Shown: piece by piece, positions 1-64,000 of the stretch | Layout: each line of letters starts with the position of its first letter | Numbering within the stretch: position 1 is the stretch's first letter | Origin: Halorussus sp. MSC15.2 | GTDB taxonomy: Archaea > Halobacteriota > Halobacteria > Halobacteriales > Haladaptataceae | Assembly (NCBI RefSeq): GCF_010747475.1 | Contig: NZ_VSLZ01000007.1 | Location: forward strand, 124,001-188,000 | Length of the DNA: 64,000 nt | Reading direction: 5' to 3' | Translations under genes and position numbers: made by a program | Notes under the pieces: model-generated | What the model was told of the DNA's origin: nothing | The model's input: only the letters and a program-made list of their open reading frames with translations | Databases searched by the model: none

Positions 1-112
1 CTTCGCGACGAAACACTTCGATAGTGGTGTGTGACCGCGTTTCAGGCAGGTGTCGCGGCCCGGCGAGTCACGGACGCTCTCACTTCCGAAGTCGCGTCTC
101 GATATCGGCGAG

Positions 113-2940
113 TCACTCCCGCAACCGCTCTTGCCACTCCTGAACTCGATTCATCAACTCGATGGGCGAGGTGTCGCTCAGGTCCGTGTCCTTCACCGCC
201 TCCATCACGGCCTCCGTTTCCGGGTCCACAGACTCTGCATCGACTGACTCCGAACCCGCTGGTTCGGCACCTGCCGACTCGACCGACGCCTCGTCACGTC
301 CGCCAGCGCCGTCTCCACCGGCGTCGTCGGCCCCGCGGAACTGCCCCGACCCGAGGTCGAACACGACCTGTTGCGGGTCGCTCTCCCCGCGCTGGCCGCC
401 TCCGTCGCCGCTCTGGCCGCCGCGCACGTCGATGGCCTCGTCCTCGCGGAGTCGCCGGAGGACGTCGCGCGAGCGCTCGACCACCGGTTCGGGAACCCCT
501 GCGAGGTCCGCGACGTGAATCCCGTACGAGCGATTCGTCGGCCCGTCCTCGACTGTCCGGAGGAAGGTCACGTCGCCGTCGGACTCGTCCGCCGCGACGT
601 GGACGTTCTGGACGCCGGGGAGTCGGTCCGCGAGGCTCGTGAGTTCGTGGTAGTGAGTCGCGAACAGGGTCTTCGAACCGACCTGATTGGCGAGGTACTC
701 CGTGGCGGCCCACGCGATGGAGATGCCGTCGTAGGTCGCGGTGCCTCGGCCAACCTCGTCCAGAATGACCAGCGAGTCCTCGGTGGCCGAATGGAGGATG
801 TTCGATAGCTCCTGCATCTCGACCATGAACGTCGAGCGACCCTGCGCGAGTTCGTCCAGCGCGCCGACTCGGGTGTAGATGCCGTCCACGACCCGACCTC
901 CGCGGCGTCGGCCGGGACGAAGCTCCCGATTTGGGCGAGCAGGGTTATCAGCGCGGCCTGTCGCATGTACGTCGATTTGCCCGACATGTTGGGTCCCGTG
1001 ACGACGAGGAAGCGGCGTTCGTCGCGGTCGCCGGTGCGCCCGCGGTCGGACGAGGAGGAAGCACGCGCCCCGTCCATCCGGAGGTCGTTCGGGACGAACT
1101 CGGTCGTACGTTCGACCACGGGGTGGCGGCCCGCGTCGATGCGGAGGTCCCCCGACTCGGTGAGTTCGGGTCGGACCCAGTCGTTCTCGACGGCGTGGAC
1201 CGCGAGGCTGGCGAGGGCGTCGAGTTCCGCGAGGGCGCGCCCCACCGACTGCAGAAGGTCGGCACGCCGGGCGACTCCCTCCCGCAGGTCGCCGAATAGT
1301 TCGTACTCCAGTTCGCCCCGGCGCTCTTCGAGGCGGAATATCTGGCGCTCGCGCTCGTCCAACTCGTCGGTGGTGTAGCGCTCGGAGTTCTTCAGGCTCT
1401 TGAGTCGGTCGTAGCGGTCGGGCACCTTCCCGGTCTCGGAGTTGCCGACCTGAATGTAGTAGCCGTCGGTCTTGTTGCGGTCCACTTGGAGGTGTCCGAT
1501 GCCGGTCTTTCGCTTCTCGCGGTCGTCCAGCGTCGCAAGCCACTCTTTCGCCTCCTCGTGCTGGTCGATAATCTCGTCCAACTCGTCGTCGTAGCCCCGT
1601 CGGAACAGACCGCCCTCCGTGACGGTTCCCGGCGGGTCCTCGGCGAGCGCTCCCAACTCTTCGCGGAGGGCGGCGGCCGCCTCGCGGTCGGGCCGGGCGA
1701 CAACCTCGGCGAGCGGTGAGTCCGATAGCCGGGGGTCGTTAGCGACGGCGTCGGCGACCTCGGGCAGGAGCGCGAGGGTCTCGCGCACCCGCAGGAGGTC
1801 GCGGGCGTCCGCGCTCCCGTGGGCCGCCTTGCTCGCCAGTCGTTCGAGGTCGTAGGCCCCGTCGAGGGTCTCCCGGACCGTCTCGCGGGCCAGTGCGGAG
1901 TCGGCGAACGCGGCCACGCCGTCGGCCCGTTCGCGGAGAGTCGGCAGGTCCTGTCGGGGGCGCTGGAGCCACTCCTTCAGGAGGCGCTTGCCCGGACTCG
2001 TCACGGTGTGGTCGATGGTGTCGAACAGCGACCCGTCGCGGTCGCCCTGCATCGTCTCGGTGAGTTCGAGGTTGCGCTGGGTTGTCGCGTCGAGCGAGAC
2101 GTGGTCGTCGCCCTCGTAGGACTGGAGGCGCGTCATCGAGGCCTTGACGCCGGTCCCGGTCTCCTCGACGTACGAGAGCAGTGCGCCCGCGGCCTGCACC
2201 TGCGGGTTCTCGTTTCGCCTGCTCGCCCCCGCCGTCTCGTCGAGACCGACGCTGGCGAGGGTCTCCTCTCCGAACTGGGCCTTCGTCTCGTGGGTCGCCC
2301 GGCCGGGCGCGAACGCGTCGGCCTGATGCAGCGTGAGGGTGGCGTCGGTGCGCTCGCGCACTCGGTTGAGGAAGGCGTCGTCGTTGCGGACCTCGGGACC
2401 GGGCAGGACCTCGGCGGGGTCGAACCGGTAGAGTTCGGTGAACACCCGGTCGCTCGCGGCGTCGGCGTCCTCGCCGGTGACCTCCGTCACGAGGAACCGG
2501 CCGGTGGTCACGTCGGCCACGCCGAGACCGTAGCGCTCCGGCGAGACCCGGACGACCGCGGCCAGATACTGGGCCTCGGCGTCGGTCGTCTCCAGCAGGG
2601 TCCCGGGCGTCACGACCCGCGTAATCTCGCGGGCGTGGCCGTCGTCGGTCTCGTACTGGTCGGCGATGGCGACGCGGTAGCCCCGCTCCACCAACTGCTT
2701 GAGGTGGGGCGTGAGTTTGTCCACCGGGACGCCAGCCATGGGGTAACTGGACCCGTGGCTGGACTTCTGGGAGACCTTCAGGTCGAGCAGGTCCGCGACT
2801 TCCTCGGCGTCCTCGCCGAAGAACTCGTAGAAGTCGCCGACCTGCATCACGAGGAACTCGGCGTCGGTCTCGGCCTTGAGCGAGAGGAACTCCCCGACGA
2901 TACCGGTCGCCTCGGCGTCAGCCTCGGACACGTCGGCCAC
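113..2940 (-). pseudogene. mutS: DNA mismatch repair ATPase MutS, split by a single-base frameshift
   Basis: MutS binds mismatched or looped DNA as an ATP-regulated dimer. From ATG 2940 the N-terminal domain carries the mismatch-contacting Phe-x-Glu (GDFYEFFG, F37/E39), followed by connector, lever and clamp regions and Walker [10 protein letters not shown] near residue 650. The frame then fails. The rest of the ATPase ([11 protein letters not shown], Walker [18 protein letters not shown]) and an acidic Gly/Ser linker with a C-terminal helix ending [10 protein letters not shown] lie in the neighbouring frame down to 113. Adding one G in the run opposite 892-894 rejoins them as about 942 residues, normal for a haloarchaeal MutS. 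If the frameshift is real, the product ends before Walker B and would be inactive. Family identity is certain; whether it is a true pseudogene or a base-calling error is not. Confidence 0.93.
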
Positions 2941-3098
2941 CTCCCCGGTGGGACGAACGCGAGAGTAGAGTCATCATCGAGAGACAGGGGCGACGACGAC
3001 TAAAACGGTGCGGAATCGCCTACGGGACCTCCGAAAAACGCGAGAACGTAGCGCCGCGGAACGTCAGGCCTCGACTACAGCTTCGCCGTGTCGCTCGA

Positions 3099-3296
3099 CT
3101 ACACCTTCGCCGTGTACCCGGCGTCCTCGACCGCGGCCGCGATGTCCTCGTCGGAGGCCTCCCCTTCGACCGTCACGCTGTCGCGCTCGTTGTCGGCCTC
3201 GGCGTCGGTCACGCCCGGCAGGTCCCGGAGCGCGTTCTCGACGTTCTCCTCGCAGCCGCCACAGCTCATGCCTTCGACGGTTATCTGTTTCGCCAT
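3099..3296 (-). CDS. Heavy-metal-associated (HMA) domain protein, CopZ-like copper chaperone
   Basis: A 65-residue soluble protein consisting of one ferredoxin-like HMA fold. The metal-binding motif GMSCGGC has Cys12 and Cys15 at the usual place after the first strand, and the C-terminal half (GVTDAEADNERDSVTVEG) matches the beta-alpha-beta end of the family. Such proteins carry Cu(I) in the cytoplasm to P-type ATPases or regulators. The ATG at 3296 is chosen because the domain begins directly there; a longer upstream reading adds 50 basic, low-acid residues untypical of this genome. It is divergent from the DUF4396 gene, and a Cys-rich copper-binding protein follows, which supports a copper role. 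No copper ATPase is seen nearby. Confidence 0.9.
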   Translation of the reverse strand: MAKQITVEGMSCGGCEENVENALRDLPGVTDAEADNERDSVTVEGEASDEDIAAAVEDAGYTAKV

Positions 3297-3327
3297 GTGT
3301 GTGATTAGGGGAGCGTTCCTTTTCGGA

Positions 3328-3396
3328 CTTTCCCCTTCGATTCTGCGCTCTACCCCCGATACGAAGTTCAGAAAATAAGGCGGAATACGGGGAAAG
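3328..3396. promoter_or_regulatory. Inverted pair CTTTCCCC / GGGGAAAG between divergent copper genes
   Basis: Two perfect 8-nt inverted arms lie at 3328-3335 and 3389-3396, separated by 53 nt, in the 184-nt gap between the HMA gene (leftward) and the DUF4396 gene (rightward). The spacing suits two half sites or two separate operators rather than one hairpin. No regulator gene is adjacent. Candidate only. Confidence 0.25.
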
Positions 3397-3480
3397 ACCG
3401 ATTCTCTGCCGAAAGTACCCCTGGAGTAGCGTTGCGGAGTAGCCACAACCCCGTAAAACCAGAGCGCCGTACCCGCTCGT

Positions 3481-4218
3481 ATGGGTATCCAACAGGCGCT
3501 CCAGAACGTGCTGACGAACCCAACCTACCTCGCGGTGTGGGCCGTCGTCGTCGCGCTGTCGCTCGGCGTCCTCGTCTGGGACCTCCGGACGAACAACGCG
3601 GAACTGAAGAGCCTCATGAAGTTCGTCTGGGGGTTCACGGTGCTGTACTCCGGACCACTCGGTCTCCTCGGCTACTGGTACTCGGGCCGGACTCAGATAG
3701 ACCACGACTCGCTCTGGCGAAAGGGGTTCCGGTCGGTCAGCCACTGCTACTCGGGGTGTGGCACCGGCGAGGTCCTCGGCGTCTCCATCGCGGTCGGTCT
3801 GTTCGCGTTCAAGACGACGGGCGTCGTCGTCCTCACCTTCGCGCTGGCGTACTTCTTCGGCTATCTCATGACGGTCGGTCCGCTTCTACAGGAGGGCGTC
3901 GGCCTGCGCGAGGCACTTTGGGACGCCTTCTACTCCGAGACCGCGAGCATCACCGTGATGGAAATCGTCGCCATCAGCACCGACGTATGGCTCGCGGGCG
4001 AGGCCGGACTGGGCGACGTGCTGTTCTGGACCTCGCTGGTGTTCTCGCTGACGCTGGGTCTCCTCGCGGCCTACCCGGTCAACCTCCTGCTCATTCGCTA
4101 CGGCGTCAAGGGGGGGGATGATGAACCCCGCGGAGATGGGAACCGAGATGGGGGCGTGACGACACCGACTTCGCGCGAGACGAGCGAACCCTCGCTTCGA
4201 GTTAGCCACCGAGCGTAA
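3481..4218 (+). CDS. DUF4396 integral membrane protein, C-terminus altered by a likely 1-nt insertion
   Basis: A multi-pass membrane protein of the DUF4396 family, with about five to six hydrophobic segments, the conserved HCYSGCGTGE patch after the second helix, and a final helix AYPVNLLLIRYGVK. Members often sit beside copper chaperones and copper-binding proteins, as here, but the transported or bound species is not established. The written frame runs to 4218 with a disordered tail. The family normally ends shortly after the last helix with a GMM motif. That ending (GGMMNPAEMG, stop at 4157-4159) is present one frame away, just after a run of eight G at 4110-4117, so one G is probably extra and the true protein is about 225 residues. 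Confidence 0.88.
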   Translation: MGIQQALQNVLTNPTYLAVWAVVVALSLGVLVWDLRTNNAELKSLMKFVWGFTVLYSGPLGLLGYWYSGRTQIDHDSLWRKGFRSVSHCYSGCGTGEVLGVSIAVGLFAFKTTGVVVLTFALAYFFGYLMTVGPLLQEGVGLREALWDAFYSETASITVMEIVAISTDVWLAGEAGLGDVLFWTSLVFSLTLGLLAAYPVNLLLIRYGVKGGDDEPRGDGNRDGGVTTPTSRETSEPSLRVSHRA

Positions 4219-4247
4219 GTCGCTCGCTATCGTGTCATTCAGATGCG

Positions 4248-4598
4248 ATGGCACTAGCAGAACTCGAACTCAGCGACACCGCCGAGGAGTGCATGGACAA
4301 CTGTCTGGAAGCGATGCAGGCCTGCGAGTGGTGCGCCGACCAGTGTCTCGACGAGGACATGGACATGGCCAAGTGCATCCGCCTCTGCCGGGACGTGGCC
4401 GACCTCACCAGCGAACACGCGCGGTTCATGGCGCGTAACTCCAACTACAGCGCCCAACTCGCGGAGGCCTGCGCCGGGGCCTGCGAGGAGTGCGCCGAGG
4501 AGTGTCGTCGTCACGACCAAGACCACTGTCAGGTCTGCGCCGACGTGCTGGACGACTGCGCCGAGTCGTGCCGCCAGATGATGCAGCAGGCGGCCTGA
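4248..4598 (+). CDS. Four-helix-bundle copper-binding protein (DUF326-like, Csp-type)
   Basis: A 116-residue helical protein with 15 cysteines, mostly spaced CxxxC or CxxC along the helices (for example EECMDNC, CEWCADQC, CAGACEECAEEC). This is the pattern of Csp/DUF326 four-helix bundles, which store Cu(I) ions inside a tube lined by Cys. There is no signal peptide, so it should be cytosolic. It starts 30 nt after the DUF4396 frame and on the same strand, and the HMA chaperone is divergent upstream, so the three probably act together in copper buffering. Exact copper stoichiometry cannot be judged from sequence. Confidence 0.88.
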   Translation: MALAELELSDTAEECMDNCLEAMQACEWCADQCLDEDMDMAKCIRLCRDVADLTSEHARFMARNSNYSAQLAEACAGACEECAEECRRHDQDHCQVCADVLDDCAESCRQMMQQAA

Positions 4599-4635
4599 CG
4601 GCGGTGTAGCAGGCGGTCTGACGACGGTCCCCGGC

Positions 4636-4971
4636 TCACAGCCGCGACTCGATTTCTTCGACCAGTTCGCGCGCCGCGGCGACGCGTTCGTCGGCCGCGT
4701 CGTTCCCGGTCGATTCGACGTTCGAGAGGAGCATCCGGACCTGTCCGACGCGCTTCTCGACGACCGCCTCGGGAACGTCCGGGCCGGTCGCGTCCCCGCA
4801 GACCGCCTCGGCCTCCCCGAGCCACTGGCTCGCCCGCGCCTCGACCGGCAACTCGGCGGTCGCTTCGAGGTGGTCGTGCAGGTCCGCGACGAGCGACGCG
4901 AGGTCCTCGTCGTCGCCCGAATCGTCCGCCCCGTCGTCCGGACTATTCGTGCCGTCGTCCGAATCAGCCAT
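4636..4971 (-). CDS. Small acidic conserved haloarchaeal protein of unknown function
   Basis: A 111-residue protein with a disordered Asp/Ser/Gly leader (about 25 residues) followed by a predicted all-helical domain with the phrase SQWLGEAEAVCGD and a C-terminal helix AARELVEEIESRL. I recognise the general type as a conserved haloarchaeal family (possibly DUF8152) but no function is known to me. ATG 4971 is chosen because the acidic leader begins there; the upstream 24 codons are Arg-rich. It lies 72 nt downstream of nothing in its own direction except the thiD gene, whose start is at 6432 and stop at 5044, so it could be co-transcribed with thiD. Confidence 0.7.
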   Translation of the reverse strand: MADSDDGTNSPDDGADDSGDDEDLASLVADLHDHLEATAELPVEARASQWLGEAEAVCGDATGPDVPEAVVEKRVGQVRMLLSNVESTGNDAADERVAAARELVEEIESRL

Positions 4972-5043
4972 AGGCGTCCTACGTCGCGCTCTGGTAACAG
5001 TAGTGCGGTCGAAGCGACCTCGGTGCGGCGGTCGAAACGACAC

Positions 5044-6432
5044 TCAAAGCGCGTCCCGCAACGCCAGCACGCGCTCGGCCAACTCCTCGCCGTCCTCCGC
5101 TACCACCTTCACTATCGCCTCCTTCCCGACTTCGCCCCGGTCAACGACAGCGACCGGGGTCCCCTCGACCGACTCGAAGGCCCGTCTGGCTCCCCACTGC
5201 ATCGTGGACCCTTCGTGCTCCTTCACCTCGTCCGGTTCCGCACCCCGGTCGTACTCGTCGACCGCCCAGTCCAGACGCTCCAGCGCGGCCTCCACGTCCG
5301 AATCGAACCGGCAGTTCGCCGCGAACCGGAGGTCGGGGTCGAACTCCCTGCAGGCGAGCAGGAAGCGCGCGACGTGGCTCGACGCGCCGAAGCGCACGCC
5401 CCGGTTCGGTTTCACGCCGGAGAACGTCCGCGTGATGCGCCCCTCCACCGCGGCGGTCTCACCGATTGACTCGGCGTATGGCGTCGCGCCGACGACGTTC
5501 ATCCCGACTTCCGGGACGAGGGCCGACACGTCGGTCTCCACGAACGTCTGGACGACCTCGCGGACCTCCTCCGCGGTCGGTTCGCGCGCCGCCCGGTTCC
5601 GCACCTCGACGCCGTGGTGGACCGCGCCCGGTCCCTCGCCCACGTCGAGGTGGTAGCGAACAGCGCGAGTCACGAAGTCCACGCCCGCTTCGACAGCGTC
5701 CGCGAGGTCGTCTCCCCGCGCGAGTCGGGCCGCGACGGCCGCCGAGAGCGCACATCCGGACCCGTGAGTCGCGTCCGTCTCGACGCGGGGATGCTCGAAA
5801 ATCCGGGTCTCGTCCGGCGTCACCAGCACGTCTCGAAGCGTGGTGCCTCCGACGTGGCCGCCCTTGACGAGCGCCGCGTCGGCACCCATCGCCACCAGTT
5901 CCTCGCCCGCGGCGACCGCCGACTCGCGGTCCTCGACCGTCACGTCGGTCAGCACCGCGGCCTCGTCGGCGTTTGGCGTCACCAGCGCGGCCTCGGAAAT
6001 CAGCCCCTCGTACGCCGCCTCGGCCTCGCGGTCGAGCAGTCGGTCGCCCGAGGTCGCGACCATCACCGGGTCCACGACGACGGGGAACGCCGCGCTCGCA
6101 ACGCGGTCGGCGACGACTCCGACGATTTCGGCGGTGGCGAGCATCCCCGTCTTGGCCGCCCGCACGCCGAAGTCGTCGGTCACGGCGTCGATTTGGGCCG
6201 CGACCTCACCGGCGGGCAGGACGTGGGTGGACTCGACACCGCGAGTGTGTTGGGCCGTGACTGCGGTCACAGCGCTCGTCCCGAAGGCGTCGTGGGCCTC
6301 GATGGTCTTCAGGTCTGCCTGCACGCCCGCACCGCCGCCCGAGTCGCTCCCCGCGACGGTGAGCGCGACGGGTCTCTCGACCGGTGCCGGCGAGCGCGTC
6401 TCGGTCGCAGATAGTCGGCTCTCTCCGCTCAT
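5044..6432 (-). CDS. thiD: Bifunctional HMP kinase / HMP-P kinase fused to ThiN thiamine-phosphate synthase
   Basis: Acts in thiamine biosynthesis in the cytosol. Residues about 20-270 are a ribokinase-fold ThiD, phosphorylating hydroxymethylpyrimidine twice: AGSDSGGGAGVQADL binds substrate and THGSGCALSAAVAA is the anion-hole/catalytic loop. Residues about 295-462 are a ThiN domain (GMNVVGATPYAES, NRGVRFGASSHVARF), the archaeal replacement for ThiE that joins HMP-PP with the thiazole phosphate. The ThiD-ThiN fusion is common in archaea, and 462 residues is the expected length. ATG 6432 is used; upstream extension gives Arg/Ser-rich non-acidic sequence. No THI-box riboswitch was recognised upstream. 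Confidence 0.93.
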   Translation of the reverse strand: MSGESRLSATETRSPAPVERPVALTVAGSDSGGGAGVQADLKTIEAHDAFGTSAVTAVTAQHTRGVESTHVLPAGEVAAQIDAVTDDFGVRAAKTGMLATAEIVGVVADRVASAAFPVVVDPVMVATSGDRLLDREAEAAYEGLISEAALVTPNADEAAVLTDVTVEDRESAVAAGEELVAMGADAALVKGGHVGGTTLRDVLVTPDETRIFEHPRVETDATHGSGCALSAAVAARLARGDDLADAVEAGVDFVTRAVRYHLDVGEGPGAVHHGVEVRNRAAREPTAEEVREVVQTFVETDVSALVPEVGMNVVGATPYAESIGETAAVEGRITRTFSGVKPNRGVRFGASSHVARFLLACREFDPDLRFAANCRFDSDVEAALERLDWAVDEYDRGAEPDEVKEHEGSTMQWGARRAFESVEGTPVAVVDRGEVGKEAIVKVVAEDGEELAERVLALRDAL

Positions 6433-6523
6433 TAGTTGGTGGTAAAACAGCGTGGTACTTAGTGGTGCGGGGTCGAACTCGGGGACCGGCGTGAACTTGC
6501 GTGACGGTCTCCGAGAAAAGGGG

Positions 6524-6952
6524 CTACGACTGCGTCGCCCTCTCGCCCGCCGATTTCCAACCGGATACGCCGACCGACAGCAGGAGACCGCCCGCTCCGA
6601 GGACCGGCGAGAAGAACAGCATCCCGCCGACGCTACTGAGTGACAGCGCGACGAACCCGACCCACGCGGCGACGAGGCACGCTCCGACTGCGCCGAACGC
6701 GACCGAGACGACCCGTGAGCGACGGGAGAGCGAACGGAGGGGCCGTCGAACGCCGACGAGGAAGAGCAAAACGCCGAGTCCCGTGAGCCAAATCCAGTCG
6801 ATGCTCCCGAGGAACGCGTCGACTGCGGGGACGGTGTTCGGCGTGTACGATGCGGAAAAGAGGGCCGAGACTGACCAGTAGAGCAGGAACGCTCCGGACA
6901 GTGCGGCACCGACCGAGACGGCGCGTCGGTGGCGTCTCTGGAGGGGAAGCAT
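6524..6952 (-). CDS. Predicted four-helix membrane protein of unknown function
   Basis: A 142-residue protein with a short Arg-rich N-terminus and four hydrophobic segments (about residues 11-32, 50-68, 82-103 and 108-128), suggesting a small integral membrane protein with its N-terminus inside. No catalytic motif is visible and I do not recognise the family. It ends 91 nt upstream of thiD on the same strand; any link to thiamine transport would be speculation. The hydrophobic periodicity and GC-rich third codon positions support it as a real gene. Confidence 0.6.
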   Translation of the reverse strand: MLPLQRRHRRAVSVGAALSGAFLLYWSVSALFSASYTPNTVPAVDAFLGSIDWIWLTGLGVLLFLVGVRRPLRSLSRRSRVVSVAFGAVGACLVAAWVGFVALSLSSVGGMLFFSPVLGAGGLLLSVGVSGWKSAGERATQS

Positions 6953-6982
6953 GCTATTGATTTTGCTTAGCTGTCGAGATAG

Positions 6983-7804
6983 TTAACAGTGGTTACTGTG
7001 CCACCACTCGACGTACGTCCCCCAATCGACGCTGGGCCAGACGTAGCCGTGGATTTCGGGATTCGGTTCGGGTCCCTGCGTGTTGTACGTCCACTCACCG
7101 TTTCGTTGCTGAATGATGGCTTGGTTGCGGAACGGCCCACCGCTACAGCCGTATGCGTCGACGACCTTCGTCCAGTCGATGTCGGTACCGTAAGCCGCGT
7201 ACTCCGCCGTTTGGTGATACCCTTCTGATTTGAGGTGGTCCTGCACTTCGCTCTTCGAATTCCACGAATCGCTCACCCAGTTCCGATCGGGGCACGGGTG
7301 CGGGTCGTCTCGGGTTCCACCGCATCCGCCGTCCATAGTCGTCACGTCGCCGGACCACTGCTGACGGAGGCGCTTGCTCGCTCTCCCGATGGACTTCCCA
7401 GTGGCCTCCCCCGTCGCAATCCGTTCGAAGTACGGTTCGAAACGTCGGAAGAGTTGCTCCGCCCGTTTCGACCGAGCGCTAGGGTCGTTGATGCTTCGGA
7501 AGTCGATTTCGGCCAACTCGTTGTTGAGGCTCGCGAAGTCTTCGGCTACTCGCCGGTCGAACCCGGTAACTCCGTCTTCTTCTGCTCGCTTCTCCTCGAC
7601 GGTTATCGTCAAGTCCGAGTCCAGAACCAAGTAATCGCTAACTGTACTCAGTGCGTTCTCGATTCTTCGACCGCGGTTCGAGCGACTCTGGCTCGCCGAC
7701 TCCGCTGCCGTCGCCCCCGACCAGAGGGCGACCGACGTGAGACTCGCAGCACCGACCTGCTTGAGAACTGTTCGACGCTTCTCCGATGTTTGCCTGTCTG
7801 ACAC
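6983..7804 (-). CDS. Tat-exported protein with Cys-rich C-terminal domain, unknown function
   Basis: A 273-residue protein starting at GTG 7804. The N-terminus has a twin-arginine signal (EKRRTVLKQ followed by a hydrophobic stretch ending SGATAAES), so it should be exported folded. Residues about 30-160 form a charged helical region. The last 110 residues are different: Trp-, His- and Cys-rich (GGCGGTRDD, HPCPDRNW, YGCSGGPF) and ending in HSNHC with Cys as the final residue, suggesting disulfides. The GTG is preferred because an AT-rich TATA box lies 22-33 nt upstream and the Tat motif then sits at the right depth. No known family recognised; a secreted toxin/halocin-like or cell-surface role is possible but unproven. 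Confidence 0.7.
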   Translation of the reverse strand: MSDRQTSEKRRTVLKQVGAASLTSVALWSGATAAESASQSRSNRGRRIENALSTVSDYLVLDSDLTITVEEKRAEEDGVTGFDRRVAEDFASLNNELAEIDFRSINDPSARSKRAEQLFRRFEPYFERIATGEATGKSIGRASKRLRQQWSGDVTTMDGGCGGTRDDPHPCPDRNWVSDSWNSKSEVQDHLKSEGYHQTAEYAAYGTDIDWTKVVDAYGCSGGPFRNQAIIQQRNGEWTYNTQGPEPNPEIHGYVWPSVDWGTYVEWWHSNHC

Positions 7805-7825
7805 GATATGGATTTCTAATTCCGG

Positions 7826-7837
7826 TAAAATAAATTT
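7826..7837 (-). promoter_or_regulatory. TATA box for the leaderless Tat-exported protein gene
   Basis: On the minus strand the sequence AAATTTATTTTA lies 22-33 nt before the GTG at 7804, the spacing expected of a haloarchaeal TATA box driving a leaderless transcript. It stands out as an AT island in GC-rich surroundings. Confidence 0.45.
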
Positions 7838-7938
7838 TTCTGTTCTATAGATAGTAGAAAAGGAGGCTTCTGAGCGCATGCGTTCCGCTCCTCCCCGCGC
7901 TCGTATGGACGCCCTTTTAATCCCGCGAGACCCTACCT

Positions 7939-8910
7939 ATGCCTATGATTTTCGAGAACCTACCGACGACACCCACGTCGGAGGAACTCATCGACAAGGC
8001 GTTCTCGCGGGCCGCGCGGGCGGGACGGGCCAAGAACGGGACCGAGGCCCAGCAGTCGATGCTCCAGACGGCGTCCAACATCCTGAGCGACAACATGCAG
8101 AACGTCGCCGCGGAGTGGCCGGACTTCGACGAGATTGACCCCTTCTACTACGAACTCGCCGACGCCATCGTGAACGTGGACGAACTTCGACAGAGCCTCT
8201 CTGAAATCCAGTGGGCCAGCAGGAAGACCCACGACATCGGACGCGAGTATCAGGGCAAACTCACGGGCGACGCCGACGCCGACCGCAAGATTCGCAAACA
8301 GGGGTTCGCCCGCCTCGCCGACATCGTCGAGGAGGTCGAAGACGACCTCCTGCGCGTCGGACAGGCCCATCAGGACCTCCGGCGCCTCCCCGAAATCGAC
8401 CCGAGCGAACCGACCATCGTCGTGGCCGGATACCCCAACGTCGGCAAGTCGTCGTTCGTCAACGCGGTCACGAACGCCCGGAACGAAATCGCGGAGTACC
8501 CCTTCACGACGAAGGGCGTCCGCGTCGGCCACTTCGAGCGCGACCACATCCGCTACCAGATAGTGGACACCCCCGGCCTGCTGGACCGACCCGAAGACGA
8601 GCGCAACGACATCGAGAATCAGGCGGTCTCGGCGCTGACCCACCTCGCGGACGCCATCGTCTTCGTGGTGGACGCCAGCGGGTACTGCGGCTACCCCCTC
8701 GACGCCCAACTCGAACTCCGGGACGCCCTCGCCGAACGCTTCGGAGACGTGCCGGTCCTCACTGTCTGCAACAAGTCGGACCTCTCGACCGACGTGGAGG
8801 CCGACGCCTACATGAGCGTCGAGAGCGGCGAGAACGTCGAGGGCGTGCTGGACGACGCCGTCGAGGCGGTCGGGTACGAACCGGAACTCCCCTTCGACGA
8901 CCGGGAGTAG
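7939..8910 (+). CDS. NOG1-family GTP-binding protein
   Basis: A 323-residue Obg/NOG1-type GTPase, expected to act in large ribosomal subunit assembly. An N-terminal helical domain (about 1-155) precedes the G domain: G1 GYPNVGKSS near residue 166, G2-region YPFTTKGV, G3 DTPGLLDRP, G4 NKSD near residue 279. Two ATGs are possible: 7939 (MPMIFENL) or 7945 (MIFENL). The second matches my recollection of haloarchaeal homologues, and a TTTTAAT box at about 7914-7920 is compatible with either. Its last 103 nt are overlapped on the other strand by the end of a TIGR00341 membrane protein. Confidence 0.93.
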   Translation: MPMIFENLPTTPTSEELIDKAFSRAARAGRAKNGTEAQQSMLQTASNILSDNMQNVAAEWPDFDEIDPFYYELADAIVNVDELRQSLSEIQWASRKTHDIGREYQGKLTGDADADRKIRKQGFARLADIVEEVEDDLLRVGQAHQDLRRLPEIDPSEPTIVVAGYPNVGKSSFVNAVTNARNEIAEYPFTTKGVRVGHFERDHIRYQIVDTPGLLDRPEDERNDIENQAVSALTHLADAIVFVVDASGYCGYPLDAQLELRDALAERFGDVPVLTVCNKSDLSTDVEADAYMSVESGENVEGVLDDAVEAVGYEPELPFDDRE

Positions 8911-10226
8911 GCCGCGGAGGGGGACGCAGCGAGCGACTCCCGAGTGGTGTTCGCGGTCTCGTAGTCCACGAAGTGAACCCGAACCGACGGATTCTGACTC
9001 GTCGCGGCGTTCAACTGCTGCTGGAGCCGATTCGCCAGTTCGGGATACTCCCGGTCCGACGTGCGACTGATGGTCACTGTGACCGACTCTGATTCTAACA
9101 GGCCGCCGCTGAACGCGTACTCGGTGGAGGTCTGGACGTAGGTGAGGTTCGCGTACGCCGGGTCCTGAAGCACCGAACTGACCTCCCGATTGATGGTCTG
9201 CTGGTAGGTTATCTGCTGGTACGTGGCGAACGTCGTGACTCCGACGACGAGGAGGAGTACCGCGACGCCGACCGCGACGGTCGCGGTCTGTTTGCGACTG
9301 TCGAACTGCCAGAGGCCCGGTTCGAAGCCGTTCGGCCGATAGCCGAGGTAACGGAGCGTGGTGAACGCGGCGGCGTTGATGCCGATGAGCGAGACGAGCA
9401 GGAGGACTAGCGACCCCGCCGCGACGATGGGGAATCCCCAGATGATAGCGATGCCTGCGGTCGCCGCCGCCGGAATCAGCGCCGCGGCAATCATGACGCC
9501 GATGAGCGAAGTCGGTCCCTTCGTCGTGAGTCCGAACGCGGAGGCGCTCCCCGCGGCGAGACCGACCGCCACGGTCAGCAGACTCGGCGCGACCCGCGAG
9601 CTAATCTGCCCGAGGGCGGTGATTCGCAACTGGGGGACGAACGAGAACGTCCGGAGAATATAGCCGAACGCCAGCGCGCTCACGACGGCGACGCCGAGTC
9701 CTATCGCCTGCAACTTGATGCTGTCCGCGAGCATCTCCCTGTCGCCGGTGACCGCGCCGACGCTCGCGGTGAGGACCGGCCCGACCATCGGCGCGATGAC
9801 CATCGACCCGACCACGATTGCGGGCGAGTCGAGCAGCAGGCCCGCGGTGGCGATGATGGCGCTCAGGAATATCATCCAGACGAACGACGTCCGGTCGTGG
9901 GCCATGTCGCGGGCCTTCGACCGGAGTTCCTTCCGGGTCAGCGGGTCGAAGTCGTCGGAGTACCTGTTCTCCAACCGTTCCATGTTCGGCGTGGAGGCGG
10001 TCTCGGCCGTCGCCATGACGGTGTACTTCTCCTCTTCGAGTCCCGCGTCGTTGAGCGCGTCCATCACGTCGCCGACCCCGTCGCTCGGGAGGGGGAACTC
10101 CACGAGTACCTGCTCGCTCGTCCGCTCGTCGGTTTCGAGAACGGCGTAATCTATCTCCTTCGAGTCGAGCGCGCCCAGAACCGGGCCGCGTCGCTCGTCC
10201 GGAATCAGGACGTGTATCAGTCGCAC
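8808..10226 (-). CDS. TIGR00341 (DUF389) family integral membrane protein, paralogue B
   Basis: A 472-residue protein with an N-terminal ACT-like soluble domain (MRLIHVLIPDERRG to about residue 75), a DUF389 core of about six membrane helices (GLLLDSPAIVVGSMVIAPMVGP is the signature region near residue 130), and a C-terminal extracellular beta-rich domain. The family has no established function. It shares order and motifs with the gene at 11123-12409, with a SIMPL lipoprotein between them, all reading the same way. The normal family end is near VRVHFVDYE; here translation continues another 45 low-complexity Ser/Thr residues antisense to the NOG1-like gene, so the stop may have been lost. Confidence 0.88.
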   Translation of the reverse strand: MRLIHVLIPDERRGPVLGALDSKEIDYAVLETDERTSEQVLVEFPLPSDGVGDVMDALNDAGLEEEKYTVMATAETASTPNMERLENRYSDDFDPLTRKELRSKARDMAHDRTSFVWMIFLSAIIATAGLLLDSPAIVVGSMVIAPMVGPVLTASVGAVTGDREMLADSIKLQAIGLGVAVVSALAFGYILRTFSFVPQLRITALGQISSRVAPSLLTVAVGLAAGSASAFGLTTKGPTSLIGVMIAAALIPAAATAGIAIIWGFPIVAAGSLVLLLVSLIGINAAAFTTLRYLGYRPNGFEPGLWQFDSRKQTATVAVGVAVLLLVVGVTTFATYQQITYQQTINREVSSVLQDPAYANLTYVQTSTEYAFSGGLLESESVTVTISRTSDREYPELANRLQQQLNAATSQNPSVRVHFVDYETANTTRESLAASPSAAYSRSSKGSSGSYPTASTASSSTPSTFSPLSTLM

Positions 10227-10312
10227 AGCAGAGCCACGGCGTACCGACGCAAAAACATTCAGGCCACCTGAACCCGCTCTACGGACCGATACCCCGGTCG
10301 CCCGGAGGAGAC

Positions 10313-11062
10313 CTACGCGCCGGTCGCGTTGTAAGTCACTTGCACCTGTGCGACGACCGTCACCGGTCCCGACTCGATTTGCGTTCCGGACTGGCCGGCC
10401 GCGTTCGCAGAGAGCGACTCGGCCCTCACGGGACTGTAACTCACGTCGCCGGTCGAGGCGCTGTGGACGCCGGTGACGGTCAGGTTCGCGCTCTCGGCGA
10501 TGACGTCGGCGTTCGCGCGGGCGCTGTCCATCGCGTCCCGGAGCGCCTCGGCGCGGACTTCCCTCCGGCGCTCCTCGGACAGCGTGAGTTCGACGCTGTC
10601 CACGCGGTCGGCCCCGTTCGAGACCGCCGCGTCGATGATAGCGCCCGCCCTGCTCGTGTTCGACAGCGTAATCTCGAAGGCGTGGACGCCTCGGAACCCG
10701 GCGGGTCGCCGTTCGCCGCCTTCCTCGCGGTACTCCTGTTCGATGTTGTACGCGACCGTCCGAATCTGGTCGTCGGCGACGCCCGCCCGTTTGAGCGCCT
10801 CGCGCATCCGCGTGACGTTCTCCGCGAGTCGCTCGCGGACCACGTTCGCGTCGTCGTCGCTGGCGACGACTGCGACACGCACGACGGCTTGGTCGGGCGT
10901 GGCCGCGGCCTGCCCGGTCGCGGAGACGCCGATGGTCTTACCGCCGCGGTCGGGTTGTTGGGTCTGTGCGCTCGCGTCGGCGGTCGGGGCGACGCTCCCG
11001 ACGCATCCGGCAGTCACCAGCAGGAGGGCGACACCCACGGTTGCAAGTACTCCTTTGTGCAT
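10313..11062 (-). CDS. SIMPL (DUF541) domain lipoprotein
   Basis: A 249-residue exported lipoprotein. The signal peptide ends in lipobox LLVTAGC with lipidated Cys20. The rest is one SIMPL domain, beginning with the characteristic GVSATGQAAATPDQAVVRVAV strand pattern and later RTVAYNIEQEY and SGPVTVVAQVQV strands. SIMPL proteins form oligomers at the cell surface or periplasm; the function is poorly defined, with links to oxidative or heat stress in bacteria. It sits 60 nt downstream of one TIGR00341 gene and 86 nt upstream of another, so all three are probably one operon. Confidence 0.9.
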   Translation of the reverse strand: MHKGVLATVGVALLLVTAGCVGSVAPTADASAQTQQPDRGGKTIGVSATGQAAATPDQAVVRVAVVASDDDANVVRERLAENVTRMREALKRAGVADDQIRTVAYNIEQEYREEGGERRPAGFRGVHAFEITLSNTSRAGAIIDAAVSNGADRVDSVELTLSEERRREVRAEALRDAMDSARANADVIAESANLTVTGVHSASTGDVSYSPVRAESLSANAAGQSGTQIESGPVTVVAQVQVTYNATGA

Positions 11063-11122
11063 CGCTGCGTGGTACGACGGGGGCCGAGAAAAAGCTCCGC
11101 TTGAGTGAAATCGCGATTTGAC

Positions 11123-12409
11123 CTACGCGGAGTCTATCTCGACGAACCGGACCTGCACGGTCACGGACCGGCCGGTACTGCGCCGGATGCGCTGTTTCAG
11201 TCGCTCGGCCAGTCGCGGGTACTCCTCGCCGGGCGCTCTGCCGACCGTGACTATCACCTGTTTCGATTGCCCGAACGGCGGTGCCCTGTTCCCCTCGAAG
11301 TCGACGTTGAGAAGCGTCGGTGTCCCCTCCTGTGAGAGCGCGGCGTCGATTTCGTTCTGGGCCTCGTTCTGGAACGTCGCGTTCTGGACGGTGGCGTAGG
11401 TGACGCCGCCGAGGAACACCGAGAGGACGGCGATGGCGACCACGAGGACGCCGATGCGCTTGACCAGCGTCGCTCGGGTCTCGCTGAGTTCGAACCAACT
11501 CCGGGGCTGGTAGCCGAGATACCAGAGCACGAGCAATCCGGAGAGGTTGATGGAGAGGAGGTTGACGAGGACCAGCACGAGCGAACTGACCGCGGCCATC
11601 GGTTGGCCCCACGCGATGGCGACGCCGACTGCGGCGGCGGGCGGCACGAGCGCCGCGGCTATCATGACGCCCACGAGCGCCACCGAGACGCCGGAGGCCA
11701 GACTCAGCACGCCCGCCGCGCCCGCGCCGAGCGCGACCACTAGCGAGAGGAAGTCGGGGGTCAGTCGGCCGCTCACCTGCGAGATGGCGAAGATGTTCGT
11801 CCCCGGCGGGACGAGAAAACCGTATCGCACGCCGAACGCGAACAGCGTCGAACTCGCGACGGCGGCGAACCCGCCGATGAACTGGAACTTCACGCCCTCG
11901 CGGAACAGCTCGCGGTCGCGGAGGACGGTGCCGACGCTCGTGCCCATCGCCGGACCGATGAGCGGGGCGATGACCATCGACCCGACGACGACCGCCGCCG
12001 AGTCCAGCAGTAGCCCCGCGGTGGCGACGACCGCGCTGATTATCGTCATCGCCAGATAGGTCTGTAACTCCGGCACCATCTCGCGGGCCTTGGTCGTTAT
12101 CTCCTCGCGGGCGATGTGTTCGGACGCGTCGCTGTCCTCGGTGTACCGCTTTTCGAGTTCCTCGAACCGGCGGGACGTGTCGGTCTCCGCGTCGATGATG
12201 ACCGCGTGGGGGTCGTCGCCGAGTCCGGCGTCCTCCAACTTGTCCAGAATCGGCTGGACGGCGTTGGTCGGCAGCGGGAAGTAGGCGATGGCGGTGTACT
12301 CCCGGCCGCTGGTCTCGTCGGTCAGCATGTAATCGATGCCCTCCGAATCGAGCACGTCGGAGACTAGCTCCCGCTTGCCCGCCGGAATCGAAACCTGCAC
12401 GAGCCGCAT
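11123..12409 (-). CDS. TIGR00341 (DUF389) family integral membrane protein, paralogue A
   Basis: A 428-residue protein with the same plan as the gene at 8808-10226: N-terminal ACT-like domain (MRLVQVSIPAGKRE), DUF389 membrane core (GLLLDSAAVVVGSMVIAPLIGP near residue 125), and a C-terminal extracytoplasmic domain ending VQVRFVEIDSA. ATG 12409 is chosen because both paralogues begin with MRL at this point; further upstream is non-acidic. It is probably the first gene of the A-SIMPL-B unit. Function unknown; transport or sensing in the membrane are guesses. Confidence 0.9.
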   Translation of the reverse strand: MRLVQVSIPAGKRELVSDVLDSEGIDYMLTDETSGREYTAIAYFPLPTNAVQPILDKLEDAGLGDDPHAVIIDAETDTSRRFEELEKRYTEDSDASEHIAREEITTKAREMVPELQTYLAMTIISAVVATAGLLLDSAAVVVGSMVIAPLIGPAMGTSVGTVLRDRELFREGVKFQFIGGFAAVASSTLFAFGVRYGFLVPPGTNIFAISQVSGRLTPDFLSLVVALGAGAAGVLSLASGVSVALVGVMIAAALVPPAAAVGVAIAWGQPMAAVSSLVLVLVNLLSINLSGLLVLWYLGYQPRSWFELSETRATLVKRIGVLVVAIAVLSVFLGGVTYATVQNATFQNEAQNEIDAALSQEGTPTLLNVDFEGNRAPPFGQSKQVIVTVGRAPGEEYPRLAERLKQRIRRSTGRSVTVQVRFVEIDSA

Positions 12410-12546
12410 ATGTTCGGAGATGGCACGGAAGAGGTAAATAAGCCGCGCCAACAGAACTGTTTCAGCGCGTCGAGGACCGACCGCACCCGAGGACGCCGAT
12501 TCGGTGGAACCGCGGCCGTTAAACGTCGTCACGCCCAATCGGGGGT

Positions 12547-13167
12547 ATGTTCGAGAGTCGCCCGGGCCGCGACGCCGAAGTCGTCTTCGTCGGCCGGTCG
12601 AACGTGGGGAAGTCCACGCTGATGCGCGAACTGACGGGCCACACCTTCGACACGGGGAGCAAACCCGGCGTCACGCGGTCGCCCAACCACTACGACTGGG
12701 CCAGCGACGATTTCGTACTGACCGACCTGCCGGGGTTCGGCTTCATGTCGGGCGTGCCCGAGGAGCAACGCGAGCAAATCAAGACCGACATCGTGCGCTA
12801 CATCGAGGACAACGCCGACAAGATACTCGTAGGCGTCCTCGTCGTGGACGGCAAGAGCGCGGTGGACATCATCGACCGCCACTCGGGCGAGGACGAGGTG
12901 CCCTACGATGTGGAGATGTTCTACTTCCTCCGGGACGTGGACATCCCGGTCGTCGTCGCGGTCAACAAGATGGACAAGGTGGACGACGAGGACGAGCGCC
13001 TGAACGAACTCTGCGACCGCCTCGGTCTCCACCCGCCGTGGAAGCAGTGGCAGGACACGATAGCGCCCATCAGCGCCAAGCGCGGTAACATCGACGCGCT
13101 GAACGAGGCCGTGAAGGACCACCTCCACGAGCAGAAGCGCGACGACCTGCTGAAGTTCTTCTCGTAA
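12547..13167 (+). CDS. engB: Ribosome-assembly GTPase EngB/YihA type
   Basis: A compact 206-residue TRAFAC GTPase involved in ribosome biogenesis. G1 is GRSNVGKST (residues 16-24), the G2 threonine follows in KPGVTRSP, G3 is DLPGFGF, G4 NKMDK near residue 141 and G5 is in PISAKRG. The short N-terminus and total length fit EngB. It is divergent from the TIGR00341 operon with a 137-nt gap. Confidence 0.94.
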
Positions 13168-13252
13168 CCGCCCGTTCTCTCCCGACTCGTCCCGGAGCGC
13201 GTTCACTGTCGGCGGGTCGAGAGTTAAGGGGTTTCGTGTGCTACCCGCTCGC

Positions 13253-13678
13253 ATGTACGACCGCGTGCTTCTCCCGACGGACGGGTCCGAGGCAGCGGAG
13301 GCCGCCGCCGAACACGCCTACAGTCTCGCCGAGCGATACGACGCAGAACTGCACGTGCTTCACGTCGTTCCGGAGAACGAAACCACCGCAATCGTCGGAC
13401 GCGGCGACGAGCGACTCGACGCGCTCGAAGCGCGCGGCCGCGACGCCGTTACGCCCCTCGTCGAGGACGCCACCGCCCGCGACCTGTCGGTGACCAGCGC
13501 GATAGAGGTCGGGACCCCGTATCGGCAGATTCTCGCGTACGCCGACGAGGAGGACGTCGATATCGTCGTGATGAGTACGCACGGCCGGTCGGGCGTCGGC
13601 CGGGTCGTCATGGGGAGCGTGACCGAACGCGTCATTCGCGTGGGCGAGACGCCCGTCGTCGCCGTCCCGCGAGCGTAA
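13253..13678 (+). CDS. Universal stress protein (UspA superfamily)
   Basis: A single-domain 141-residue Usp. It opens with MYDRVLLPTDGSEAAE, the classic first strand plus nucleotide-binding loop, and near the end has STHGRSGVGRVVMGSV, the G-x2-G-x9-G-S/T ATP-binding signature. Cytosolic, ATP-binding, usually made under stress or starvation. ATG 13253 is preferred to an upstream in-frame codon because the family starts at MYDR. It lies 55 nt before a ClC channel gene on the same strand; Usp and ClC domains are sometimes linked in archaea, so co-expression is plausible. Confidence 0.93.
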   Translation: MYDRVLLPTDGSEAAEAAAEHAYSLAERYDAELHVLHVVPENETTAIVGRGDERLDALEARGRDAVTPLVEDATARDLSVTSAIEVGTPYRQILAYADEEDVDIVVMSTHGRSGVGRVVMGSVTERVIRVGETPVVAVPRA

Positions 13679-13733
13679 TCACGGCGTTCGCAGAACGTAA
13701 AGCACCTCCCCCTTCAGTGGCTACGCCAGCGTA

Positions 13734-15014
13734 ATGGCTTCCAGCGGAGTCCCGGGGCAGTTCTCTACCGCTCTGCGGTGGGCCGACGAACGCCATCTCC
13801 ACCATCAGATGTTCGTCGCCGCGCTCTTAGGCGTCACCGTCGGCGTCGTCGCCACGGCCTTCCGCGTCGTCTGGTTGGCGCTCAAACACCAGCTCTGGAC
13901 GGCGTTGAACGCGCCCATCTGGCGAGTCGTCGTCAGCACCGGGGCGGGGATTCTCATCGGTGTCATCCTCTACGCGACGTTCTACCCGGGGGCGCTCTCG
14001 GCGCTCGTCCAGCAGTTCCACCGCGAGGGCCGCGTCGAGATGGCCGAGAACGTGCCGGTCATCCCGGTCGGACTCGTCGGCCTCGTCGCCGGACAGAACG
14101 CCGGTCCCGAAGGGGTGATGAGCATCGTCGGCGGGTCGTTCGGCACGAAGATGTCCGAGTTGTTCGAGTTCGACAACTCGACGAAACTGCTGACCCTCGC
14201 CGGGATGGGCGCGGGGTTCGGCACGATTCTCGGCGCACCTATCGGCGGGGCGCTCCTCTGGTTGGAACTCCCGCACAAGCGCGGCCTCGAGTACTACGAG
14301 GCCATCGTGCCGACCTTCGTCGCGAGCTTCGCGGGCTATCTCACAGAGGTGCTGCTCGGAGGGATGGAGTTGTTCCCGGCGTGGCGAGCGAGTTCGCTCG
14401 TCCCGGTCGAACCGTGGCAGTTGGCCGCGGCGATTGGCGTCGGTCTCGTCTGTATCCCGTTCGGCTTCGTCTACACGCACCTGTTCGCGTTCGTCGGGCG
14501 GTTGTTCAACGAGTGGTCGCCCGCGGTGTACGTCCGAACGACGCTCGCGGGTCTCGGTATCGGCGTCTTGGGCTACGTCCTCCCGCTGACGTACTTCTAC
14601 GGCGGGTCGAAGATGAACGTGCTCCTGTCGGGGACGTTCACCGTCGAGCGGTTGCTGCTCGTCCTCGGCGGGACGATGATAGCGGCGGCGCTCACGATTC
14701 ACGGCAACTGGCTCGGCGGACTCATCATCCCCCACATGTTCATGGGGGCGCTCGTCGGACAGGCCGCCGGACTCGTCGTGCCGGGACTGCCGCCGATGTT
14801 CGGGATGCTGGCGGGGATGGCGGCGTTCAACTCGGTCGTCACGGCGACTCCCCTCTCGTCGGCGCTCATCGCAATCGCGTTGACGAACGGGGCCAGCATC
14901 ACGCCCGTGTTTCTCGCCAGTCTGGTCGCGTTCGTGGGCAGTCCGAACGTCCAGTTCTTGGAGGTCGCGGCCCCGCGAAGCGAGGCACCCGCCTTCCACA
15001 CTGACGACGATTGA
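13734..15014 (+). CDS. ClC-family chloride channel/transporter
   Basis: A 426-residue integral membrane protein with about ten hydrophobic segments arranged as in ClC proteins. The GREGP-like loop is represented by GQNAGPEGVMS (near residue 122), followed by GMGAGFGTILGAPIGGALLWLE, and the GxFxP-like selectivity loop by GGLIIPHMFMGALVG. Several filter residues deviate from the canonical GSGIP/GREGP/GIFAP set, so ion selectivity or transport mode may differ from model ClCs. No C-terminal CBS domains. It follows a universal stress protein gene by 55 nt. Confidence 0.88.
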   Translation: MASSGVPGQFSTALRWADERHLHHQMFVAALLGVTVGVVATAFRVVWLALKHQLWTALNAPIWRVVVSTGAGILIGVILYATFYPGALSALVQQFHREGRVEMAENVPVIPVGLVGLVAGQNAGPEGVMSIVGGSFGTKMSELFEFDNSTKLLTLAGMGAGFGTILGAPIGGALLWLELPHKRGLEYYEAIVPTFVASFAGYLTEVLLGGMELFPAWRASSLVPVEPWQLAAAIGVGLVCIPFGFVYTHLFAFVGRLFNEWSPAVYVRTTLAGLGIGVLGYVLPLTYFYGGSKMNVLLSGTFTVERLLLVLGGTMIAAALTIHGNWLGGLIIPHMFMGALVGQAAGLVVPGLPPMFGMLAGMAAFNSVVTATPLSSALIAIALTNGASITPVFLASLVAFVGSPNVQFLEVAAPRSEAPAFHTDDD

Positions 15015-15101
15015 CACCGGAGCGGAACGTCTCTGGTCTCCCGACAACCGAAGCGCGACTGGCCGACACGCCTACCACGCTCGCCACCGACTCGTCTACC
15101 C

Positions 15102-15350
15102 ATGCCAGAACTGACCGAAGACGACGTGGCGAACGCCGTCGTGGACGGCGAGGGGAACCGAATCGGCATCGTCGCGGACGTCGAGGACGGCACCGCGTAC
15201 GTGGACCCGGCGGACGACCTCGCGGGGCCGCTCAAGACGAAGTTGGACTGGGGCGCGGACACGAAGGACACCTACCCCCTCCGGAACGACGCGATAGCCG
15301 ACGTGACCGACGACGAGGTTCGCCTGCGCGACGAGTACGTGGGTCACTGA
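15102..15350 (+). CDS. Small PRC-barrel-like protein, haloarchaeal
   Basis: An 82-residue acidic protein with a beta-rich pattern: GNRIGIVADVEDGTAYVDP resembles the first strands of PRC-barrel-like domains, and the end reads AIADVTDDEVRLRDEYVG. No membrane segment or signal. Function unknown. It stands alone, 87 nt after the ClC gene on the same strand. Confidence 0.72.
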   Translation: MPELTEDDVANAVVDGEGNRIGIVADVEDGTAYVDPADDLAGPLKTKLDWGADTKDTYPLRNDAIADVTDDEVRLRDEYVGH

Positions 15351-15467
15351 CGACCGGTCCGGAGTGGGGTTCGTCCGGAGTCGCGAATCGCCCGCACCGA
15401 ACGTCCGATTCAAAGGTCGAAATTCCCGGCCCCAAGGTCAAACTACGTCACGACGCAATCGCACCCA

Positions 15468-16574
15468 ATGGCTCAGACCCCGGCCTACGAGGTCGTCGTC
15501 GTCGGTGGCGGCCCCGCTGGACTCACGACCGCGCTCTACGCGACCCGCCTCGGCCACCGGACCGCGCTGGTCAACCGCGAGGGCGGCCGGTACGAGTCGG
15601 TCTCGTTCGTCCACAACCTCGTCGGCGTCTCCGAGGAGACGTCCGGACGCGACGTGACCGAACTCGCCATCGACCAACTCGAAGAGTACGGCGCCGACTA
15701 CTACTGTGACGACGTGCGCGCGGTCGAGGAGGTCGAACGCGACCGGGCCGCCGCGACCGAGTTCGAGAACGAGAGCGACGACACCCAGTTCCGCGTGACC
15801 GCCGAGAACGTCGCGCTCCGGGCCGACCGCGTGGTCCTCGCGACCGGGTTCACCGACGTTCCCCCGCGAGTCCGGGACCTCCGCCGGTTCACCGGCCGGG
15901 GTCTCCACTACTGCGTCCACTGCGACGCCTACACCCTCGGCGACGAACCCGTCTTCGTCCTCGGCCACGAGGACCACGCGGCCGAGGTGGCGATGCTCCT
16001 GCTCAACTTCACCGACGAGGTGGACGTCCTGCTGAACGACGAGGACCCCGACTGGAGCGACGACGTGGCCGAGCAGGTCGAGACCCATCCGGTCGCTGTG
16101 GTCGAGGACCGCGTGGACCACGCGTTCGCCGCGGAGGACTCGGACCACGCGACCGGCGACGACGCCCCGTGGCTCGGCGGTCTGGAGTTCGCCGACGGCC
16201 GCACCCGCGAGTACGGCGGCGGGTTCGCCGTCTACGGCAGGGAGTACAACAACGACCTCGCCGCGGCACTCGGGTGCGACCTCCGCGACGACGGTGCCGT
16301 GGCAGTGGACGAGGACCGCGAGACCAGCGTCTCGGGCGTCTACGCCGTCGGCGACCTGACCCACGGTCAGAATCAGACGCCCATCGCCATCGGCGACGGC
16401 GCGTACGCCGGCATCGCGCTCCACAAGGACCTCAGGCAATTCCCGGTCGCACCCGACGAACTCGACCGCGTCCCCGACCTCGGGGTGCCCGCGATGCCCG
16501 ACGACCTCCGCGCGCGGATGTGGCGCGTTCGGGCGGCCGACGAACACGCGGGGATGACGCCGCCGGACGAGTGA
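15468..16574 (+). CDS. NAD(P)/FAD-dependent oxidoreductase, thioredoxin-reductase-like
   Basis: A 368-residue flavoenzyme. FAD-binding GGGPAGLTTA lies at the N-terminus, a redox-active CVHC (Cys149, Cys152) sits at the place of the thioredoxin reductase disulfide, and GVYAVGDLTHGQNQ is the C-terminal FAD motif. The NAD(P) segment (VFVLGHEDHAAE) has lost the usual GxGxxA/G pattern, so nucleotide preference, or whether it uses NAD(P)H at all, is uncertain. About 50 residues longer than typical TrxB, with extra acidic loops and a C-terminal tail. Stop is 8 nt from the convergent dehydrogenase stop. Confidence 0.86.
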   Translation: MAQTPAYEVVVVGGGPAGLTTALYATRLGHRTALVNREGGRYESVSFVHNLVGVSEETSGRDVTELAIDQLEEYGADYYCDDVRAVEEVERDRAAATEFENESDDTQFRVTAENVALRADRVVLATGFTDVPPRVRDLRRFTGRGLHYCVHCDAYTLGDEPVFVLGHEDHAAEVAMLLLNFTDEVDVLLNDEDPDWSDDVAEQVETHPVAVVEDRVDHAFAAEDSDHATGDDAPWLGGLEFADGRTREYGGGFAVYGREYNNDLAAALGCDLRDDGAVAVDEDRETSVSGVYAVGDLTHGQNQTPIAIGDGAYAGIALHKDLRQFPVAPDELDRVPDLGVPAMPDDLRARMWRVRAADEHAGMTPPDE

Positions 16575-16582
16575 GACCCGAC

Positions 16583-17746
<1,164 letters not shown>

Positions 17747-17848
17747 TCACAAGGGGCTCGGAGGGGGTAACTTTCTTCATCGCCACCGGGTAGTGCTACC
17801 GCCCGGAGCGTGATGAATCCATCCTTGTCGGACGCGGGCGAGAGCGTT

Positions 17849-18457
17849 CTACGACCGGCCCGCCTCGCGACAGCGGAAGTTCGCGAAGGTCCGTTCCGGC
17901 GAGACCTCGTCCACCGAAACCGACTCGACGCGGAACCCGGCCGCTTCGAGCAACCCCCGCGCCTCGCTCTCGGAGACGTGATACTCTACCGTCGTCGCGT
18001 CCCACTTCTCGACTTCGACCGGTCCGTCGCCGAGTTTGAATCCGACTCTCGCGACCCCGCCGGGCCGAAGCACGCGCACGAACTCGCTCAGCGCCGTCTC
18101 CATCTCCTCCGGCGGGACGAAGAACAGTGACGCGGGACACCAGAGACCGTCGAACCGGTCGCTCTCGAACCCGAGTCGGCGGACGTCCATCTGGAGGTAT
18201 CGGCCGGGACGGTTCTCGCGGGCGTACTCGACCATGCCGCGTGCGAGGTCGATGCCGACCGGGTCGAGACCGCGGGTCAGGAAGTACTCCACGTCACGGC
18301 CGGGTCCGCACCCCGCGTCGAGGACGGCCGGACCGTCGAGCGACTCGACGAACGAGTCGAGGAGGTCGCGGAACGTCTCCGGTAACGCGTCGAGTCCGGT
18401 GTCGGCGTCGAAGTCGGCCGCGTACTGGTCGTAGAGGTCTGCGGGCGGTACCGGCAT
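17849..18457 (-). CDS. Class I SAM-dependent methyltransferase
   Basis: A 202-residue Rossmann-fold methyltransferase. Motif I is VLDAGCGPGRDVEYF (near residue 48), motif II VGIDLARGMVEYAR, and post-motif residues FDGLWCPASLFFVPPEE and VLRPGGVARVGFK follow. The substrate is unknown; the family includes small-molecule and quinone methylases. ATG 18457 is favoured. An in-frame upstream start would add 26 basic residues and overlap the end of the Nudix-eIF2B gene, which lies 60 nt upstream on the same strand. Confidence 0.85.
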   Translation of the reverse strand: MPVPPADLYDQYAADFDADTGLDALPETFRDLLDSFVESLDGPAVLDAGCGPGRDVEYFLTRGLDPVGIDLARGMVEYARENRPGRYLQMDVRRLGFESDRFDGLWCPASLFFVPPEEMETALSEFVRVLRPGGVARVGFKLGDGPVEVEKWDATTVEYHVSESEARGLLEAAGFRVESVSVDEVSPERTFANFRCREAGRS

Positions 18458-18516
18458 CGGTACGACTTCGAGGCGCGCCGAGTTGAGTGTTCGGCCGGAG
18501 TCGTTCCGGGCCGCCG

Positions 18517-19854
18517 TCACTCGCCGTCGCGCCACGCCGAGAGCGCCCGGAGTTCGTCGGCGACCGCCGAGACTCCGCTCTCGTCCAGCACGCCGCGCTC
18601 GGTAATCACGCCCGAGAGCAGGTCCGCGGGCGTCACGTCGAACGTCGGGTTCAGCGCCTCGACTTCGGCGTCGCCGTCGTACACCGCTCGGGCGTCGCCC
18701 GCCTCCAGATGCACCGCGTCGTCGGTCCGGACCTTGTCGCTGGCCGCGACCGTGTACGCCGGAACACCCTCTCTCTCTGCGGCCAGCGCGGCCCCGCGCG
18801 TCCCGGTCTTGTTCACCACCCGCCCGTCGGGCAGGACGGCGTCGGCACCGACGAGTAGCGCGTCCACGTTTTCGGTCGCCAGCACGTGCGCGACGGCGGC
18901 GTCGGTGTGGAGCGTCACGTCCGGCCCCTCCGGGTCCGCGGCCAGTCGCTCGGCGACGCCGACGCCTTCCCGGGCCGGACGCGACTCGGCGACGAACGCG
19001 CGGTCGGCCGCGGGGAGCGCGTCGAAGACGGTCCCCGAGCGAGAGAGCGTCAGCACGGTTCCGCCCCGAATCTCCGCCGCGGCGTTCGCGGCGGCCCGCT
19101 CGTCCACCCGGTAGGCGCGCTCGATGCCCTCGCGGGCGGCGCGTTCGACGGCCATCGCGGCGGTCTCGTCGTCAGCCTCGTCGTCGGCCGCGTCGCTCGC
19201 CGCCGCCATCGCGCGATTCACGCGGTTGCCGACCGCGGCCATGCTCGGCCGGGCGTCGAGCAGTCGCTCGGCGAGGGCGGCGAGTTGGGACCACCCGCCG
19301 TTCCCCTGCACGGCGAACGACCCCGCCCGGTCACGCAGGACTTCGAGCGCCCGGACCGAGAGAGAGGCCGACCCGCGGTCCTCGTCCTCGGCGACCTGCT
19401 GGACGGTGGGCGCGACCCGCGAGTAGGCGGTCCAGAGGTTCGGCACGGTGTCGCGCCGGAGGATTTCGGTCGGATGAACCCACTCGGACTCGTCGGTCTC
19501 CCAGTCGGTCTCGGCGTCCCGGTGCTCGCAGTCGAACAGGTAGGGGTGGACGACCCAGCGCGTTCCGAGTTCTTCGTCCTCGAACTCGAAGGCCGTGCCC
19601 TTGCGAGCGAGCGTGCAGGCGTCGAGCAGGCCGGTCTCCTCGGCTATCTCCTCGCGGGCCGCGGCGTCCTCGCGGGCGTCGGCGGGCGAGGGTTCGGAGG
19701 ACGCGGTCCGGCCTCCGGCGTCGGGGTCGCCCTCGGCGTGGCCCGCCACGCCGCCCCACTTACCGGGGTAGGAACCGACCGCCTCGGAGCGCCGCAGCAA
19801 CAGCACCTCACCGCGATTCCTGAGGAAACAGGTGACGACGTGGGTCCTCTCCAT
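18517..19854 (-). CDS. Nudix hydrolase fused to eIF2B-alpha/beta/delta-like domain
   Basis: A 445-residue two-domain protein. Residues about 1-140 are a Nudix domain (MERTHVVTCFLRN; box AAREEIAEETGLLDA, with a 20-residue acidic insert before it). Residues about 170-445 resemble eIF2B-alpha / ribose-1,5-bisphosphate isomerase proteins: VLTLSRSGTVFDAL, ESRPAREGVG, VGADAVLPDGRVVNKTGT. The second domain more likely acts on a phosphosugar than in translation, and the Nudix part may remove a nucleotide phosphate upstream in the same path; both are inference. ATG 19854 is chosen because the Nudix strand begins there. The same fusion is, to my knowledge, common in haloarchaea. Confidence 0.88.
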   Translation of the reverse strand: MERTHVVTCFLRNRGEVLLLRRSEAVGSYPGKWGGVAGHAEGDPDAGGRTASSEPSPADAREDAAAREEIAEETGLLDACTLARKGTAFEFEDEELGTRWVVHPYLFDCEHRDAETDWETDESEWVHPTEILRRDTVPNLWTAYSRVAPTVQQVAEDEDRGSASLSVRALEVLRDRAGSFAVQGNGGWSQLAALAERLLDARPSMAAVGNRVNRAMAAASDAADDEADDETAAMAVERAAREGIERAYRVDERAAANAAAEIRGGTVLTLSRSGTVFDALPAADRAFVAESRPAREGVGVAERLAADPEGPDVTLHTDAAVAHVLATENVDALLVGADAVLPDGRVVNKTGTRGAALAAEREGVPAYTVAASDKVRTDDAVHLEAGDARAVYDGDAEVEALNPTFDVTPADLLSGVITERGVLDESGVSAVADELRALSAWRDGE

Positions 19855-19922
19855 ATTCGACGCGTCGGTCCGGAGCGGCTTGAACTCCCGGTCCAAAAAG
19901 AGGCAGTGTCGCGGCCGCAGAC

Positions 19923-21619
19923 CTACGCCTCGGTCGTGGTCTCGTTCGTCGCAGTCTCGTTCGTCTCGGTCCCGTTCGTCTCGGTCTCCGCTGTCGCAGT
20001 CGCCTCGGTGTCGTCGGTCGGTTGGTCGCCCGAGAGCGGTCCGACGCTCGACCGGACCTCGTTCAACTGGCTGACCGTCGGCGCGTTCACGATGGTGACC
20101 GTCGTCTCGTTCACGTCCACGTAGAAGGCGTCGGCGAAGCCCCCACGGTCGATGCGCCACACGTTCGGGGCGACTTCCTCGCCGCCCCAGTACCGGAGGA
20201 CCTGCCTGTAGCCTTCGACGAACTGCGTGGCGTCCTGCGGGGAGTCCCACGCGAGTCGCCAGACGTACGCCCCCGCGCCGGACTCGTTCCGGTAGACGTG
20301 GAGGCGGTCACCGTCCCACCCGGTGGAGAACTGGGACTCGTAGTTCAGCGGGTCGAAGTCGCTGACGTTACCCGTCTCGTTCCGGTTGAACCACTGGGCG
20401 GGCGGAACCACGTTCGACTGGCCCTGACTGTGGTAGTACGGGTAGATGAACATCGCCATCAGCGCGGCCTCACCGAGTTGGCCGTAGCCCGGTCGGTCCG
20501 GCGGCCTGACGCGACTCCACGCCTCGGTGGTCTCGTCGTTCAGCGAGACGTTCGTCGGTTGGTCGATGCCGTACTTCTGCGGGTGGATGACCTGCTCCGT
20601 CGAGGCGGGCAGGTCGGCGTAGAGCGCGTTCACGGCGTCCCAGCCGCCGACCTCGTGGACCATCCGGACGAACGCCGGACCGTCGCTGTACGGCTGGTAC
20701 TTCAGCAGGTAGACGCCGATGTTGGCCAGCGGCCCGGCGCTCCTGCGCGAGGGCGGTTCGAGGCAGTTCCACGCCTCCCCGCACAGTTCGTCGTAGAGTT
20801 GCTCGGTGAGTCTCGCGTCGCCCTCGACGATGCCGTTCCGGGCGTTCACTTGGTCGCGTAACTTCGCGGCGAACGGCTTGCCCGAGAGGTTGTACTGCTG
20901 GTCCTGCCACGCGTGCATTAACTCGTGGGCGAGCGTCAACTCGTCCATCCGGAGCGTCTCGGCGCTCTCGGCGATGACCACGATTCTATCGCCTCGCGGA
21001 CTGTAGAACCCGAGGACGCCGGAGCCTCTGTTCCGTCTCTGAACCGCGATGGAGTCGGCCGACTCGTTGACGAGGAACAGCGCCTCGAACTTCCCGTTGT
21101 CGAACGCTCGGAGTCCATCCGAGACGTTCCGGCCTGCCTGCTGCTGGCGGTACTCCTCTCGACTCAGCAGTTCGACCGGCACGGACTGATTGAACTCGAC
21201 GCACCGGACCGCCTCGACGCGCGCCATCGTCCGCGAGACGATGGTCTCGCGCTCCTCGCGCTGGACCCCGTCGTCCTGACTCACGTCGATGGACTCGTCG
21301 TACCAGTAGCCGTTCTCCCACCCTTTCACGTCCGACGCGGGGTCGAGCCGTTCTCCGGCGGCGTCGCCGCACACGACGCCACCGTCGCGTTCTGCGTTCC
21401 GCCGTCGTCCTGCGCGCTCGTCGCTCTGCTCTCTGTTACCCCGTTCCCCGTCGCTACGTTTGCTGTCGCCGTCGCGGCGTTTGCTGTTGGCGCGTTCGCC
21501 GTCGCAGCGCTCGCAGTCCTCTTCGACGTACTCGCACCCACCGTCGCTCCGGCGACACCCGACGCGAGGAGCAACAGTACCAGTAGCGTCGCTGTCGTTC
21601 CGTTACCGTGTGTTAGCAT
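19923..21619 (-). pseudogene. Hvo_1808-type surface protein with HExxH motif, split by a 1-nt frameshift
   Basis: Read from ATG 21619: a signal peptide (TLLVLLLLASGVAGA), an Ala/Thr-rich linker, then PPENGS. One base later in the coding strand near 21344 the frame shifts, and the conserved domain follows as DPASDVKGWENGYWYDES. This domain carries a metallopeptidase-like LAHELMHAWQDQ and many N-glycosylation sequons, and ends in a Thr-rich tail (NETATNETTTEA). Inserting one G (TCGGAC in place of TCGAC) gives one protein of about 565 residues. HVO_1808-like proteins are haloarchaeal cell-surface proteins; peptidase activity is suggested only by the HExxH. The indel separates the signal from the domain, so as written the protein would not be exported. 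Confidence 0.85.
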
Positions 21620-21726
21620 TCCCCCTGTCTCCCCCACCATTGACAGTGACCACCGCACCCGGCAAAAGACCACCGCTTGTGACACCGCCCTGAACGTTTT
21701 TGCCGACCGGCCCTGAAACCACGTCC

Positions 21727-22266
21727 ATGGTCGAAATTGCGATTATCAGCGACACGCACGTCCCGTCCCGCGCGGACCGAATCCCCGACTGGGTCGCCGA
21801 GCGCGTCCGCGAGGCCGACTACACCATCCACGCCGGCGACTTCGACAGCCCCGAAGCCTACGAGACTGTCGCGGACCTCGCGGGTGACAACTTCACCGCC
21901 GTCGCGGGGAACATGGACCCGGAGTCGCTCGACCTGCCGGAGATAGCCTCGGTCGAGGTCGGCGACACCACCTTCGTCGTGACCCACGGCACCGCCGCCA
22001 CGGCGGAGGAGTACGAGGAGACCATCGCCGAGGCCGTCAACGAGGAACTGACCGGGCCGGGCATCGCGGTGGCGGGCCACACCCACGCGGTCGTGGACGA
22101 CGACATCGAGGGCATCCGGTTCCTGAACCCGGGGAGCGCGACCGGCGCGGACCCCGCGAACGTGGCGACGATGATGACCGTCGAGATTCTCGAAGGCGAA
22201 GTGAACACGAAGATGTACGTCGAAGACGTGCGGGTCGAGAACCCGGAGAAGTACCCCGAGGCGTAG
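21727..22266 (+). CDS. YfcE/MJ0936-type metallophosphoesterase
   Basis: A 179-residue calcineurin-like phosphodiesterase. All metal-binding blocks are visible: ISDTHVP, HAGDFDS, AGNMD, VTHGTA and AGHTHAV, ending with the LNPGSAT motif typical of the YfcE branch. The enzyme hydrolyses phosphodiesters or small phosphates with Mn or Ni; the natural substrate is unknown. ATG 21727 is used because the first strand starts at VEIAIISD. Divergent from the surface protein gene, 107 nt apart. Confidence 0.93.
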   Translation: MVEIAIISDTHVPSRADRIPDWVAERVREADYTIHAGDFDSPEAYETVADLAGDNFTAVAGNMDPESLDLPEIASVEVGDTTFVVTHGTAATAEEYEETIAEAVNEELTGPGIAVAGHTHAVVDDDIEGIRFLNPGSATGADPANVATMMTVEILEGEVNTKMYVEDVRVENPEKYPEA

Positions 22267-22376
22267 GTCTCTCCGACGAGGTTCGCTTCCGTTCCCGGCT
22301 TCGCTCGTCCTTCTCTCACCGTCGTCACTTGCCCGTTTCGGGCGGGTTTTTACCTCCGACGCGCCAATCTCCGGGT

Positions 22377-23144
22377 ATGGACGTGTTCGCGGTGCCGGGA
22401 CTGCCAGAGGTCCGGCCGGGCGACGACCTCGCGGCCCTCGTCGAATCGCGGGCCGACATCCGGGACGACGACGTACTGCTGGTCGCAAGCACCGTCGTCT
22501 CGAAGGCCGAGGACCGACGCGCCGACCTCGACGACTTCCCGGCGGGACCCCGAGCGAAGGAGATAGCCGAGCGACTCGAAGCCGTCTCCGGCGAGGAGAA
22601 GGACCCCCGATTCGCGCAGGCCGTCTTGGAGGAGAGCACCGAGGTAATCGTGGACGCGCCGTTCCTGCTCACGGCGACGAGGTTCGGTCACGTCGGCGTC
22701 AACGCGGGCATCGACCGCTCGAACGTCGGCGACGAGGGGCACGACCTCCTGCTGTTACCCGAGCGTCCGAGCGAGAGCGCCGACCGAATCCGGCGCAACC
22801 TCTCGGCCGACCCCGCCGTCATCGTGACCGACACCTCCGGGCGGCCCTTCCGGCACGGCCAGCGCGGGGTCGCCATCGGGTGGTCCGGTATCCAGGCGTC
22901 GCGCGACTGGCGGGGCGAGACCGACCGCGACGGCCACGAACTCGAAGTCACCGTCGAGGCGGTCGTTGACGAACTCGCGGCCGCGGCGAACCTCGTGACC
23001 GGCGAGGGCGACGACGGCCTCCCGGTCGCGGTCGTGCGCGACTGGGAGTTCGGCAACCACGAGGGGAGCGACAACCTCTACCGCGACGTGGACGGCGACT
23101 TCGTTCGGCAGGCGCTCAGGGGGTGGGAGTTTGCGCGGAATTGA
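22377..23144 (+). CDS. cofE: Coenzyme F420-0:L-glutamate ligase
   Basis: A 255-residue cytosolic GTP-dependent ligase that adds gamma-linked glutamates to F420-0. Family landmarks include GLPEVRPGDDL at the N-terminus, STVVSKAEDR, the RFGHVGVNAGIDRSN block and VTDTSGRPFRHGQRGVAIG. Length and order match CofE. It overlaps by 14 nt the next gene, an F420-dependent reductase, so maker and user of the cofactor are translationally coupled. ATG 22377 starts the domain; an upstream in-frame codon would add 16 residues lacking family similarity. Confidence 0.94.
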   Translation: MDVFAVPGLPEVRPGDDLAALVESRADIRDDDVLLVASTVVSKAEDRRADLDDFPAGPRAKEIAERLEAVSGEEKDPRFAQAVLEESTEVIVDAPFLLTATRFGHVGVNAGIDRSNVGDEGHDLLLLPERPSESADRIRRNLSADPAVIVTDTSGRPFRHGQRGVAIGWSGIQASRDWRGETDRDGHELEVTVEAVVDELAAAANLVTGEGDDGLPVAVVRDWEFGNHEGSDNLYRDVDGDFVRQALRGWEFARN

Positions 23145-24129
23145 ACTCACGCCCGAACACCCCGTCTCCGACCTCGTGGACATCGGTCGGGAGGCCGAGC
23201 GCGAGGGGTTCGACGCGCTGTTCGCCAGTTGCCACTACAACAACCGCGACCCCTTCGTCGTCCTCGACAGGGTCGCGGCCGCGACCGACGACCTGCTGGT
23301 CGGGCCGGGCGTCGCCAACCCCTACGAGAGCCACCCGGTCTCGCTGGCCTCGCGCGTGGCGACGCTCGACGAGACCAGCGGCGGTCGGGCGGTCTGCGGT
23401 CTCGGCGCGGGCGACCGCTCGACGCTCCGGAATCTGGGCTTCGAGCGCGACAAGCCGCTCCGGCGCGTGCTGGAGACGATGAAGGTCTCCCAGAAGCTCT
23501 GGGCGGGCGAGCGCGTGGACCACGACGGCACCTTCCGAGCGACCGACGCCGGTCTCAACTACGAGGTCGGCGCGGCCCGCGAGGACGACATCCCGGTCTA
23601 CGTCGGCGCGCAGGGACCCCACATGATTCGGATGTCCGCGAAGCACGCCGACGGCGTGCTCGTCAACGCTTCCCACCCCGACGACTTCGCGTGGGCCGAC
23701 CAGCAGGTCGAGAAGGGACTGGCCGAGCGCCCCGAGGACCGAGGCGGGCGCGACGAGTTCGACTTCGCGGCCTACGCCAGCGTCAGCGTGGCCGAGGACG
23801 CAGAGACCGCCCGCGAGGCCGCGAGACCGCCGGTCGCGTTCATCGCCGCCGGGGCGGCCCCGCCGGTCCTCGACAGACACGACGTGGACCGCGACCGCGC
23901 GGCCGAAATCGGCGACGCCATCGAGTCCGGCGACTTCGAGGCGGCGTTCGATGCGGTCACGCCGAAGATGATAGACGCGTTCTGTATCGCCGGAACGCCG
24001 GACGCCGCCGCGGAGAAGATTTCGGGAGTGCTGGAGTACGCCGATAGCTTCGTCGCCGGGTCGCCGCTCGGTCCCGACCCGAAGGACGCGGTCAGCCTCG
24101 TTGCTGGGGCGCTGGACGCGGCCGAGTAG
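23131..24129 (+). CDS. mer: F420-dependent 5,10-methylenetetrahydromethanopterin reductase-like LLM enzyme
   Basis: A 332-residue luciferase-like (TIM-barrel) F420-dependent oxidoreductase. It begins TTG 23131 (RGIELTPEHPV), matching the usual haloarchaeal Mer start, and shows GPGVANPYESHPV, CGLGAGDRSTLRNLG and VYVGAQGPHMIRMSAKHADGV, the F420 pocket segments. In non-methanogens it probably reduces a methylene-tetrahydrofolate-like C1 carrier rather than serving methanogenesis. The rare TTG start inside the end of cofE, with a 14-nt overlap, implies translational coupling to cofE and perhaps modest expression. Confidence 0.9.
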   Translation: MRGIELTPEHPVSDLVDIGREAEREGFDALFASCHYNNRDPFVVLDRVAAATDDLLVGPGVANPYESHPVSLASRVATLDETSGGRAVCGLGAGDRSTLRNLGFERDKPLRRVLETMKVSQKLWAGERVDHDGTFRATDAGLNYEVGAAREDDIPVYVGAQGPHMIRMSAKHADGVLVNASHPDDFAWADQQVEKGLAERPEDRGGRDEFDFAAYASVSVAEDAETAREAARPPVAFIAAGAAPPVLDRHDVDRDRAAEIGDAIESGDFEAAFDAVTPKMIDAFCIAGTPDAAAEKISGVLEYADSFVAGSPLGPDPKDAVSLVAGALDAAE

Positions 24130-24150
24130 CGGGGCGACTGAGAAGCGGCG

Positions 24151-24357
24151 TTACCGCTGGTGTGCGGGCGGCCGTCCGACCGAGTCGGGCACGATGTAGT
24201 CCACGATTCCGCCCGCGGCGAGGTACCCGAACACGAGCGACGGAAGGACCACCAGCAAGAACCCCACCGTCAGCAGGAGGATGGAGGTCGGGAAGGCAAA
24301 CGCAACGTCGGTGAAGTAGCCAATCATGTCCAAGACGTTCTGGATGATGCTCGCCAT
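24151..24357 (-). CDS. Small membrane protein of unknown function
   Basis: A 68-residue protein with a short amphipathic N-terminus (MASIIQNVLDMIGYF) and one or two hydrophobic segments between about residues 19 and 55, then a polar tail GRPPAHQR. No family function known. Convergent with mer (21-nt gap) and divergent from the 66-residue Zn-finger gene. ATG 24357 is chosen since upstream codons are Arg/Ala-rich and overlap that gene antisense. Confidence 0.62.
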   Translation of the reverse strand: MASIIQNVLDMIGYFTDVAFAFPTSILLLTVGFLLVVLPSLVFGYLAAGGIVDYIVPDSVGRPPAHQR

Positions 24358-24447
24358 GTCTACACGTCTGGAGTCGGGATACTTGTTTGCTCCGTATGCG
24401 GACGATACTCCGGCACGCTTACGACGGGTGGCTCCGTACTTCGGGGC

Positions 24448-24648
24448 GTGAGTGACGACGCATCGCTCGACGGCTTCGAATCGACGGCCGCGACCGAGAG
24501 CGACGACGCCGACCCCGCAGTCTCGACGTACGAGTGGTCGCCCGCGGGCGGCGAGTGCGCCGACTGCGGCGCGTCTGTCGAACGCCGGTGGCGCGCGGAC
24601 GGCGAACGGGACGGCGGTCTCGTGTGCGCCGACTGCAAAGAGTGGTAG
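24448..24648 (+). CDS. Small two-CxxC zinc-finger protein, haloarchaeal (DUF7573-like)
   Basis: A 66-residue acidic protein starting at GTG 24448 (VSDDASLDGFES). After a disordered acidic half, the C-terminal 35 residues hold CADCGASVERRWR and CADCKEW, a treble-clef-like zinc site with Trp residues. The ending CADCKEW is a pattern I associate with a conserved haloarchaeal family, probably DUF7573. Function unknown, but haloarchaeal small zinc-finger proteins are often regulatory or protein-interaction modules. Confidence 0.78.
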   Translation: MSDDASLDGFESTAATESDDADPAVSTYEWSPAGGECADCGASVERRWRADGERDGGLVCADCKEW

Positions 24649-24707
24649 GTCGGACGCGTCCGTTCCCCCCGTCACCTCAGTCGATGTCCGGATGTAGAAG
24701 AGCGGAG

Positions 24708-25337
24708 CTATCTCTCACTGTTCCCGGCGTCGTCGTTCGCGAGCAGGCGGGTTTCGAGGTACTCGTCTACCTCCGCTCGGACCGCCCGGAGCGCCTCGGG
24801 GTCGTCGGTCGTAGTGCGCTCGGTCAGCGCGGCGTTGACCAGCGAGACGAGGAACGCCGCCGACTGCTCGGCGTCCACTTCGCGGAAGGTCCCCTCCTCT
24901 ATGCCGTCCTCGATGACGCCCGCGATGTGCTGGCGGAAGTAGCGGTCGCTCTCCGTGAAGTGACACTCGTAGTCGTCGTCCTGCACCGCCTGCGCCCGGA
25001 GTTGGACGAAGACGCCGACGAACTCGTCGTCCGTCTCCGGGTCCGGCGGGAAGACGCTGTCGATGAACGCCGTGAGCCGTTTCGGCGCGGACTCGTCGCC
25101 GCTCCTCGGGACGTTGCTCTCGGCGTAGTCGAGGACGAATTCGAGGAAATCGACCAGTAGGTCGTCCTTCCCGTCGTAGTGGTGATAGAGTAGCGATTTG
25201 CTCTTGTCGAACTTGTCCGCGATTCGCTGGATAGTGAGACCGGCGTAGCCGTACTCGGTCAGCGCTCGGTACGTCGCTTCCATGATGGCTGTCCGAGTGT
25301 CGTCGGCCGACTCCTCGAAGAGATTCTCCGGCGGCAT
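24708..25337 (-). CDS. TetR/AcrR family transcriptional regulator
   Basis: A 209-residue repressor-type regulator. The N-terminal HTH (about residues 14-60) reads TRTAIMEATYRALTEYGY, then GLTIQRIADKFDKSKSLLYHHYDGKDDLL, the TetR recognition region. The C-terminal ligand domain has FRQHIAGVIEDGIEEGTFRE. It is divergent from the MoxR-DUF58-transglutaminase operon with 247 nt between starts. A perfect 10-bp palindrome lies 11 nt before its own start codon, which suggests autoregulation. The ligand is unknown; haloarchaeal relatives often control efflux pumps, but none is adjacent. Confidence 0.92.
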   Translation of the reverse strand: MPPENLFEESADDTRTAIMEATYRALTEYGYAGLTIQRIADKFDKSKSLLYHHYDGKDDLLVDFLEFVLDYAESNVPRSGDESAPKRLTAFIDSVFPPDPETDDEFVGVFVQLRAQAVQDDDYECHFTESDRYFRQHIAGVIEDGIEEGTFREVDAEQSAAFLVSLVNAALTERTTTDDPEALRAVRAEVDEYLETRLLANDDAGNSER

Positions 25338-25347
25338 GTGGTCGATA

Positions 25348-25357
25348 ACTACGTAGT
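25348..25357. promoter_or_regulatory. Palindrome ACTACGTAGT, possible TetR operator
   Basis: A perfect 10-bp palindrome centred 15-16 nt upstream of the TetR ATG at 25337. For a leaderless gene this would fall around the transcription start or between TATA and start, where a repressor would block initiation. Only one copy is seen; the divergent MoxR promoter has no obvious second copy. Confidence 0.35.
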
Positions 25358-25584
25358 GTGCGCGGGTGTATCAAACCTCGGACTCCTCCGAGATTCGACG
25401 TATCGTAACCCTGCTAGAACGTCGGGAACGAATCGACCGTCTCCCACTGCGGAGTAAAACACGTTCGTGCTGGGACAAAAGTTTCAAAGCTGGACGCGAA
25501 AGGTAACACGATAACTGCACGCTTCGGCGGCCAACGCGACAGGTCGTCGGCTTTCTCGCCCTCCGCGTGCTGACGGAGCCACTC

Positions 25585-26562
25585 ATGACGGAAGCTAACT
25601 CCCCTCAACGTCGAACCGACGCGTCACCGACCCCCTTGCCGGTAGACGAGGCCGCCGACGTCGCCGAGCGAATCGTCGAGAACGTGGAGCGCGTCATCGT
25701 GGGTCATCACGACGTGACCGAACACATCGTGACCGCCATCCTCTCGCGGGGTCACCTCCTGCTGGACGACGTGCCCGGGGTCGGCAAGACCATGCTCGCG
25801 CGGTCGCTGGCCCGGTCCATCGACTGCGAGTTCTCGCGGGTCCAGTTCACGCCCGACCTGATGCCGACCGACGTGACCGGCGTGAACGTCTTCGACGAGC
25901 GAACTCGCGAGTTCGAGTTCCGTCCCGGCCCGGTGTTCGGCAACGTGGTTCTCGCCGACGAGATAAACCGGGCACCCCCGAAGACCCAGTCGGCACTGCT
26001 CGAAGCCATGGAGGAGGCGCAGGTCACGGTGGACGGCGAGACCTACGAACTCGACCAGCCGTTCACCGTCATCGCCACGCAGAACGACGTGGAGGCCGAC
26101 CGGACCTACGAACTCCCCATCGCCGAGGTGGACCGATTCGCCAAACGGCTCACGCTCGGCTACCCCTCGCCCGAGGACGAATCGGAGGTCCTCCGACGCG
26201 TCACGGGCCGCCACCCCATCGAGGAACTCGAACCCGTGGCGACCGCCGAGGACGTACTGGCCGCCCGCGAGACGGTCGCTGCCGTGACCGCCGAGGAACC
26301 GGTTCGGGCGTACGTGACTCGGCTGGCGAACTACACCCGAGACCACGCCGACCTCGGGGTCAGTCCGCGCGGGTCCATCGCGCTCCTCCGGTCGGCGCAG
26401 GCCAGAGCGGTCCTCGACGGCCGCGACTACGTGGTTCCCGACGACGTGCAGGCCGAGGCTCAGAGCGTTCTCGCCCACCGAGTCCGGACCGCCGCGTCGT
26501 CGGGCGGCGCGTCGGGCCGCGAACTGATAGCCGAGGCGCTGGAATCGGTTCCGGTGGAGTGA
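25585..26562 (+). CDS. MoxR-type AAA+ ATPase
   Basis: A 325-residue AAA+ chaperone-like ATPase. Walker A is DVPGVGKTMLAR, Walker B VVLADEINRAPPKTQ, followed by LLEAMEE and sensor sequences FTVIATQND and SPRGSIALLRSAQA. MoxR proteins usually work with DUF58 and von Willebrand proteins in maturing or inserting cofactors into exported or membrane complexes. Only 1 nt separates its stop from the DUF58 start, and a transglutaminase-like gene overlaps that by 4 nt, a standard three-gene set. ATG 25585 (MTEANSPQ) is preferred to 25567. Confidence 0.93.
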   Translation: MTEANSPQRRTDASPTPLPVDEAADVAERIVENVERVIVGHHDVTEHIVTAILSRGHLLLDDVPGVGKTMLARSLARSIDCEFSRVQFTPDLMPTDVTGVNVFDERTREFEFRPGPVFGNVVLADEINRAPPKTQSALLEAMEEAQVTVDGETYELDQPFTVIATQNDVEADRTYELPIAEVDRFAKRLTLGYPSPEDESEVLRRVTGRHPIEELEPVATAEDVLAARETVAAVTAEEPVRAYVTRLANYTRDHADLGVSPRGSIALLRSAQARAVLDGRDYVVPDDVQAEAQSVLAHRVRTAASSGGASGRELIAEALESVPVE

Positions 26563-26563
26563 G

Positions 26564-27607
26564 ATGTTCACGCGACGCGGATGGGCGCTCGCCGTCGTCG
26601 CGGTCGGCGCGTTCCTGATGGCCGCGCGCTTCGGCGCCCGCTCGTTGAACGCGGTTGTCGGCCCGACGCTGGTCGCGCTCGCGGCCGGGTGGTTTCAGGT
26701 CAGGCGCGCCGGACAGCCCGAACTCCGGACCGAGACGCCCGAGTACGGGTTCGCGGGCGAGACCGCGACGGTGTCGCTCGACTTCCGGGCCGCCTCGCCG
26801 CTGGCGGCGACCGTCCGTCTCGACGTCGGCGACGGGTTGGACCTCGCGGACCCCGAGTTCGAGACCACCGTCGCCGACGGCACCGTCACCTTCGACGTGA
26901 CGCTCCGGGACCGCGGATTCCAGTCGGTCGGCCCGGTCGAAGTCGTCGCGGAGGACGTGCTGGGCGTCTGGGAGGAGACGTACACCTACCCGGTCAACAA
27001 CGAAATCGTCGTGTTCCCCGAGATTCACCGGCTGAGCGACGCCAGCGACCTCGCGTCGCTCCAGCGGCAGTTCGGTCTCGGTGGCCGCGACCGGTTCGAC
27101 CAACTCAGAGCGTACGAGCGCGGCGACCCGCTCCGGGACGTTCACTGGAAGTCCAGCGCCAAGCGGCCCAACGAGGACCTCGTGGTGATGGAGTTCGAGG
27201 CCGACGAGGAGCGCCAGCAGGTCGAACTCCTCGCGGAGGCCGACGGCGGCCGGATGGACGACGTGGCGGAGGCCGCCGCCAGCATCCTGACGTACCTGCT
27301 CGACGCCGGACTCGCGGTCGGACTGACCGTCCCCGGCGGCCGGGTCGAACCCGGCACGGGCGAGGACCACCGGACCGAACTGCTGACGCTGTTGGCCCGG
27401 ACGCACCCCGGAACGGTGAGCGAGAACCGCCGGGAGGGCATCGACGTCCTCGTACAGGGCCGAACAGACGAGGACGAGGTCCGCGTCACCGTCGGCGAGC
27501 GGACCGTCACCTTCGGTCAGTTGTCGGGTACGGGTGCGGAGGAGTCCGCCCCTAGCCGGACCGCGCTCGCCGACGGCGGCCGACCCTCCGGAGGTGAGTC
27601 ACGATGA
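26564..27607 (+). CDS. DUF58 domain membrane protein
   Basis: A 347-residue protein with two N-terminal membrane helices (about residues 6-45), a CARDB-like beta domain and the DUF58 hallmark YERGDPLRDVHWKSSAKRPNED split around residue 190, where the conserved R and W(K/R)SSA are intact. DUF58 proteins partner MoxR ATPases; the beta domain may recognise a substrate outside the membrane. Start overlaps nothing but follows moxR by 1 nt; its stop overlaps the next start as ATGA at 27604-27607, indicating coupled translation. Confidence 0.92.
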   Translation: MFTRRGWALAVVAVGAFLMAARFGARSLNAVVGPTLVALAAGWFQVRRAGQPELRTETPEYGFAGETATVSLDFRAASPLAATVRLDVGDGLDLADPEFETTVADGTVTFDVTLRDRGFQSVGPVEVVAEDVLGVWEETYTYPVNNEIVVFPEIHRLSDASDLASLQRQFGLGGRDRFDQLRAYERGDPLRDVHWKSSAKRPNEDLVVMEFEADEERQQVELLAEADGGRMDDVAEAAASILTYLLDAGLAVGLTVPGGRVEPGTGEDHRTELLTLLARTHPGTVSENRREGIDVLVQGRTDEDEVRVTVGERTVTFGQLSGTGAEESAPSRTALADGGRPSGGESR

Positions 27608-29943
27608 GCGCGGACGGTGCGAATTCCGACCGTGCGAGCGGAACGAGCACCAACAGCGCGGTCGGCCGAGAACTCGACCTCGGCGAGGTGACGGTGTCGT
27701 ACCACTGGCTGGCGGTCGGGTCGCTGGCGGTCGTGATGGCCACTTACCTCGGCGTCCTCTACCACGTCACCGACATCGTGGGCGGGACGACGACCCTGCT
27801 GGCGCTCGTCGCGGCCACGCTCTTCGCCGGGGCGGCGGTCGCCCGTCGCCTCCGCCTCGCGCAGGCTAGCGCGCTCGCGGCGGGACTGCTCGCGCTCGGA
27901 CTCGCCGCGTACTACCTGGCGGTGCCCAGCGCCTACCTCGTCGCGGCGTCGGTCGGGAAAATCGTGGCCGACAACGTGGCGCTACTCACCGGTCTGTCGG
28001 TCCTCCGGATGACCGAGGTCGGAGCGTGGGCGCTCGGCGTCGCCCCGGCGATGGTGTTCGCGCCGTGGTACCTCGTCCTGCGGCGGCGATACGCGCTTGC
28101 GGTCGGGGCGGCCGGGACAGCGATGGGATTCTTCGTCCTGACCGGCGACCTCGGCAACTTCGCCACGCTGGTCGGGTCGCTCGCGGCCGCCGCGACGCTC
28201 GGGTTCGGCACGCTCGCGCGCCGCGGCGGCACGTCCGCGCAGGTGGACACCTTGGCGGTCGTGCTCGTGGTGATGGTGGTCCTCGCCTCCACGGCCACCG
28301 TCGTTCCGGGCGGCGGCGCGAGTCCCGTCCTCCCCGGCGGCGGCGCGAGTCCGCCGACCGTCGAGGAGGCGTTCGTCACCAGCGGCGACCGGGTGTCCAT
28401 CGTCGGGTCGATTCGGCTCTCGCCGAAGGTCCGATTCACGGTCGAATCCAGCGACGCCGACTACTGGCGGGTCGCGGCCTACGACCGCTACGACGGTAAC
28501 GGCTGGATTCGGACCGGAGAGGGCAGGACGTATCAGGCCCAACCCGCACCGCCCGGCCGGTCGAAGACCGTGACCCAGACCGTCAACGTGGAAGTCGAAC
28601 GGATGGGCGCGATGCCCGCGGCGTGGAAGCCGACGCGGTTGAAGTCGGGCGACCGCGACAACACCCGCGTCACCTCGCTCGGGGCCTTCGAACCAGTTGG
28701 CGCGCTCCGACAGGGCGAGAGCTACACGGTCGTCAGTCGAGTTCCGAACCCCACGGCGCGCCAACTCCAGGCCGCTGGCACCGACTACCCCGACCGCGTC
28801 GAGCGTCGCTACCTCCAACTGCCGGGGAGTTCGGCCGACCGAATCCGGACGCGGACGAACAAAATAGTCAGCGAGGCGGGCGCAGAGACGCCCTACGGCA
28901 CGGCGAAGGCCGTCGAGAACTGGCTCGAATCGAACAAGCGCTACTCGCTCGACGTCTCGCGCCCGGACGGGAACATCGCCGAGAGCTTCATCTTCGAGAT
29001 GGAGTCGGGCTACTGCACCTACTTCGCCACCTCGATGGTCACCATGCTCCGGTCGCAGGGGGTTCCGGCGCGGTTCGCGGTCGGCTACACCCCCGGCCAG
29101 CGAGTCGCCAGCGACGAGTGGGTCGTCCGTGGTCTCGACTCCCACGCGTGGGTCGAGGTCTACTTCCCGGAGGTCGGGTGGGTGAAGTTCGACCCCACGC
29201 CGTCCGCCCCGCGCCAGCAGGCCGAAGGCTCGCAGGTCCAACAGGCCCGCCAGAGTAATATCTCGGACGTGGACACCGAGGAGAGCGAGGAGGGAACGTG
29301 GACGCCGACGACCACCGCGACGACGACCGACCCCGACGAGAGCACGACGACAGGTCCCACCGAAAACGGGACGACCGGGCCGACGACGTCTGCGCCCGGA
29401 CTGGGCGACCGCCGCCCCGTCAACCCCGGCGGAGATGCGCTCAACGGGACGCTCGGCGGGTTCACTACCACCGCAGACGGCGCGGGCGGCGGGACCTCCG
29501 GCGACGAGGGCGGCGGTCTCCCGATAGGCCCGCCGTCGCGCGAGCAGGCGGTGCTGGGCGCGCTCGTGGTCGTCGGCCTGCTCGCGGCCGCGCGCCGGGC
29601 CGGTCTCCTCGACCGACTCCGGCGCGCGGTCTGGCTCAGGTGGCAACCTCGTCGCGACCCCGAGACCGACGTGACGCGGGCGTTCGACCGACTCGAACGC
29701 CTGCTCGCCGAAGAGTACCGCGAGCGCCGACCCGGAGAGTCCCGACGCGAGTACCTCGCGTCGCTGGCCGCGAACGCCGACGTGGACGACCGGGCCGAGC
29801 GCGTGGGGGCCATCTACGAACGCGTCCGGTACGCCGGAGACGCCGAGGAGCGACTGGCCGAGGAGGCGGTCTCGCTGGTGGACGAGTTGGTCAGCGAGCG
29901 CCGGGGTCTCCTCGATGTCGGTGCGGACGGCGGCAGACGGTGA
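27604..29943 (+). CDS. Transglutaminase-like membrane protein (TgpA type, DUF3488/DUF4129)
   Basis: A 779-residue protein. Six or so membrane helices (about residues 35-235) precede an extracellular transglutaminase-like domain with Cys in SGYCTYFATSMVTMLRSQGVP, His in DSHAWVEVYFPE and Asp in FDPTPS, the complete triad. A Thr-rich linker with N-glycosylation sequons leads to a last helix (AVLGALVVVGLLAAARRA) and a cytoplasmic DUF4129-like end with RPGESRREYL. The TGase site faces outside, so it may process or crosslink surface proteins with its MoxR and DUF58 partners. The substrate is unknown. Confidence 0.92.
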   Translation: MSADGANSDRASGTSTNSAVGRELDLGEVTVSYHWLAVGSLAVVMATYLGVLYHVTDIVGGTTTLLALVAATLFAGAAVARRLRLAQASALAAGLLALGLAAYYLAVPSAYLVAASVGKIVADNVALLTGLSVLRMTEVGAWALGVAPAMVFAPWYLVLRRRYALAVGAAGTAMGFFVLTGDLGNFATLVGSLAAAATLGFGTLARRGGTSAQVDTLAVVLVVMVVLASTATVVPGGGASPVLPGGGASPPTVEEAFVTSGDRVSIVGSIRLSPKVRFTVESSDADYWRVAAYDRYDGNGWIRTGEGRTYQAQPAPPGRSKTVTQTVNVEVERMGAMPAAWKPTRLKSGDRDNTRVTSLGAFEPVGALRQGESYTVVSRVPNPTARQLQAAGTDYPDRVERRYLQLPGSSADRIRTRTNKIVSEAGAETPYGTAKAVENWLESNKRYSLDVSRPDGNIAESFIFEMESGYCTYFATSMVTMLRSQGVPARFAVGYTPGQRVASDEWVVRGLDSHAWVEVYFPEVGWVKFDPTPSAPRQQAEGSQVQQARQSNISDVDTEESEEGTWTPTTTATTTDPDESTTTGPTENGTTGPTTSAPGLGDRRPVNPGGDALNGTLGGFTTTADGAGGGTSGDEGGGLPIGPPSREQAVLGALVVVGLLAAARRAGLLDRLRRAVWLRWQPRRDPETDVTRAFDRLERLLAEEYRERRPGESRREYLASLAANADVDDRAERVGAIYERVRYAGDAEERLAEEAVSLVDELVSERRGLLDVGADGGRR

Positions 29944-30372
<429 letters not shown>

Positions 30373-30550
30373 TTTCACGTCGGTTTTGTGATGTCGAAGA
30401 GGGTCATCGAGTCACGACCACGTTCTTACTCTTCTTTCTACCGACCGGCCCTACTCGGTATTGCTCGTTACAGTCGCGTCTGAACGTTCGAGAGTTGAAA
30501 TCCGCGTCACAGACGCGTGTTGGTTGCCTGCGTCGTCCGTCGGCCGCGGT

Positions 30551-30940
30551 TCAGAAGGGGGCGTCCGGTTCGTCGGTGTCGTCTCCGTCAGCGCCCTCGT
30601 CGCTCGCGTTCTCCTCGTCGCCGCTCCGCGTCAGTCCGTACTCCCACTTCGAGAGTCCGCCCTCCATGCTCTCGACGCGGGCGTCGTCGGACACGCCCTC
30701 GTAGGAGGCGACGAGTCGCGCGGCCTGCACGCTGGCCTTGCCGTGCGGGCAGACGGTCACGATTCGGTCGGCCCCGTCGAACCGTTCGATTTCGTCGGCG
30801 AGCGCGTGGAACGGGACGTTTTCGCTACCGGGGATGTGTCCCCGGTCGAACTCTGCTTCCGGCCGGATGTCCACGACGCGGACGTCCTCGTCCGCGTCGA
30901 GGAGTTCGTCTACCTCCTCGGGGGAGATTTCGGCGTCCAT
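30551..30940 (-). CDS. Rhodanese-like domain protein
   Basis: A 129-residue single rhodanese domain with VVDIRPEAEFDRGHIPGSENVP and the active-site loop VTVCPHGKAS, in which the catalytic Cys is present, so sulfur transfer is plausible. The C-terminus is an acidic disordered tail (Asp/Glu-rich, about 25 residues). ATG 30940 is chosen over GTG 30949: an AT-rich TTATTC lies about 26 nt upstream of the ATG, fitting a leaderless start. Sulfur donor and acceptor are unknown. Confidence 0.88.
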   Translation of the reverse strand: MDAEISPEEVDELLDADEDVRVVDIRPEAEFDRGHIPGSENVPFHALADEIERFDGADRIVTVCPHGKASVQAARLVASYEGVSDDARVESMEGGLSKWEYGLTRSGDEENASDEGADGDDTDEPDAPF

Positions 30941-31227
30941 CGACTCCACCTTCGCTTTCCGGCCGAATAAGCCCCGCGGTACCTCGAACGCGCCGGACGC
31001 GAGTCCCGTCGGCCGAGCGGTCGGTCCGTCTCGACGGCTAGGTGTTCGGTCGTTTACTACAGGGCGGTCCGTGGGTGCCGACCGGGATAGTCCGTCCGTA
31101 ACTTCGTATCGCCTCGCTCCGGCGCGAAACCACCGCGGTAAGCGCCCGTTACTTTCGCGGAAATCCGGGCGAAGCTACCGAAGTGTTGACCAAAAACCGC
31201 AAGTAATCGCGGGACGTGTATCCGAGT

Positions 31228-31527
31228 ATGTGGGGTTCCCGGAGTAACCGGGGAAACGACTCGGTCGATTGCATCGCCTGCGGCGAGACCATCCGTCGTT
31301 CCGACGCGCGCGAGTACGACAAGGAAGGTGACCGCTGGGAACGCAAAGGCAAGACGTTCGAACACCTCTGCAAGGAGTGTCACACCGAACTGTGTCACCA
31401 ACCGAGAGACGAACTCGAAGACCTGCTGGTAGACATCGACGCCGGGGGACTGACCGAAATCGAGTTCCTCTCCCGCTACTGTCAGGCCGTAGAGGACCGC
31501 TACGGTCCGCTCGACCACGAGCGATGA
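31228..31527 (+). CDS. Small zinc-binding haloarchaeal protein (DUF7562-like)
   Basis: A 99-residue protein with two CxxC pairs: CIACGETI near residue 15 and CKECHTELC near residue 48, separated by the charged stretch EYDKEGDRWERKGK. The rest is helical (DELEDLLVDIDAG, SRYCQAVEDRYG). I think it belongs to a conserved haloarchaeal family (DUF7562) of unknown role. ATG 31228 (MWGSRSN) is chosen because the preceding codons belong to the promoter region. Confidence 0.75.
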   Translation: MWGSRSNRGNDSVDCIACGETIRRSDAREYDKEGDRWERKGKTFEHLCKECHTELCHQPRDELEDLLVDIDAGGLTEIEFLSRYCQAVEDRYGPLDHER

Positions 31528-31677
31528 ATCGGCATTACTGCCGGGAGCGACGGGGTAGCGTCACTACCGTCAGAGACGGTCTAACGCCTTCGACGACGAG
31601 CGGTCGCGCCGGAGCGGACGCGGTGACGACACCGTCGCTCCGATACGCCTAACTATTCGACTCCGTTATCCTTCGGT

Positions 31678-32955
31678 ATGACGAGCGACGCACAGGCCGA
31701 GGCCGGCACCCCAGAAGGGCAAGGCCCGGTCGAGATATCCCCTGAATTGGCAGACCGACTCGAAGAGAAGCGCGAGGAACTCTTCGAGAAGTTCGAAATC
31801 CGCGACGAGTTCCCGCAGAAGGTGCTGACCGAGGCCGAGAAGCGCACCGAGGACATCCAGTCCGAGATTCGAGACGAGGTCGAGGAGCGCGAGGACCTCC
31901 GGGACAAGACGACGTGGACGACCGACCCCATCGACGCGCAGGACTTCGACGACGCCCTCTCCATCGAGGAGCGCGACGACGAGTACGTCCTCTGGGTCCA
32001 CATCGCCGACGTGACCCACTACGTCAACCCGGAGACCAACATGTGGGAGGAGGCCGTCGAGCGCGCCAACACCGTCTATCTCCCCGACTACACGATACAC
32101 ATGCTCCCGCCGGTGCTCGCGGAGACTGTCTGCTCGCTGGTGCCCAACGAGGACCGCCTCGCCCACACCGTCGAGATGCACCTCGACAAGGAGGACTTGG
32201 GCTACGAGAGCATCGACATCTACAAGTCGGTCATCAACAGCGACGAGCGACTCACCTACACGCAGGCCGAGGACCGCATCGAGGACGAGGACGCCGACCT
32301 CCACGAGGAGAACGAACTCGCGTTCGAGTTGGCCGACAAGATGCACCAACAGCGCAAGGAGGAGGGGAGCCTCGTCCTCAACCCCCGGCGCGACCGCGCT
32401 CACACCATCATCGAGGAGTGCATGCTGAAGGCCAACAAGGCCGTCACGCACACGCTCATGTGGGACCGGGGCGTCGAAGCGATGTACCGAGTCCACCCGC
32501 AACCGAGTCCCGACGAGTGGAGCGAGGCCCTGCAGGAGATTCAGGACCTCGACGGCGTCTCGATTCCGGGGTCGAAGTGGGACGACCCCCGACAGGCGGT
32601 CAACGCCACGCTCGAAGACGCGCCCGACCGCCAACTCGACAAGATTCAGTGGGCCGTGATGAAGGTGATGCCCCGAGCGCGGTACATGAACGACCCGTTC
32701 GGCGGCCACCACGCGCTCAACTTCGAGATTTACGGTCACTTCACCAGTCCCATCCGTCGACTCAGCGACCTCATCAACCACTGGATAGTCTACACCAACG
32801 ACGTGCCCGAGGACCTCGTGGCGCTCTGCGACCGCGCGAGCGACAAGCAGGCCGACGCCGAGGCCTGCGAGCGCGAGTACAAGAAGTTCCTCGAAGAGGT
32901 GGGTCTCGACGCCGCCGCGGTCAACAACCGCGGTATCGAAGTCGTCGAGGAGTAA
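31678..32955 (+). CDS. RNB-domain exoribonuclease (RNase R/II-like), catalytic domain only
   Basis: A 425-residue 3'-5' exoribonuclease catalytic domain. The active-site Asp cluster is in TDPIDAQDFDDALSIE, preceded by a helical acidic leader of about 70 residues; later conserved parts are HIADVTHYV, MLPPVLAETVCSLVPNEDR, and FTSPIRRLSDLINH. Unlike bacterial RNase R, there are no N-terminal cold-shock domains and no C-terminal S1 domain, the usual haloarchaeal form. RNA binding must therefore rely on the RNB domain or partners. Its stop abuts the stop of the convergent acetyltransferase with no spacing. Confidence 0.92.
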   Translation: MTSDAQAEAGTPEGQGPVEISPELADRLEEKREELFEKFEIRDEFPQKVLTEAEKRTEDIQSEIRDEVEEREDLRDKTTWTTDPIDAQDFDDALSIEERDDEYVLWVHIADVTHYVNPETNMWEEAVERANTVYLPDYTIHMLPPVLAETVCSLVPNEDRLAHTVEMHLDKEDLGYESIDIYKSVINSDERLTYTQAEDRIEDEDADLHEENELAFELADKMHQQRKEEGSLVLNPRRDRAHTIIEECMLKANKAVTHTLMWDRGVEAMYRVHPQPSPDEWSEALQEIQDLDGVSIPGSKWDDPRQAVNATLEDAPDRQLDKIQWAVMKVMPRARYMNDPFGGHHALNFEIYGHFTSPIRRLSDLINHWIVYTNDVPEDLVALCDRASDKQADAEACEREYKKFLEEVGLDAAAVNNRGIEVVEE

Positions 32956-33480
32956 CTACAACTCCTTCTCGCGGACGTAGTCGGTGACGGTCTCGCCCTC
33001 GAACTCGGACTCGCGCTCGCCGACCGTCCGGTAGCCCCGACTCTCGTAGAAGGCGTTGCCGACCTCGTTGTCGGCCAGTACGAGGAGTCGGAGTCGCTCG
33101 GCCCCGCGGTCGGCCGCCCACGACTCGACCCGGTCGAGCATCGCGGACCCGACGCCCTCGCCCCAGTGGTCGGGGTGAACGTAGATGCGCGGGAGTTGGG
33201 CCGCGGCGTCGTCCGCGTCGCCGAGGACGCTCTGCGCGAAACCGAGCAGTTCGGTTTCGGCGTCCTCGCCGTCTCCCTCACGCTCCGCGACCAGAAACAG
33301 GCCGTCCTCGCGCTCGACCGACTGGCGCAGGCGGAAGAGGTCGTACCAATCGTCCACGACCGTCTCGACGGCTTCAGCGCCCAGAATGCCGTCGTAGGTC
33401 GCGTGCCACGACTCGCGAGCGACGCGGCGCACGTCGGCCACGTCGTCGGGTGTCGCGGGGCGAATGTTTGCGTCGTCCAT
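32956..33480 (-). CDS. GNAT family N-acetyltransferase
   Basis: A 174-residue GNAT enzyme. The acetyl-CoA loop is DHWGEGVGSAMLDRV (Q/RxxGxG/A variant with E-G-V-G), preceded by PRIYVHP and followed by LLVLADNEVGNAFYESRGY. The N-terminus has the common haloarchaeal opening IRPATPDDVADVRRVARESW. Substrate unknown. Its stop codon directly abuts that of the RNB ribonuclease. Confidence 0.9.
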   Translation of the reverse strand: MDDANIRPATPDDVADVRRVARESWHATYDGILGAEAVETVVDDWYDLFRLRQSVEREDGLFLVAEREGDGEDAETELLGFAQSVLGDADDAAAQLPRIYVHPDHWGEGVGSAMLDRVESWAADRGAERLRLLVLADNEVGNAFYESRGYRTVGERESEFEGETVTDYVREKEL

Positions 33481-33587
33481 GCGTCGTGGGTGTGCGACCG
33501 GCGACAAATAGGTTTCGTGAGCGTCAACTTCGCTACTCCCCACGCGAACCAAAAGCGGTATGAATAGAGTGTCATAAATTGTACCTG

Positions 33588-34043
33588 ATGGAACGTAGAA
33601 CATTTGTTCGAGGTGTCGCGAGTGCAGCGTTCGCGGGAACACTGGCCGGTTGTACCGGTGGCGGTAGTGGGAACGACGGTCCGTCGCCTCCCGCCGAGGA
33701 CGCGAACCCGAAGGAACTGCTCCCGGACGCACCCGAGGGCTTGACCCGGACTCAATCCCAGCAACAGTCGGCCGGGATGGTCGGCGCGGAAGCGGGCTAC
33801 TCGGCAGGGTATGACGACGAAGATGGTAACCACTACGCGGTAGAGATTCTCCGATGGTCATCGAAGAAAGACGCCAAAGACAAAGGTTCGGGCGTGTACT
33901 CCGACGGTTGGTCGGTGTACGTCGTGCTTGGAAACTTTGGATTCGCCGCGAAGGGACCCGACGTGGAAACGGCGAAGGAACTACTCGCTAACTCCAGCGC
34001 TCTCACGAAGCAGTACGTCGAGAACAACAACCTGAACGCCTGA
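33588..34043 (+). CDS. Tat-exported lipoprotein, unknown function
   Basis: A 151-residue protein with a twin-arginine signal RRTFVRG and a lipobox ending LAGC at Cys22, so it should be folded, exported and lipid-anchored. The mature part has a Gly/Ser/Pro linker and one compact domain with YAVEILRWSSKKDAKDKG and FAAKGPDVETAKELL. The domain suggests a small alpha/beta sensor or binding fold but is not recognised. ATG 33588 gives the correct signal length. Confidence 0.8.
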   Translation: MERRTFVRGVASAAFAGTLAGCTGGGSGNDGPSPPAEDANPKELLPDAPEGLTRTQSQQQSAGMVGAEAGYSAGYDDEDGNHYAVEILRWSSKKDAKDKGSGVYSDGWSVYVVLGNFGFAAKGPDVETAKELLANSSALTKQYVENNNLNA

Positions 34044-34107
34044 ACAGCGTTTCACAACTTCCTCCGGTGGACGCCAGATTCACGGCCGCGCCCGCACAAA
34101 CTTCGCC

Positions 34108-34755
34108 ATGGCCGAGTATCCGGACCGCGAGTCGCGCAACGTCCTCGAACCGGGATGTTCGCGGTGTCCCGCGTTGGCCGAGTCCCGCGAGTGCATCTCG
34201 TGGGGGAACGGGTCGCTCGACGCCGACGTGGTGGTCGTCGGGGAAGCGCCCGCCTTCGGCGACCCGGAGGCCGACCGCTGGCGGGGCGGTAACTGGACGG
34301 GGATGGCCTACACCTCCCGGCACTCGGGCCGGGCGGTCCGGGACCTATTCGCCAACGCGGGCCTCGCGCCCGAGGACCTCTATTTCACGAACGCAGTGAA
34401 GTGCTTTCCAGAAGACTCCGAGAACGACGAGGCGGAGGACGACGGACACCCGACCAACCGCGAACCGACGGCAGCGGAGCGCCAGAACTGCCGTGGCCAC
34501 CTCGCGACCGAACTCGACCGAATCTCCCCCGCGGTGGTCGCGGCCACCGGCAAGCACGCCACGGTGGCGCTGTTAGGGGACCTCCCCGATGGGTTCCTCG
34601 ATGCGGTCCTCGACCTCCGGGACCTCCCGGAGTTCGGGACGACCGTCCTCCCGCTGCTGCACCCATCCTACCAGAACGTCTGGCTCCCGCGAATCGGGTA
34701 CGACCGCGAGGAGTACGTCGCCGCGATTCGAGAGGCGGTGTCGGCGTGCCGGTGA
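34108..34755 (+). CDS. udg: Uracil-DNA glycosylase, family 4-like with Fe-S cysteines
   Basis: A 215-residue DNA repair enzyme that excises uracil from DNA. The N-terminal CSRCPALAESREC and a later Cys in RQNCRGHL supply cysteines for a 4Fe-4S cluster. GEAPAFGDPEAD is motif 1, TNAVKCFPE the family 4/5 middle motif and LLHPSYQNVW motif 2. A 30-residue acidic insert around residue 110 (DSENDEAEDDG) is probably a halophilic loop. Likely acts in the cytosol or nucleoid; family 4 rather than 5 on motif grounds. Confidence 0.9.
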   Translation: MAEYPDRESRNVLEPGCSRCPALAESRECISWGNGSLDADVVVVGEAPAFGDPEADRWRGGNWTGMAYTSRHSGRAVRDLFANAGLAPEDLYFTNAVKCFPEDSENDEAEDDGHPTNREPTAAERQNCRGHLATELDRISPAVVAATGKHATVALLGDLPDGFLDAVLDLRDLPEFGTTVLPLLHPSYQNVWLPRIGYDREEYVAAIREAVSACR

Positions 34756-34842
34756 GAGTCCGTGGCGCAGACGCACTGCCGGGACTCGCCCGCTTTCAAT
34801 ACTGGACAGTCCTTTTAAACAAGAATGCCGATTAATGGGACG

Positions 34843-35490
34843 ATGAGTATCATCGCGGAGTTCACGACGCCCGCCGGTGAGTTCGCGCTGGGCGACGCGC
34901 TCGCCGCCCACCCGGACGTTCGCGTCGAACTGGAGAAGGTCGTGCCGACGCGCAAGGAGATACTGCCGTTCTTCTGGGCGTGGGGCGAGACGCTGGCGGA
35001 GTTCGCCGAGACGGTCCGCGAGCAACCGAGAGTCGAGTCGCTGGAGGTCGTCGACAGCATCGACGACCAGACCCTCTACCGAGTGGAGTGGTCGGACGTC
35101 GTGGCCGACCTCGCGCGAGTCATCCAGAGCGTCGATGCCACCGTGTTGGAGGCCAGCGGACAACGCGACGTGTGGCGATTCGAACTCCGCTTCCCGTCTC
35201 ACGACGCCGTCCGGTCGTTCCAGTCAGACTGCATCGACCACGACATCTCGCTCGAACTCCAGCGACTCCACTCGCTGACCGAAATCGACGCCGACGGCAC
35301 CTACGACCTGACCGCCGAGCAGCGCGACACCCTACTGACCGCGCTCGAACACGGCTACTTCGAGGAACCGCGGGACGTCACGCTCGAAGAACTCGCCGAC
35401 CTGCTCGACCTCTCGCCGACCGCCGTCTCGGGCCGGATGCGCCGGGCCGAGGCGAAACTCATCGCCCGGACGCTGGTCACCGACACCTGA
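34843..35490 (+). CDS. Bat-type helix-turn-helix transcriptional regulator (HTH_10)
   Basis: A 215-residue regulator of the haloarchaeal bacterio-opsin activator type. The N-terminal 140 residues form a GAF-related/HTH-associated sensor domain (MSIIAEFTTPAGEF, IQSVDATVLEASGQRDVW). The C-terminal HTH_10 is intact: LTAEQRDTLLTALEHGYFEEPRDVTLEELADLL and SPTAVSGRMRRAEAKL. No PAS domain. ATG 34843 (MSII) is preferred to 34825. Target genes are unknown; no opsin gene is nearby. Confidence 0.9.
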   Translation: MSIIAEFTTPAGEFALGDALAAHPDVRVELEKVVPTRKEILPFFWAWGETLAEFAETVREQPRVESLEVVDSIDDQTLYRVEWSDVVADLARVIQSVDATVLEASGQRDVWRFELRFPSHDAVRSFQSDCIDHDISLELQRLHSLTEIDADGTYDLTAEQRDTLLTALEHGYFEEPRDVTLEELADLLDLSPTAVSGRMRRAEAKLIARTLVTDT

Positions 35491-35505
35491 CCGGCGGAAT
35501 CGGTC

Positions 35506-36036
35506 TCACAGCAGTCCTTCTTCGCGGGCGAGCAGGAGCGCCTCGATGGTGGCGTCGTTGGCGGGGGCCTCCCGCGCGGCGTCGAGGGCGTCCTCGACGG
35601 GCATCGCTCGGACCGAGAGGAACTCGTTGTCGTCCAGGTCGCGTTCGACGGGCGTCAGGCCCTCCGCGAAGACGATTCCCCGCTCGTGGCGCAGGACGCC
35701 GGTCGAGCAGTAGAAGTCCTCCAAGAGGCTGACGCCCGCGGCGTCGAACCCGGTCTCCTCGCGGAGTTCGCGCGCGCCGGCGACCGTGTAGGACTCGCCG
35801 TCCTCGACGATTCCGGCGGGACACTCCAGACACGTCTCGCCGATGACCGGTCGGTACTGCTCGACGAAGACGACCTGCCCGTCGGTGACCGCCAGCACCA
35901 CGACCGCGGGCGGGAGTTCTGCCCAGTAGTACTTCTTGGTCGAACCGTCGGGTTGCTCGACGAGGTCGTAGCCCCCGGTGTACCACCCGGTTTCGTACTC
36001 CGCGACCGACTCGACGACGCGCCAGTCCTCGCTCAT
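35506..36036 (-). CDS. Nudix hydrolase, ADP-ribose pyrophosphatase type
   Basis: A 176-residue Nudix enzyme. The box is present as AGIVEDGESYTVAGARELREETGFDA with the REXXEE core, preceded by VVFVEQYRPVIGETCLECPAG, the hallmark of ADP-ribose/ADP-sugar pyrophosphatases. A C-terminal HERGIVFAEGLTPVERDLDDNE loop fits this subgroup. Likely cleaves ADP-ribose or related nucleotides. Stop is 15 nt from the convergent regulator gene. Confidence 0.9.
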   Translation of the reverse strand: MSEDWRVVESVAEYETGWYTGGYDLVEQPDGSTKKYYWAELPPAVVVLAVTDGQVVFVEQYRPVIGETCLECPAGIVEDGESYTVAGARELREETGFDAAGVSLLEDFYCSTGVLRHERGIVFAEGLTPVERDLDDNEFLSVRAMPVEDALDAAREAPANDATIEALLLAREEGLL

Positions 36037-36108
36037 GTGGGGTGGGTCGGGTGCCGGACGCTAAAGCGTGACTGCTCGTCTCGGCCATCCGACCGGAATC
36101 CGAGCGCG

Positions 36109-36441
36109 TTACGACTCCGACTCGGTCTCCCGTCCGGCGGCCTGCGATTCCTTCCCGTTCTGCTTGCGGAGTTGGTGGACGAGGTTGAGGTGGAGCAGGT
36201 GGAGGTGCATCCCGATTCCGAACAGCAACAGCCCCATCCCGACGAAGATGAGGGGGAGGAGTATCGCGTCGACGGCGGCCGCGACGCTCCCGAGGTTCGC
36301 GGGGAGGACCGTGACCACGGCCAGCGCGAACGCGAGCAGTATCACCGCGAACCCGGTCTTGACGAGGCGGGAGTACCGACCGACTTGCTGGATTCGCGAC
36401 TCGATGTCCGACTGACTCAACGGCGACTCTCCGTCAGCCAT
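36109..36441 (-). CDS. Two-helix membrane protein of unknown function
   Basis: A 110-residue protein with a helical polar leader (ESRIQQVGRYSRLVKTG), two membrane helices (about residues 28-50 and 57-80) and a charged tail (QLRKQNGKESQ). The His-rich end of the second helix, GMHLHLLHLNLVHQL, might bind a metal or heme but no known motif is present. Sits 72 nt upstream of the Nudix gene on the same strand and is divergent from the DtxR-type regulator. Confidence 0.7.
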   Translation of the reverse strand: MADGESPLSQSDIESRIQQVGRYSRLVKTGFAVILLAFALAVVTVLPANLGSVAAAVDAILLPLIFVGMGLLLFGIGMHLHLLHLNLVHQLRKQNGKESQAAGRETESES

Positions 36442-36674
36442 GCTTCGGAGTGCGGTCCCCGCTCGTGGTCGCCCCTGTCCGGTCGGCCGTGAACATGCTG
36501 CCGCAAACGTACAGCGTCGGAGGCTTAGTAGCTTGTTGCCCGTCACGCTCCGACTGGAGAATCGCTGACGGACCTCTCGATTCCCGGTCGCAGGTCGGTC
36601 ACTCGGACTCCGTCACCTCGCCCGAGATGTCCGGGAACAGGCTTATGCCGGTCGGACACGACCAAACGCGTAGC

Positions 36675-37196
36675 ATGAGCGAGGTATCCGAGAGCGTCGG
36701 CCGCTACCTCAGCGCCGTCCACCTGCTCACGGCGGAGACCGACCGCCGTGCGGGCACCGGCGAACTCGCGGAAGTGCTCGACGTGAGCGACGCCAGTGTC
36801 ACCGGCATGGTCACGTCGCTCGACGAGCGCGGTCTCGCGGACTACGAGAAGTACGAGGGCGTCGTCCTCACCGACGACGGCGAGGCGGCGGCCCGCGAGT
36901 TCACGTGGCGGCGGTGCGTCGCCGAGAACTTCCTCGAAGACGACCTCGACCTCGACGTGGCGGCGCTCCGAGACGGCGACGCCGACGACCCGCGCGCCAT
37001 CGGACAGGCGCTCTCCGAGGAGGCGGTCCACCGACTCAAGAACCTCGTGGACCACCCCTGCGACGGGAAGTGCAGCGCGCCCAACCACGAGTACAGCGCG
37101 TGCAGTGACGAGGTTCGCGGGACGGCCGAGCGCGCGGAGGCGGTGCGCGAGGACGACGACCTCGGTCCGGCGGACGACGTCGACGTCGATTCGTAA
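36675..37196 (+). CDS. DtxR/SirR-type metal-dependent transcriptional regulator
   Basis: A 173-residue regulator. The winged HTH (about residues 5-60) reads VGRYLSAVHLLTAETDRRAGTGELAEVLDVSDASVTGMVTSL, and is followed by the dimerisation/metal domain with GEAAAREFTWRRCVAENFL and HPCDGKCSAPNHEYSAC, where Cys and His can bind Fe(II) or Mn(II). No SH3-like third domain, as in many haloarchaeal members. It probably represses metal uptake genes, which are not in this window. Confidence 0.92.
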   Translation: MSEVSESVGRYLSAVHLLTAETDRRAGTGELAEVLDVSDASVTGMVTSLDERGLADYEKYEGVVLTDDGEAAAREFTWRRCVAENFLEDDLDLDVAALRDGDADDPRAIGQALSEEAVHRLKNLVDHPCDGKCSAPNHEYSACSDEVRGTAERAEAVREDDDLGPADDVDVDS

Positions 37197-37264
37197 CCGT
37201 CCTCCGACGGGAACTCCTCCGGTTCTCCGGACCACGGAGGTCCCAGACCGGGTTCAAAGTCCGC

Positions 37265-37681
37265 TTACTGCGCCACGAGGTCGCGATAGACGCGACCGAA
37301 CGCCTGCCGTCGGAGGGTCGCCACCGCGGCCCGGCGCTCGTTCTCGTACGTCGCGGCGACGACGGTCTCGCCGAGCGCGTCGTGCCACGCGACGTGCCCG
37401 ACGTTCTCCGACCCCTCTTCGCTCACCTCGCGGTCGCGGTCGGCCAACCACTCCTCGTACTGCTCGCGCGTGCCGGTCCGGACTTCGAGCAGCGACGCGA
37501 ACAGGGCGTCGCGCGCCGTCTCGACCACCTCGCCGGTCACGCGCTCGCCGTACTCGTCGGCGTCGAACGCCATCGCCCTCGCCGTCTCCTTGACGACGGT
37601 CTGGGCCGCGGGACCGACCGCCTCGTAGCGCTGCCGTACCTCGGTCTCGCTCTCGGGCGCGAGAAAGCCGTGCGTCTCCAT
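37265..37681 (-). CDS. DUF5809 family protein, haloarchaeal
   Basis: A 138-residue acidic helical protein beginning METHGFLAPESETEVRQRYEAVGPAAQ, the characteristic start of the DUF5809 family, and ending QAFGRVYRDLVAQ. No membrane segment. Function unknown. It shares the strand with a DUF5810 protein and RimI just upstream, an order I believe is conserved in haloarchaea and which may hint at a role near ribosomal-protein modification. Confidence 0.82.
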   Translation of the reverse strand: METHGFLAPESETEVRQRYEAVGPAAQTVVKETARAMAFDADEYGERVTGEVVETARDALFASLLEVRTGTREQYEEWLADRDREVSEEGSENVGHVAWHDALGETVVAATYENERRAAVATLRRQAFGRVYRDLVAQ

Positions 37682-37766
37682 GGTCGGGCGTTCGGAGGCC
37701 GGGGACTACTGGTTTTCGTCCTCCGCTCGGTCCGACACGGAGTCGTCACCGACGGGACCGCAGCAG

Positions 37767-38198
37767 TCACTCCTCGTCGTCCTCGCCGTCGTCGTCCAGC
37801 ATCTCCTCGGTCATCTCTTGGGCCTCCTGCAGAATCCCCTGCGCTTCGGCGTCGAGCGCAGGCGCGCCCGCACCGCCGCGGCCGCTGGCGCGCGACCCGC
37901 GGCCGCGCTCGTTGGCGCGCTCCAACTCGTCCTCGAAGAGGTCGCCCGCCTGCGGTTCGTCGCCGTGGCCGTGGTCGTGCGTCGTGTCCTCGAACACCTG
38001 CGGGAACTCGACCTCCTTGGCGAACTCCTCGATGCGCGCCGCGAGTTCGTCTTCGCCGTCCTCGCTCCACCCGGGCGCGTGGTCGTCCAGCCACGCCTCG
38101 TGGTCGTCGTCGCCGAGCATCGCCGTGAACGCGAGGTGGTTGGCGAGGTGTTCGGCGTCGGACTGGGGCGTCTCGCAGACCGGACAGGCGTATCCCAT
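37767..38198 (-). CDS. DUF5810 zinc-finger protein, haloarchaeal
   Basis: A 143-residue protein. The N-terminus MGYACPVCETPQSDAEHLANHLAF is a C2H2-like zinc finger (two Cys, two His). A helical acidic middle and a long Glu/Asp tail (EEMLDDDGEDDEE) follow. ATG 38198 is chosen because the finger begins there. Encoded between DUF5809 and rimI on the same strand. Function unknown. Confidence 0.82.
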   Translation of the reverse strand: MGYACPVCETPQSDAEHLANHLAFTAMLGDDDHEAWLDDHAPGWSEDGEDELAARIEEFAKEVEFPQVFEDTTHDHGHGDEPQAGDLFEDELERANERGRGSRASGRGGAGAPALDAEAQGILQEAQEMTEEMLDDDGEDDEE

Positions 38199-38333
38199 GC
38201 CCGGTCGTAGGTCGCCCGCGCCGAAAAGCGCCACGCTCGACGCCGGACCGCCGGCGATACTCCGGCGCTCGCTCGACTCGGGTGCGCACGTTCGACCGAC
38301 CGCTGTCGTTCGAGAACTCCCAGTCTCGATTGC

Positions 38334-38864
38334 TCAAACGTCGAGGTCCACGACCATGATGAGCGCGTCCTCGCCGTCGTCGTAGTATCGCGGGATGGTC
38401 CGGAGGAACTCGAAGTCGAACTCCCGGTACAGCGACACCGCGCGGTCGTTGCTCGCCCGGACCTCCAACTTCACGCTCCGCGCGCCCCGGACCTCCAGCA
38501 CGTGAAGCGCGCGCTCCAGCAGTCGCGCGCCGACGCCCTCGCCGCGGTGGTCGGGATGCACCGCGATGTCCTTGACGTGGCCGAACGGTCGCCCGTGGTT
38601 GGGGACGAGGTCGGCCACGACGTAGCCGACGACGCTCTCGTTCGACTGCACGTCTCGCTCGTCGCCGTCTTCGACCAGCGGAGTTCCCGGGCCGCCTGCG
38701 ACCGCCACCAGAAAGCCGGGTTCGCCGAGGTATCGCTCGAACGCGGAGAACGGCCACGGCTGGTCGAACGAGGCCCGCTCGATGCGGAGTACGGCCAGCA
38801 GGTCTGCCTGCACCGCCTGCCGAATCCGCACGCCGTCGCCGTTCCCCGCGTGAGTCGTTGTCAC
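38334..38864 (-). CDS. rimI: Ribosomal protein S18-alanine N-acetyltransferase-like (RimI)
   Basis: A 176-residue GNAT enzyme close to RimI. The CoA loop is HPDHRGEGVGARLLERAL, preceded by GHVKDIAV; VKLEVRASNDRAVSLYREFDF and RYYDDGEDALIMVVDL are typical RimI blocks. Archaeal RimI acetylates protein N-termini broadly. The gene begins the rimI-DUF5810-DUF5809 group and is the last normal-GC gene before the AT-rich insert. Confidence 0.88.
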   Translation of the reverse strand: MTTTHAGNGDGVRIRQAVQADLLAVLRIERASFDQPWPFSAFERYLGEPGFLVAVAGGPGTPLVEDGDERDVQSNESVVGYVVADLVPNHGRPFGHVKDIAVHPDHRGEGVGARLLERALHVLEVRGARSVKLEVRASNDRAVSLYREFDFEFLRTIPRYYDDGEDALIMVVDLDV

Positions 38865-39177
38865 TGGCCGCGGTTTCTCGCCCGACCCTTAAGAGTGTCA
38901 TGCCCGAAATCGACCCCGTAATTCTTTAGTAGCACTAATCATAAGAACGAAATGCACTCTCCGGCCGGAGGTGCAAGCTCCCGAAATCTCCCCCACCCAC
39001 CCCCACCTTTTGGATAGTCTTCCCGCGAATTTTGGATGCGATTGCACATATATTAGCCAGCCCTGCGAATGTCCGGGTAATTTTGTGACTGAATTATAAT
39101 TATGTATTATCCAATCAGAAAGTTTTCAATTCTAACCATTACACTACTATGATAGGGTTAGTACCCCTGTTGAAAAA
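38865..39177. other. Gap without a recognised gene at the left edge of the AT-rich insert
   Basis: About 310 nt with no supported gene. The first part looks like the rimI promoter region. At 38954-38974 there is a near-perfect hairpin (GCAC-T-CTCCGG / CCGGAG-GTGC, one bulged T), then a C-rich tract at 38988-39007, after which composition changes abruptly to AT-rich and stays so to about 40498. Confidence 0.6.
38988..39007 (-). repeat. G-rich tract (minus strand), possible G-quadruplex
   Basis: On the plus strand CTCCCCCACCCACCCCCACC; the minus strand therefore has G5, G3 and G5 runs plus GG, spaced by single T or A. Three runs of at least three G plus a fourth GG could fold as a quadruplex. 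It marks the change from GC-rich chromosome to AT-rich insert. Confidence 0.35.
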
Positions 39178-40050
39178 ATGAACAGAAGGAATATCTTGAA
39201 GAAGATGGCTGCTACAGGCGGATTAGCAATCACTGGCCCTTCGATAGTGGCAAGTGGTAATGTGGAGGCAATGGATGGCAACTGTGGTCGGACAACTAAC
39301 TTTGATTGTCAACACTATACAGGCACTGATTGCCCCCAGACGCAATGGAAGTGTTCTGACAAGTGGGGTCAATTTGACACAAGTGACGGTGCAATTTCTC
39401 AGGGGTCTTCCCTTGCATGGTATCATGGCGAATGGTACTCCTCAAGGGGATGGCTACATGACATGGCACTCTCGACAAACATCGCTGCCCGATGGCAATA
39501 TACAGATGGGAGTCTTCAGCCTAGCAATAATATTGGGGGACAGTATTATGACATGACTCTTGGCCGCCCTAATAGTGATTGGACAATCACCACCCATGAC
39601 AACCGGGATTACTTTGGTGTATATCCGAATAATATTAGTAATAGTGATACTCTACCGGACAAGTTTGAAATCCCAATTGATGTCGCTTTAGGCGCTCTTC
39701 ATCCAGGGATTGCCTTCGCAGTAGCACTTGATGACTTCGCTGCCACTTTGGATGACAATAACGGTGTCAACCAGACCTCGGATGGATGGGAACTGACTCA
39801 CCATCCTGCTTCATGGGAAGACCGTTGGTCGGACGCCTCTCATTTCCAGCGATTTTTCGTTGCAGGTCCTGAAGGTATGATCGCTGGTGCAGAACATCTA
39901 AACATCAAAACAGGCTGTAGCCAAGGTAGTTTGGGGAATACTGCAACTGAAGTTGAGTATTCAGTCAGTTTCTTCGAAGATGATGAACCGTCTGTTCAGT
40001 CAACACCCACCCAAAACGGGGAAAAGTTGATCTTCACCCTGAACGCATGA
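39178..40050 (+). CDS. Tat-exported protein in an AT-rich insert, unknown function (halocin-precursor-like layout)
   Basis: A 290-residue protein with a twin-arginine signal (RRNILKKMAATGG, hydrophobic core, cleavage near NVEAMD). The mature start has four Cys in about 25 residues (GNCGRTT, DCQHYTG, DCPQTQWKC). It has an aromatic-rich middle and a hydrophobic Ala-rich stretch near residue 165-190 (ALGALHPGIAFAVAL), and ends SVSFFEDDEPSVQST. Codon use is AT-rich, unlike all neighbours, so recent transfer is likely. From memory the layout resembles the N-terminal part of halocin C8 precursors, but I cannot test this; no Cys-rich C-terminal peptide follows. Its stop overlaps the next start by ATGA. 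Confidence 0.75.
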   Translation: MNRRNILKKMAATGGLAITGPSIVASGNVEAMDGNCGRTTNFDCQHYTGTDCPQTQWKCSDKWGQFDTSDGAISQGSSLAWYHGEWYSSRGWLHDMALSTNIAARWQYTDGSLQPSNNIGGQYYDMTLGRPNSDWTITTHDNRDYFGVYPNNISNSDTLPDKFEIPIDVALGALHPGIAFAVALDDFAATLDDNNGVNQTSDGWELTHHPASWEDRWSDASHFQRFFVAGPEGMIAGAEHLNIKTGCSQGSLGNTATEVEYSVSFFEDDEPSVQSTPTQNGEKLIFTLNA

Positions 40051-40181
40051 GTAAATCAGCAAAAGAAAAGTATGGTATTGAAAAAGTGACTGAAAACACT
40101 GAAATAAGCACTCACGATATTTCTGGTGAAAAACCAGAATACATAGCAACTAATCTCCCTATCTCCGTTTCCTTGAAGTGA
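40047..40181 (+). CDS. 44-codon gene overlapping the Tat-exported protein gene
   Basis: Starts ATG 40047 inside the stop of the preceding gene (ATGA overlap) and stops at 40179-40181, encoding 44 residues (MSKSAKEKYGIEKVTE to NLPISVSLK). It is polar and charged with no membrane segment or signal. The classic 4-nt overlap argues for translation by reinitiation, so it probably belongs to the same functional unit. No family recognised; could be a chaperone, regulator or immunity peptide, or chance. Confidence 0.45.
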   Translation: MSKSAKEKYGIEKVTENTEISTHDISGEKPEYIATNLPISVSLK

Positions 40182-40236
40182 AACTGGCGAAATAAAGGAG
40201 AAGAGGTAAAAGAAAAACTTTCCTTTATTTATTTAG

Positions 40237-40449
40237 ATGCAGCTTGAGCCAATCGTCATTGGTCTAATCATCATTCTTGTAGGGTCTCCCTGGATATTAT
40301 TCCCTAATAAAGTATCTAAAATTAGAAATACTCCGGGGATGGCAGACCAGGAGGAGATAACTGAAACGGGCGTCTTGTTCTATCGAATCTTTGGCATCCT
40401 TATTATAATTATGGGATATATCGGAATACTCTTCGAGTATTACATCTGA
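40237..40449 (+). CDS. Small two-helix membrane protein in the AT-rich insert
   Basis: A 70-residue protein with two strongly hydrophobic helices (about residues 5-25 and 48-68) joined by a short polar loop containing FPNKVSKIRNTPGMADQEE. The pattern is that of small integral membrane partners or immunity-type proteins found next to secreted peptides, but no family is certain. AT-rich codon use like the two genes before it suggests one transferred unit. It is 55 nt after the 44-codon gene. Confidence 0.62.
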   Translation: MQLEPIVIGLIIILVGSPWILFPNKVSKIRNTPGMADQEEITETGVLFYRIFGILIIIMGYIGILFEYYI

Positions 40450-40476
40450 GGCTACAAGTAGATAATCGCTACTAAT

Positions 40477-40482
40477 AAAAAA
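40477..40482 (-). terminator. T-run terminator after aconitase
   Basis: Six consecutive T on the minus strand, 17-22 nt after the acn stop. Short T runs terminate archaeal transcription. It may also separate acn from the AT-rich insert. Confidence 0.4.
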
Positions 40483-40498
40483 GCAATAGTTCTGCCCT

Positions 40499-42475
40499 TT
40501 AGTCGTCCGCGGGGGTCGCGCCGGAGCTACCGCCTTCGGCCTGCTTCTTCGTGTGCGAGAGCTTGCCACCGTCGGCCAGAATCTCGCGTTCGCGGGCGGA
40601 GGCGTCGAGGTGGGCCGTCGCTTCCCAGTCGTCGTTGACGCGCACCGTGAACTCTTCCTGACCGGAGCGGACCGCTTCGGCCACGTCGTCCACGATTTCG
40701 ATGTCGTCGCCCTGCTGAATCTTCGCGTAGGTCTCCTCGTCGATTTCGAGCGGGATGAGACCGAAGTTGAAGAGGTTCGCCTTGTGGATGCGGGCGAAGC
40801 TCTGGGCGAGGACGCCCTCCACGCCGAGGTACATCGGGCACAGCGCGGCGTGTTCGCGCGAGCTACCCTGTCCGTAGTTCTCGCCCGCCACGAGGAAGCC
40901 GCCGTCGGCGTCCAGCGCGCGCTGGGCGAAGCCCTGGTCCACTCGCGAGAGGGTGAACTCCGAGAGCTTCGGGATGTTCGACCGGAACTTCAGGATGTCC
41001 GAGGTCGCCGGGATGATGTGGTCGGTCGTGATGTTGTCTTCCATCTTCAGGAGCGCCTCTCCTTCGAGGCTGGCCTGAAGTTCGTCCTTCAGCGGGACGT
41101 CGCCGATGTTCGGCCCCTTGATGAGTTCGTCGTCGGGAGCCTCGTCCGGCGAGATGAGGTCCACGTTGCTGCCCGTGTACTTCTCGGGCATCTCGAAGCC
41201 GGGGTCCTCGAGGTCGCCGAGTTCGTCGGCGAGGTTGCGCGGGTCGATAATCTCGCCCTTGATGGCGGCCGCGGTGGCGACTTCGGGCGAGCAGAGGTAG
41301 ACGTTGTCGTCCTCGATACCCGAACGGCCCTCGAAGTTACGGTTGAACGTCCGGAGCGACACGGAGTCGCTGGCCGGAACGTGACCGATGCCGATACAGG
41401 CACCGCACGTCGCCTCGGAGAAGTTGACCCCTGCGGCCATCATCTCGGAGACCCAGCCCTCGCGGGCGAGCATCTCGGAGGCCTGCTTGGAACCGGGTGC
41501 GACTATCATCTCGGTCGTCTTGTTGGTCTCGCGGCCTTCCAGCATCTTCGCGGCCGGGAGGATGTCCTCGTACGCGCCGTTGGTGCAGGAACCAATCATG
41601 ACCTGATCGACTTCCGTGCCTTCGACCTCGCTGACGGGCACGACGTTGTCGGGCATCGACGGCTTCGCGATGAGCGGTTCGATGTCCGAGAGGTCGATGG
41701 TAATCTGGTCGTCGTAGTTGGCGTCCTCGTCGGGACCGATTTCGACGTAGTCCTCGGGGCGACCGAGACGTTCGAGGTAGTCCTTGGTGTTCTCGTCGGT
41801 CGGGAAAATCGAGGAGGTCGCACCGAGTTCCGTGCCCATGTTGGTGATGGTCGTCCGCTCGGGGACCGAGAGGCTCTCGACGCCCGGACCGGTGTACTCG
41901 AAGATTTTGCCCACGCCGCCCTTCACGGAGAGGCGTCGGAGCATCTCGAGGATGACGTCCTTCGCGGTGGCCCACTCGGGGAGTTCACCTTCGAGTCGGA
42001 CGTTGACGACTTCCGGCATCTCGATGTAGTACGCGCCGCCGCCCATGGCGACCGTCACGTCGAGACCGCCGGAACCGATTGCGAGTTCGCCCAGTCCGCC
42101 GGGGGTCGGCGTGTGGGAGTCCGAACCCAGCATCGTCTTGCCGGGCGCGGCGAAGTTCTCCTTGTGGACGTTGTGACAGATACCGTTCCCGGGTCGCGAG
42201 AAGTGCGCGCCGTAGGTGCCCGCGGCCGAGCGCAGGAAGCGGTGGTCGTCCGTGTTCTTGAAGTCGAACTGGTAAGTCTGGTGGTCGCAGTACTGCGCCG
42301 CCAGTTCCGTCTGTACTTCGTCGAGACCGAGCGCCTCGAACTGAAGCCAAACGAGCGTCCCAGTCGTGTCCTGTGTGAGGACCTGGTCGATTTCGATTCC
42401 GATTTCCTCGCCTGTGGTGAGATCTCCCTCGACGAGGTGGTCCTCGAGGATTTTCTCCGTTAGCGTCTGTCCCAT
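40499..42475 (-). CDS. acn: Aconitate hydratase (archaeal/mitochondrial type)
   Basis: A 658-residue TCA-cycle enzyme interconverting citrate and isocitrate with a 4Fe-4S cluster. Start MGQTLTEKILEDHLVEGD is typical. Substrate and cluster residues are visible: SDSHTPTPGGLG, IGSCTNGAYED (first cluster Cys), CGACIGIGHVP (two more Cys), and NFEGRSG and NYGQGSSREHAA in the swivel domain. ATG 42475 lies about 28-34 nt after a TATAAAT box, so the message is probably leaderless. Divergent from the dUTPase/dCTP deaminase gene; upstream gap about 166 nt. Confidence 0.96.
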   Translation of the reverse strand: MGQTLTEKILEDHLVEGDLTTGEEIGIEIDQVLTQDTTGTLVWLQFEALGLDEVQTELAAQYCDHQTYQFDFKNTDDHRFLRSAAGTYGAHFSRPGNGICHNVHKENFAAPGKTMLGSDSHTPTPGGLGELAIGSGGLDVTVAMGGGAYYIEMPEVVNVRLEGELPEWATAKDVILEMLRRLSVKGGVGKIFEYTGPGVESLSVPERTTITNMGTELGATSSIFPTDENTKDYLERLGRPEDYVEIGPDEDANYDDQITIDLSDIEPLIAKPSMPDNVVPVSEVEGTEVDQVMIGSCTNGAYEDILPAAKMLEGRETNKTTEMIVAPGSKQASEMLAREGWVSEMMAAGVNFSEATCGACIGIGHVPASDSVSLRTFNRNFEGRSGIEDDNVYLCSPEVATAAAIKGEIIDPRNLADELGDLEDPGFEMPEKYTGSNVDLISPDEAPDDELIKGPNIGDVPLKDELQASLEGEALLKMEDNITTDHIIPATSDILKFRSNIPKLSEFTLSRVDQGFAQRALDADGGFLVAGENYGQGSSREHAALCPMYLGVEGVLAQSFARIHKANLFNFGLIPLEIDEETYAKIQQGDDIEIVDDVAEAVRSGQEEFTVRVNDDWEATAHLDASAREREILADGGKLSHTKKQAEGGSSGATPADD

Positions 42476-42502
42476 ATCGTTCAAATATCTGCCCTCCTCG
42501 GG

Positions 42503-42509
42503 TATAAAT
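42503..42509 (-). promoter_or_regulatory. TATA box for acn
   Basis: ATTTATA on the minus strand, 28-34 nt upstream of the acn ATG at 42475, the expected archaeal TATA position for a leaderless or very short leader transcript. Confidence 0.5.
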
Positions 42510-42641
42510 CCCGCGTGTTTCGGTTCTTGATGGTTGTTGTAAATCCCGGCGCTGTAGGGCAAAAATTGTGCCAACCGAGTCGCGTTCTCACGCCGCCGCG
42601 AGTTCGCCAACGCTATAGTTGCGCGGTGGAACCGAACGCAC

Positions 42642-43121
42642 ATGTTCGAGAGTGGCCCGTTCGTCGCCGAACATATCTCGGAAACCGACGACGAGCAAGT
42701 TCAACCCAACGGTGTGGACCTCACGCTGGAGGCAGTCTACGAACAGCGCGAACCCGGACGAATCGGTCGAGACGGCAAGCAAATCGGCGACCGCCGGCGA
42801 CTCGAAACGCAGCAGGTCGCAGACGACGCGCCCGAGACCTACTACCTCACTCCCGGCGGCTACGTCGTTCAGTACGCCGAAACCGTCCGAATACCCGAGA
42901 ACCACGTCGGTTACATCTACCCCCGGTCGTCGCTGCTCCGTAACTCCTGTATGCTGAACACCGCGGTCTGGGACGCCGGATACGAAGGCAAGGGCGAGGG
43001 CCTGCTTCAGGTCCACCACGACATCGAACTGGAACGGGGTGCCCGCATCGCGCAACTCGTCCTCGCCGAGGCCGACCACGAGGGGACATACGGCGGGTCG
43101 TATCAGGGCGAGAACGTCTGA
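42642..43121 (+). CDS. dUTPase / dCTP deaminase family protein
   Basis: A 159-residue trimeric nucleotide enzyme fold. QVQPNGVDLTLEAV, YIYPRSSLLRNSCMLNTAVWDAGYEGKGEG and GARIAQLVLAEA are the conserved blocks shared by Dcd and dUTPases. The YPRSSLLR and NTAVWDAGYEG motifs are active-site. It keeps dUTP out of DNA by producing dUMP directly or through dUTP; which reaction predominates is not certain from sequence (many haloarchaeal members are named dUTP diphosphatase). Short (159) compared with about 190 for Dcd. Confidence 0.88.
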   Translation: MFESGPFVAEHISETDDEQVQPNGVDLTLEAVYEQREPGRIGRDGKQIGDRRRLETQQVADDAPETYYLTPGGYVVQYAETVRIPENHVGYIYPRSSLLRNSCMLNTAVWDAGYEGKGEGLLQVHHDIELERGARIAQLVLAEADHEGTYGGSYQGENV

Positions 43122-43124
43122 ACC

Positions 43125-43135
43125 GGCGATTTTTC
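43125..43135 (+). terminator. T5 run after the dUTPase-type gene
   Basis: GGCGATTTTTC just 9 nt beyond the stop codon gives a run of five T preceded by GC-rich sequence, a plausible archaeal terminator before the halolysin promoter. Confidence 0.3.
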
Positions 43136-43251
43136 GGTCTCGAACGAGGCCCGTCCAGTGGTCGAACCGCACTCTGATTATAGGCGTCTAACTGTTTCAC
43201 TTTTTAATCGTACGACGGTTCTGTTTCGCCTCCGTGAAACGGAATTGCGGA

Positions 43252-43258
43252 TTTAATT
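43252..43258 (+). promoter_or_regulatory. TATA box for the halolysin-type protease gene
   Basis: TTTAATT lies 26-32 nt upstream of the ATG at 43284, within a short AT-rich patch. This favours a leaderless transcript and supports the chosen start. Confidence 0.45.
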
Positions 43259-43283
43259 GCTAACGTCGAAAATACAAGTCCGC

Positions 43284-45056
43284 ATGTTAGATAGAACGAA
43301 CTTCGACCGCCGAACGTTTCTGAAGACGACGGGTGTCGCGGGGGCCGCCGCGACGCTCCCGTTCTCCGGGACCGCGGCCGCGGTGAGTACCGACGACGTC
43401 ATCGACGACTCATTCGACCTCTCGACGACCGGTCTGAAGGAGTCGCTCGTCGTCTTCGAGTCGAACGAGCAGGTGGACCGCCTGCGTCACCTCGACCTCG
43501 AAAACGGCTATCACCGGTTCGAGGTACTCCCCATCGGCTACACCGAACTCACGAACGACCAGATTCGGACCGTGGCCGACTGGGCCGAAGTCCGCTACGT
43601 CCAGAAGAACGTGGAACTGGAGTACCACAACGACGACGCGCGCTCGACCACGGACGCCGACGCGGTCCACTCCGACCTCGGGTACACCGGGTCGGGTGCC
43701 CACTCCGTCGTCATCGACTCGGGCGTGGACGGCGACCACCCCGACCTGAAGGACGACCTCGTGGGCAACTGGCGGTACGTCAACCCCCTCTCCAGCACCG
43801 AGGACACGATGTGGGAGGAGGTCGGGTCGCTGGACACCGACGACAACGGCCACGGGACCCACTGCTCCGGTTCGATTACGGGGTCCGGGAAGAAGAGCGA
43901 CGGGCAGTACAAGGGCATGGCCCCCGACGCCGACCTCACCGTCTACTCGGCGGGACTGACCCTGCTCATCGTCAAGCCCGTCGCGGCGTACGACCACCTG
44001 CTCTCGCGCGTCCGAGCGGGAGAAATCGACGTACAGGTCGTCTCCAACTCCTACGGCGCGTCCGGCGGGCCGGACTTCAATCCCGACGACGCGATGAACG
44101 TGGCGACGTGGCACGCCTTCCAAGAGGGCATCCTCCCGGTGTTCTCGGCGGGCAACTCCGGGCCGGGCACGAACACGCTGAACCCCTACGCCACAGCGCC
44201 CCACGTCCTCGGGGTGGCCGCCACCGACGACCAGAAGAAGGTCACCGACTTCTCCTCGCGCGGTCGGTCGCCGAGTTACGACGGCCCGACCAACTACAAG
44301 CGAAAGAAGGCCCTCGACAACCTCTCCGAGTACCACGCCGCGGATAAGACCGAGACGCAGGTCGATTCGGGGAGCTACTCCGGCACCGTGGACGCGACGG
44401 CGAGCGCGTACCGCGAGTGGAACGCTCCGAACAAGGCCGGGTACGTCGAAGCCACGCTGTCGTGGACGCCCAGCGCGGAAGACCTCGACTTCTACCTCCG
44501 CGAGGGCAGCAAAGACGGGACCGTCGTCGCCAGTAGCGCGTCGCTGAACCACCCCGAGGACCTCGCCGGAGCCATCGAGGGCGGCGAGACCTACTACTTC
44601 GAGGTCCGGCCCTTCGCCAACGTGGCCGCCGACTACGCCATCGAGTTCACGGCCTACGAGGGCATCACCCGCGACGTGACGCCGCTGGGCGTCTACCGCA
44701 ACGGCGTCGGCGCGCCCGGGAACCTCGTCATGAGTACGCTCGAACCCGACGACCCGCTTCAGGCCTACTACGAGGACACCGAGACGTGGTACGGTCGCAT
44801 CAGCGGGACGAGCATGTCCTGCCCGGTCACGGCGGGTGCGGCCACGCTCCTCGCGGACGCGTACTACCAGAACCACGGCGAGTACCCCGACCCCATCGAC
44901 GTGCTGAACACCGTCGAAGCCACGGCGAAGGACTACCACGACAGCTACACCGTCGAGAGCATGGGCGCTGGCTTCGTGGACGCCTACGACGCCGTCCGGC
45001 GGGCCGAATCCGGCGACTGGGCCTCGTTCGGCGAGGTGAAACTCGTAGACGACTAG
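43284..45056 (+). CDS. Tat-exported S8 (subtilase) serine protease, halolysin-like
   Basis: A 590-residue exported protease. A Tat signal (DRRTFLKTTGVAG) is followed by an inhibitor-like propeptide with LEVLPIGY and QKNVELEYHNDD, then the catalytic domain: Asp in VVIDSGVDGDHPDL (near residue 152), His in DNGHGTHCSGSITG (near 190), Ser in SGTSMSCPVTAGAA (near 510). A beta domain of about 100 residues is inserted before the Ser motif (HPEDLAGAIEGGETYYFEV), like a pre-peptidase C-type fold. Haloalkaline surface or secreted degradation of proteins is expected. Convergent with a second subtilase, 141 nt apart. Confidence 0.93.
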   Translation: MLDRTNFDRRTFLKTTGVAGAAATLPFSGTAAAVSTDDVIDDSFDLSTTGLKESLVVFESNEQVDRLRHLDLENGYHRFEVLPIGYTELTNDQIRTVADWAEVRYVQKNVELEYHNDDARSTTDADAVHSDLGYTGSGAHSVVIDSGVDGDHPDLKDDLVGNWRYVNPLSSTEDTMWEEVGSLDTDDNGHGTHCSGSITGSGKKSDGQYKGMAPDADLTVYSAGLTLLIVKPVAAYDHLLSRVRAGEIDVQVVSNSYGASGGPDFNPDDAMNVATWHAFQEGILPVFSAGNSGPGTNTLNPYATAPHVLGVAATDDQKKVTDFSSRGRSPSYDGPTNYKRKKALDNLSEYHAADKTETQVDSGSYSGTVDATASAYREWNAPNKAGYVEATLSWTPSAEDLDFYLREGSKDGTVVASSASLNHPEDLAGAIEGGETYYFEVRPFANVAADYAIEFTAYEGITRDVTPLGVYRNGVGAPGNLVMSTLEPDDPLQAYYEDTETWYGRISGTSMSCPVTAGAATLLADAYYQNHGEYPDPIDVLNTVEATAKDYHDSYTVESMGAGFVDAYDAVRRAESGDWASFGEVKLVDD

Positions 45057-45197
45057 CGAACCGCCGGAAATCACCTATCCCTTCCGAGTTCGTCTCGACA
45101 GGGTCGTTCCGAATCAGAACGGAACCCGCACTGAGTCAGACAGTCGTGCGAGAGAGTTGGCATCCCGTCGGAGCGGTGCTCGGAAACCCCCGCCGTC

Positions 45198-48023
45198 TCA
45201 CACCTCGGTGTCGGCCGCGGCCACGACGTTGGTGTCGCTGGTACCCGACAGTTGGACCCACGTTTCGCCGCCGTCGGCGGAGACCTGCACCGGGCCGAAC
45301 GCGTAGGCGTTCGAGAGGTCGGCGGAGTCGGGCGCTTCCGCGAAGTAGGTCGCCGACACGCTGTTGCCCGCGCCGAGGTAGACGTACTGGGCGTCGCCCG
45401 CCCGCTCGACGCGGTTCACGTCGTCGCTCTGTTCCTCCAGCACGTTCCACTCGCTCGGCACCGCGTCACGGACTTCGACCGCCTCGCTGGCCTCGGTCGA
45501 GATGTCCACCCGATTCGTCTGTCCGCCCGTGAACGCGTCGCCGTCGTCGCTCCGCGCACCCGCCGCGACGAACCCCTGCACGGTCGCCGTCGAGAGGTCG
45601 AAGTGGACCTGCACGTCGTCGCCGTTGACGACGCCCGGAACGTTCACCAGTTTGGCGACGACGTAGTAGACGCCGCCGGAGTCGGTGGTGAAAGTCGCGG
45701 TGGGACTGCCTTCGAGACCCTGCGCTCGCGCGACGACGTTCGGTTCGCCGTTCGCGGCGGGGTTCTCGGCGTCGTAGACGTAGAGGTCCACGTGGGGGTT
45801 GCCCTTCGCCGCACCCTCGTCGCCGCCCGAGAGGTGACTGAAGGAGACGGACGCCTCGTACGTGCCCGGTTCCACGTCGAGGTAGCCTGCCGCGGCGCGC
45901 TCGTCGTCGGGGACGTTCAGGCCCACGACCTCCGCGGACGCGCCCCCGAGCGCGAGTTCGCGGGTCGCGGCGTCGATGGCGGGTCCGGGGTTCACCCGTC
46001 CGAAGCCCTCGTAGGGGTCCCGGCCGCCGAAGTCGTACGTCGGGGTCTTCGCGCGGTGGTAGGGGGCCGCGGTGAAAGCCGTCTCGGTCGCGGTGGCCAG
46101 CAGTGTCTGCTTGAGGCGCATCACGTCGTCGAACCCGGACTCGGCGGGCGCGGGGAGCGAAATCGCGCCGGGCGCGTCCTCCTCCATCGCCTGCGCGACC
46201 AGCCCCGAGACGCCGGTCGCGTAGGGCGAGGCCATCGAAGTCCCCGCCTTCCCGGTGTAGTCCCGAACTGCGGGTTGTTCGTCTCCGGGCGTGTCGGCTC
46301 GTCCGGCCTTCGCCGCGTTGGCGGGGTCGGTGACGGTCCCGCCGGGCGCGGTCAGGTCCGGTTTCATGTACGCACCACCCTCGTCTTCGTCCACTGCACC
46401 GATGCCGCCCGACGAGTAGCCCGAGATGCCGTCCAGCGGCCCGGTCGCGGCCACCGAAATCGCCTCGTCGGCCACCGCGGGCGACCCGTTCCCGTTCACC
46501 GGGGTCGCGGCGTTTCCGGCGGCCGCACAGGTCAGGATGCCACCTTCGGTGACGTCCCGTATCGTCGCCGGAATCCGGTCGAGGGTGCCGGCGGCCGCGC
46601 CGAGCGGCAGGCCGCCGACGTAGCCCCACGACATGTTCACGGTGCGTATATTGAACGTGTCCGCGAACTGCTCGGCCAGTCGGCCGAGGTCCTCGGTCGG
46701 GGCCGAGAGTCCCTGCAGGCAGACGATGCTCTGGTCGGGCGCGAGTCCGGCGTGGAATCCGGCGTCACCCGATTCGTCGCGCTCGCCCACCGTCCGTTCG
46801 GGGTCGCGAAACGCGCCGACCGCGACCTCCTCGACGTAGGCCGCCGTGACTTGTTCGCCCTCGGCGGTCTCGACGTAGACGGTGTACGTTCCGGTCTGCT
46901 CTGCGGGGGTCTCCACGACGTTGTTGTCCCACTCGCTGGCGTCGTCAGTGGCGGTCGAACTGTCGAGCGTCTCGCCGTCCGGTCCCTCGATGCGCATTCG
47001 GACGAGGTCGCCGTACGCCGACCCGAAGACCCCGGTCCCCGCCTCGGTCTCGACCTCGTAACTAAGCGTCCCGTTCGTCACCTCCGAGAGCGCGGTTCTG
47101 GGGGTCTCGTGCTGGACGGAGTCGGCGTCCACGGCGCTCGCACGGCCCGTCCCCGCCATGATAGACGAGCAGTGCGACCCGTGGCCGTCGGGGTCGCGGG
47201 GCTTCTTCCGGTAGCCGTACCGCGACCCGGGGTCGTACCAGCCGACCGCCTTCGGGGTGTCCGGGGTTGGTTCACCGCCGGTTCCCTCGAAGACCACGCC
47301 GTCGTCGTACGTCTTGACGGTGCCCGTCACGCGGTAGTAGTCCGCCGATATCTCGTAGCTCGTCGTGGTGTTGACGTCCGCCTCCACGGCGAACCGATAC
47401 CGGCGCTCGTTCTCCACGGGCGCGACCAGTTTCTCGGGCAAACTCCCGGTCGCGCTCCGAGTCACGGTCTCCCAATGGCCGTTCACGTACTCGTCCAGTC
47501 GGAACTCCAAGTCGTTGCTGGCGTCGGCGTTGGGAGACCACGAGAGTTCCGCGTCGATTTCGTCTACGCCGCCGGGCGCGGTGAACTCGTGGGACGCCTC
47601 CTCGCCGGTGGCGAAGCTTCCCGGACCCATCGTGGCCGAGAACGACTCGCCGTCGTCGGTCTCCGTTCTGGACGCGGTGTTGTCCTCTGGTTTCGTCAGC
47701 TTCAGTTCGCCGTCCTCGACGAAGGCCGTCACGCCGTTCCACGGGCCGAGGTCGGGATGGCGGGTGTCCTGTCCGGAGTCGGTCAGCGCGAGCGTCCGGT
47801 CGGGTCTACCGCGGTAGCCTCGGTCCCACGCGTGCTGGGCCTCACGCGCCCGCCAGTTCCGGAATCGCCCGGCGAATCCCTCGCCCGCGGTCGCCTCGCC
47901 GACGCCGAGACCGACCGGGCCGGACGCCGCGGCCAGCCCGGCCGCTTTGACCAAGGTCCGCCGCCGGATACCGGAGTCGTTCTCGCTCGATTCGTCGTCG
48001 TCTGTCGAGTTCTCTGGGTTCAT
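45198..48023 (-). CDS. Large Tat-exported S8 serine protease with inserted beta domains
   Basis: A 941-residue subtilase, much longer than standard halolysins. Tat signal IRRRTLVKAAGLAAAS; Asp in LALTDSGQDTRHPDLG (near residue 80); His in PDGHGSHCSSIMAG (near residue 278), separated from the Asp by roughly 190 residues of beta-sandwich; Ser in TGKAGTSMASPYATGVSGL (near residue 590). The C-terminal 300 residues are further beta domains with VSFSHLSGGDEG and YFAEAPDS. All three catalytic residues are present, so it is probably active. The long insert between Asp and His is unusual and may recognise substrate. Confidence 0.93.
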   Translation of the reverse strand: MNPENSTDDDESSENDSGIRRRTLVKAAGLAAASGPVGLGVGEATAGEGFAGRFRNWRAREAQHAWDRGYRGRPDRTLALTDSGQDTRHPDLGPWNGVTAFVEDGELKLTKPEDNTASRTETDDGESFSATMGPGSFATGEEASHEFTAPGGVDEIDAELSWSPNADASNDLEFRLDEYVNGHWETVTRSATGSLPEKLVAPVENERRYRFAVEADVNTTTSYEISADYYRVTGTVKTYDDGVVFEGTGGEPTPDTPKAVGWYDPGSRYGYRKKPRDPDGHGSHCSSIMAGTGRASAVDADSVQHETPRTALSEVTNGTLSYEVETEAGTGVFGSAYGDLVRMRIEGPDGETLDSSTATDDASEWDNNVVETPAEQTGTYTVYVETAEGEQVTAAYVEEVAVGAFRDPERTVGERDESGDAGFHAGLAPDQSIVCLQGLSAPTEDLGRLAEQFADTFNIRTVNMSWGYVGGLPLGAAAGTLDRIPATIRDVTEGGILTCAAAGNAATPVNGNGSPAVADEAISVAATGPLDGISGYSSGGIGAVDEDEGGAYMKPDLTAPGGTVTDPANAAKAGRADTPGDEQPAVRDYTGKAGTSMASPYATGVSGLVAQAMEEDAPGAISLPAPAESGFDDVMRLKQTLLATATETAFTAAPYHRAKTPTYDFGGRDPYEGFGRVNPGPAIDAATRELALGGASAEVVGLNVPDDERAAAGYLDVEPGTYEASVSFSHLSGGDEGAAKGNPHVDLYVYDAENPAANGEPNVVARAQGLEGSPTATFTTDSGGVYYVVAKLVNVPGVVNGDDVQVHFDLSTATVQGFVAAGARSDDGDAFTGGQTNRVDISTEASEAVEVRDAVPSEWNVLEEQSDDVNRVERAGDAQYVYLGAGNSVSATYFAEAPDSADLSNAYAFGPVQVSADGGETWVQLSGTSDTNVVAAADTEV

Positions 48024-48183
48024 CTGAACTACCTCGCCGTGGTTCGACCCACGCGGAATCAGAGAAAACCACTTTTGACAAAACCGTCCAAGGGTGGTAT
48101 CTCAACCGGCACTCGGATTAAATGGGTTACGTTAATCGAGCGTATTTTTAACCCGCGACCCGAACGACGACACATCGAACTGC

Positions 48184-49706
48184 ATGGTCCGACGGACCGT
48201 CCGAATCGCACTCGTCGCTCTCGCCGTCCTCTCGGTCGCCGGACTTCCGACTCTCGGTCTCGGGGTAGATACCGACGGTGTGACCGGCCAAGCGGCGGCT
48301 TCAGGGCCACTCACTACGACGGAACTCCTCACCACGTCGGTTCTTCCCACCACGACCGAGGTGGTCCCGACGACAACGACGACAACGACGACAACGATGA
48401 CAACGACGACAACGACGACAGAGACCACGCCGACGACGACAGAGACCGCGACGGACCGACCGCCAACCGACGCGACGACCGTCGAGGTCCCGAACGAATC
48501 CGGGGCAGTGACGAACGCGACCGGTGAGGTCGCGGACGCGACGGCTGAGACCGACGGTCCGACGACTGCCAACGGAGCGGTGACGAACGTGACCGACGAC
48601 CCGACGAACGCGACCGGCGCGGTACCGAATCGGACCGACGAGGTGCTGACCGCGACCGACCGCGTGACGAACGACACTCGCGACGTCCTCGTGACCGCCT
48701 CGGACGCGCGACCGACACGAGTTCCGTCTCGACTGTTGAAACTTCGACCCGCCTCCTACTCTCCTCCTCGTCGTCGCTGGTCGATACCGCCGGGGATTCG
48801 CTCGACGAGGAAGAGACGGCCAGCGATGCGACGACCGGGTCATCGTCCCCCGACGCGCCGTCTGACCGGGACGGCGACGGAACGACCCCGGCGAGCGAAG
48901 CGACGGTCACCACCGTCAGAGACGCTCCGGCGGTCACTGCGAGCGCGTCGGCCGGGAGCGGCGGACCCACGAACGGCGAGAGACCCAGAACCGGTTCCCA
49001 ACCGCTCGTCGGCGTCGGGACGCTAACCGCGGCCGCGCTACTCCCGCACCTCGCGGACGGACTCGCGGTGGCCGGGAACGCGGGACTCGCTTCGGCGTCG
49101 TCGGCTGTCGTCGCCCCGACCGCGGGGATTCGCCGGAGACTGCGAAGCCGATTCGACCGTCTCTGGCGCTTGCTCGCCCCGTTCAGGTACAGCCGTTGGG
49201 ACGACTCGGACCCGCTTGACCACGAGGGCCGCGAGGCGCTCTACGAGACCATCGAGCGCTCGCCCGGCGCGTACCTGTCGGCGGTCTGCGAGTCGGCCGA
49301 CGTGCCGGTCTCGACCGCCCGTCATCACCTCGACGTTCTCGAAGACGAGGGGCTGGTTACGACCGTCAAGGTCCGCGGCAAGCGCCGGTTCTACCCGGGC
49401 CGCGCCGAGGACGCGGAACTGGTCGCGGCGCTGGAGGACGAGGGGACCGCGCCGGTCCTCCGCGCGCTCGGTCGCCTCGGGGACTCCCACGGCGGCCGCC
49501 TCGCCGACGAACTCGACCGCGACCCCAGCACGGTCTCCCACCACCTCTCTCGCCTCGAAGACGCCGGACTGGTCGAGCGCGAGCGAGAGGGTCGGGCGGT
49601 CGTGAACCGACTCTCGCCGGAGGTTCGCGGGGTGCTTCGCGGGGACGAGGAGACCGGCGACGAGGAGACCGACACCGAGTCCGAGGCTTCGGCGATTGCG
49701 GACTGA
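48184..49706 (+). pseudogene. Membrane-anchored tandem winged-helix regulator with Thr-rich ectodomain, split by a 1-nt frameshift
   Basis: Start MVRRTVRIALVALAVLS is a signal/anchor, then a Thr run (17 codons), many N-glycosylation-like NAT/NDT sites, and a shift near 48706-48709. Restoring one G (GCGGCG in place of GCGCG) joins it to an acidic Ser/Thr linker, a membrane helix (VGVGTLTAAALLPHLAD), a second hydrophobic stretch and, inside the cell, two winged-helix domains: ALYETIERSPGAYLSAVCESADVP with TARHHLDVLEDEGLV, and VLRALGRLGDS with STVSHHLSRLEDAGLV. Total about 507 residues. A sensor outside with a DNA-binding end inside is an attractive one-component signalling design; ligand and targets unknown. 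Confidence 0.8.
48370..48420 (+). repeat. Trinucleotide-type Thr-codon microsatellite (9-nt unit ACGACAACG)
   Basis: About 17 codons alternating ACG and ACA with one ATG, giving a Thr run with a single Met. The exact 9-nt periodicity makes replication slippage in multiples of 3 or 9 nt likely, altering ectodomain length without shifting frame. Confidence 0.75.
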
Positions 49707-49731
49707 CGGAAACGTCCTCCGATGGGAACGA

Positions 49732-50907
49732 CTACCCGAGGTCGAACATCTCGGCGGCCTGCGCCATGTCCTTGTCGCCCCGACCGCTCAGGTTCACCAG
49801 AATCACGTCGTCCTCGTCCATGTCGGCGGCGAGTTCTCGCGCCAGCGCTATCGCGTGGCTGGACTCCAGCGCGGGGATGATGCCCTCCAGTTCCGAGAGC
49901 GTCCGGAACGCGTCGAGGGCCGCGTCGTCTTCGACGGCGCGGTAGTCACACCGGCCGACCGCGCGGAACATGGCGTGTTCCGGGCCGACCGCGGGGTAGT
50001 CCAGTCCGGCGGACACCGAGTGGACTTCGGTGTCCTCGTCGAGCGTGCGAGTCTTCATTCCGTGCATCACGCCGTCCTCGCCCTCCGACAGGGGCGCGGC
50101 GTGCTTGCCCGACCCCTCGCCCTCGCCGCCGCCCTCCGCGCCGTAGAACTCCACGCTGTCGTCGTCCCGGAAGGCGTGGAACAGGCCGATGGCGTTCGAC
50201 CCGCCGCCGACGCAGGCGACCGCGGCGTCGGGGAGTCGCCCCGCTTTCTCCCGAATCTGGTCGCGGGCCTCGCGGCCGATGACCGACTGGAACTCCCTGA
50301 CCATCCGCGGGAAGGGGTCCGGCCCGACCGCGGACCCGACGAGGTAGTGAGTGTCCGCGACGTTCCCGGCGAAGTCTTCGAGCGCGGCGTCCACCGCGTC
50401 GGCGAGACCCGACCCGCCGCGAGTGACCTCGTTGACCTCCGCGCCCAGCAGGCGCATCCGGAAGACGTTCATCTGCTGGCGCTCGGCGTCCTTCTTCCCC
50501 ATGTAAATCTCGGTCTCGATGCCCAGCAGCGCGCCGACCATCGCGGTGGCGACCCCGTGCTGGCCGGCCCCGGTTTCGGCGATGAGTCGGTTCTTCCCGG
50601 CCTCCTCCGCGAGGATGGCCTGTCCGAGGCAGTTGTTTATCTTGTGCGCGCCGCCGTGGAGAAGGTCCTCGCGCTTGAGGTAAATCTGCGCGCCGAACTC
50701 CTCGGACGGGCGCTCGGCGTGGAAGAGCGGCGTCGGTCGCCCCGCGAAGTCTTCGAGGTAGTTCCGGAACCGCCGACGGAATCGGTCGGTGTCGTGAATC
50801 TCGTCGAACGCCCGCGACAACTGTTCGAGCGGTTCTTCGAGCGGTTCGGGGACGTGTCGCCCGCCGAACCCCTCGAAGTTCCCGGTCTGCGTGTCTTCGT
50901 CTGGCAT
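49732..50907 (-). CDS. trpB: Tryptophan synthase beta chain, stand-alone
   Basis: A 391-residue PLP enzyme condensing indole with serine. The PLP lysine lies in LLHGGAHKINNCLGQ, the phosphate loop in CVGGGSNAIGLFH, and catalytic Glu in ETGAGQHGVATA. An acidic insert EGGGEGEGSGKHAAPL occurs in the usual variable region. No trpA or trpC is adjacent, whereas haloarchaea usually have a trpCBA cluster, so this is either a second TrpB for salvage of indole or the trp genes are scattered in this strain. Sequence features place it with the regular TrpB1 type rather than the longer TrpB2. Confidence 0.94.
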   Translation of the reverse strand: MPDEDTQTGNFEGFGGRHVPEPLEEPLEQLSRAFDEIHDTDRFRRRFRNYLEDFAGRPTPLFHAERPSEEFGAQIYLKREDLLHGGAHKINNCLGQAILAEEAGKNRLIAETGAGQHGVATAMVGALLGIETEIYMGKKDAERQQMNVFRMRLLGAEVNEVTRGGSGLADAVDAALEDFAGNVADTHYLVGSAVGPDPFPRMVREFQSVIGREARDQIREKAGRLPDAAVACVGGGSNAIGLFHAFRDDDSVEFYGAEGGGEGEGSGKHAAPLSEGEDGVMHGMKTRTLDEDTEVHSVSAGLDYPAVGPEHAMFRAVGRCDYRAVEDDAALDAFRTLSELEGIIPALESSHAIALARELAADMDEDDVILVNLSGRGDKDMAQAAEMFDLG

Positions 50908-51110
50908 GAATCCTGAATTCTCACCGAGTTACATAAATCTTCAGCGCACTCGCGTCTGAGACGCTCCTTTCCGGTCCCATCAGTTTAGAGGAGGTTCGGC
51001 CCGCGGACTATTCGGACGCTCGTGCAGCGGTTGCGGTCCGGGTCTCGCGCTCCGCGATGCGAGAAACGTCGAGCAGAAAACATACATCCGCCACGCGGGA
51101 AGCCGACCGC

Positions 51111-51503
51111 ATGAACCGGCGTCTCAGTTCGCTACTTGCCCTCACGTTCCTGCTCGTCACTGCCGGATGCGCGGGGTCGGTCGGCAGTTCCCCCGCCGGA
51201 GGCGAGGGGGAGTTCCACGCGGTCGTGGTCGAGGAAGCGCCGCCGAACGCGACCGTCCTCGCGTCCGACGACCCGCGAGTCGAGGCGAACGAGTACCTCC
51301 GGCGGGCGGTTCGCAGGGCCGCCGCGAACGGGTCGGACTCCGTCGTCACGGTTCCGGAGGCGGACGTGGAGCGAACGAAGGACGATGTGGCCGCGTTGCC
51401 GACGTACACCCTGAACCAATCGAGTTCGGCCGAGCACCGATGGGGCCACTACGTTCGCCACGACGGGACCGTGGTCAACGTCCAGTTCGTCGTGCTGGAC
51501 TGA
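51111..51503 (+). CDS. Small lipoprotein, unknown function
   Basis: A 130-residue exported lipoprotein. Signal MNRRLSSLLALTFLLVTAGC with lipidated Cys20 (same LLVTAGC lipobox as the SIMPL lipoprotein). The mature part has VVVEEAPPNATVLASDDPRV, RRAVRRAAANGSDSV and ends GHYVRHDGTVVNVQFVVLD. No known domain. Ends 4 nt before the convergent FAD oxidoreductase stop. ATG 51111 puts the lipobox at the normal depth. Confidence 0.72.
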   Translation: MNRRLSSLLALTFLLVTAGCAGSVGSSPAGGEGEFHAVVVEEAPPNATVLASDDPRVEANEYLRRAVRRAAANGSDSVVTVPEADVERTKDDVAALPTYTLNQSSSAEHRWGHYVRHDGTVVNVQFVVLD

Positions 51504-51507
51504 CGGG

Positions 51508-52662
51508 TTACGCCACGTTGCGCTCCTCGACCAACTCTCCCGACTCGAACCGCTCGCTCCCCAGCGCCGAGACGTCCACCAGCGACGCCTCGCCGTCGAA
51601 CACCAACTCGGCGACTATCTGCCCCGTCGCGGGCGCGTGCTGGAAGCCGTGGCCCGAGAAGCCCACGGCCTGCACGAACCCCGGGACGGTCTCTTCGAGT
51701 ATCGGGTGATGGTCGGGCGTGACGGCGTAGAGTCCGGCCCACCCCCGGCGAATCTCGGAGTCGGGACCGAAGTACGTCGCGCAGTCGCCGGCGCGCTCGA
51801 TGGCCTCGACGGCCCAGTCGAGGTCCGTCTTCCGGTCGAAGCCGTCCGGGTCGGCGTCGGGGTCCGAGACACCCTCGAAGTGCCCCCCGACGAGCGCCGC
51901 GCCGTCGCGCTCGGGTCGGAAGTGCGACCCCCTGTCGAGGTCGATTGTCAGGGGCACGTCCTCGGGGACCGGCGTCTCGGGTTCGACGACGAGAATCTGG
52001 CGGCGCTTGGGCGCGACCGGAATCTCCACGTCGGCCATCGCGGCGACCCGCCGCGCCCACGGTCCGGCGGCGTTGACCACGAAGTCGGTCTCGCGGCGCT
52101 CGTGCCCCTCGACGGTGAGACCGGTCACGCCGTCGCTCTCGCGGTGAATATCGGTCACGACGGTGTCGGTCCGAATCTCGGCCCCGGCGTCGCGGGCCGC
52201 GGCGGCGAACCCCTGTAGCGCGAGGTGCGGGTCGGCGAACCCGTCGGTCGGCGAGTAGGTCGCGGCGACGAACTCGTCGGTGCGGAGACCGGGGCAGTAC
52301 TCGGCGGTCTCCTCGGGGTCGAGCAACTCGCTTGGCACCCCGAGGTCGTTCTGCATGGCGACTTGCTCCTCGAACGCGCGGGCCGTGTCCGCCTCGCGCG
52401 CCGCGAAGAGGTACCCCGACCGCCGGTAGGCGATGTCCGTACCGAACGTCTCCTCGAACGCCTCCCAAACCGCCATGCTCGCCAGCGACAACTCGACGTT
52501 GACGGGCGTCGAGAACTGGGCGCGGATGCCGCCGACGGAGCGCTCGGTGCTGCCGTTCCCGAGCGACCCCTTCTCGTAGACGGTTACGTCGGCCCCGCGC
52601 TCGGCGAGGTAGTGGGCGCTGGCGAGTCCGACGATACCGCCTCCGACGATGGCGACGTTCAT
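51508..52662 (-). CDS. FAD-dependent amine/amino-acid oxidoreductase (DadA/sarcosine oxidase-like)
   Basis: A 384-residue flavoprotein of the D-amino-acid oxidase superfamily. FAD motif GGGIVGLASAHYLAERGADVTVYEKG at the N-terminus; a central substrate region with TVVTDIHRESDGVTGL and NAAGPWARRVAAMADVEIP; C-terminal GFSGHGFQHAPATGQ is the family FAD/substrate closing motif. Substrate could be a D-amino acid, glycine, sarcosine or proline derivative; undetermined. Cytosolic. Confidence 0.88.
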   Translation of the reverse strand: MNVAIVGGGIVGLASAHYLAERGADVTVYEKGSLGNGSTERSVGGIRAQFSTPVNVELSLASMAVWEAFEETFGTDIAYRRSGYLFAAREADTARAFEEQVAMQNDLGVPSELLDPEETAEYCPGLRTDEFVAATYSPTDGFADPHLALQGFAAAARDAGAEIRTDTVVTDIHRESDGVTGLTVEGHERRETDFVVNAAGPWARRVAAMADVEIPVAPKRRQILVVEPETPVPEDVPLTIDLDRGSHFRPERDGAALVGGHFEGVSDPDADPDGFDRKTDLDWAVEAIERAGDCATYFGPDSEIRRGWAGLYAVTPDHHPILEETVPGFVQAVGFSGHGFQHAPATGQIVAELVFDGEASLVDVSALGSERFESGELVEERNVA

Positions 52663-53082
52663 ACCTCCCCGGAGGGCCGCACGCGAGTTAATCGTTACCC
52701 CGTTTCAGGCTCTCCGGAGCGCGCTGTCCCGTCCTCCGTTCGGTTCCGTTGCACCGGGAACGTTCGCCGCGTCGGAGAAGCGAGCGGCCGCTTCGACGGC
52801 GACCCCGCTCCGCCGACTCTCACGTCTTCCGCCGACCGTCGCTGTCTCCCGAACGAAGGCGTCGCTTCGATGGTAATCGCGTGTTAATCGACCGAAAACC
52901 CGTCCTGAACTGAGTCGGCGACCGTTGCAACCAAAGTAGGCCGTCCTTCCCGGGGCGGAACGTTCGTGAACGGACCTGAACGGACGACTACATTATCAGG
53001 GCGTATCGGCAATTCTCGGGTAGCAGAACGCGCCGACGGCGGACGCTCGTCCGCCGAGGGAGACGGGAGACACACTTTCAGG
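52663..53082. other. 420-nt gap, no gene recognised; upstream region of otsA
   Basis: No convincing gene on either strand; possible frames are short and non-acidic. An AT-rich patch near 52990 (ACATTATCAGG) could hold the otsA promoter, but it lies about 90 nt from the otsA start, so otsA may have a leader. The rest looks like ordinary intergenic sequence with no repeats seen. Confidence 0.5.
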
Positions 53083-54630
53083 ATGACAACGAACACGACA
53101 GGGGCGACAATCGAATCGGCCGCCGAGACAGTCGCCGACCTCTGCGAGGACCGCGAACTCGTCGTGGCATCGAACCGCCAACCGTACAGCCACTACTACG
53201 AGGACGGGGACGCCGTCAGCGTGGACCGCCCGGCGGGCGGTCTCACCGCGGCGCTGGACCCCGTGATGCAGGCCGCCGAGGGGACGTGGGTTGCGTGGGG
53301 CGACGGCGACGCCGACCGAGAGGTCGTCGGCCCGGACGACACCGTGGCTGTCCCGCCCGAGGACCCCGCGTACGACCTCGCACGCGTCTGGCTGACAGAC
53401 GAGCAGGTCGAGGGCTACTACCGCGGATACAGCAATCAAGTGCTCTGGCCGCTGTGTCACCTCGACACCGCGAAGATGAACCCTCGCGAGGAGTTCTGGC
53501 GCGAGTACCGCGAGACCAACGCCGACTTCGCCGACGCGATTCTCGACTCGACGGACGGCGCGGGAAGCGACCCCGTAGTCTGGTTTCAGGACTACCACCT
53601 CGCGCTGGCCCCGCGGCGGGTCCGGGACGCCCGGCCCGACGCCTTCCTCGCGCACTTCTGGCACATCCCGTGGCCGTCTCGGGACGTGTTCCGGGCGTGC
53701 CCGCAGTACGAGCAACTGCTCGACGGACTGCTCGCCAACGACCTCGTGGGCTTTCACACCGAGGACTACTGCCGGAACTTCCTCGACTGCGTGGAGGCCG
53801 CGACCGACGCCCGCGTGGACCGGGCCAGCGGTAGCGTCTCGTACCGCGGCCACCGGACCTTCGTGCGGTCGTTCCCGCTCGGCATCGACGCCAGCAGGCA
53901 GGCAGACCTCGCCGAGTCCGACGAGGCCGACGAGTGGTGGGCCGAGTTCCGCGACGCCCACGGTATCGACCCGAGCGACACCCTCGCGGTGGGCGTCGAG
54001 CGCCTCGACTACACCAAGGGCATCGAGCAGCGCCTCGCCGCGCTCGAACGCTTCTGGGCCGACAACCCCGAGCGGCGCGGCGAGTTCACCTACGTCCAGA
54101 AGGGGACCGAGAGCAGGTCGGGCATCGAGGCCTACGACCGACTGCAGGACCGCGTGGCCGCCGAAATCGAGCGCATCAACGACCGGTTCGGCACCGACGA
54201 CTGGACGCCGGTGATATACACGACCGACCACCTCCCCGAGGCGGCCATCGCCGCGCTCTACCGCGAGGCCGACCTCGGTCTCGTGACGCCGGTCCGCGAC
54301 GGGATGAACCTCGTCGCAAAGGAGTACGTCGCGGCCCAGACCCGCGACCCCGGCGTCCTCGTGCTGAGCGAACTCGCGGGCGCGACCGACCAGTTGGGCG
54401 ACGAGGCCGTCCTCGTCCACCCCTACGACACGCCGGGCTTCGCCGACGGCATCGCCGAGGCGCTCTCGCTGTCGCTGGCCGAGCGCCGCACGCGAATCGC
54501 GGACCTCCAGCGCGAGGTCCACGCCAAGGACGTCTACGAGTGGCTCGAATCCACCTTCGAGACCGCCGCCGCCGTCGAACGCGGCCGGCGCTCGCTCCGG
54601 CAGAGCAGACCGAGTCCGACCGACGACTGA
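53083..54630 (+). CDS. otsA: Trehalose-6-phosphate synthase
   Basis: A 515-residue GT20 glucosyltransferase making trehalose-6-phosphate from UDP-glucose and glucose-6-phosphate. Conserved blocks: [55 protein letters not shown] (phosphate-binding) and [18 protein letters not shown]. Forms an operon with otsB 43 nt downstream. In haloarchaea trehalose supplements KCl as an osmolyte at low or fluctuating salt. ATG 53083 ([13 protein letters not shown]) is chosen as it gives the right fold start. Confidence 0.95.
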
Positions 54631-54673
54631 CGCGGGCGACGACTCGACGCTCGCACGACATCCGCATCCACCG

Positions 54674-55636
54674 ATGGCAGACCCCACCGACCCAGACCAC
54701 GACCGCGACGGCGGCACCGCCCCGGACGACAGTACCGGCGACGAAGTAGCTTCGGACGACGACGCCGACGACCCCAACGCCGACGGCCCGGACGATGCGG
54801 ACGCCGAGATTCCGGCGCGACTCCGCGAGAACCTCTACGTCGTCGTCGAGGAACTCGCGGACCACGACGGTCTGCTCGTCGCGCTCGACTTCGACGGCAC
54901 CCTCGCCGCCATCGAGAACCGCCCGGAGGAGGCGACGATTCCGGACCCGACACGCGAGGCCGTGGCGTCGCTAGCCCACGAACCGAACGTCGAGGTCGCG
55001 GTCGTCAGCGGCCGGGAACTGGCCGACGTGCGCGAGCGCGTCGGCGTCCCCGACATCTCCTACGCCGGGAACCACGGTCTGGAAATCCACGCCGACGAGT
55101 ACACCGTCCACCCGACCGCGAGCGCGGCCGAGGAGGACATCGCCGAACTCTGCGACCTGCTGACCGACGAACTCGCCCACGTCGAGGGCGTCATCGTGGA
55201 GAACAAGGGCGTGACCGCCACCGTCCACCATCGACTCGTGGACGACGACGAGGTGCCCGCGGTCGTGGACGCGGTCGAGACGCTGGTCGCCGCCCGCGAC
55301 GACGTGCGCCTGACCACCGGCAAGGACGTACTGGAACTCCGGCCCGCGGTCGAGTGGGACAAGGGCGAGGCGGTCCGTGAACTCCGGGAGGAACTCGTCC
55401 CCGACGACGAGCGCTGGCTTCCGGTCTACGTCGGCGACGACACGACCGACGAGGCGGCCTTCCTCCACGTCGGCGACCGTGGTCTCGGCGTCAAGGTGGG
55501 CGACGACCCCGACACCGAGGCCCCGTATCGCGTCGCCGACTCGGAGGCCGTCCGCACGATACTGGAGTGGTTGCACGAGTACGGCGTCGAGTTCGTCGGG
55601 ACCGACCACCGCGACGTCTCCGGCGGGCCGTCGTGA
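54674..55636 (+). CDS. otsB: Trehalose-6-phosphate phosphatase
   Basis: A 320-residue HAD phosphatase. The first 45 residues are an acidic disordered leader. HAD motif I is VALDFDGTLAAIENRPEEA, with nucleophile and acid Asp; VVSGRELADVRERVG is motif II; KGEAVRELREELVPDDERW and YVGDDTTDEAAFLH are motifs III-IV. It dephosphorylates the product of OtsA to trehalose. Immediately follows otsA in the same direction. Confidence 0.94.
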   Translation: MADPTDPDHDRDGGTAPDDSTGDEVASDDDADDPNADGPDDADAEIPARLRENLYVVVEELADHDGLLVALDFDGTLAAIENRPEEATIPDPTREAVASLAHEPNVEVAVVSGRELADVRERVGVPDISYAGNHGLEIHADEYTVHPTASAAEEDIAELCDLLTDELAHVEGVIVENKGVTATVHHRLVDDDEVPAVVDAVETLVAARDDVRLTTGKDVLELRPAVEWDKGEAVRELREELVPDDERWLPVYVGDDTTDEAAFLHVGDRGLGVKVGDDPDTEAPYRVADSEAVRTILEWLHEYGVEFVGTDHRDVSGGPS

Positions 55637-55776
55637 CCTGCCGCGGTCCGAGCAATTCGGCCGGGAGTCACCCTGCCGTCGGCGTAATGCCGCGTTGAAT
55701 CGGCCGTCGCCGCCGCGAACGATGTGAACGGTCGCTCCGGTTTATTCGCCGAATCGGACAACTCCAGTACGGAACC

Positions 55777-56712
55777 ATGGCTACTGACGACGGCGACACC
55801 GACGACGAGCAGCGCGAGGACCGCGCCGAGTCGGCCGACTCCCCGGACCGCTTCGGACCGGGAACGACCGACCCGTCTCGCGGAGACGGAGACGACGAGG
55901 AGAACGTGCGGACCTACAGTAACGGGGGGCGAGACGCGGACTCCCGCCGACGTGGCGACGCGCCGGGCGGCGAGTCCCCGCCGCCGACAGGTCCCGGCGG
56001 ACCTGACCCACGCCACGGGAACCAGACCGACCGGCCGAACTCCCAGCAGCGACGGTACGGCGCTCGACCGCCGAGCGGTGGTGCCCCGACCGAGGGTACT
56101 CAGGGACCGACTCCGGGGGAACCGTCCCCCGGCAAACCTCCCTCGGGCGAATCGCCTTCCGGTAAACCACCGTCCGGCGAACCGCTTTCCAGTGAGCGGG
56201 CCGGTGGCCGCGAACCGACCGGTCCCCCGGAGCGACCCGGCGGTCAGGGTGCAGAGAGCGGCCCGGGACCGACCGGCGGTCGAGACGTTCCGGCGCGACC
56301 CGATTCGACGCCGGGCGAGGGTCGCCGGTCCGCGCCCGACGTGACGCCGAAGCGAACGCAACCGCCGAAGAAACCGTCCGAACCGGCACCGACGGACCGG
56401 GCCGAGCGAGGCGAGCAAGCTCGGGGTTCGTCGGAGCGCGGCGAGAGCGGGGCGGGGACCGAATCGGAGTCCGGGCCGCCGAAGTACGGCGGGCGGTGGG
56501 ACCCGAGCCGCGGCGGCGAGACCGGTCCGACCGGTCGGAGTGGCCAACCCGGCCCGCAGGGCGACCCTCCGCGTCAGCGTCGGCGGACTTCCGGCCGTCG
56601 GGCCGACCGCGAGCGCGCCACGCGGGAGTACGAGCGACGGTTCGACAGGCAACTCGACAGACAGCGCGACTTCCAGATAGAGAAAGGCGGCGGGAAGTAC
56701 CGGCGACGGTAA
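55777..56712 (+). CDS. Long disordered Pro/Gly/Ser-rich protein with PSGE repeats
   Basis: A 311-residue protein with an acidic start (MATDDGDTDDEQREDRAE), a long low-complexity middle of Pro, Gly, Ser, Arg, Thr and repeated PPSGE / PSGK units near residues 120-150, and a basic coiled end (REYERRFDRQLDRQRDF to KYRRR). No signal peptide, membrane segment or known domain. The mix of an acidic head and a very basic tail suggests a nucleic-acid- or membrane-contacting disordered protein. The third-codon GC bias fits this strand; an antisense alternative has atypical, non-acidic composition. Confidence 0.6.
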   Translation: MATDDGDTDDEQREDRAESADSPDRFGPGTTDPSRGDGDDEENVRTYSNGGRDADSRRRGDAPGGESPPPTGPGGPDPRHGNQTDRPNSQQRRYGARPPSGGAPTEGTQGPTPGEPSPGKPPSGESPSGKPPSGEPLSSERAGGREPTGPPERPGGQGAESGPGPTGGRDVPARPDSTPGEGRRSAPDVTPKRTQPPKKPSEPAPTDRAERGEQARGSSERGESGAGTESESGPPKYGGRWDPSRGGETGPTGRSGQPGPQGDPPRQRRRTSGRRADRERATREYERRFDRQLDRQRDFQIEKGGGKYRRR

Positions 56713-56751
56713 TCGGGACGACCGCGAGCGGTCGGTTCGGTACTGCGGGTA

Positions 56752-58710
56752 TCAGTCGCCCGCGTCCGTTCTGGCGGTTCGTCGGGCCGCGCGCTCGATG
56801 AACTCCTCGGGTAACTCGTCGATTTCCCCGGCCTGCACGCCCCAGAGGTGCGCGTAGAGACCGTCCTCGTCGAGCAGCTCGCCGTGGGTTCCGCGCTCCA
56901 CGATTTCGCCGCCTTCGAGGACCACGATTTTCTCGGCGTCCTTGATGGTCGAGAGGCGGTGGGCGATGGCGAACGTGGTCCGGTCCTCGGTGAGTTCGTC
57001 CAGACTCCGCTGGATGAGCATCTCGGTCTCGGTGTCCACGTCGCTGGTCGCCTCGTCCAGCACGAGGATTTCGGGGTCCTTCAGCACCGCGCGGGCGATG
57101 GAGATGCGCTGGCGCTGGCCGCCCGAGAGTTTCACGCCGCGCTCGCCGACTTCGGTCTCGTAGCCGTCCGGCAGGTTTTGGATGAACTCGTGGGCCTCCG
57201 CGGCCTTCGCGGCCTCCACGATGTCCTCGTGGTCCACGTCGAAGGTGCCGTAGGCGATGTTCTCCTCGACCGTCCCGTAGAACATGAACGTGTCCTGACT
57301 GACGTAGCCGATGTTCTGGCGGAGGCTCGGCAGACTCACGTCCCGCAGGTCGGTGCCGTCGATGCGGATGGCACCCTCGTCCACGTCGTACATCCGGAGC
57401 AGGAGTTTAAGGACGGTGGACTTGCCCGCGCCCGTCGGTCCCACCAGCGCGAGGGTGTCGCCGCCATCGACTTCGAAGCTGACGTCGTTCACGATGGTCT
57501 CGTCCTCGTCGTAGCCGAAGGTCACGTCGTCGTAGACGACCTCGCCGTCCTCGACCACGAGGTCCTCCGCGTCGGGGTCCTCCCGGATTCGACTCGGTTC
57601 GTCCATCAACCCGAAGATGCGGGAACTCGACGCGTACGCGCGTTGGTACATGTTGATGATGGAGCCGAACTGCGCCATCGGCCAGATGAACCGCTGGGTG
57701 AACAGGATGAACGTGACGAACTCGCCGGGTCTGAGGGTTCCGGTGAAGAACCACGGTCCCTCGCCGTTGAACACCCAGAGACCGCCGACGACGAAGGTGA
57801 GTGCGAACCCGAGTCCGGACAGAATCTGGAGCGAGGGGAAGAACTTGATGCGGGTGACGATAGCGCCCCAGTTCGAGTCGAAGTAGTCGTTCGACACGTC
57901 CTCGACCCGGTCGGACTCGTAGCTCTCGGTGTTACTCGTCTTGATGACCTGAATCCCGCTGAGGTTGTTCTCCAGTCGGGAGTTGACGTTGCCCACCGCG
58001 GTCCGGACGTCGGCGTACTTCGGCTGGATAATCTGGATGAACTTGTAGGTGAAGATAGCGATGAGCGGCACAGGCACCATCGCCACGAGTGCTAGCTGCC
58101 AGTTGATGGCGAAGAGGAATGCTGCGATGGCGAGCACCATCACGCCCAGTCGGAACGCCGAGTTCATCCCGTCGTTGAGGAACCGCTCCAGTCGGTTCAC
58201 GTCGTTCGACAGGATGGACATCATCTCGCCGGTCTGCTTGTCGGCGAAGAAGTCCATGTTCAGCCGCTGCATCTTGTCGTACGTGTCGGTCCGTATGTTG
58301 TGCTGGATGTTCTGTGCGAAGGAGTTCCACCCCCAGTTTCGCGCCCAGTGGAACGCCGCACCGACGCCGAAGGCGGCCGCGACGACGCCGACCGAGAACC
58401 AGAACTGGCCGGTCCGTCCCGTCGGTGTAATAGCCGCTACCAACCCGCTCGATACGAACGGGAGTTGCCCCGCCAGCGCGTCCGCGTACGGAATCTGGTT
58501 GGACTGTTGGCCGAACAACGAGTCGATGGCGACGCCGAGGATTACAGGCGGGAGCAGGTTCAGCACCCGCGCGAAGATGCTCGCCACGACGCCCGTGACG
58601 AACGCGAAGGCGTTCTCCGACCCGTATTCGAGGAACAGCCGTTTCATGGGGTTCTCGGCCTGCTCCCGTTGTTCCTCGAACGGGTCGTCTTCGTCGTCTG
58701 TGAAACTCAT
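56752..58710 (-). CDS. ABC transporter, fused membrane and ATPase domains (exporter type)
   Basis: A 652-residue half-transporter acting as a dimer. Six membrane helices lie between about residues 30 and 330 with a typical ICL region (NDVNRLERFLNDGMNSAF). The ATPase half has Walker A GPTGAGKSTVLK, signature LSGGQRQRISIARA, Walker B ILVLDEATSDVD and H-loop AHRLSTI. MsbA/MdlB-like; substrate unknown. ATG 58710 (MSFTDDED) is chosen over an earlier GTG. Convergent with the disordered PSGE protein. Confidence 0.93.
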   Translation of the reverse strand: MSFTDDEDDPFEEQREQAENPMKRLFLEYGSENAFAFVTGVVASIFARVLNLLPPVILGVAIDSLFGQQSNQIPYADALAGQLPFVSSGLVAAITPTGRTGQFWFSVGVVAAAFGVGAAFHWARNWGWNSFAQNIQHNIRTDTYDKMQRLNMDFFADKQTGEMMSILSNDVNRLERFLNDGMNSAFRLGVMVLAIAAFLFAINWQLALVAMVPVPLIAIFTYKFIQIIQPKYADVRTAVGNVNSRLENNLSGIQVIKTSNTESYESDRVEDVSNDYFDSNWGAIVTRIKFFPSLQILSGLGFALTFVVGGLWVFNGEGPWFFTGTLRPGEFVTFILFTQRFIWPMAQFGSIINMYQRAYASSSRIFGLMDEPSRIREDPDAEDLVVEDGEVVYDDVTFGYDEDETIVNDVSFEVDGGDTLALVGPTGAGKSTVLKLLLRMYDVDEGAIRIDGTDLRDVSLPSLRQNIGYVSQDTFMFYGTVEENIAYGTFDVDHEDIVEAAKAAEAHEFIQNLPDGYETEVGERGVKLSGGQRQRISIARAVLKDPEILVLDEATSDVDTETEMLIQRSLDELTEDRTTFAIAHRLSTIKDAEKIVVLEGGEIVERGTHGELLDEDGLYAHLWGVQAGEIDELPEEFIERAARRTARTDAGD

Positions 58711-58893
58711 TACCACTGTGAAAAGGTTCGGCCGTTGAAAAACTTTCCTTCGAATCGAAACACCGGGGGCGTGGCTTCGAGCGTTCTCATCGGGCTTCGA
58801 AATGACGAATAGACTGACCTTATGCGTATCGGTAGTCTGTGAACGAGTGGCAGAACACGCGAGAGTCGCCGAGCGTTCGACGCCCGTCCCGAA

Positions 58894-59163
58894 CTACAGC
58901 GACTGGGACTCTATCTCGGGGTCCACGTCGGCCTGAGCCAAGTCCTGTCGGATGCGGTCCCGCAGCGGACCGGGCACGGTGTCGCGGCCGACCGGGACCG
59001 CGGTCTCGCCGTCTCCCTTCACCTTCCAGTAGACCACGCACTCGCTCGGCGCGTAGAACTCGATGCTGTAGTAGTCGTCGCCGCCCTTGTAGTGGACGCG
59101 GGCCGCGAACCCCTCGGCCTGCCAGCCCTCCTGTTCGGTGAGCGCCTCGACGCGTTCGTCCAT
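58894..59163 (-). CDS. Small conserved haloarchaeal protein (DUF7538-like)
   Basis: An 89-residue soluble protein with a beta-rich core containing HYKGGDDYYSIEFYAPSECVVYWKVK and ending GRDTVPGPLRDRIRQDLAQADVDPEI. The motif set is one I associate with a conserved haloarchaeal family (probably DUF7538). It has no known function. It stands alone just before tRNA-Val. Confidence 0.75.
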   Translation of the reverse strand: MDERVEALTEQEGWQAEGFAARVHYKGGDDYYSIEFYAPSECVVYWKVKGDGETAVPVGRDTVPGPLRDRIRQDLAQADVDPEIESQSL

Positions 59164-59255
59164 GGCCGAGGGTAGTCGGCGGCCGTGGTAGTGGTTTACG
59201 AAACGCGACCGAGAAGGTAACAGTTATTTCCGGCGAGCGGTTTTGTCCCGATATC

Positions 59256-59329
59256 GGGTCCGTGGTCTAGTTGGTTATGACGCGGCCTTTACAAGGCTGA
59301 GGCCGGTGGTTCGAATCCGCCCGGACCCA
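59256..59329 (+). tRNA. trnV: tRNA-Val (anticodon TAC)
   Basis: A complete 74-nt cloverleaf with discriminator A. The acceptor GGGTCCG pairs with CGGACCC; anticodon stem CGGCC/GGCTG closes loop TTTACAA, giving anticodon TAC; T-arm GGTGG-TTCGAAT-CCGCC. CCA is not encoded. No intron. Its last 22 nt are copied once, with one mismatch, 111 nt downstream. Confidence 0.95.
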
Positions 59330-59333
59330 TCGA

Positions 59334-59337
59334 TTTT
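59334..59337 (+). terminator. T4 run following tRNA-Val
   Basis: Four T directly after the tRNA (CGATTTTATC), a likely archaeal termination signal; a similar GTTTTATC sits after tRNA-Phe. Confidence 0.3.
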
Positions 59338-59418
59338 ATCCGCGAACGAAGTGAGCAGTCGAATCTGTGACGGAGGGCGATTCGAAGCCCGAAAGACGAG
59401 CGGAGCGAGTCTTTCTCC

Positions 59419-59440
59419 GGTTCGAATCCACCCGGACCCA
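59419..59440 (+). repeat. Duplicate of the tRNA-Val 3' end (att-like)
   Basis: Twenty-two nt matching tRNA-Val 59308-59329 with one change (CCGCCC to CCACCC). It contains the T-loop TTCGAAT and acceptor end but no anticodon or D arm, so it cannot be a tRNA. Such tails are what integrases leave behind at tRNA attachment sites. The segment between the copies carries hairpins (AAAGAC...GTCTTT). Confidence 0.7.
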
Positions 59441-59751
59441 CTTCTGACGGTGTACCGCGACCAGCGAGGTGACGCCCGTTCGTCGTCGTGCGGCGGCAGT
59501 CGGTTCGCCCAACTCGAATCGCTGGTCCCTCGGCTTCCGAGACGGTCAGCGTCGGCCCTCTTCTCCCATCCCGGTGGACCGAGAGTTGCACCGAGGTGTC
59601 CTCCGACGACCACGGGTCGCGTCGGGCGAACGTGTCGGTAACTCCTTTCTGCGGTTACGACCGGGAGAACGTGTCGATGACAAAACGGGCGGACTGAGAG
59701 ACCCGGGAGACCGTAGCGGAGGGCCGAAGCTCCAGTCGGCGACCGGTTCAG
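59441..59751. other. 311-nt gap without a gene
   Basis: No acidic reading frame on either strand. Follows the tRNA-Val tail copy and may be a remnant of an inserted element, but no integrase or transposase fragment was recognised. Confidence 0.5.
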
Positions 59752-60573
59752 TCAGTCGATTTCGGCACGGACGAACGAGAGGTAGCCGAGGGCCGGTGGG
59801 ACGACAATCCAAGTGAGCAGCACGCCGACCACGGTGACGGTGCTGACCGACTCGCTCGTCTCGAACGCTCCGCCGGGGAGGAGCCGGAGCGACCGGAAGT
59901 ACGCCTCGGCGGGACTCAACGTGGTGAAGACCTGCCAGACGCCGCCGGAGAGTTGGACCCCCAGCAACAGGTCCGCCGCGCCACCGATAACCTGTGGGAC
60001 GGTGATGGGCGAAACGCGCGACCACAGGAGCGTGAACACGGAGTACATCACGACGGTGTTGGTCATCGCTCGCCTTCGACTGTCGCTCGCGGCGGAGACG
60101 GCGACACCGATACCGACGTACGACCCCGCGAACAGGAGCGTGAGACCACCGAACGTCGCAACCGCGTCGAGTCTCGGCCGGTCGAACATCTGCGTCGACA
60201 CCGCTCCGGCGAGGAGGAAGGCGAGTCCGACGGCCGCCGAGACCAGCCCCAACCGCGAGGTGTACTTACCGAGTAGTACATCGCTCCGTTCGAGCGGGTA
60301 CCCGAGGAGGAACCGAATCGTCCCGGAGTCGCGCTCACCCGCGATGGTGAGGTAACTCGCGAGTAGCGACACCAGCGGCACGAACAGGAGACCGACGAGC
60401 ACCGTGAGCTGAATCGCCGTGTAGACCGTCTGGCCCTCGGTAAGGCCGACGCCGACGAAGAGAATACCCACGAATAGAACGTACAGTCCGAGAACCGCCT
60501 GCATCAGTCGGCCGCGCCGGATGTCCAACAGGTCCTGCCGGACGACGCTGACCACCGAACCGAAGTCGGTCAC
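59752..60573 (-). CDS. ABC-2 type transporter permease
   Basis: A 273-residue membrane protein with six hydrophobic segments and a large loop after the first helices that has LTIAGERDSGTIRFLLGYPLERSDVLLGK, the typical ABC-2/NosY-like permease motif. It works with the ATPase encoded immediately upstream (60570-61528): the ATPase stop and permease start overlap as ATGA (60570-60573). The exported substrate is unknown. Confidence 0.92.
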   Translation of the reverse strand: MTDFGSVVSVVRQDLLDIRRGRLMQAVLGLYVLFVGILFVGVGLTEGQTVYTAIQLTVLVGLLFVPLVSLLASYLTIAGERDSGTIRFLLGYPLERSDVLLGKYTSRLGLVSAAVGLAFLLAGAVSTQMFDRPRLDAVATFGGLTLLFAGSYVGIGVAVSAASDSRRRAMTNTVVMYSVFTLLWSRVSPITVPQVIGGAADLLLGVQLSGGVWQVFTTLSPAEAYFRSLRLLPGGAFETSESVSTVTVVGVLLTWIVVPPALGYLSFVRAEID

Positions 60574-61528
60574 GCCGACACCTCCGTTTCCTCGGGGCGC
60601 GACGTCGCCGTCCTCTCACCGGCGTCCGCACTTCCCGTTAGCGCCGTGAACGTGTCTTCGAGGCTCCCTTCGTCTACCTCGAAGTCGGCGACGCCGCCGG
60701 CCCGTTCGAGTGCTGCTATCACTCGCCCCTTCGCCCGCGCCCGTCGGCACGAGACGGTGACGCGTTCTCCTTCGACCTCCGCCTCCTCGACACCGTCGAG
60801 GTCCGCGAGTACCTCGGGTCGAACCGGTGGCTCGGCGACTGTCGCCCGCACGACCGTGTCGTCCGTCCATCGCTCTCTGAGGGTATCGATGCTGTCCACC
60901 GCTGCCATCTCTCCCGCCCGCATCACGCCGACGCGGTCGCTGACAGCCTCGACTTCGGGGAGGATGTGCGACGAGAAGAAGACGGTGGTCCCGGCGGCCG
61001 CCTCTTCGAGGACGACGTCTCGAATCTCCTGCATCCCGTTGGGGTCGAGTCCCGACTGGGGTTCGTCGAGGACGAGCAGGTCCGGGTCACCGGCGAGGGC
61101 AGTCGCCAGCGCCATTCGTTGTGCCATCCCGGTCGAGTACCCACCCGCCCGGCGGTCCCACGCGTTCGGGTCGAGACGACCCGAGAGAGCAACTCCTCCG
61201 GGTCGTCGTCTGCGTCTTTGATGCGAACCGCGGAGGCGACGTGTTCCCGCCCGGTTAGCCGGTCGTAGACCCCGACGTTCTCGGGCAACACGCCGGTTCG
61301 CGCCCGGAGCTGGCGCGACTCCGTCTCCACGTCGTGGCCCAGCACTGTTCCGCTGCCCGACGAGGGGGACATGTAGCCGAGTAGTACGTTGATAGTGGTC
61401 GATTTTCCGGCACCGTTGGGACCGAGGAAGCCGAACACTTCGCCCTCCTCGACCTCGAACGACAGGCCGTCGACGGCGGTTACGTCGCCGAAACGCTTCG
61501 TCAGATTTCTCGTCTCTATCACTGACAT
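60570..61528 (-). pseudogene. ABC transporter ATP-binding protein (DrrA/NosF-like), split by a 1-nt frameshift
   Basis: From ATG 61528 (MSVIETRNLTKRFG): Walker A GPNGAGKSTT near residue 40, then DPEELLSRV near residue 117, where the frame breaks near 61177. In the next frame follow GLDPNAWDRRAGGYSTGM (signature YSTGM), Walker B LLVLDEPQSGLDP and the D-loop, ending at 60570. Adding one G (GTCGGTCTC instead of GTCGTCTC) restores about 319 residues. All other motifs are intact, so a sequencing slip is likely. Partner of the permease above. Confidence 0.9.
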
Positions 61529-61742
61529 CCGGTCTTCGGTACCCGAATGACCGCAATAAAGGGGTGCGTCCGTTTTCGCCCCTGTATCGGCTTCAGCGGC
61601 CGATACACCCGGAATTTCGGCGTTGTAGCTCTCCTCGTTGCCGGGGTCGCTCTCCGGTCGATACACCACTGTAGCGACGAGATACTCGCGTACAACGATT
61701 CTCCGAGACCACCGTCACCGGTGGATATAACAACGTAAAAAG

Positions 61743-61758
61743 ATGATATCGGTATCAT
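61743..61758. promoter_or_regulatory. Inverted repeat ATGATA-TCGG-TATCAT at a start codon
   Basis: Perfect 6-bp arms with a 4-nt spacer; the right arm overlaps the ATG at 61757. It follows an AT-rich patch (GGATATAACAACG) at about 61723-61735 that could be the TATA region. The repeat could be an operator or an mRNA hairpin covering the start codon. Confidence 0.35.
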
Positions 61759-62434
61759 GACCCGGAAATCGGCGTCGCTCCTCACCAAGACCCAGCGGCG
61801 ACGCCTCCGAAACGACTTCAAGGAGCTGACCGAGAGCAAGAAACGGCGAGACCAGCAACGAATCCGCAATCGGCTACAGGCGGGCACGCTCGACTTCCAA
61901 CTCCTCGCCGACGTTCCGGACAAACAACTCGATTTGGCGTTCGACGACGCGTCGGACGAGGAGCTTCGAGAGGCCCTCTCGAACGCGTATCTCACCATCG
62001 AACGCATCCGCGAACTGAAACAGTACGACCGAGAGGACCTGATAGAGACCGCTCGCGCTCGGGGGAACGAGTACTCGGAGCACGGAGACGACGTGCGGTC
62101 GCTCGAACGACTCGACCTCCGCACCGAGACCGAGGTGCGAGCGGCGGCCGAGACCGAGACCGAACGACGACTGACGGGGAGTCGGTGGACGAAGTACGCG
62201 AACGCGGTGATGGCTCTCGGTGCCGCCGGGTTCGTATTCAGCGCGTTGCTGTGGTCGCTCGACCAACTATTCGGGACGAGTCTCTGGGCCGGCAACAACG
62301 TTCTCGTCGTAGCCGTCTTCCTCCTCGTGTTCCTCGGTCTGGCCGGTTGGACGTTGATTATGGGGGCGAACGTCCTGAAACACGACGTCAGTCCCTACGT
62401 CAAGCGGCTAGTGGACGAGAAACTCCACTCGTAG
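61757..62434 (+). CDS. Membrane protein with basic helical N-terminus, unknown function
   Basis: A 225-residue protein. The first 60 residues are basic and helical (LTKTQRRRLRNDFKELTESKKRRDQQR), the middle acidic and helical, and residues about 148-200 contain two membrane helices (ANAVMALGAAGFVFSALLW and VLVVAVFLLVFLGLAGW). An Arg/Lys-rich head is unusual in this proteome and might bind nucleic acid, lipid headgroups or ribosomes. Not a recognised family. Confidence 0.68.
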   Translation: MTRKSASLLTKTQRRRLRNDFKELTESKKRRDQQRIRNRLQAGTLDFQLLADVPDKQLDLAFDDASDEELREALSNAYLTIERIRELKQYDREDLIETARARGNEYSEHGDDVRSLERLDLRTETEVRAAAETETERRLTGSRWTKYANAVMALGAAGFVFSALLWSLDQLFGTSLWAGNNVLVVAVFLLVFLGLAGWTLIMGANVLKHDVSPYVKRLVDEKLHS

Positions 62435-62534
62435 CGACAGCGGTACGTCGAACTCGCCGGAGGCCACCAAACCTATACCACCCTACGAGAAACGCCACGG
62501 CCATGCGCTGGCACGCCAGTTTCGGGGTGATGGA

Positions 62535-63077
62535 GTGAACCGCCGTCTGCTGGCCGCGGCCGTCGTCCTGCTCGGAACCGTCGGGGGAGGCGTCCTGTTC
62601 GCCGACGGTGTGATTCCGGGTGCGACTCCGAGCGACGGGACGACTCAGCCCGCGGAGACGACCGACACCGAAGCGGGACCGACGACGACTGGGACCCAAC
62701 CGAACGACGGCAACGCGGGGGGAACGACGACCGGGACGACCGACGACCGCGAGTACGCGTTCACCATCCTGACGGTCGAGAAATGCGGCAGCACCTGTCG
62801 GGACGTGACGGCCCGATTGGACAACACCGGCGAGACGCCCCGGGAGAACGTCCGCGTCACGACGAAGATGTACGCGGACGACGAACTGCTCTGGTCGGGC
62901 AACCAGACCGTCGGGACTCTCGGCCCCGGCGAATCTCACACCTCCACGAAGCGCGTGAACGTGGGGTTCTCGGGCGGGATGGCTATCAAGGCCAACGACG
63001 GCTACGTCACCATCGTCACGGTCGTCCGCTCCGACAGCGGGACGACGCGCTTCTCCGAGCGCCGGAAGGTCGCCTGA
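62535..63077 (+). CDS. Membrane-anchored extracellular protein with one CxxxC
   Basis: A 180-residue protein beginning with GTG 62535. N-terminal helix (LLAAAVVLLGTVGGGVLF) is a signal anchor; a Thr/Gly-rich linker of about 45 residues follows; then a beta-sandwich-like domain with VEKCGSTCRDVTARLDNTGETPRENVRVTTKMYADDELLWSG and GPGESHTSTKRVNV. This CARDB/FxLYD-like pattern is common in haloarchaeal surface proteins. The Cys pair may form a disulfide. Function unknown. Confidence 0.75.
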   Translation: MNRRLLAAAVVLLGTVGGGVLFADGVIPGATPSDGTTQPAETTDTEAGPTTTGTQPNDGNAGGTTTGTTDDREYAFTILTVEKCGSTCRDVTARLDNTGETPRENVRVTTKMYADDELLWSGNQTVGTLGPGESHTSTKRVNVGFSGGMAIKANDGYVTIVTVVRSDSGTTRFSERRKVA

Positions 63078-63086
63078 CCCCCGCGC

Positions 63087-63188
63087 TCACTCGATGTCGG
63101 CCCCGCAGTCGGGGCACTCGTCGTCGGCGATGGTCACCTGTGCGTCGCAGTCGGGACAGAACTCGAGATAGCAGGCCGGGTCGCCCAT
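63087..63188 (-). CDS. 33-residue double-CPDC zinc-finger protein
   Basis: Encodes MGDPACYLEFCPDC then DAQVTIADDECPDCGADIE: two CPxC knuckles forming one zinc ribbon. Start ATG 63188, stop 63087-63089. Small proteins with two CPxCG-like motifs are conserved and experimentally expressed in haloarchaea, several with phenotypes. Too short for ordinary gene finders, but acidic composition and paired motifs support it. Convergent with the 62535-63077 gene. Confidence 0.78.
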   Translation of the reverse strand: MGDPACYLEFCPDCDAQVTIADDECPDCGADIE

Positions 63189-63288
63189 GTCGTCTGTGCG
63201 GTACGGTCTCGCGGAACAAAGTCGTTGTCCCGCCTCCGTCGTGGTGTTTCGAAACGCTTTTCTCTCTCATGTGCCTCGTTGCGAGTGC

Positions 63289-63362
63289 GCCGCCTTAGCT
63301 CAGACTGGGAGAGCACTCGACTGAAGATCGAGCTGTCCCCGGTTCAAATCCGGGAGGCGGCA
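63289..63362 (+). tRNA. trnF: tRNA-Phe (anticodon GAA)
   Basis: A 74-nt cloverleaf: acceptor GCCGCCT/AGGCGGC plus discriminator A; D-arm GCTC/GAGC; anticodon stem CTCGA/TCGAG with loop CTGAAGA, anticodon GAA; T-arm CCCGG-TTCAAAT-CCGGG. CCA not encoded. The last 23 nt recur exactly 157 nt downstream. Confidence 0.96.
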
Positions 63363-63496
63363 CTTCTCTGAACTCGACCGAACAGCGAGGCGTTTTATCG
63401 CCGAGCGATTCGTCGAGTTCTGAAAGTGTACCCGGTACGGATTCGAACCCTATCAGAGCCAGCCCGCGCAGCGAAGCGAGCAGGAACCTCTGATTT

Positions 63497-63519
63497 CGGT
63501 TCAAATCCGGGAGGCGGCA
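63497..63519 (+). repeat. Exact 23-nt duplicate of the tRNA-Phe 3' end (att-like)
   Basis: Identical to 63340-63362 (T-arm half through discriminator). It has no anticodon region. Such a copy is expected when an element integrates at a tRNA and regenerates its end. Between the copies lie short hairpins, including one with TCAGAG and CTCTGA arms. Confidence 0.75.
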
Positions 63520-63584
63520 TATTCCTGCGGCCGACAACACGAACGAGCGTAGCGAGTGAGCTGTCGTCGGTGAGTCTGCATCCC

Positions 63585-63604
63585 GAGAAGATTTGAATCT
63601 TCTC
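63585..63604. repeat. 20-bp palindrome GAGAAGATT-TG-AATCTTCTC
   Basis: Perfect 9-bp arms with a 2-nt centre. It resembles a T-arm at first sight, but the closing G53-C61 pair is absent. It lies about 60 nt beyond the stop of the edge gene and could be its terminator or a boundary of an inserted element. Confidence 0.5.
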
Positions 63605-63661
63605 CGTTACAATTCAATCGATGACAAACCCTGCAAGCCCTACTTCCATTTCGCGCCAGTT

Positions 63662-64000
63662 CTAGTGTATTCCCCGGTACTCGTCCCGGTCTTCGTCACT
63701 CCTCGATGAAGTTCGTTCAACTGGTCCGGACGCTTTGTTCTTTACTACGCTCTTCCAACTACTCGACAATATTCCGGACGACTTGACCCAGAGGGAACCG
63801 CACGTCTTACAGCCAACGACCGATGGTGTCGAAACCGTCTTTTTCCGTAGCGTGGCTTTGTACGTAATCTCGAACTCTGAGTCTTCGGCGGTGTACTGGT
63901 AGAGTTTGTTCCCTTCGGTGTCACAAACCGGGCAGCACTCGCCGATTGGTGTGTCACCTCGCTTTTCGGTTCCTTCTTCTCGGAACTTGACGAACTTGTT
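63662..64000 (-). CDS. Zinc-ribbon protein, partial (start lies beyond the window)
   Basis: Reading leftward from the window edge: at least 112 residues ending with a stop at 63662-63664. Two paired cysteines (GECCPVCDTEG and GCKTCGSLW) about 38 residues apart form a zinc ribbon around TYKATLRKKTVS; the tail is polar (SSSWKSVVKNKA, SRSDEDRDEYRG). Base composition is lower in GC than the chromosome average, and it lies beyond the duplicated tRNA-Phe end, so it may belong to an integrated element. No known family recognised. Confidence 0.6.
   Translation of the reverse strand, partial: NKFVKFREEGTEKRGDTPIGECCPVCDTEGNKLYQYTAEDSEFEITYKATLRKKTVSTPSVVGCKTCGSLWVKSSGILSSSWKSVVKNKASGPVERTSSRSDEDRDEYRGIH

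What the first reader, a model, noticed from the sequence alone, without database searches (positions are those of the whole stretch)
63289..63519. tRNA-Phe followed by an exact 23-nt copy of its 3' end
A second tRNA 4 kb away shows the same arrangement, here without mismatch and 157 nt apart. Lower-GC sequence and a partial zinc-ribbon gene lie beyond it, so an integrated element may extend past the window.
Basis: seen in the sequence. Interest (0 to 1): 0.52.

Follow-up and report, generated by a model that had tools for sequence, protein, structure and literature searches.

The report
Gene-free cassettes trailing haloarchaeal tRNA genes
Behind this tRNA gene sits a short gene-free DNA cassette that ends in a copy of the tRNA's own tail; the same kind of cassette trails about a third of the tRNA genes in this salt-loving archaeon and recurs in nearly all of its relatives that were searched, apparently gained, lost and reordered much as cassettes are in bacterial integrons.

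Summary
In detail: tRNA-Phe (63289-63362) is followed by an exact 23-nt copy of its 3' end (63497-63519). It is not a one-off. In the window's own genome 13 of 43 tRNA genes carry a near-exact copy of their own 3' end within 600 nt downstream, 0 of 43 upstream, with unit lengths of 155-167 or 111-115 nt. Each unit has the same build: a palindrome, then a conserved imperfect palindrome whose 3' arm is the copy of the tRNA tail (T-loop to discriminator base). A covariance model of it hits 375 of 392 genomes sampled from the order, and only two outside it, marginally. Units form arrays (A-A-A-B-A', A-B-C-B'), are present or absent core-to-core between sister species, and change order. None holds a gene; mismatches in the palindromes show no RNA-like strand bias. 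True integrase-bearing elements use the same tRNA-proximal core and push units downstream. The contig ends 101 nt after the window, but another contig end carries the far junction, so an element probably starts after 63519. Best reading: minimal att cassettes turned over by recombination at the 22-bp core; the enzyme is not shown.

The parts
63289..63362 (+). tRNA-Phe (gaa), anchor of the array
   Evidence: ARAGORN and Rfam RF00005, 65.5 bits
63363..63424 (+). HP1: first palindrome of the unit, directly after the tRNA; no gene assigned
   Evidence: fold of the unit and symmetric palindrome search; boundaries by eye
63437..63519 (+). HP2: conserved second palindrome ending in the copy of the tRNA tail
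   Evidence: covariance model R1, E 2.0e-20
63497..63519 (+). exact 23-nt copy of the tRNA-Phe 3' end (core)
63520..63581 (+). HP1-like palindrome after the second core; related flank also at the C3 contig end and in G012
63582..64000 (.). lower-GC DNA, probably the left part of an integrated element that continues past the contig end
   Evidence: GC profile, contig end, C3 junction and G012 synteny; inference
63662..64000 (-). partial ORF with paired cysteines, no Pfam match
59256..59329 (+). tRNA-Val (tac), second anchor
59330..59440 (+). 111-nt unit of the short class behind tRNA-Val, ending in a copy of its 3' end with one mismatch
   Evidence: R1 E 2.8e-5

Best explanation
The 157-nt stretch is a gene-free cassette: two palindromic arms plus a 22-23 bp core identical to the 3' end of the host tRNA (T-loop to discriminator base). 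It is one of a family found behind many tRNA genes throughout the Halobacteriales. A circle of one cassette would be a minimal attP: arm HP2, core, arm HP1. I propose that cassettes are inserted next to, removed from, and reordered at the tRNA by recombination at the core, most likely by the tyrosine integrases of resident elements that use the same site, with homologous recombination between cores contributing. Shown: the anatomy, the exact core limits, the order-wide spread, the tRNA anchoring, arrays, core-to-core presence/absence, order changes, and full integrase elements at the same core. Inferred: that an integrase acts on the cassettes, that a circle exists, and the direction (gain or loss) of each change.
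For: 13 of 43 own tRNAs with a downstream copy, 0 of 43 upstream, two length classes. Of 67 tRNAs with a copy, identity starts sharply at position -22 and runs to the discriminator base. 16 R1 hits at E<=1e-4 in the genome: 14 just behind a tRNA, one 27.8 kb behind tRNA-Val(cac) beyond an integrase-bearing element, one orphan partial. 375 of 392 order genomes hit. Arrays of repeated and mixed units. Core-to-core indels at Ser-gga, Leu-tag and Asn-gtt between sister genomes, and changed order at Arg-gcg and a tRNA-Glu with 93-94% identical upstream flanks. G016, G023, G027 carry 8.6-10 kb elements with Pfam Phage_integrase genes next to the distal core at the same tRNA-Phe. In G027 and G076 the tRNA keeps its own T-arm letters while the next copies differ there, which places the exchange 3' of that point.
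Against: No free form: 0 viral contigs with the Phe core or two HP2 patterns, no plasmid or phage hit. None of the 14 units directly behind a tRNA in G000 lies within 30 kb of a PF00589 match, so an enzyme would have to act in trans. The arms of the integrase elements at tRNA-Phe differ from HP2. Repeated neighbours are often near identical, which plain unequal crossing-over or gene conversion also gives. Direction of change was not resolved; at tRNA-His 3 of 18 congeners have a unit, all different.
Confidence: 0.5

Rival explanations
1. Homologous recombination only: an old tandem array is expanded, contracted and homogenised by unequal crossing-over and gene conversion between 22-bp cores and HP1 arms in polyploid cells; no site-specific enzyme is involved today.
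For: Identical neighbours (G076 three identical 122-nt units, G295 two identical 266-nt units); terminal HP1 98% like the unit's own HP1 in G012 His; the Lys-ttt difference breaks inside HP1, not at the core; repeat-mediated deletions, including partial tRNA duplications of 22 and 43 bp, are reported for Haloquadratum (passages of PMC3119063). Polyploidy is recalled, from no call.
Against: 22 bp is short for homologous exchange (general knowledge); unlike units are interspersed in one array; HP1 types at tRNA-Phe occur in circular order W-Y, Y-Z, Z-W in three genomes (the Y link is only 33 nt at 85%), which deletion from one linear ancestor does not give.
Confidence: 0.22
2. Footprints: each unit is merely what is left of an ordinary integrated element after its inside was deleted.
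For: Same core and place as full elements; some units (G001 first, G008 second, G295, G076 fourth) have arms like those of integrase elements, some including a copy of the anticodon arm.
Against: Random deletion does not give two tight length classes with the same two palindromes at ten and three different tRNAs of one genome, nor a covarying HP2 shared across an order; no element with HP2-type arms was found here.
Confidence: 0.18
3. Functional RNA or terminator: the unit is a structured trailer of the tRNA transcript kept by selection on RNA folding.
For: Strong folds and covariation in HP2 (88.2% of cells paired against 81.2% in shuffles, covariation score 0.260 against 0.144). In the helix formed with the tRNA copy in that alignment G-U outnumber A-C 27 to 8.
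Against: In the larger set G-U and A-C mismatches are equal (51 and 50; core pairs 23 and 17), while tRNA stems used as control give 49 and 5; several rows of the small alignment are out of register. About two thirds of the tRNAs do without; presence changes between sister species.
Confidence: 0.1

Closest known systems
tRNA-targeted integrative elements of archaea and bacteria (Islander type)
   Same: Intact tRNA, displaced fragment of its 3' end downstream in the same orientation, same core as full elements at this tRNA.
   Different: 110-170 bp, no gene, no integrase; Islander discards candidates under 2 kb or without integrase (passages of PMC4383910), so such units would be filtered out.
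Partial tRNAs noted in Haloferax gibbonsii LR2-5
   Different: The passages read describe no conserved unit, palindromes, arrays, spread or turnover; supplements were not read.
tyrT (RtT) repeats of Escherichia coli
   Same: Recalled, from no call: about 178-bp tandem repeats behind a tRNA-Tyr gene, each with about 19 nt of the tRNA 3' end.
   Different: One tRNA locus of enterobacteria against many tRNAs of a whole archaeal order; Rfam reports no RtT match for the window.
Integron cassette arrays
   Same: Cassettes ending in an imperfect palindrome, in arrays of varied order next to an anchoring site; works like, not a member.
   Different: No gene in the cassette, the anchor is a tRNA, the core is specific to each tRNA; integron integrases were not looked for.
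Miniature non-autonomous elements (MITEs, cis-mobilisable elements)
   Same: Gene-free, short, would need an enzyme in trans.
   Different: No terminal inverted repeats flanked by a target duplication of the usual kind were seen; the repeat is the tRNA end itself.

Membership tests
tRNA-integrated genomic island | intact tRNA with displaced 3' fragment downstream, same orientation | tested here: met
tRNA-integrated genomic island | integrase gene within the interval | tested here: not met
   157-nt interval; the only PF00589 match of this contig is at C7:118858, about 68 kb away
tRNA-integrated genomic island | size of kilobases with cargo genes | tested here: not met
   units 111-167 nt in G000
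Integron cassette | imperfect palindrome at the cassette end, arrays with variable order | tested here: met
Integron cassette | attC boxes recognised by an IntI integrase; nearby intI and attI | not tested
   no attC or IntI model was run; PF00589 genes in G000 were only located
E. coli tyrT / RtT repeat | match to the Rfam RNA family | tested here: not met
   cmscan of the window at gathering level and of 63250-63700 at E up to 10 lists no RtT
Structured RNA | strand-specific tolerance of G-U over A-C in stems | tested here: inconclusive
   51 against 50 overall, tRNA control 49 against 5; 27 against 8 in one helix of a small alignment
Structured RNA | transcript | not testable with these tools
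   no expression data
MITE or casposon | terminal inverted repeats, transposase or Cas1 with target duplication | not tested
   no TIR seen by eye; no Cas1 search was made

The most novel reading that the evidence does not exclude
Haloarchaea hold a chromosome-wide, tRNA-anchored cassette system: gene-free cassettes whose only content is a recombination site in two palindromic arms are inserted at the tRNA-proximal core, stacked, excised and reshuffled by tyrosine integrases in trans, each with the core of its own tRNA. It would be an integron-like system without genes, perhaps serving as a buffer that keeps incoming elements from the tRNA or as a platform for them.
Probability: 0.25. Interest if true: 0.85.

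Novelty: new variant of a known kind. Interest (0 to 1): 0.62.

Why it matters
A repeat family that sits behind many tRNA genes in almost every haloarchaeal genome sampled, with a core cut to the same tRNA position at many isotypes, has apparently been filtered out or listed only as 'partial tRNA'. If the cassettes move, they are among the smallest site-specific mobile units and may show how tRNA-targeting integrases change their target; if they only recombine homologously, they are a ready record of recombination between 22-bp repeats in these archaea. Either way they must be known to call the ends of haloarchaeal integrated elements correctly.

Tried and rejected
Chance repeat: rejected. Rfam family: none. 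Free forms in viral contigs, plasmids and phages: none found. Reading beyond the contig: impossible, it ends after 101 more bases. An RNA reading was tested by the balance of G-U and A-C mismatches and lost support, though one small helix count went the other way. That HP2's 5' arm is always fitted to its own tRNA: only partly true; in 9 of 24 units of G000 and G012 no other tRNA tail of that genome pairs better, in the others one or more do. Direction of change by an outgroup: the Ser-gga flank is not conserved enough in the genus; at tRNA-His 3 of 18 have different units. Counts use a relaxed match (up to 5 edits), so some of its 92 segments may be false. The sample is biased: 146 distinct tRNAs, of which only the G000 and G012 sets were taken without regard to units.

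Full report
1. The observation. tRNA-Phe lies at 63289-63362. The last 23 nt of the gene recur exactly at 63497-63519, same strand; no other copy is in the window or, with up to 3 mismatches, in the 4.4-Mb genome. The second tRNA, tRNA-Val at 59256-59329, has a copy with one mismatch ending at 59440. The genus is Halorussus by inference: contig G022:C3 of the same genus has the length of a named Halorussus ruber scaffold and the same match.

2. Beyond the window. The window is G000:C7:124001-188000 and the contig ends at 188101. A similarity search showed that the end of contig C3 carries, in the matching orientation, 14 nt of the tRNA-Phe end with one mismatch and a flank, 82% like the window from 63506 on. 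Next to it on one side lie a small gene and a DnaJ/Fer2 gene, on the other a Mrr-type endonuclease gene that runs to the contig end. In the sister genome G012 the tRNA-Phe end is at 1380959 and the small gene and DnaJ/Fer2 gene follow from 1381228. So an element probably lies between the two contig ends; this adjacency is inferred, not read.

3. The unit is not special to this tRNA. All 44 tRNA matches of the genome were taken (14 of them fetched). Of 43 that could be scored, 13 have a copy of their own last 22 nt (up to 4 substitutions) within 600 nt downstream; none of 43 upstream. The units from tRNA end to copy end measure 155-167 nt at ten tRNAs and 111-115 nt at three. All have the same build: a palindrome (HP1, much reduced in the short class) after the tRNA, then a longer imperfect palindrome (HP2) with, in most, a conserved inside, and with the copy of the tRNA end as part of its 3' arm (the tRNA-Val unit was left out of the alignment because it is the most divergent).

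4. Limits of the core. Over 67 tRNAs with a copy among 146 distinct tRNAs read, the mismatch rate falls from 0.57-0.66 at positions -24 and -23 to 0.15 at -22 and 0.07 or less from -21 to -7, and stays at 0.09 or less to the discriminator base. The search itself used the 22 positions with up to 5 substitutions, which caps the mismatches inside but does not make the sharp edge. In tRNA terms (numbering recalled) the copy runs from the last pairs of the T-stem through T-loop, T-stem and acceptor strand to base 73.

5. Spread. A covariance model of HP2 (R1, 26 of the 36 units in hand, the divergent ones left out) finds 16 places at E<=1e-4 in the own genome: 14 directly behind a tRNA, one behind an element at tRNA-Val(cac), one solitary partial match; ordinary tRNAs score E 0.01 or worse. 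In a sample of 392 genomes of the order 375 have a match at E<=1e-4, 338 of 345 good-quality ones, 89 of 95 genera (at most 10 candidates were scored per genome, so counts per genome are lower bounds). In a sample of 120 genomes of the phylum 20 match, 18 of them of the own order; the two others have one match each at E 3.0e-5 and 6.9e-5. Of 29 best-scoring loci read from the order search all 29 have a tRNA upstream on the same strand and 27 an ungapped copy of its tail. Named genomes with a tandem tRNA-Phe copy at this spacing: 11 contigs, among them Haloprofundus, Natronosalvus, Halocatena and Natronococcus.

6. Arrays. G076 tRNA-Phe: three identical 122-nt units, then a different 141-nt unit, then a relative of the first. 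G030 tRNA-Tyr: 128, 103, 148, 103 nt, where the second and fourth are near identical and the first and third share HP2 but not HP1. G295 tRNA-Phe: two identical 266-nt units, one of 152, then a relative of the first.

7. Turnover. G012 was compared tRNA by tRNA with G000. G012 has a unit at 11 of 48 scored tRNAs by the ungapped test; its tRNA-Phe unit, whose copy has an inserted base, is missed by that test and seen. Whole-unit differences: Ser-gga and Leu-tag (unit in G000 only), Asn-gtt and His-gtg (in G012 only). At Lys-ttt the break lies inside HP1. At Arg-gcg and at a tRNA-Glu gene the first HP1 of one genome is the last of the other and the reverse (44 nt at 91% with 58 nt at 95%; 54 nt at 89% with 61 nt at 90%), with 93% and 94% identical upstream kilobases. 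A three-unit ancestor with different losses would also explain each of these. At tRNA-Phe in the family, HP1 types follow each other W-Y in G022, Y-Z in G010, Z-W in G013, though the Y link rests on 33 nt. At tRNA-His 3 of 18 Halorussus genomes have a unit, each a different one.

8. Full elements at the same site. G016, G023 and G027 have two tRNA-Phe ends 10.1, 10.0 and 8.6 kb apart with a Phage_integrase gene beside the distal one. In G027 a further unit follows the distal copy, and the host-type letters of the core are found in the tRNA and in the outermost copy, not in the element's copy. In G000 a 27.7-kb stretch of 51% G+C with two integrase matches lies between tRNA-Val(cac) and a core copy, and a cassette follows it. 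So elements appear to enter at the tRNA-proximal core and displace cassettes outward. Their arms are palindromic too but are not HP2.

9. DNA or RNA. HP2 shows covariation above both controls, apart from the count of further pair types, which shuffles reach, so the palindrome is kept or re-made. If it were kept as an RNA, G-U should exceed A-C. Symmetric alignment of the arms gives 51 G-U and 50 A-C, against 49 and 5 in tRNA stems of the same genomes; for pairs with the core 23 and 17. The small alignment's core helix gives 27 and 8, with several rows out of register. I conclude that a DNA-level role is more likely, without excluding RNA.

10. What is in print. Ten searches were run. Seen: passages of PMC7921747 (partial tRNAs adjacent to full copies), passages and one section of PMC3119063, passages and one section of PMC8371274, passages of PMC4383910; the rest as search listings only. 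In these I found no description of the unit, its palindromes, its spread or its turnover; subscription papers and supplements were not searchable.

11. Verdict. I rate it a new variant of a known kind (gene-free att-type cassettes), with the cassette mechanism at 0.5 and an integron-like system as the boldest reading.

Noticed in passing
window 60570-61530 (minus): An ABC-type ATPase gene is split over two reading frames (ORFs 60570-61556 and 60923-61669), so it looks frameshifted, or the assembly is wrong there; the membrane-protein gene 59752-60573 next to it is open.
   Followed up: no
window 52966-55636: Two neighbouring genes read by eye as trehalose-6-phosphate synthase and phosphatase (otsA/otsB-like); not searched.
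   Followed up: no
G000:C1:1072336-1100008 (L245, L246): A 27.7-kb, 51% G+C stretch between tRNA-Val(cac) and a copy of its 3' end, with two Phage_integrase matches: an integrated element in the same genome.
   Followed up: partly
L010 1524-1655, L017, L247: A second class of units whose arm contains a copy of the tRNA-Phe anticodon arm followed by palindromes, like the ends of integrase-bearing elements.
   Followed up: partly
L101 about 8700-8779 (G027): The distal junction of the G027 element carries a tRNA-like stretch with a changed anticodon stem before the core.
   Followed up: no
G083 and other members of the order: 17 of 392 order genomes have no match to the unit model; several are small or incomplete genomes, but G083 is 99% complete and lacks it.
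   Followed up: no
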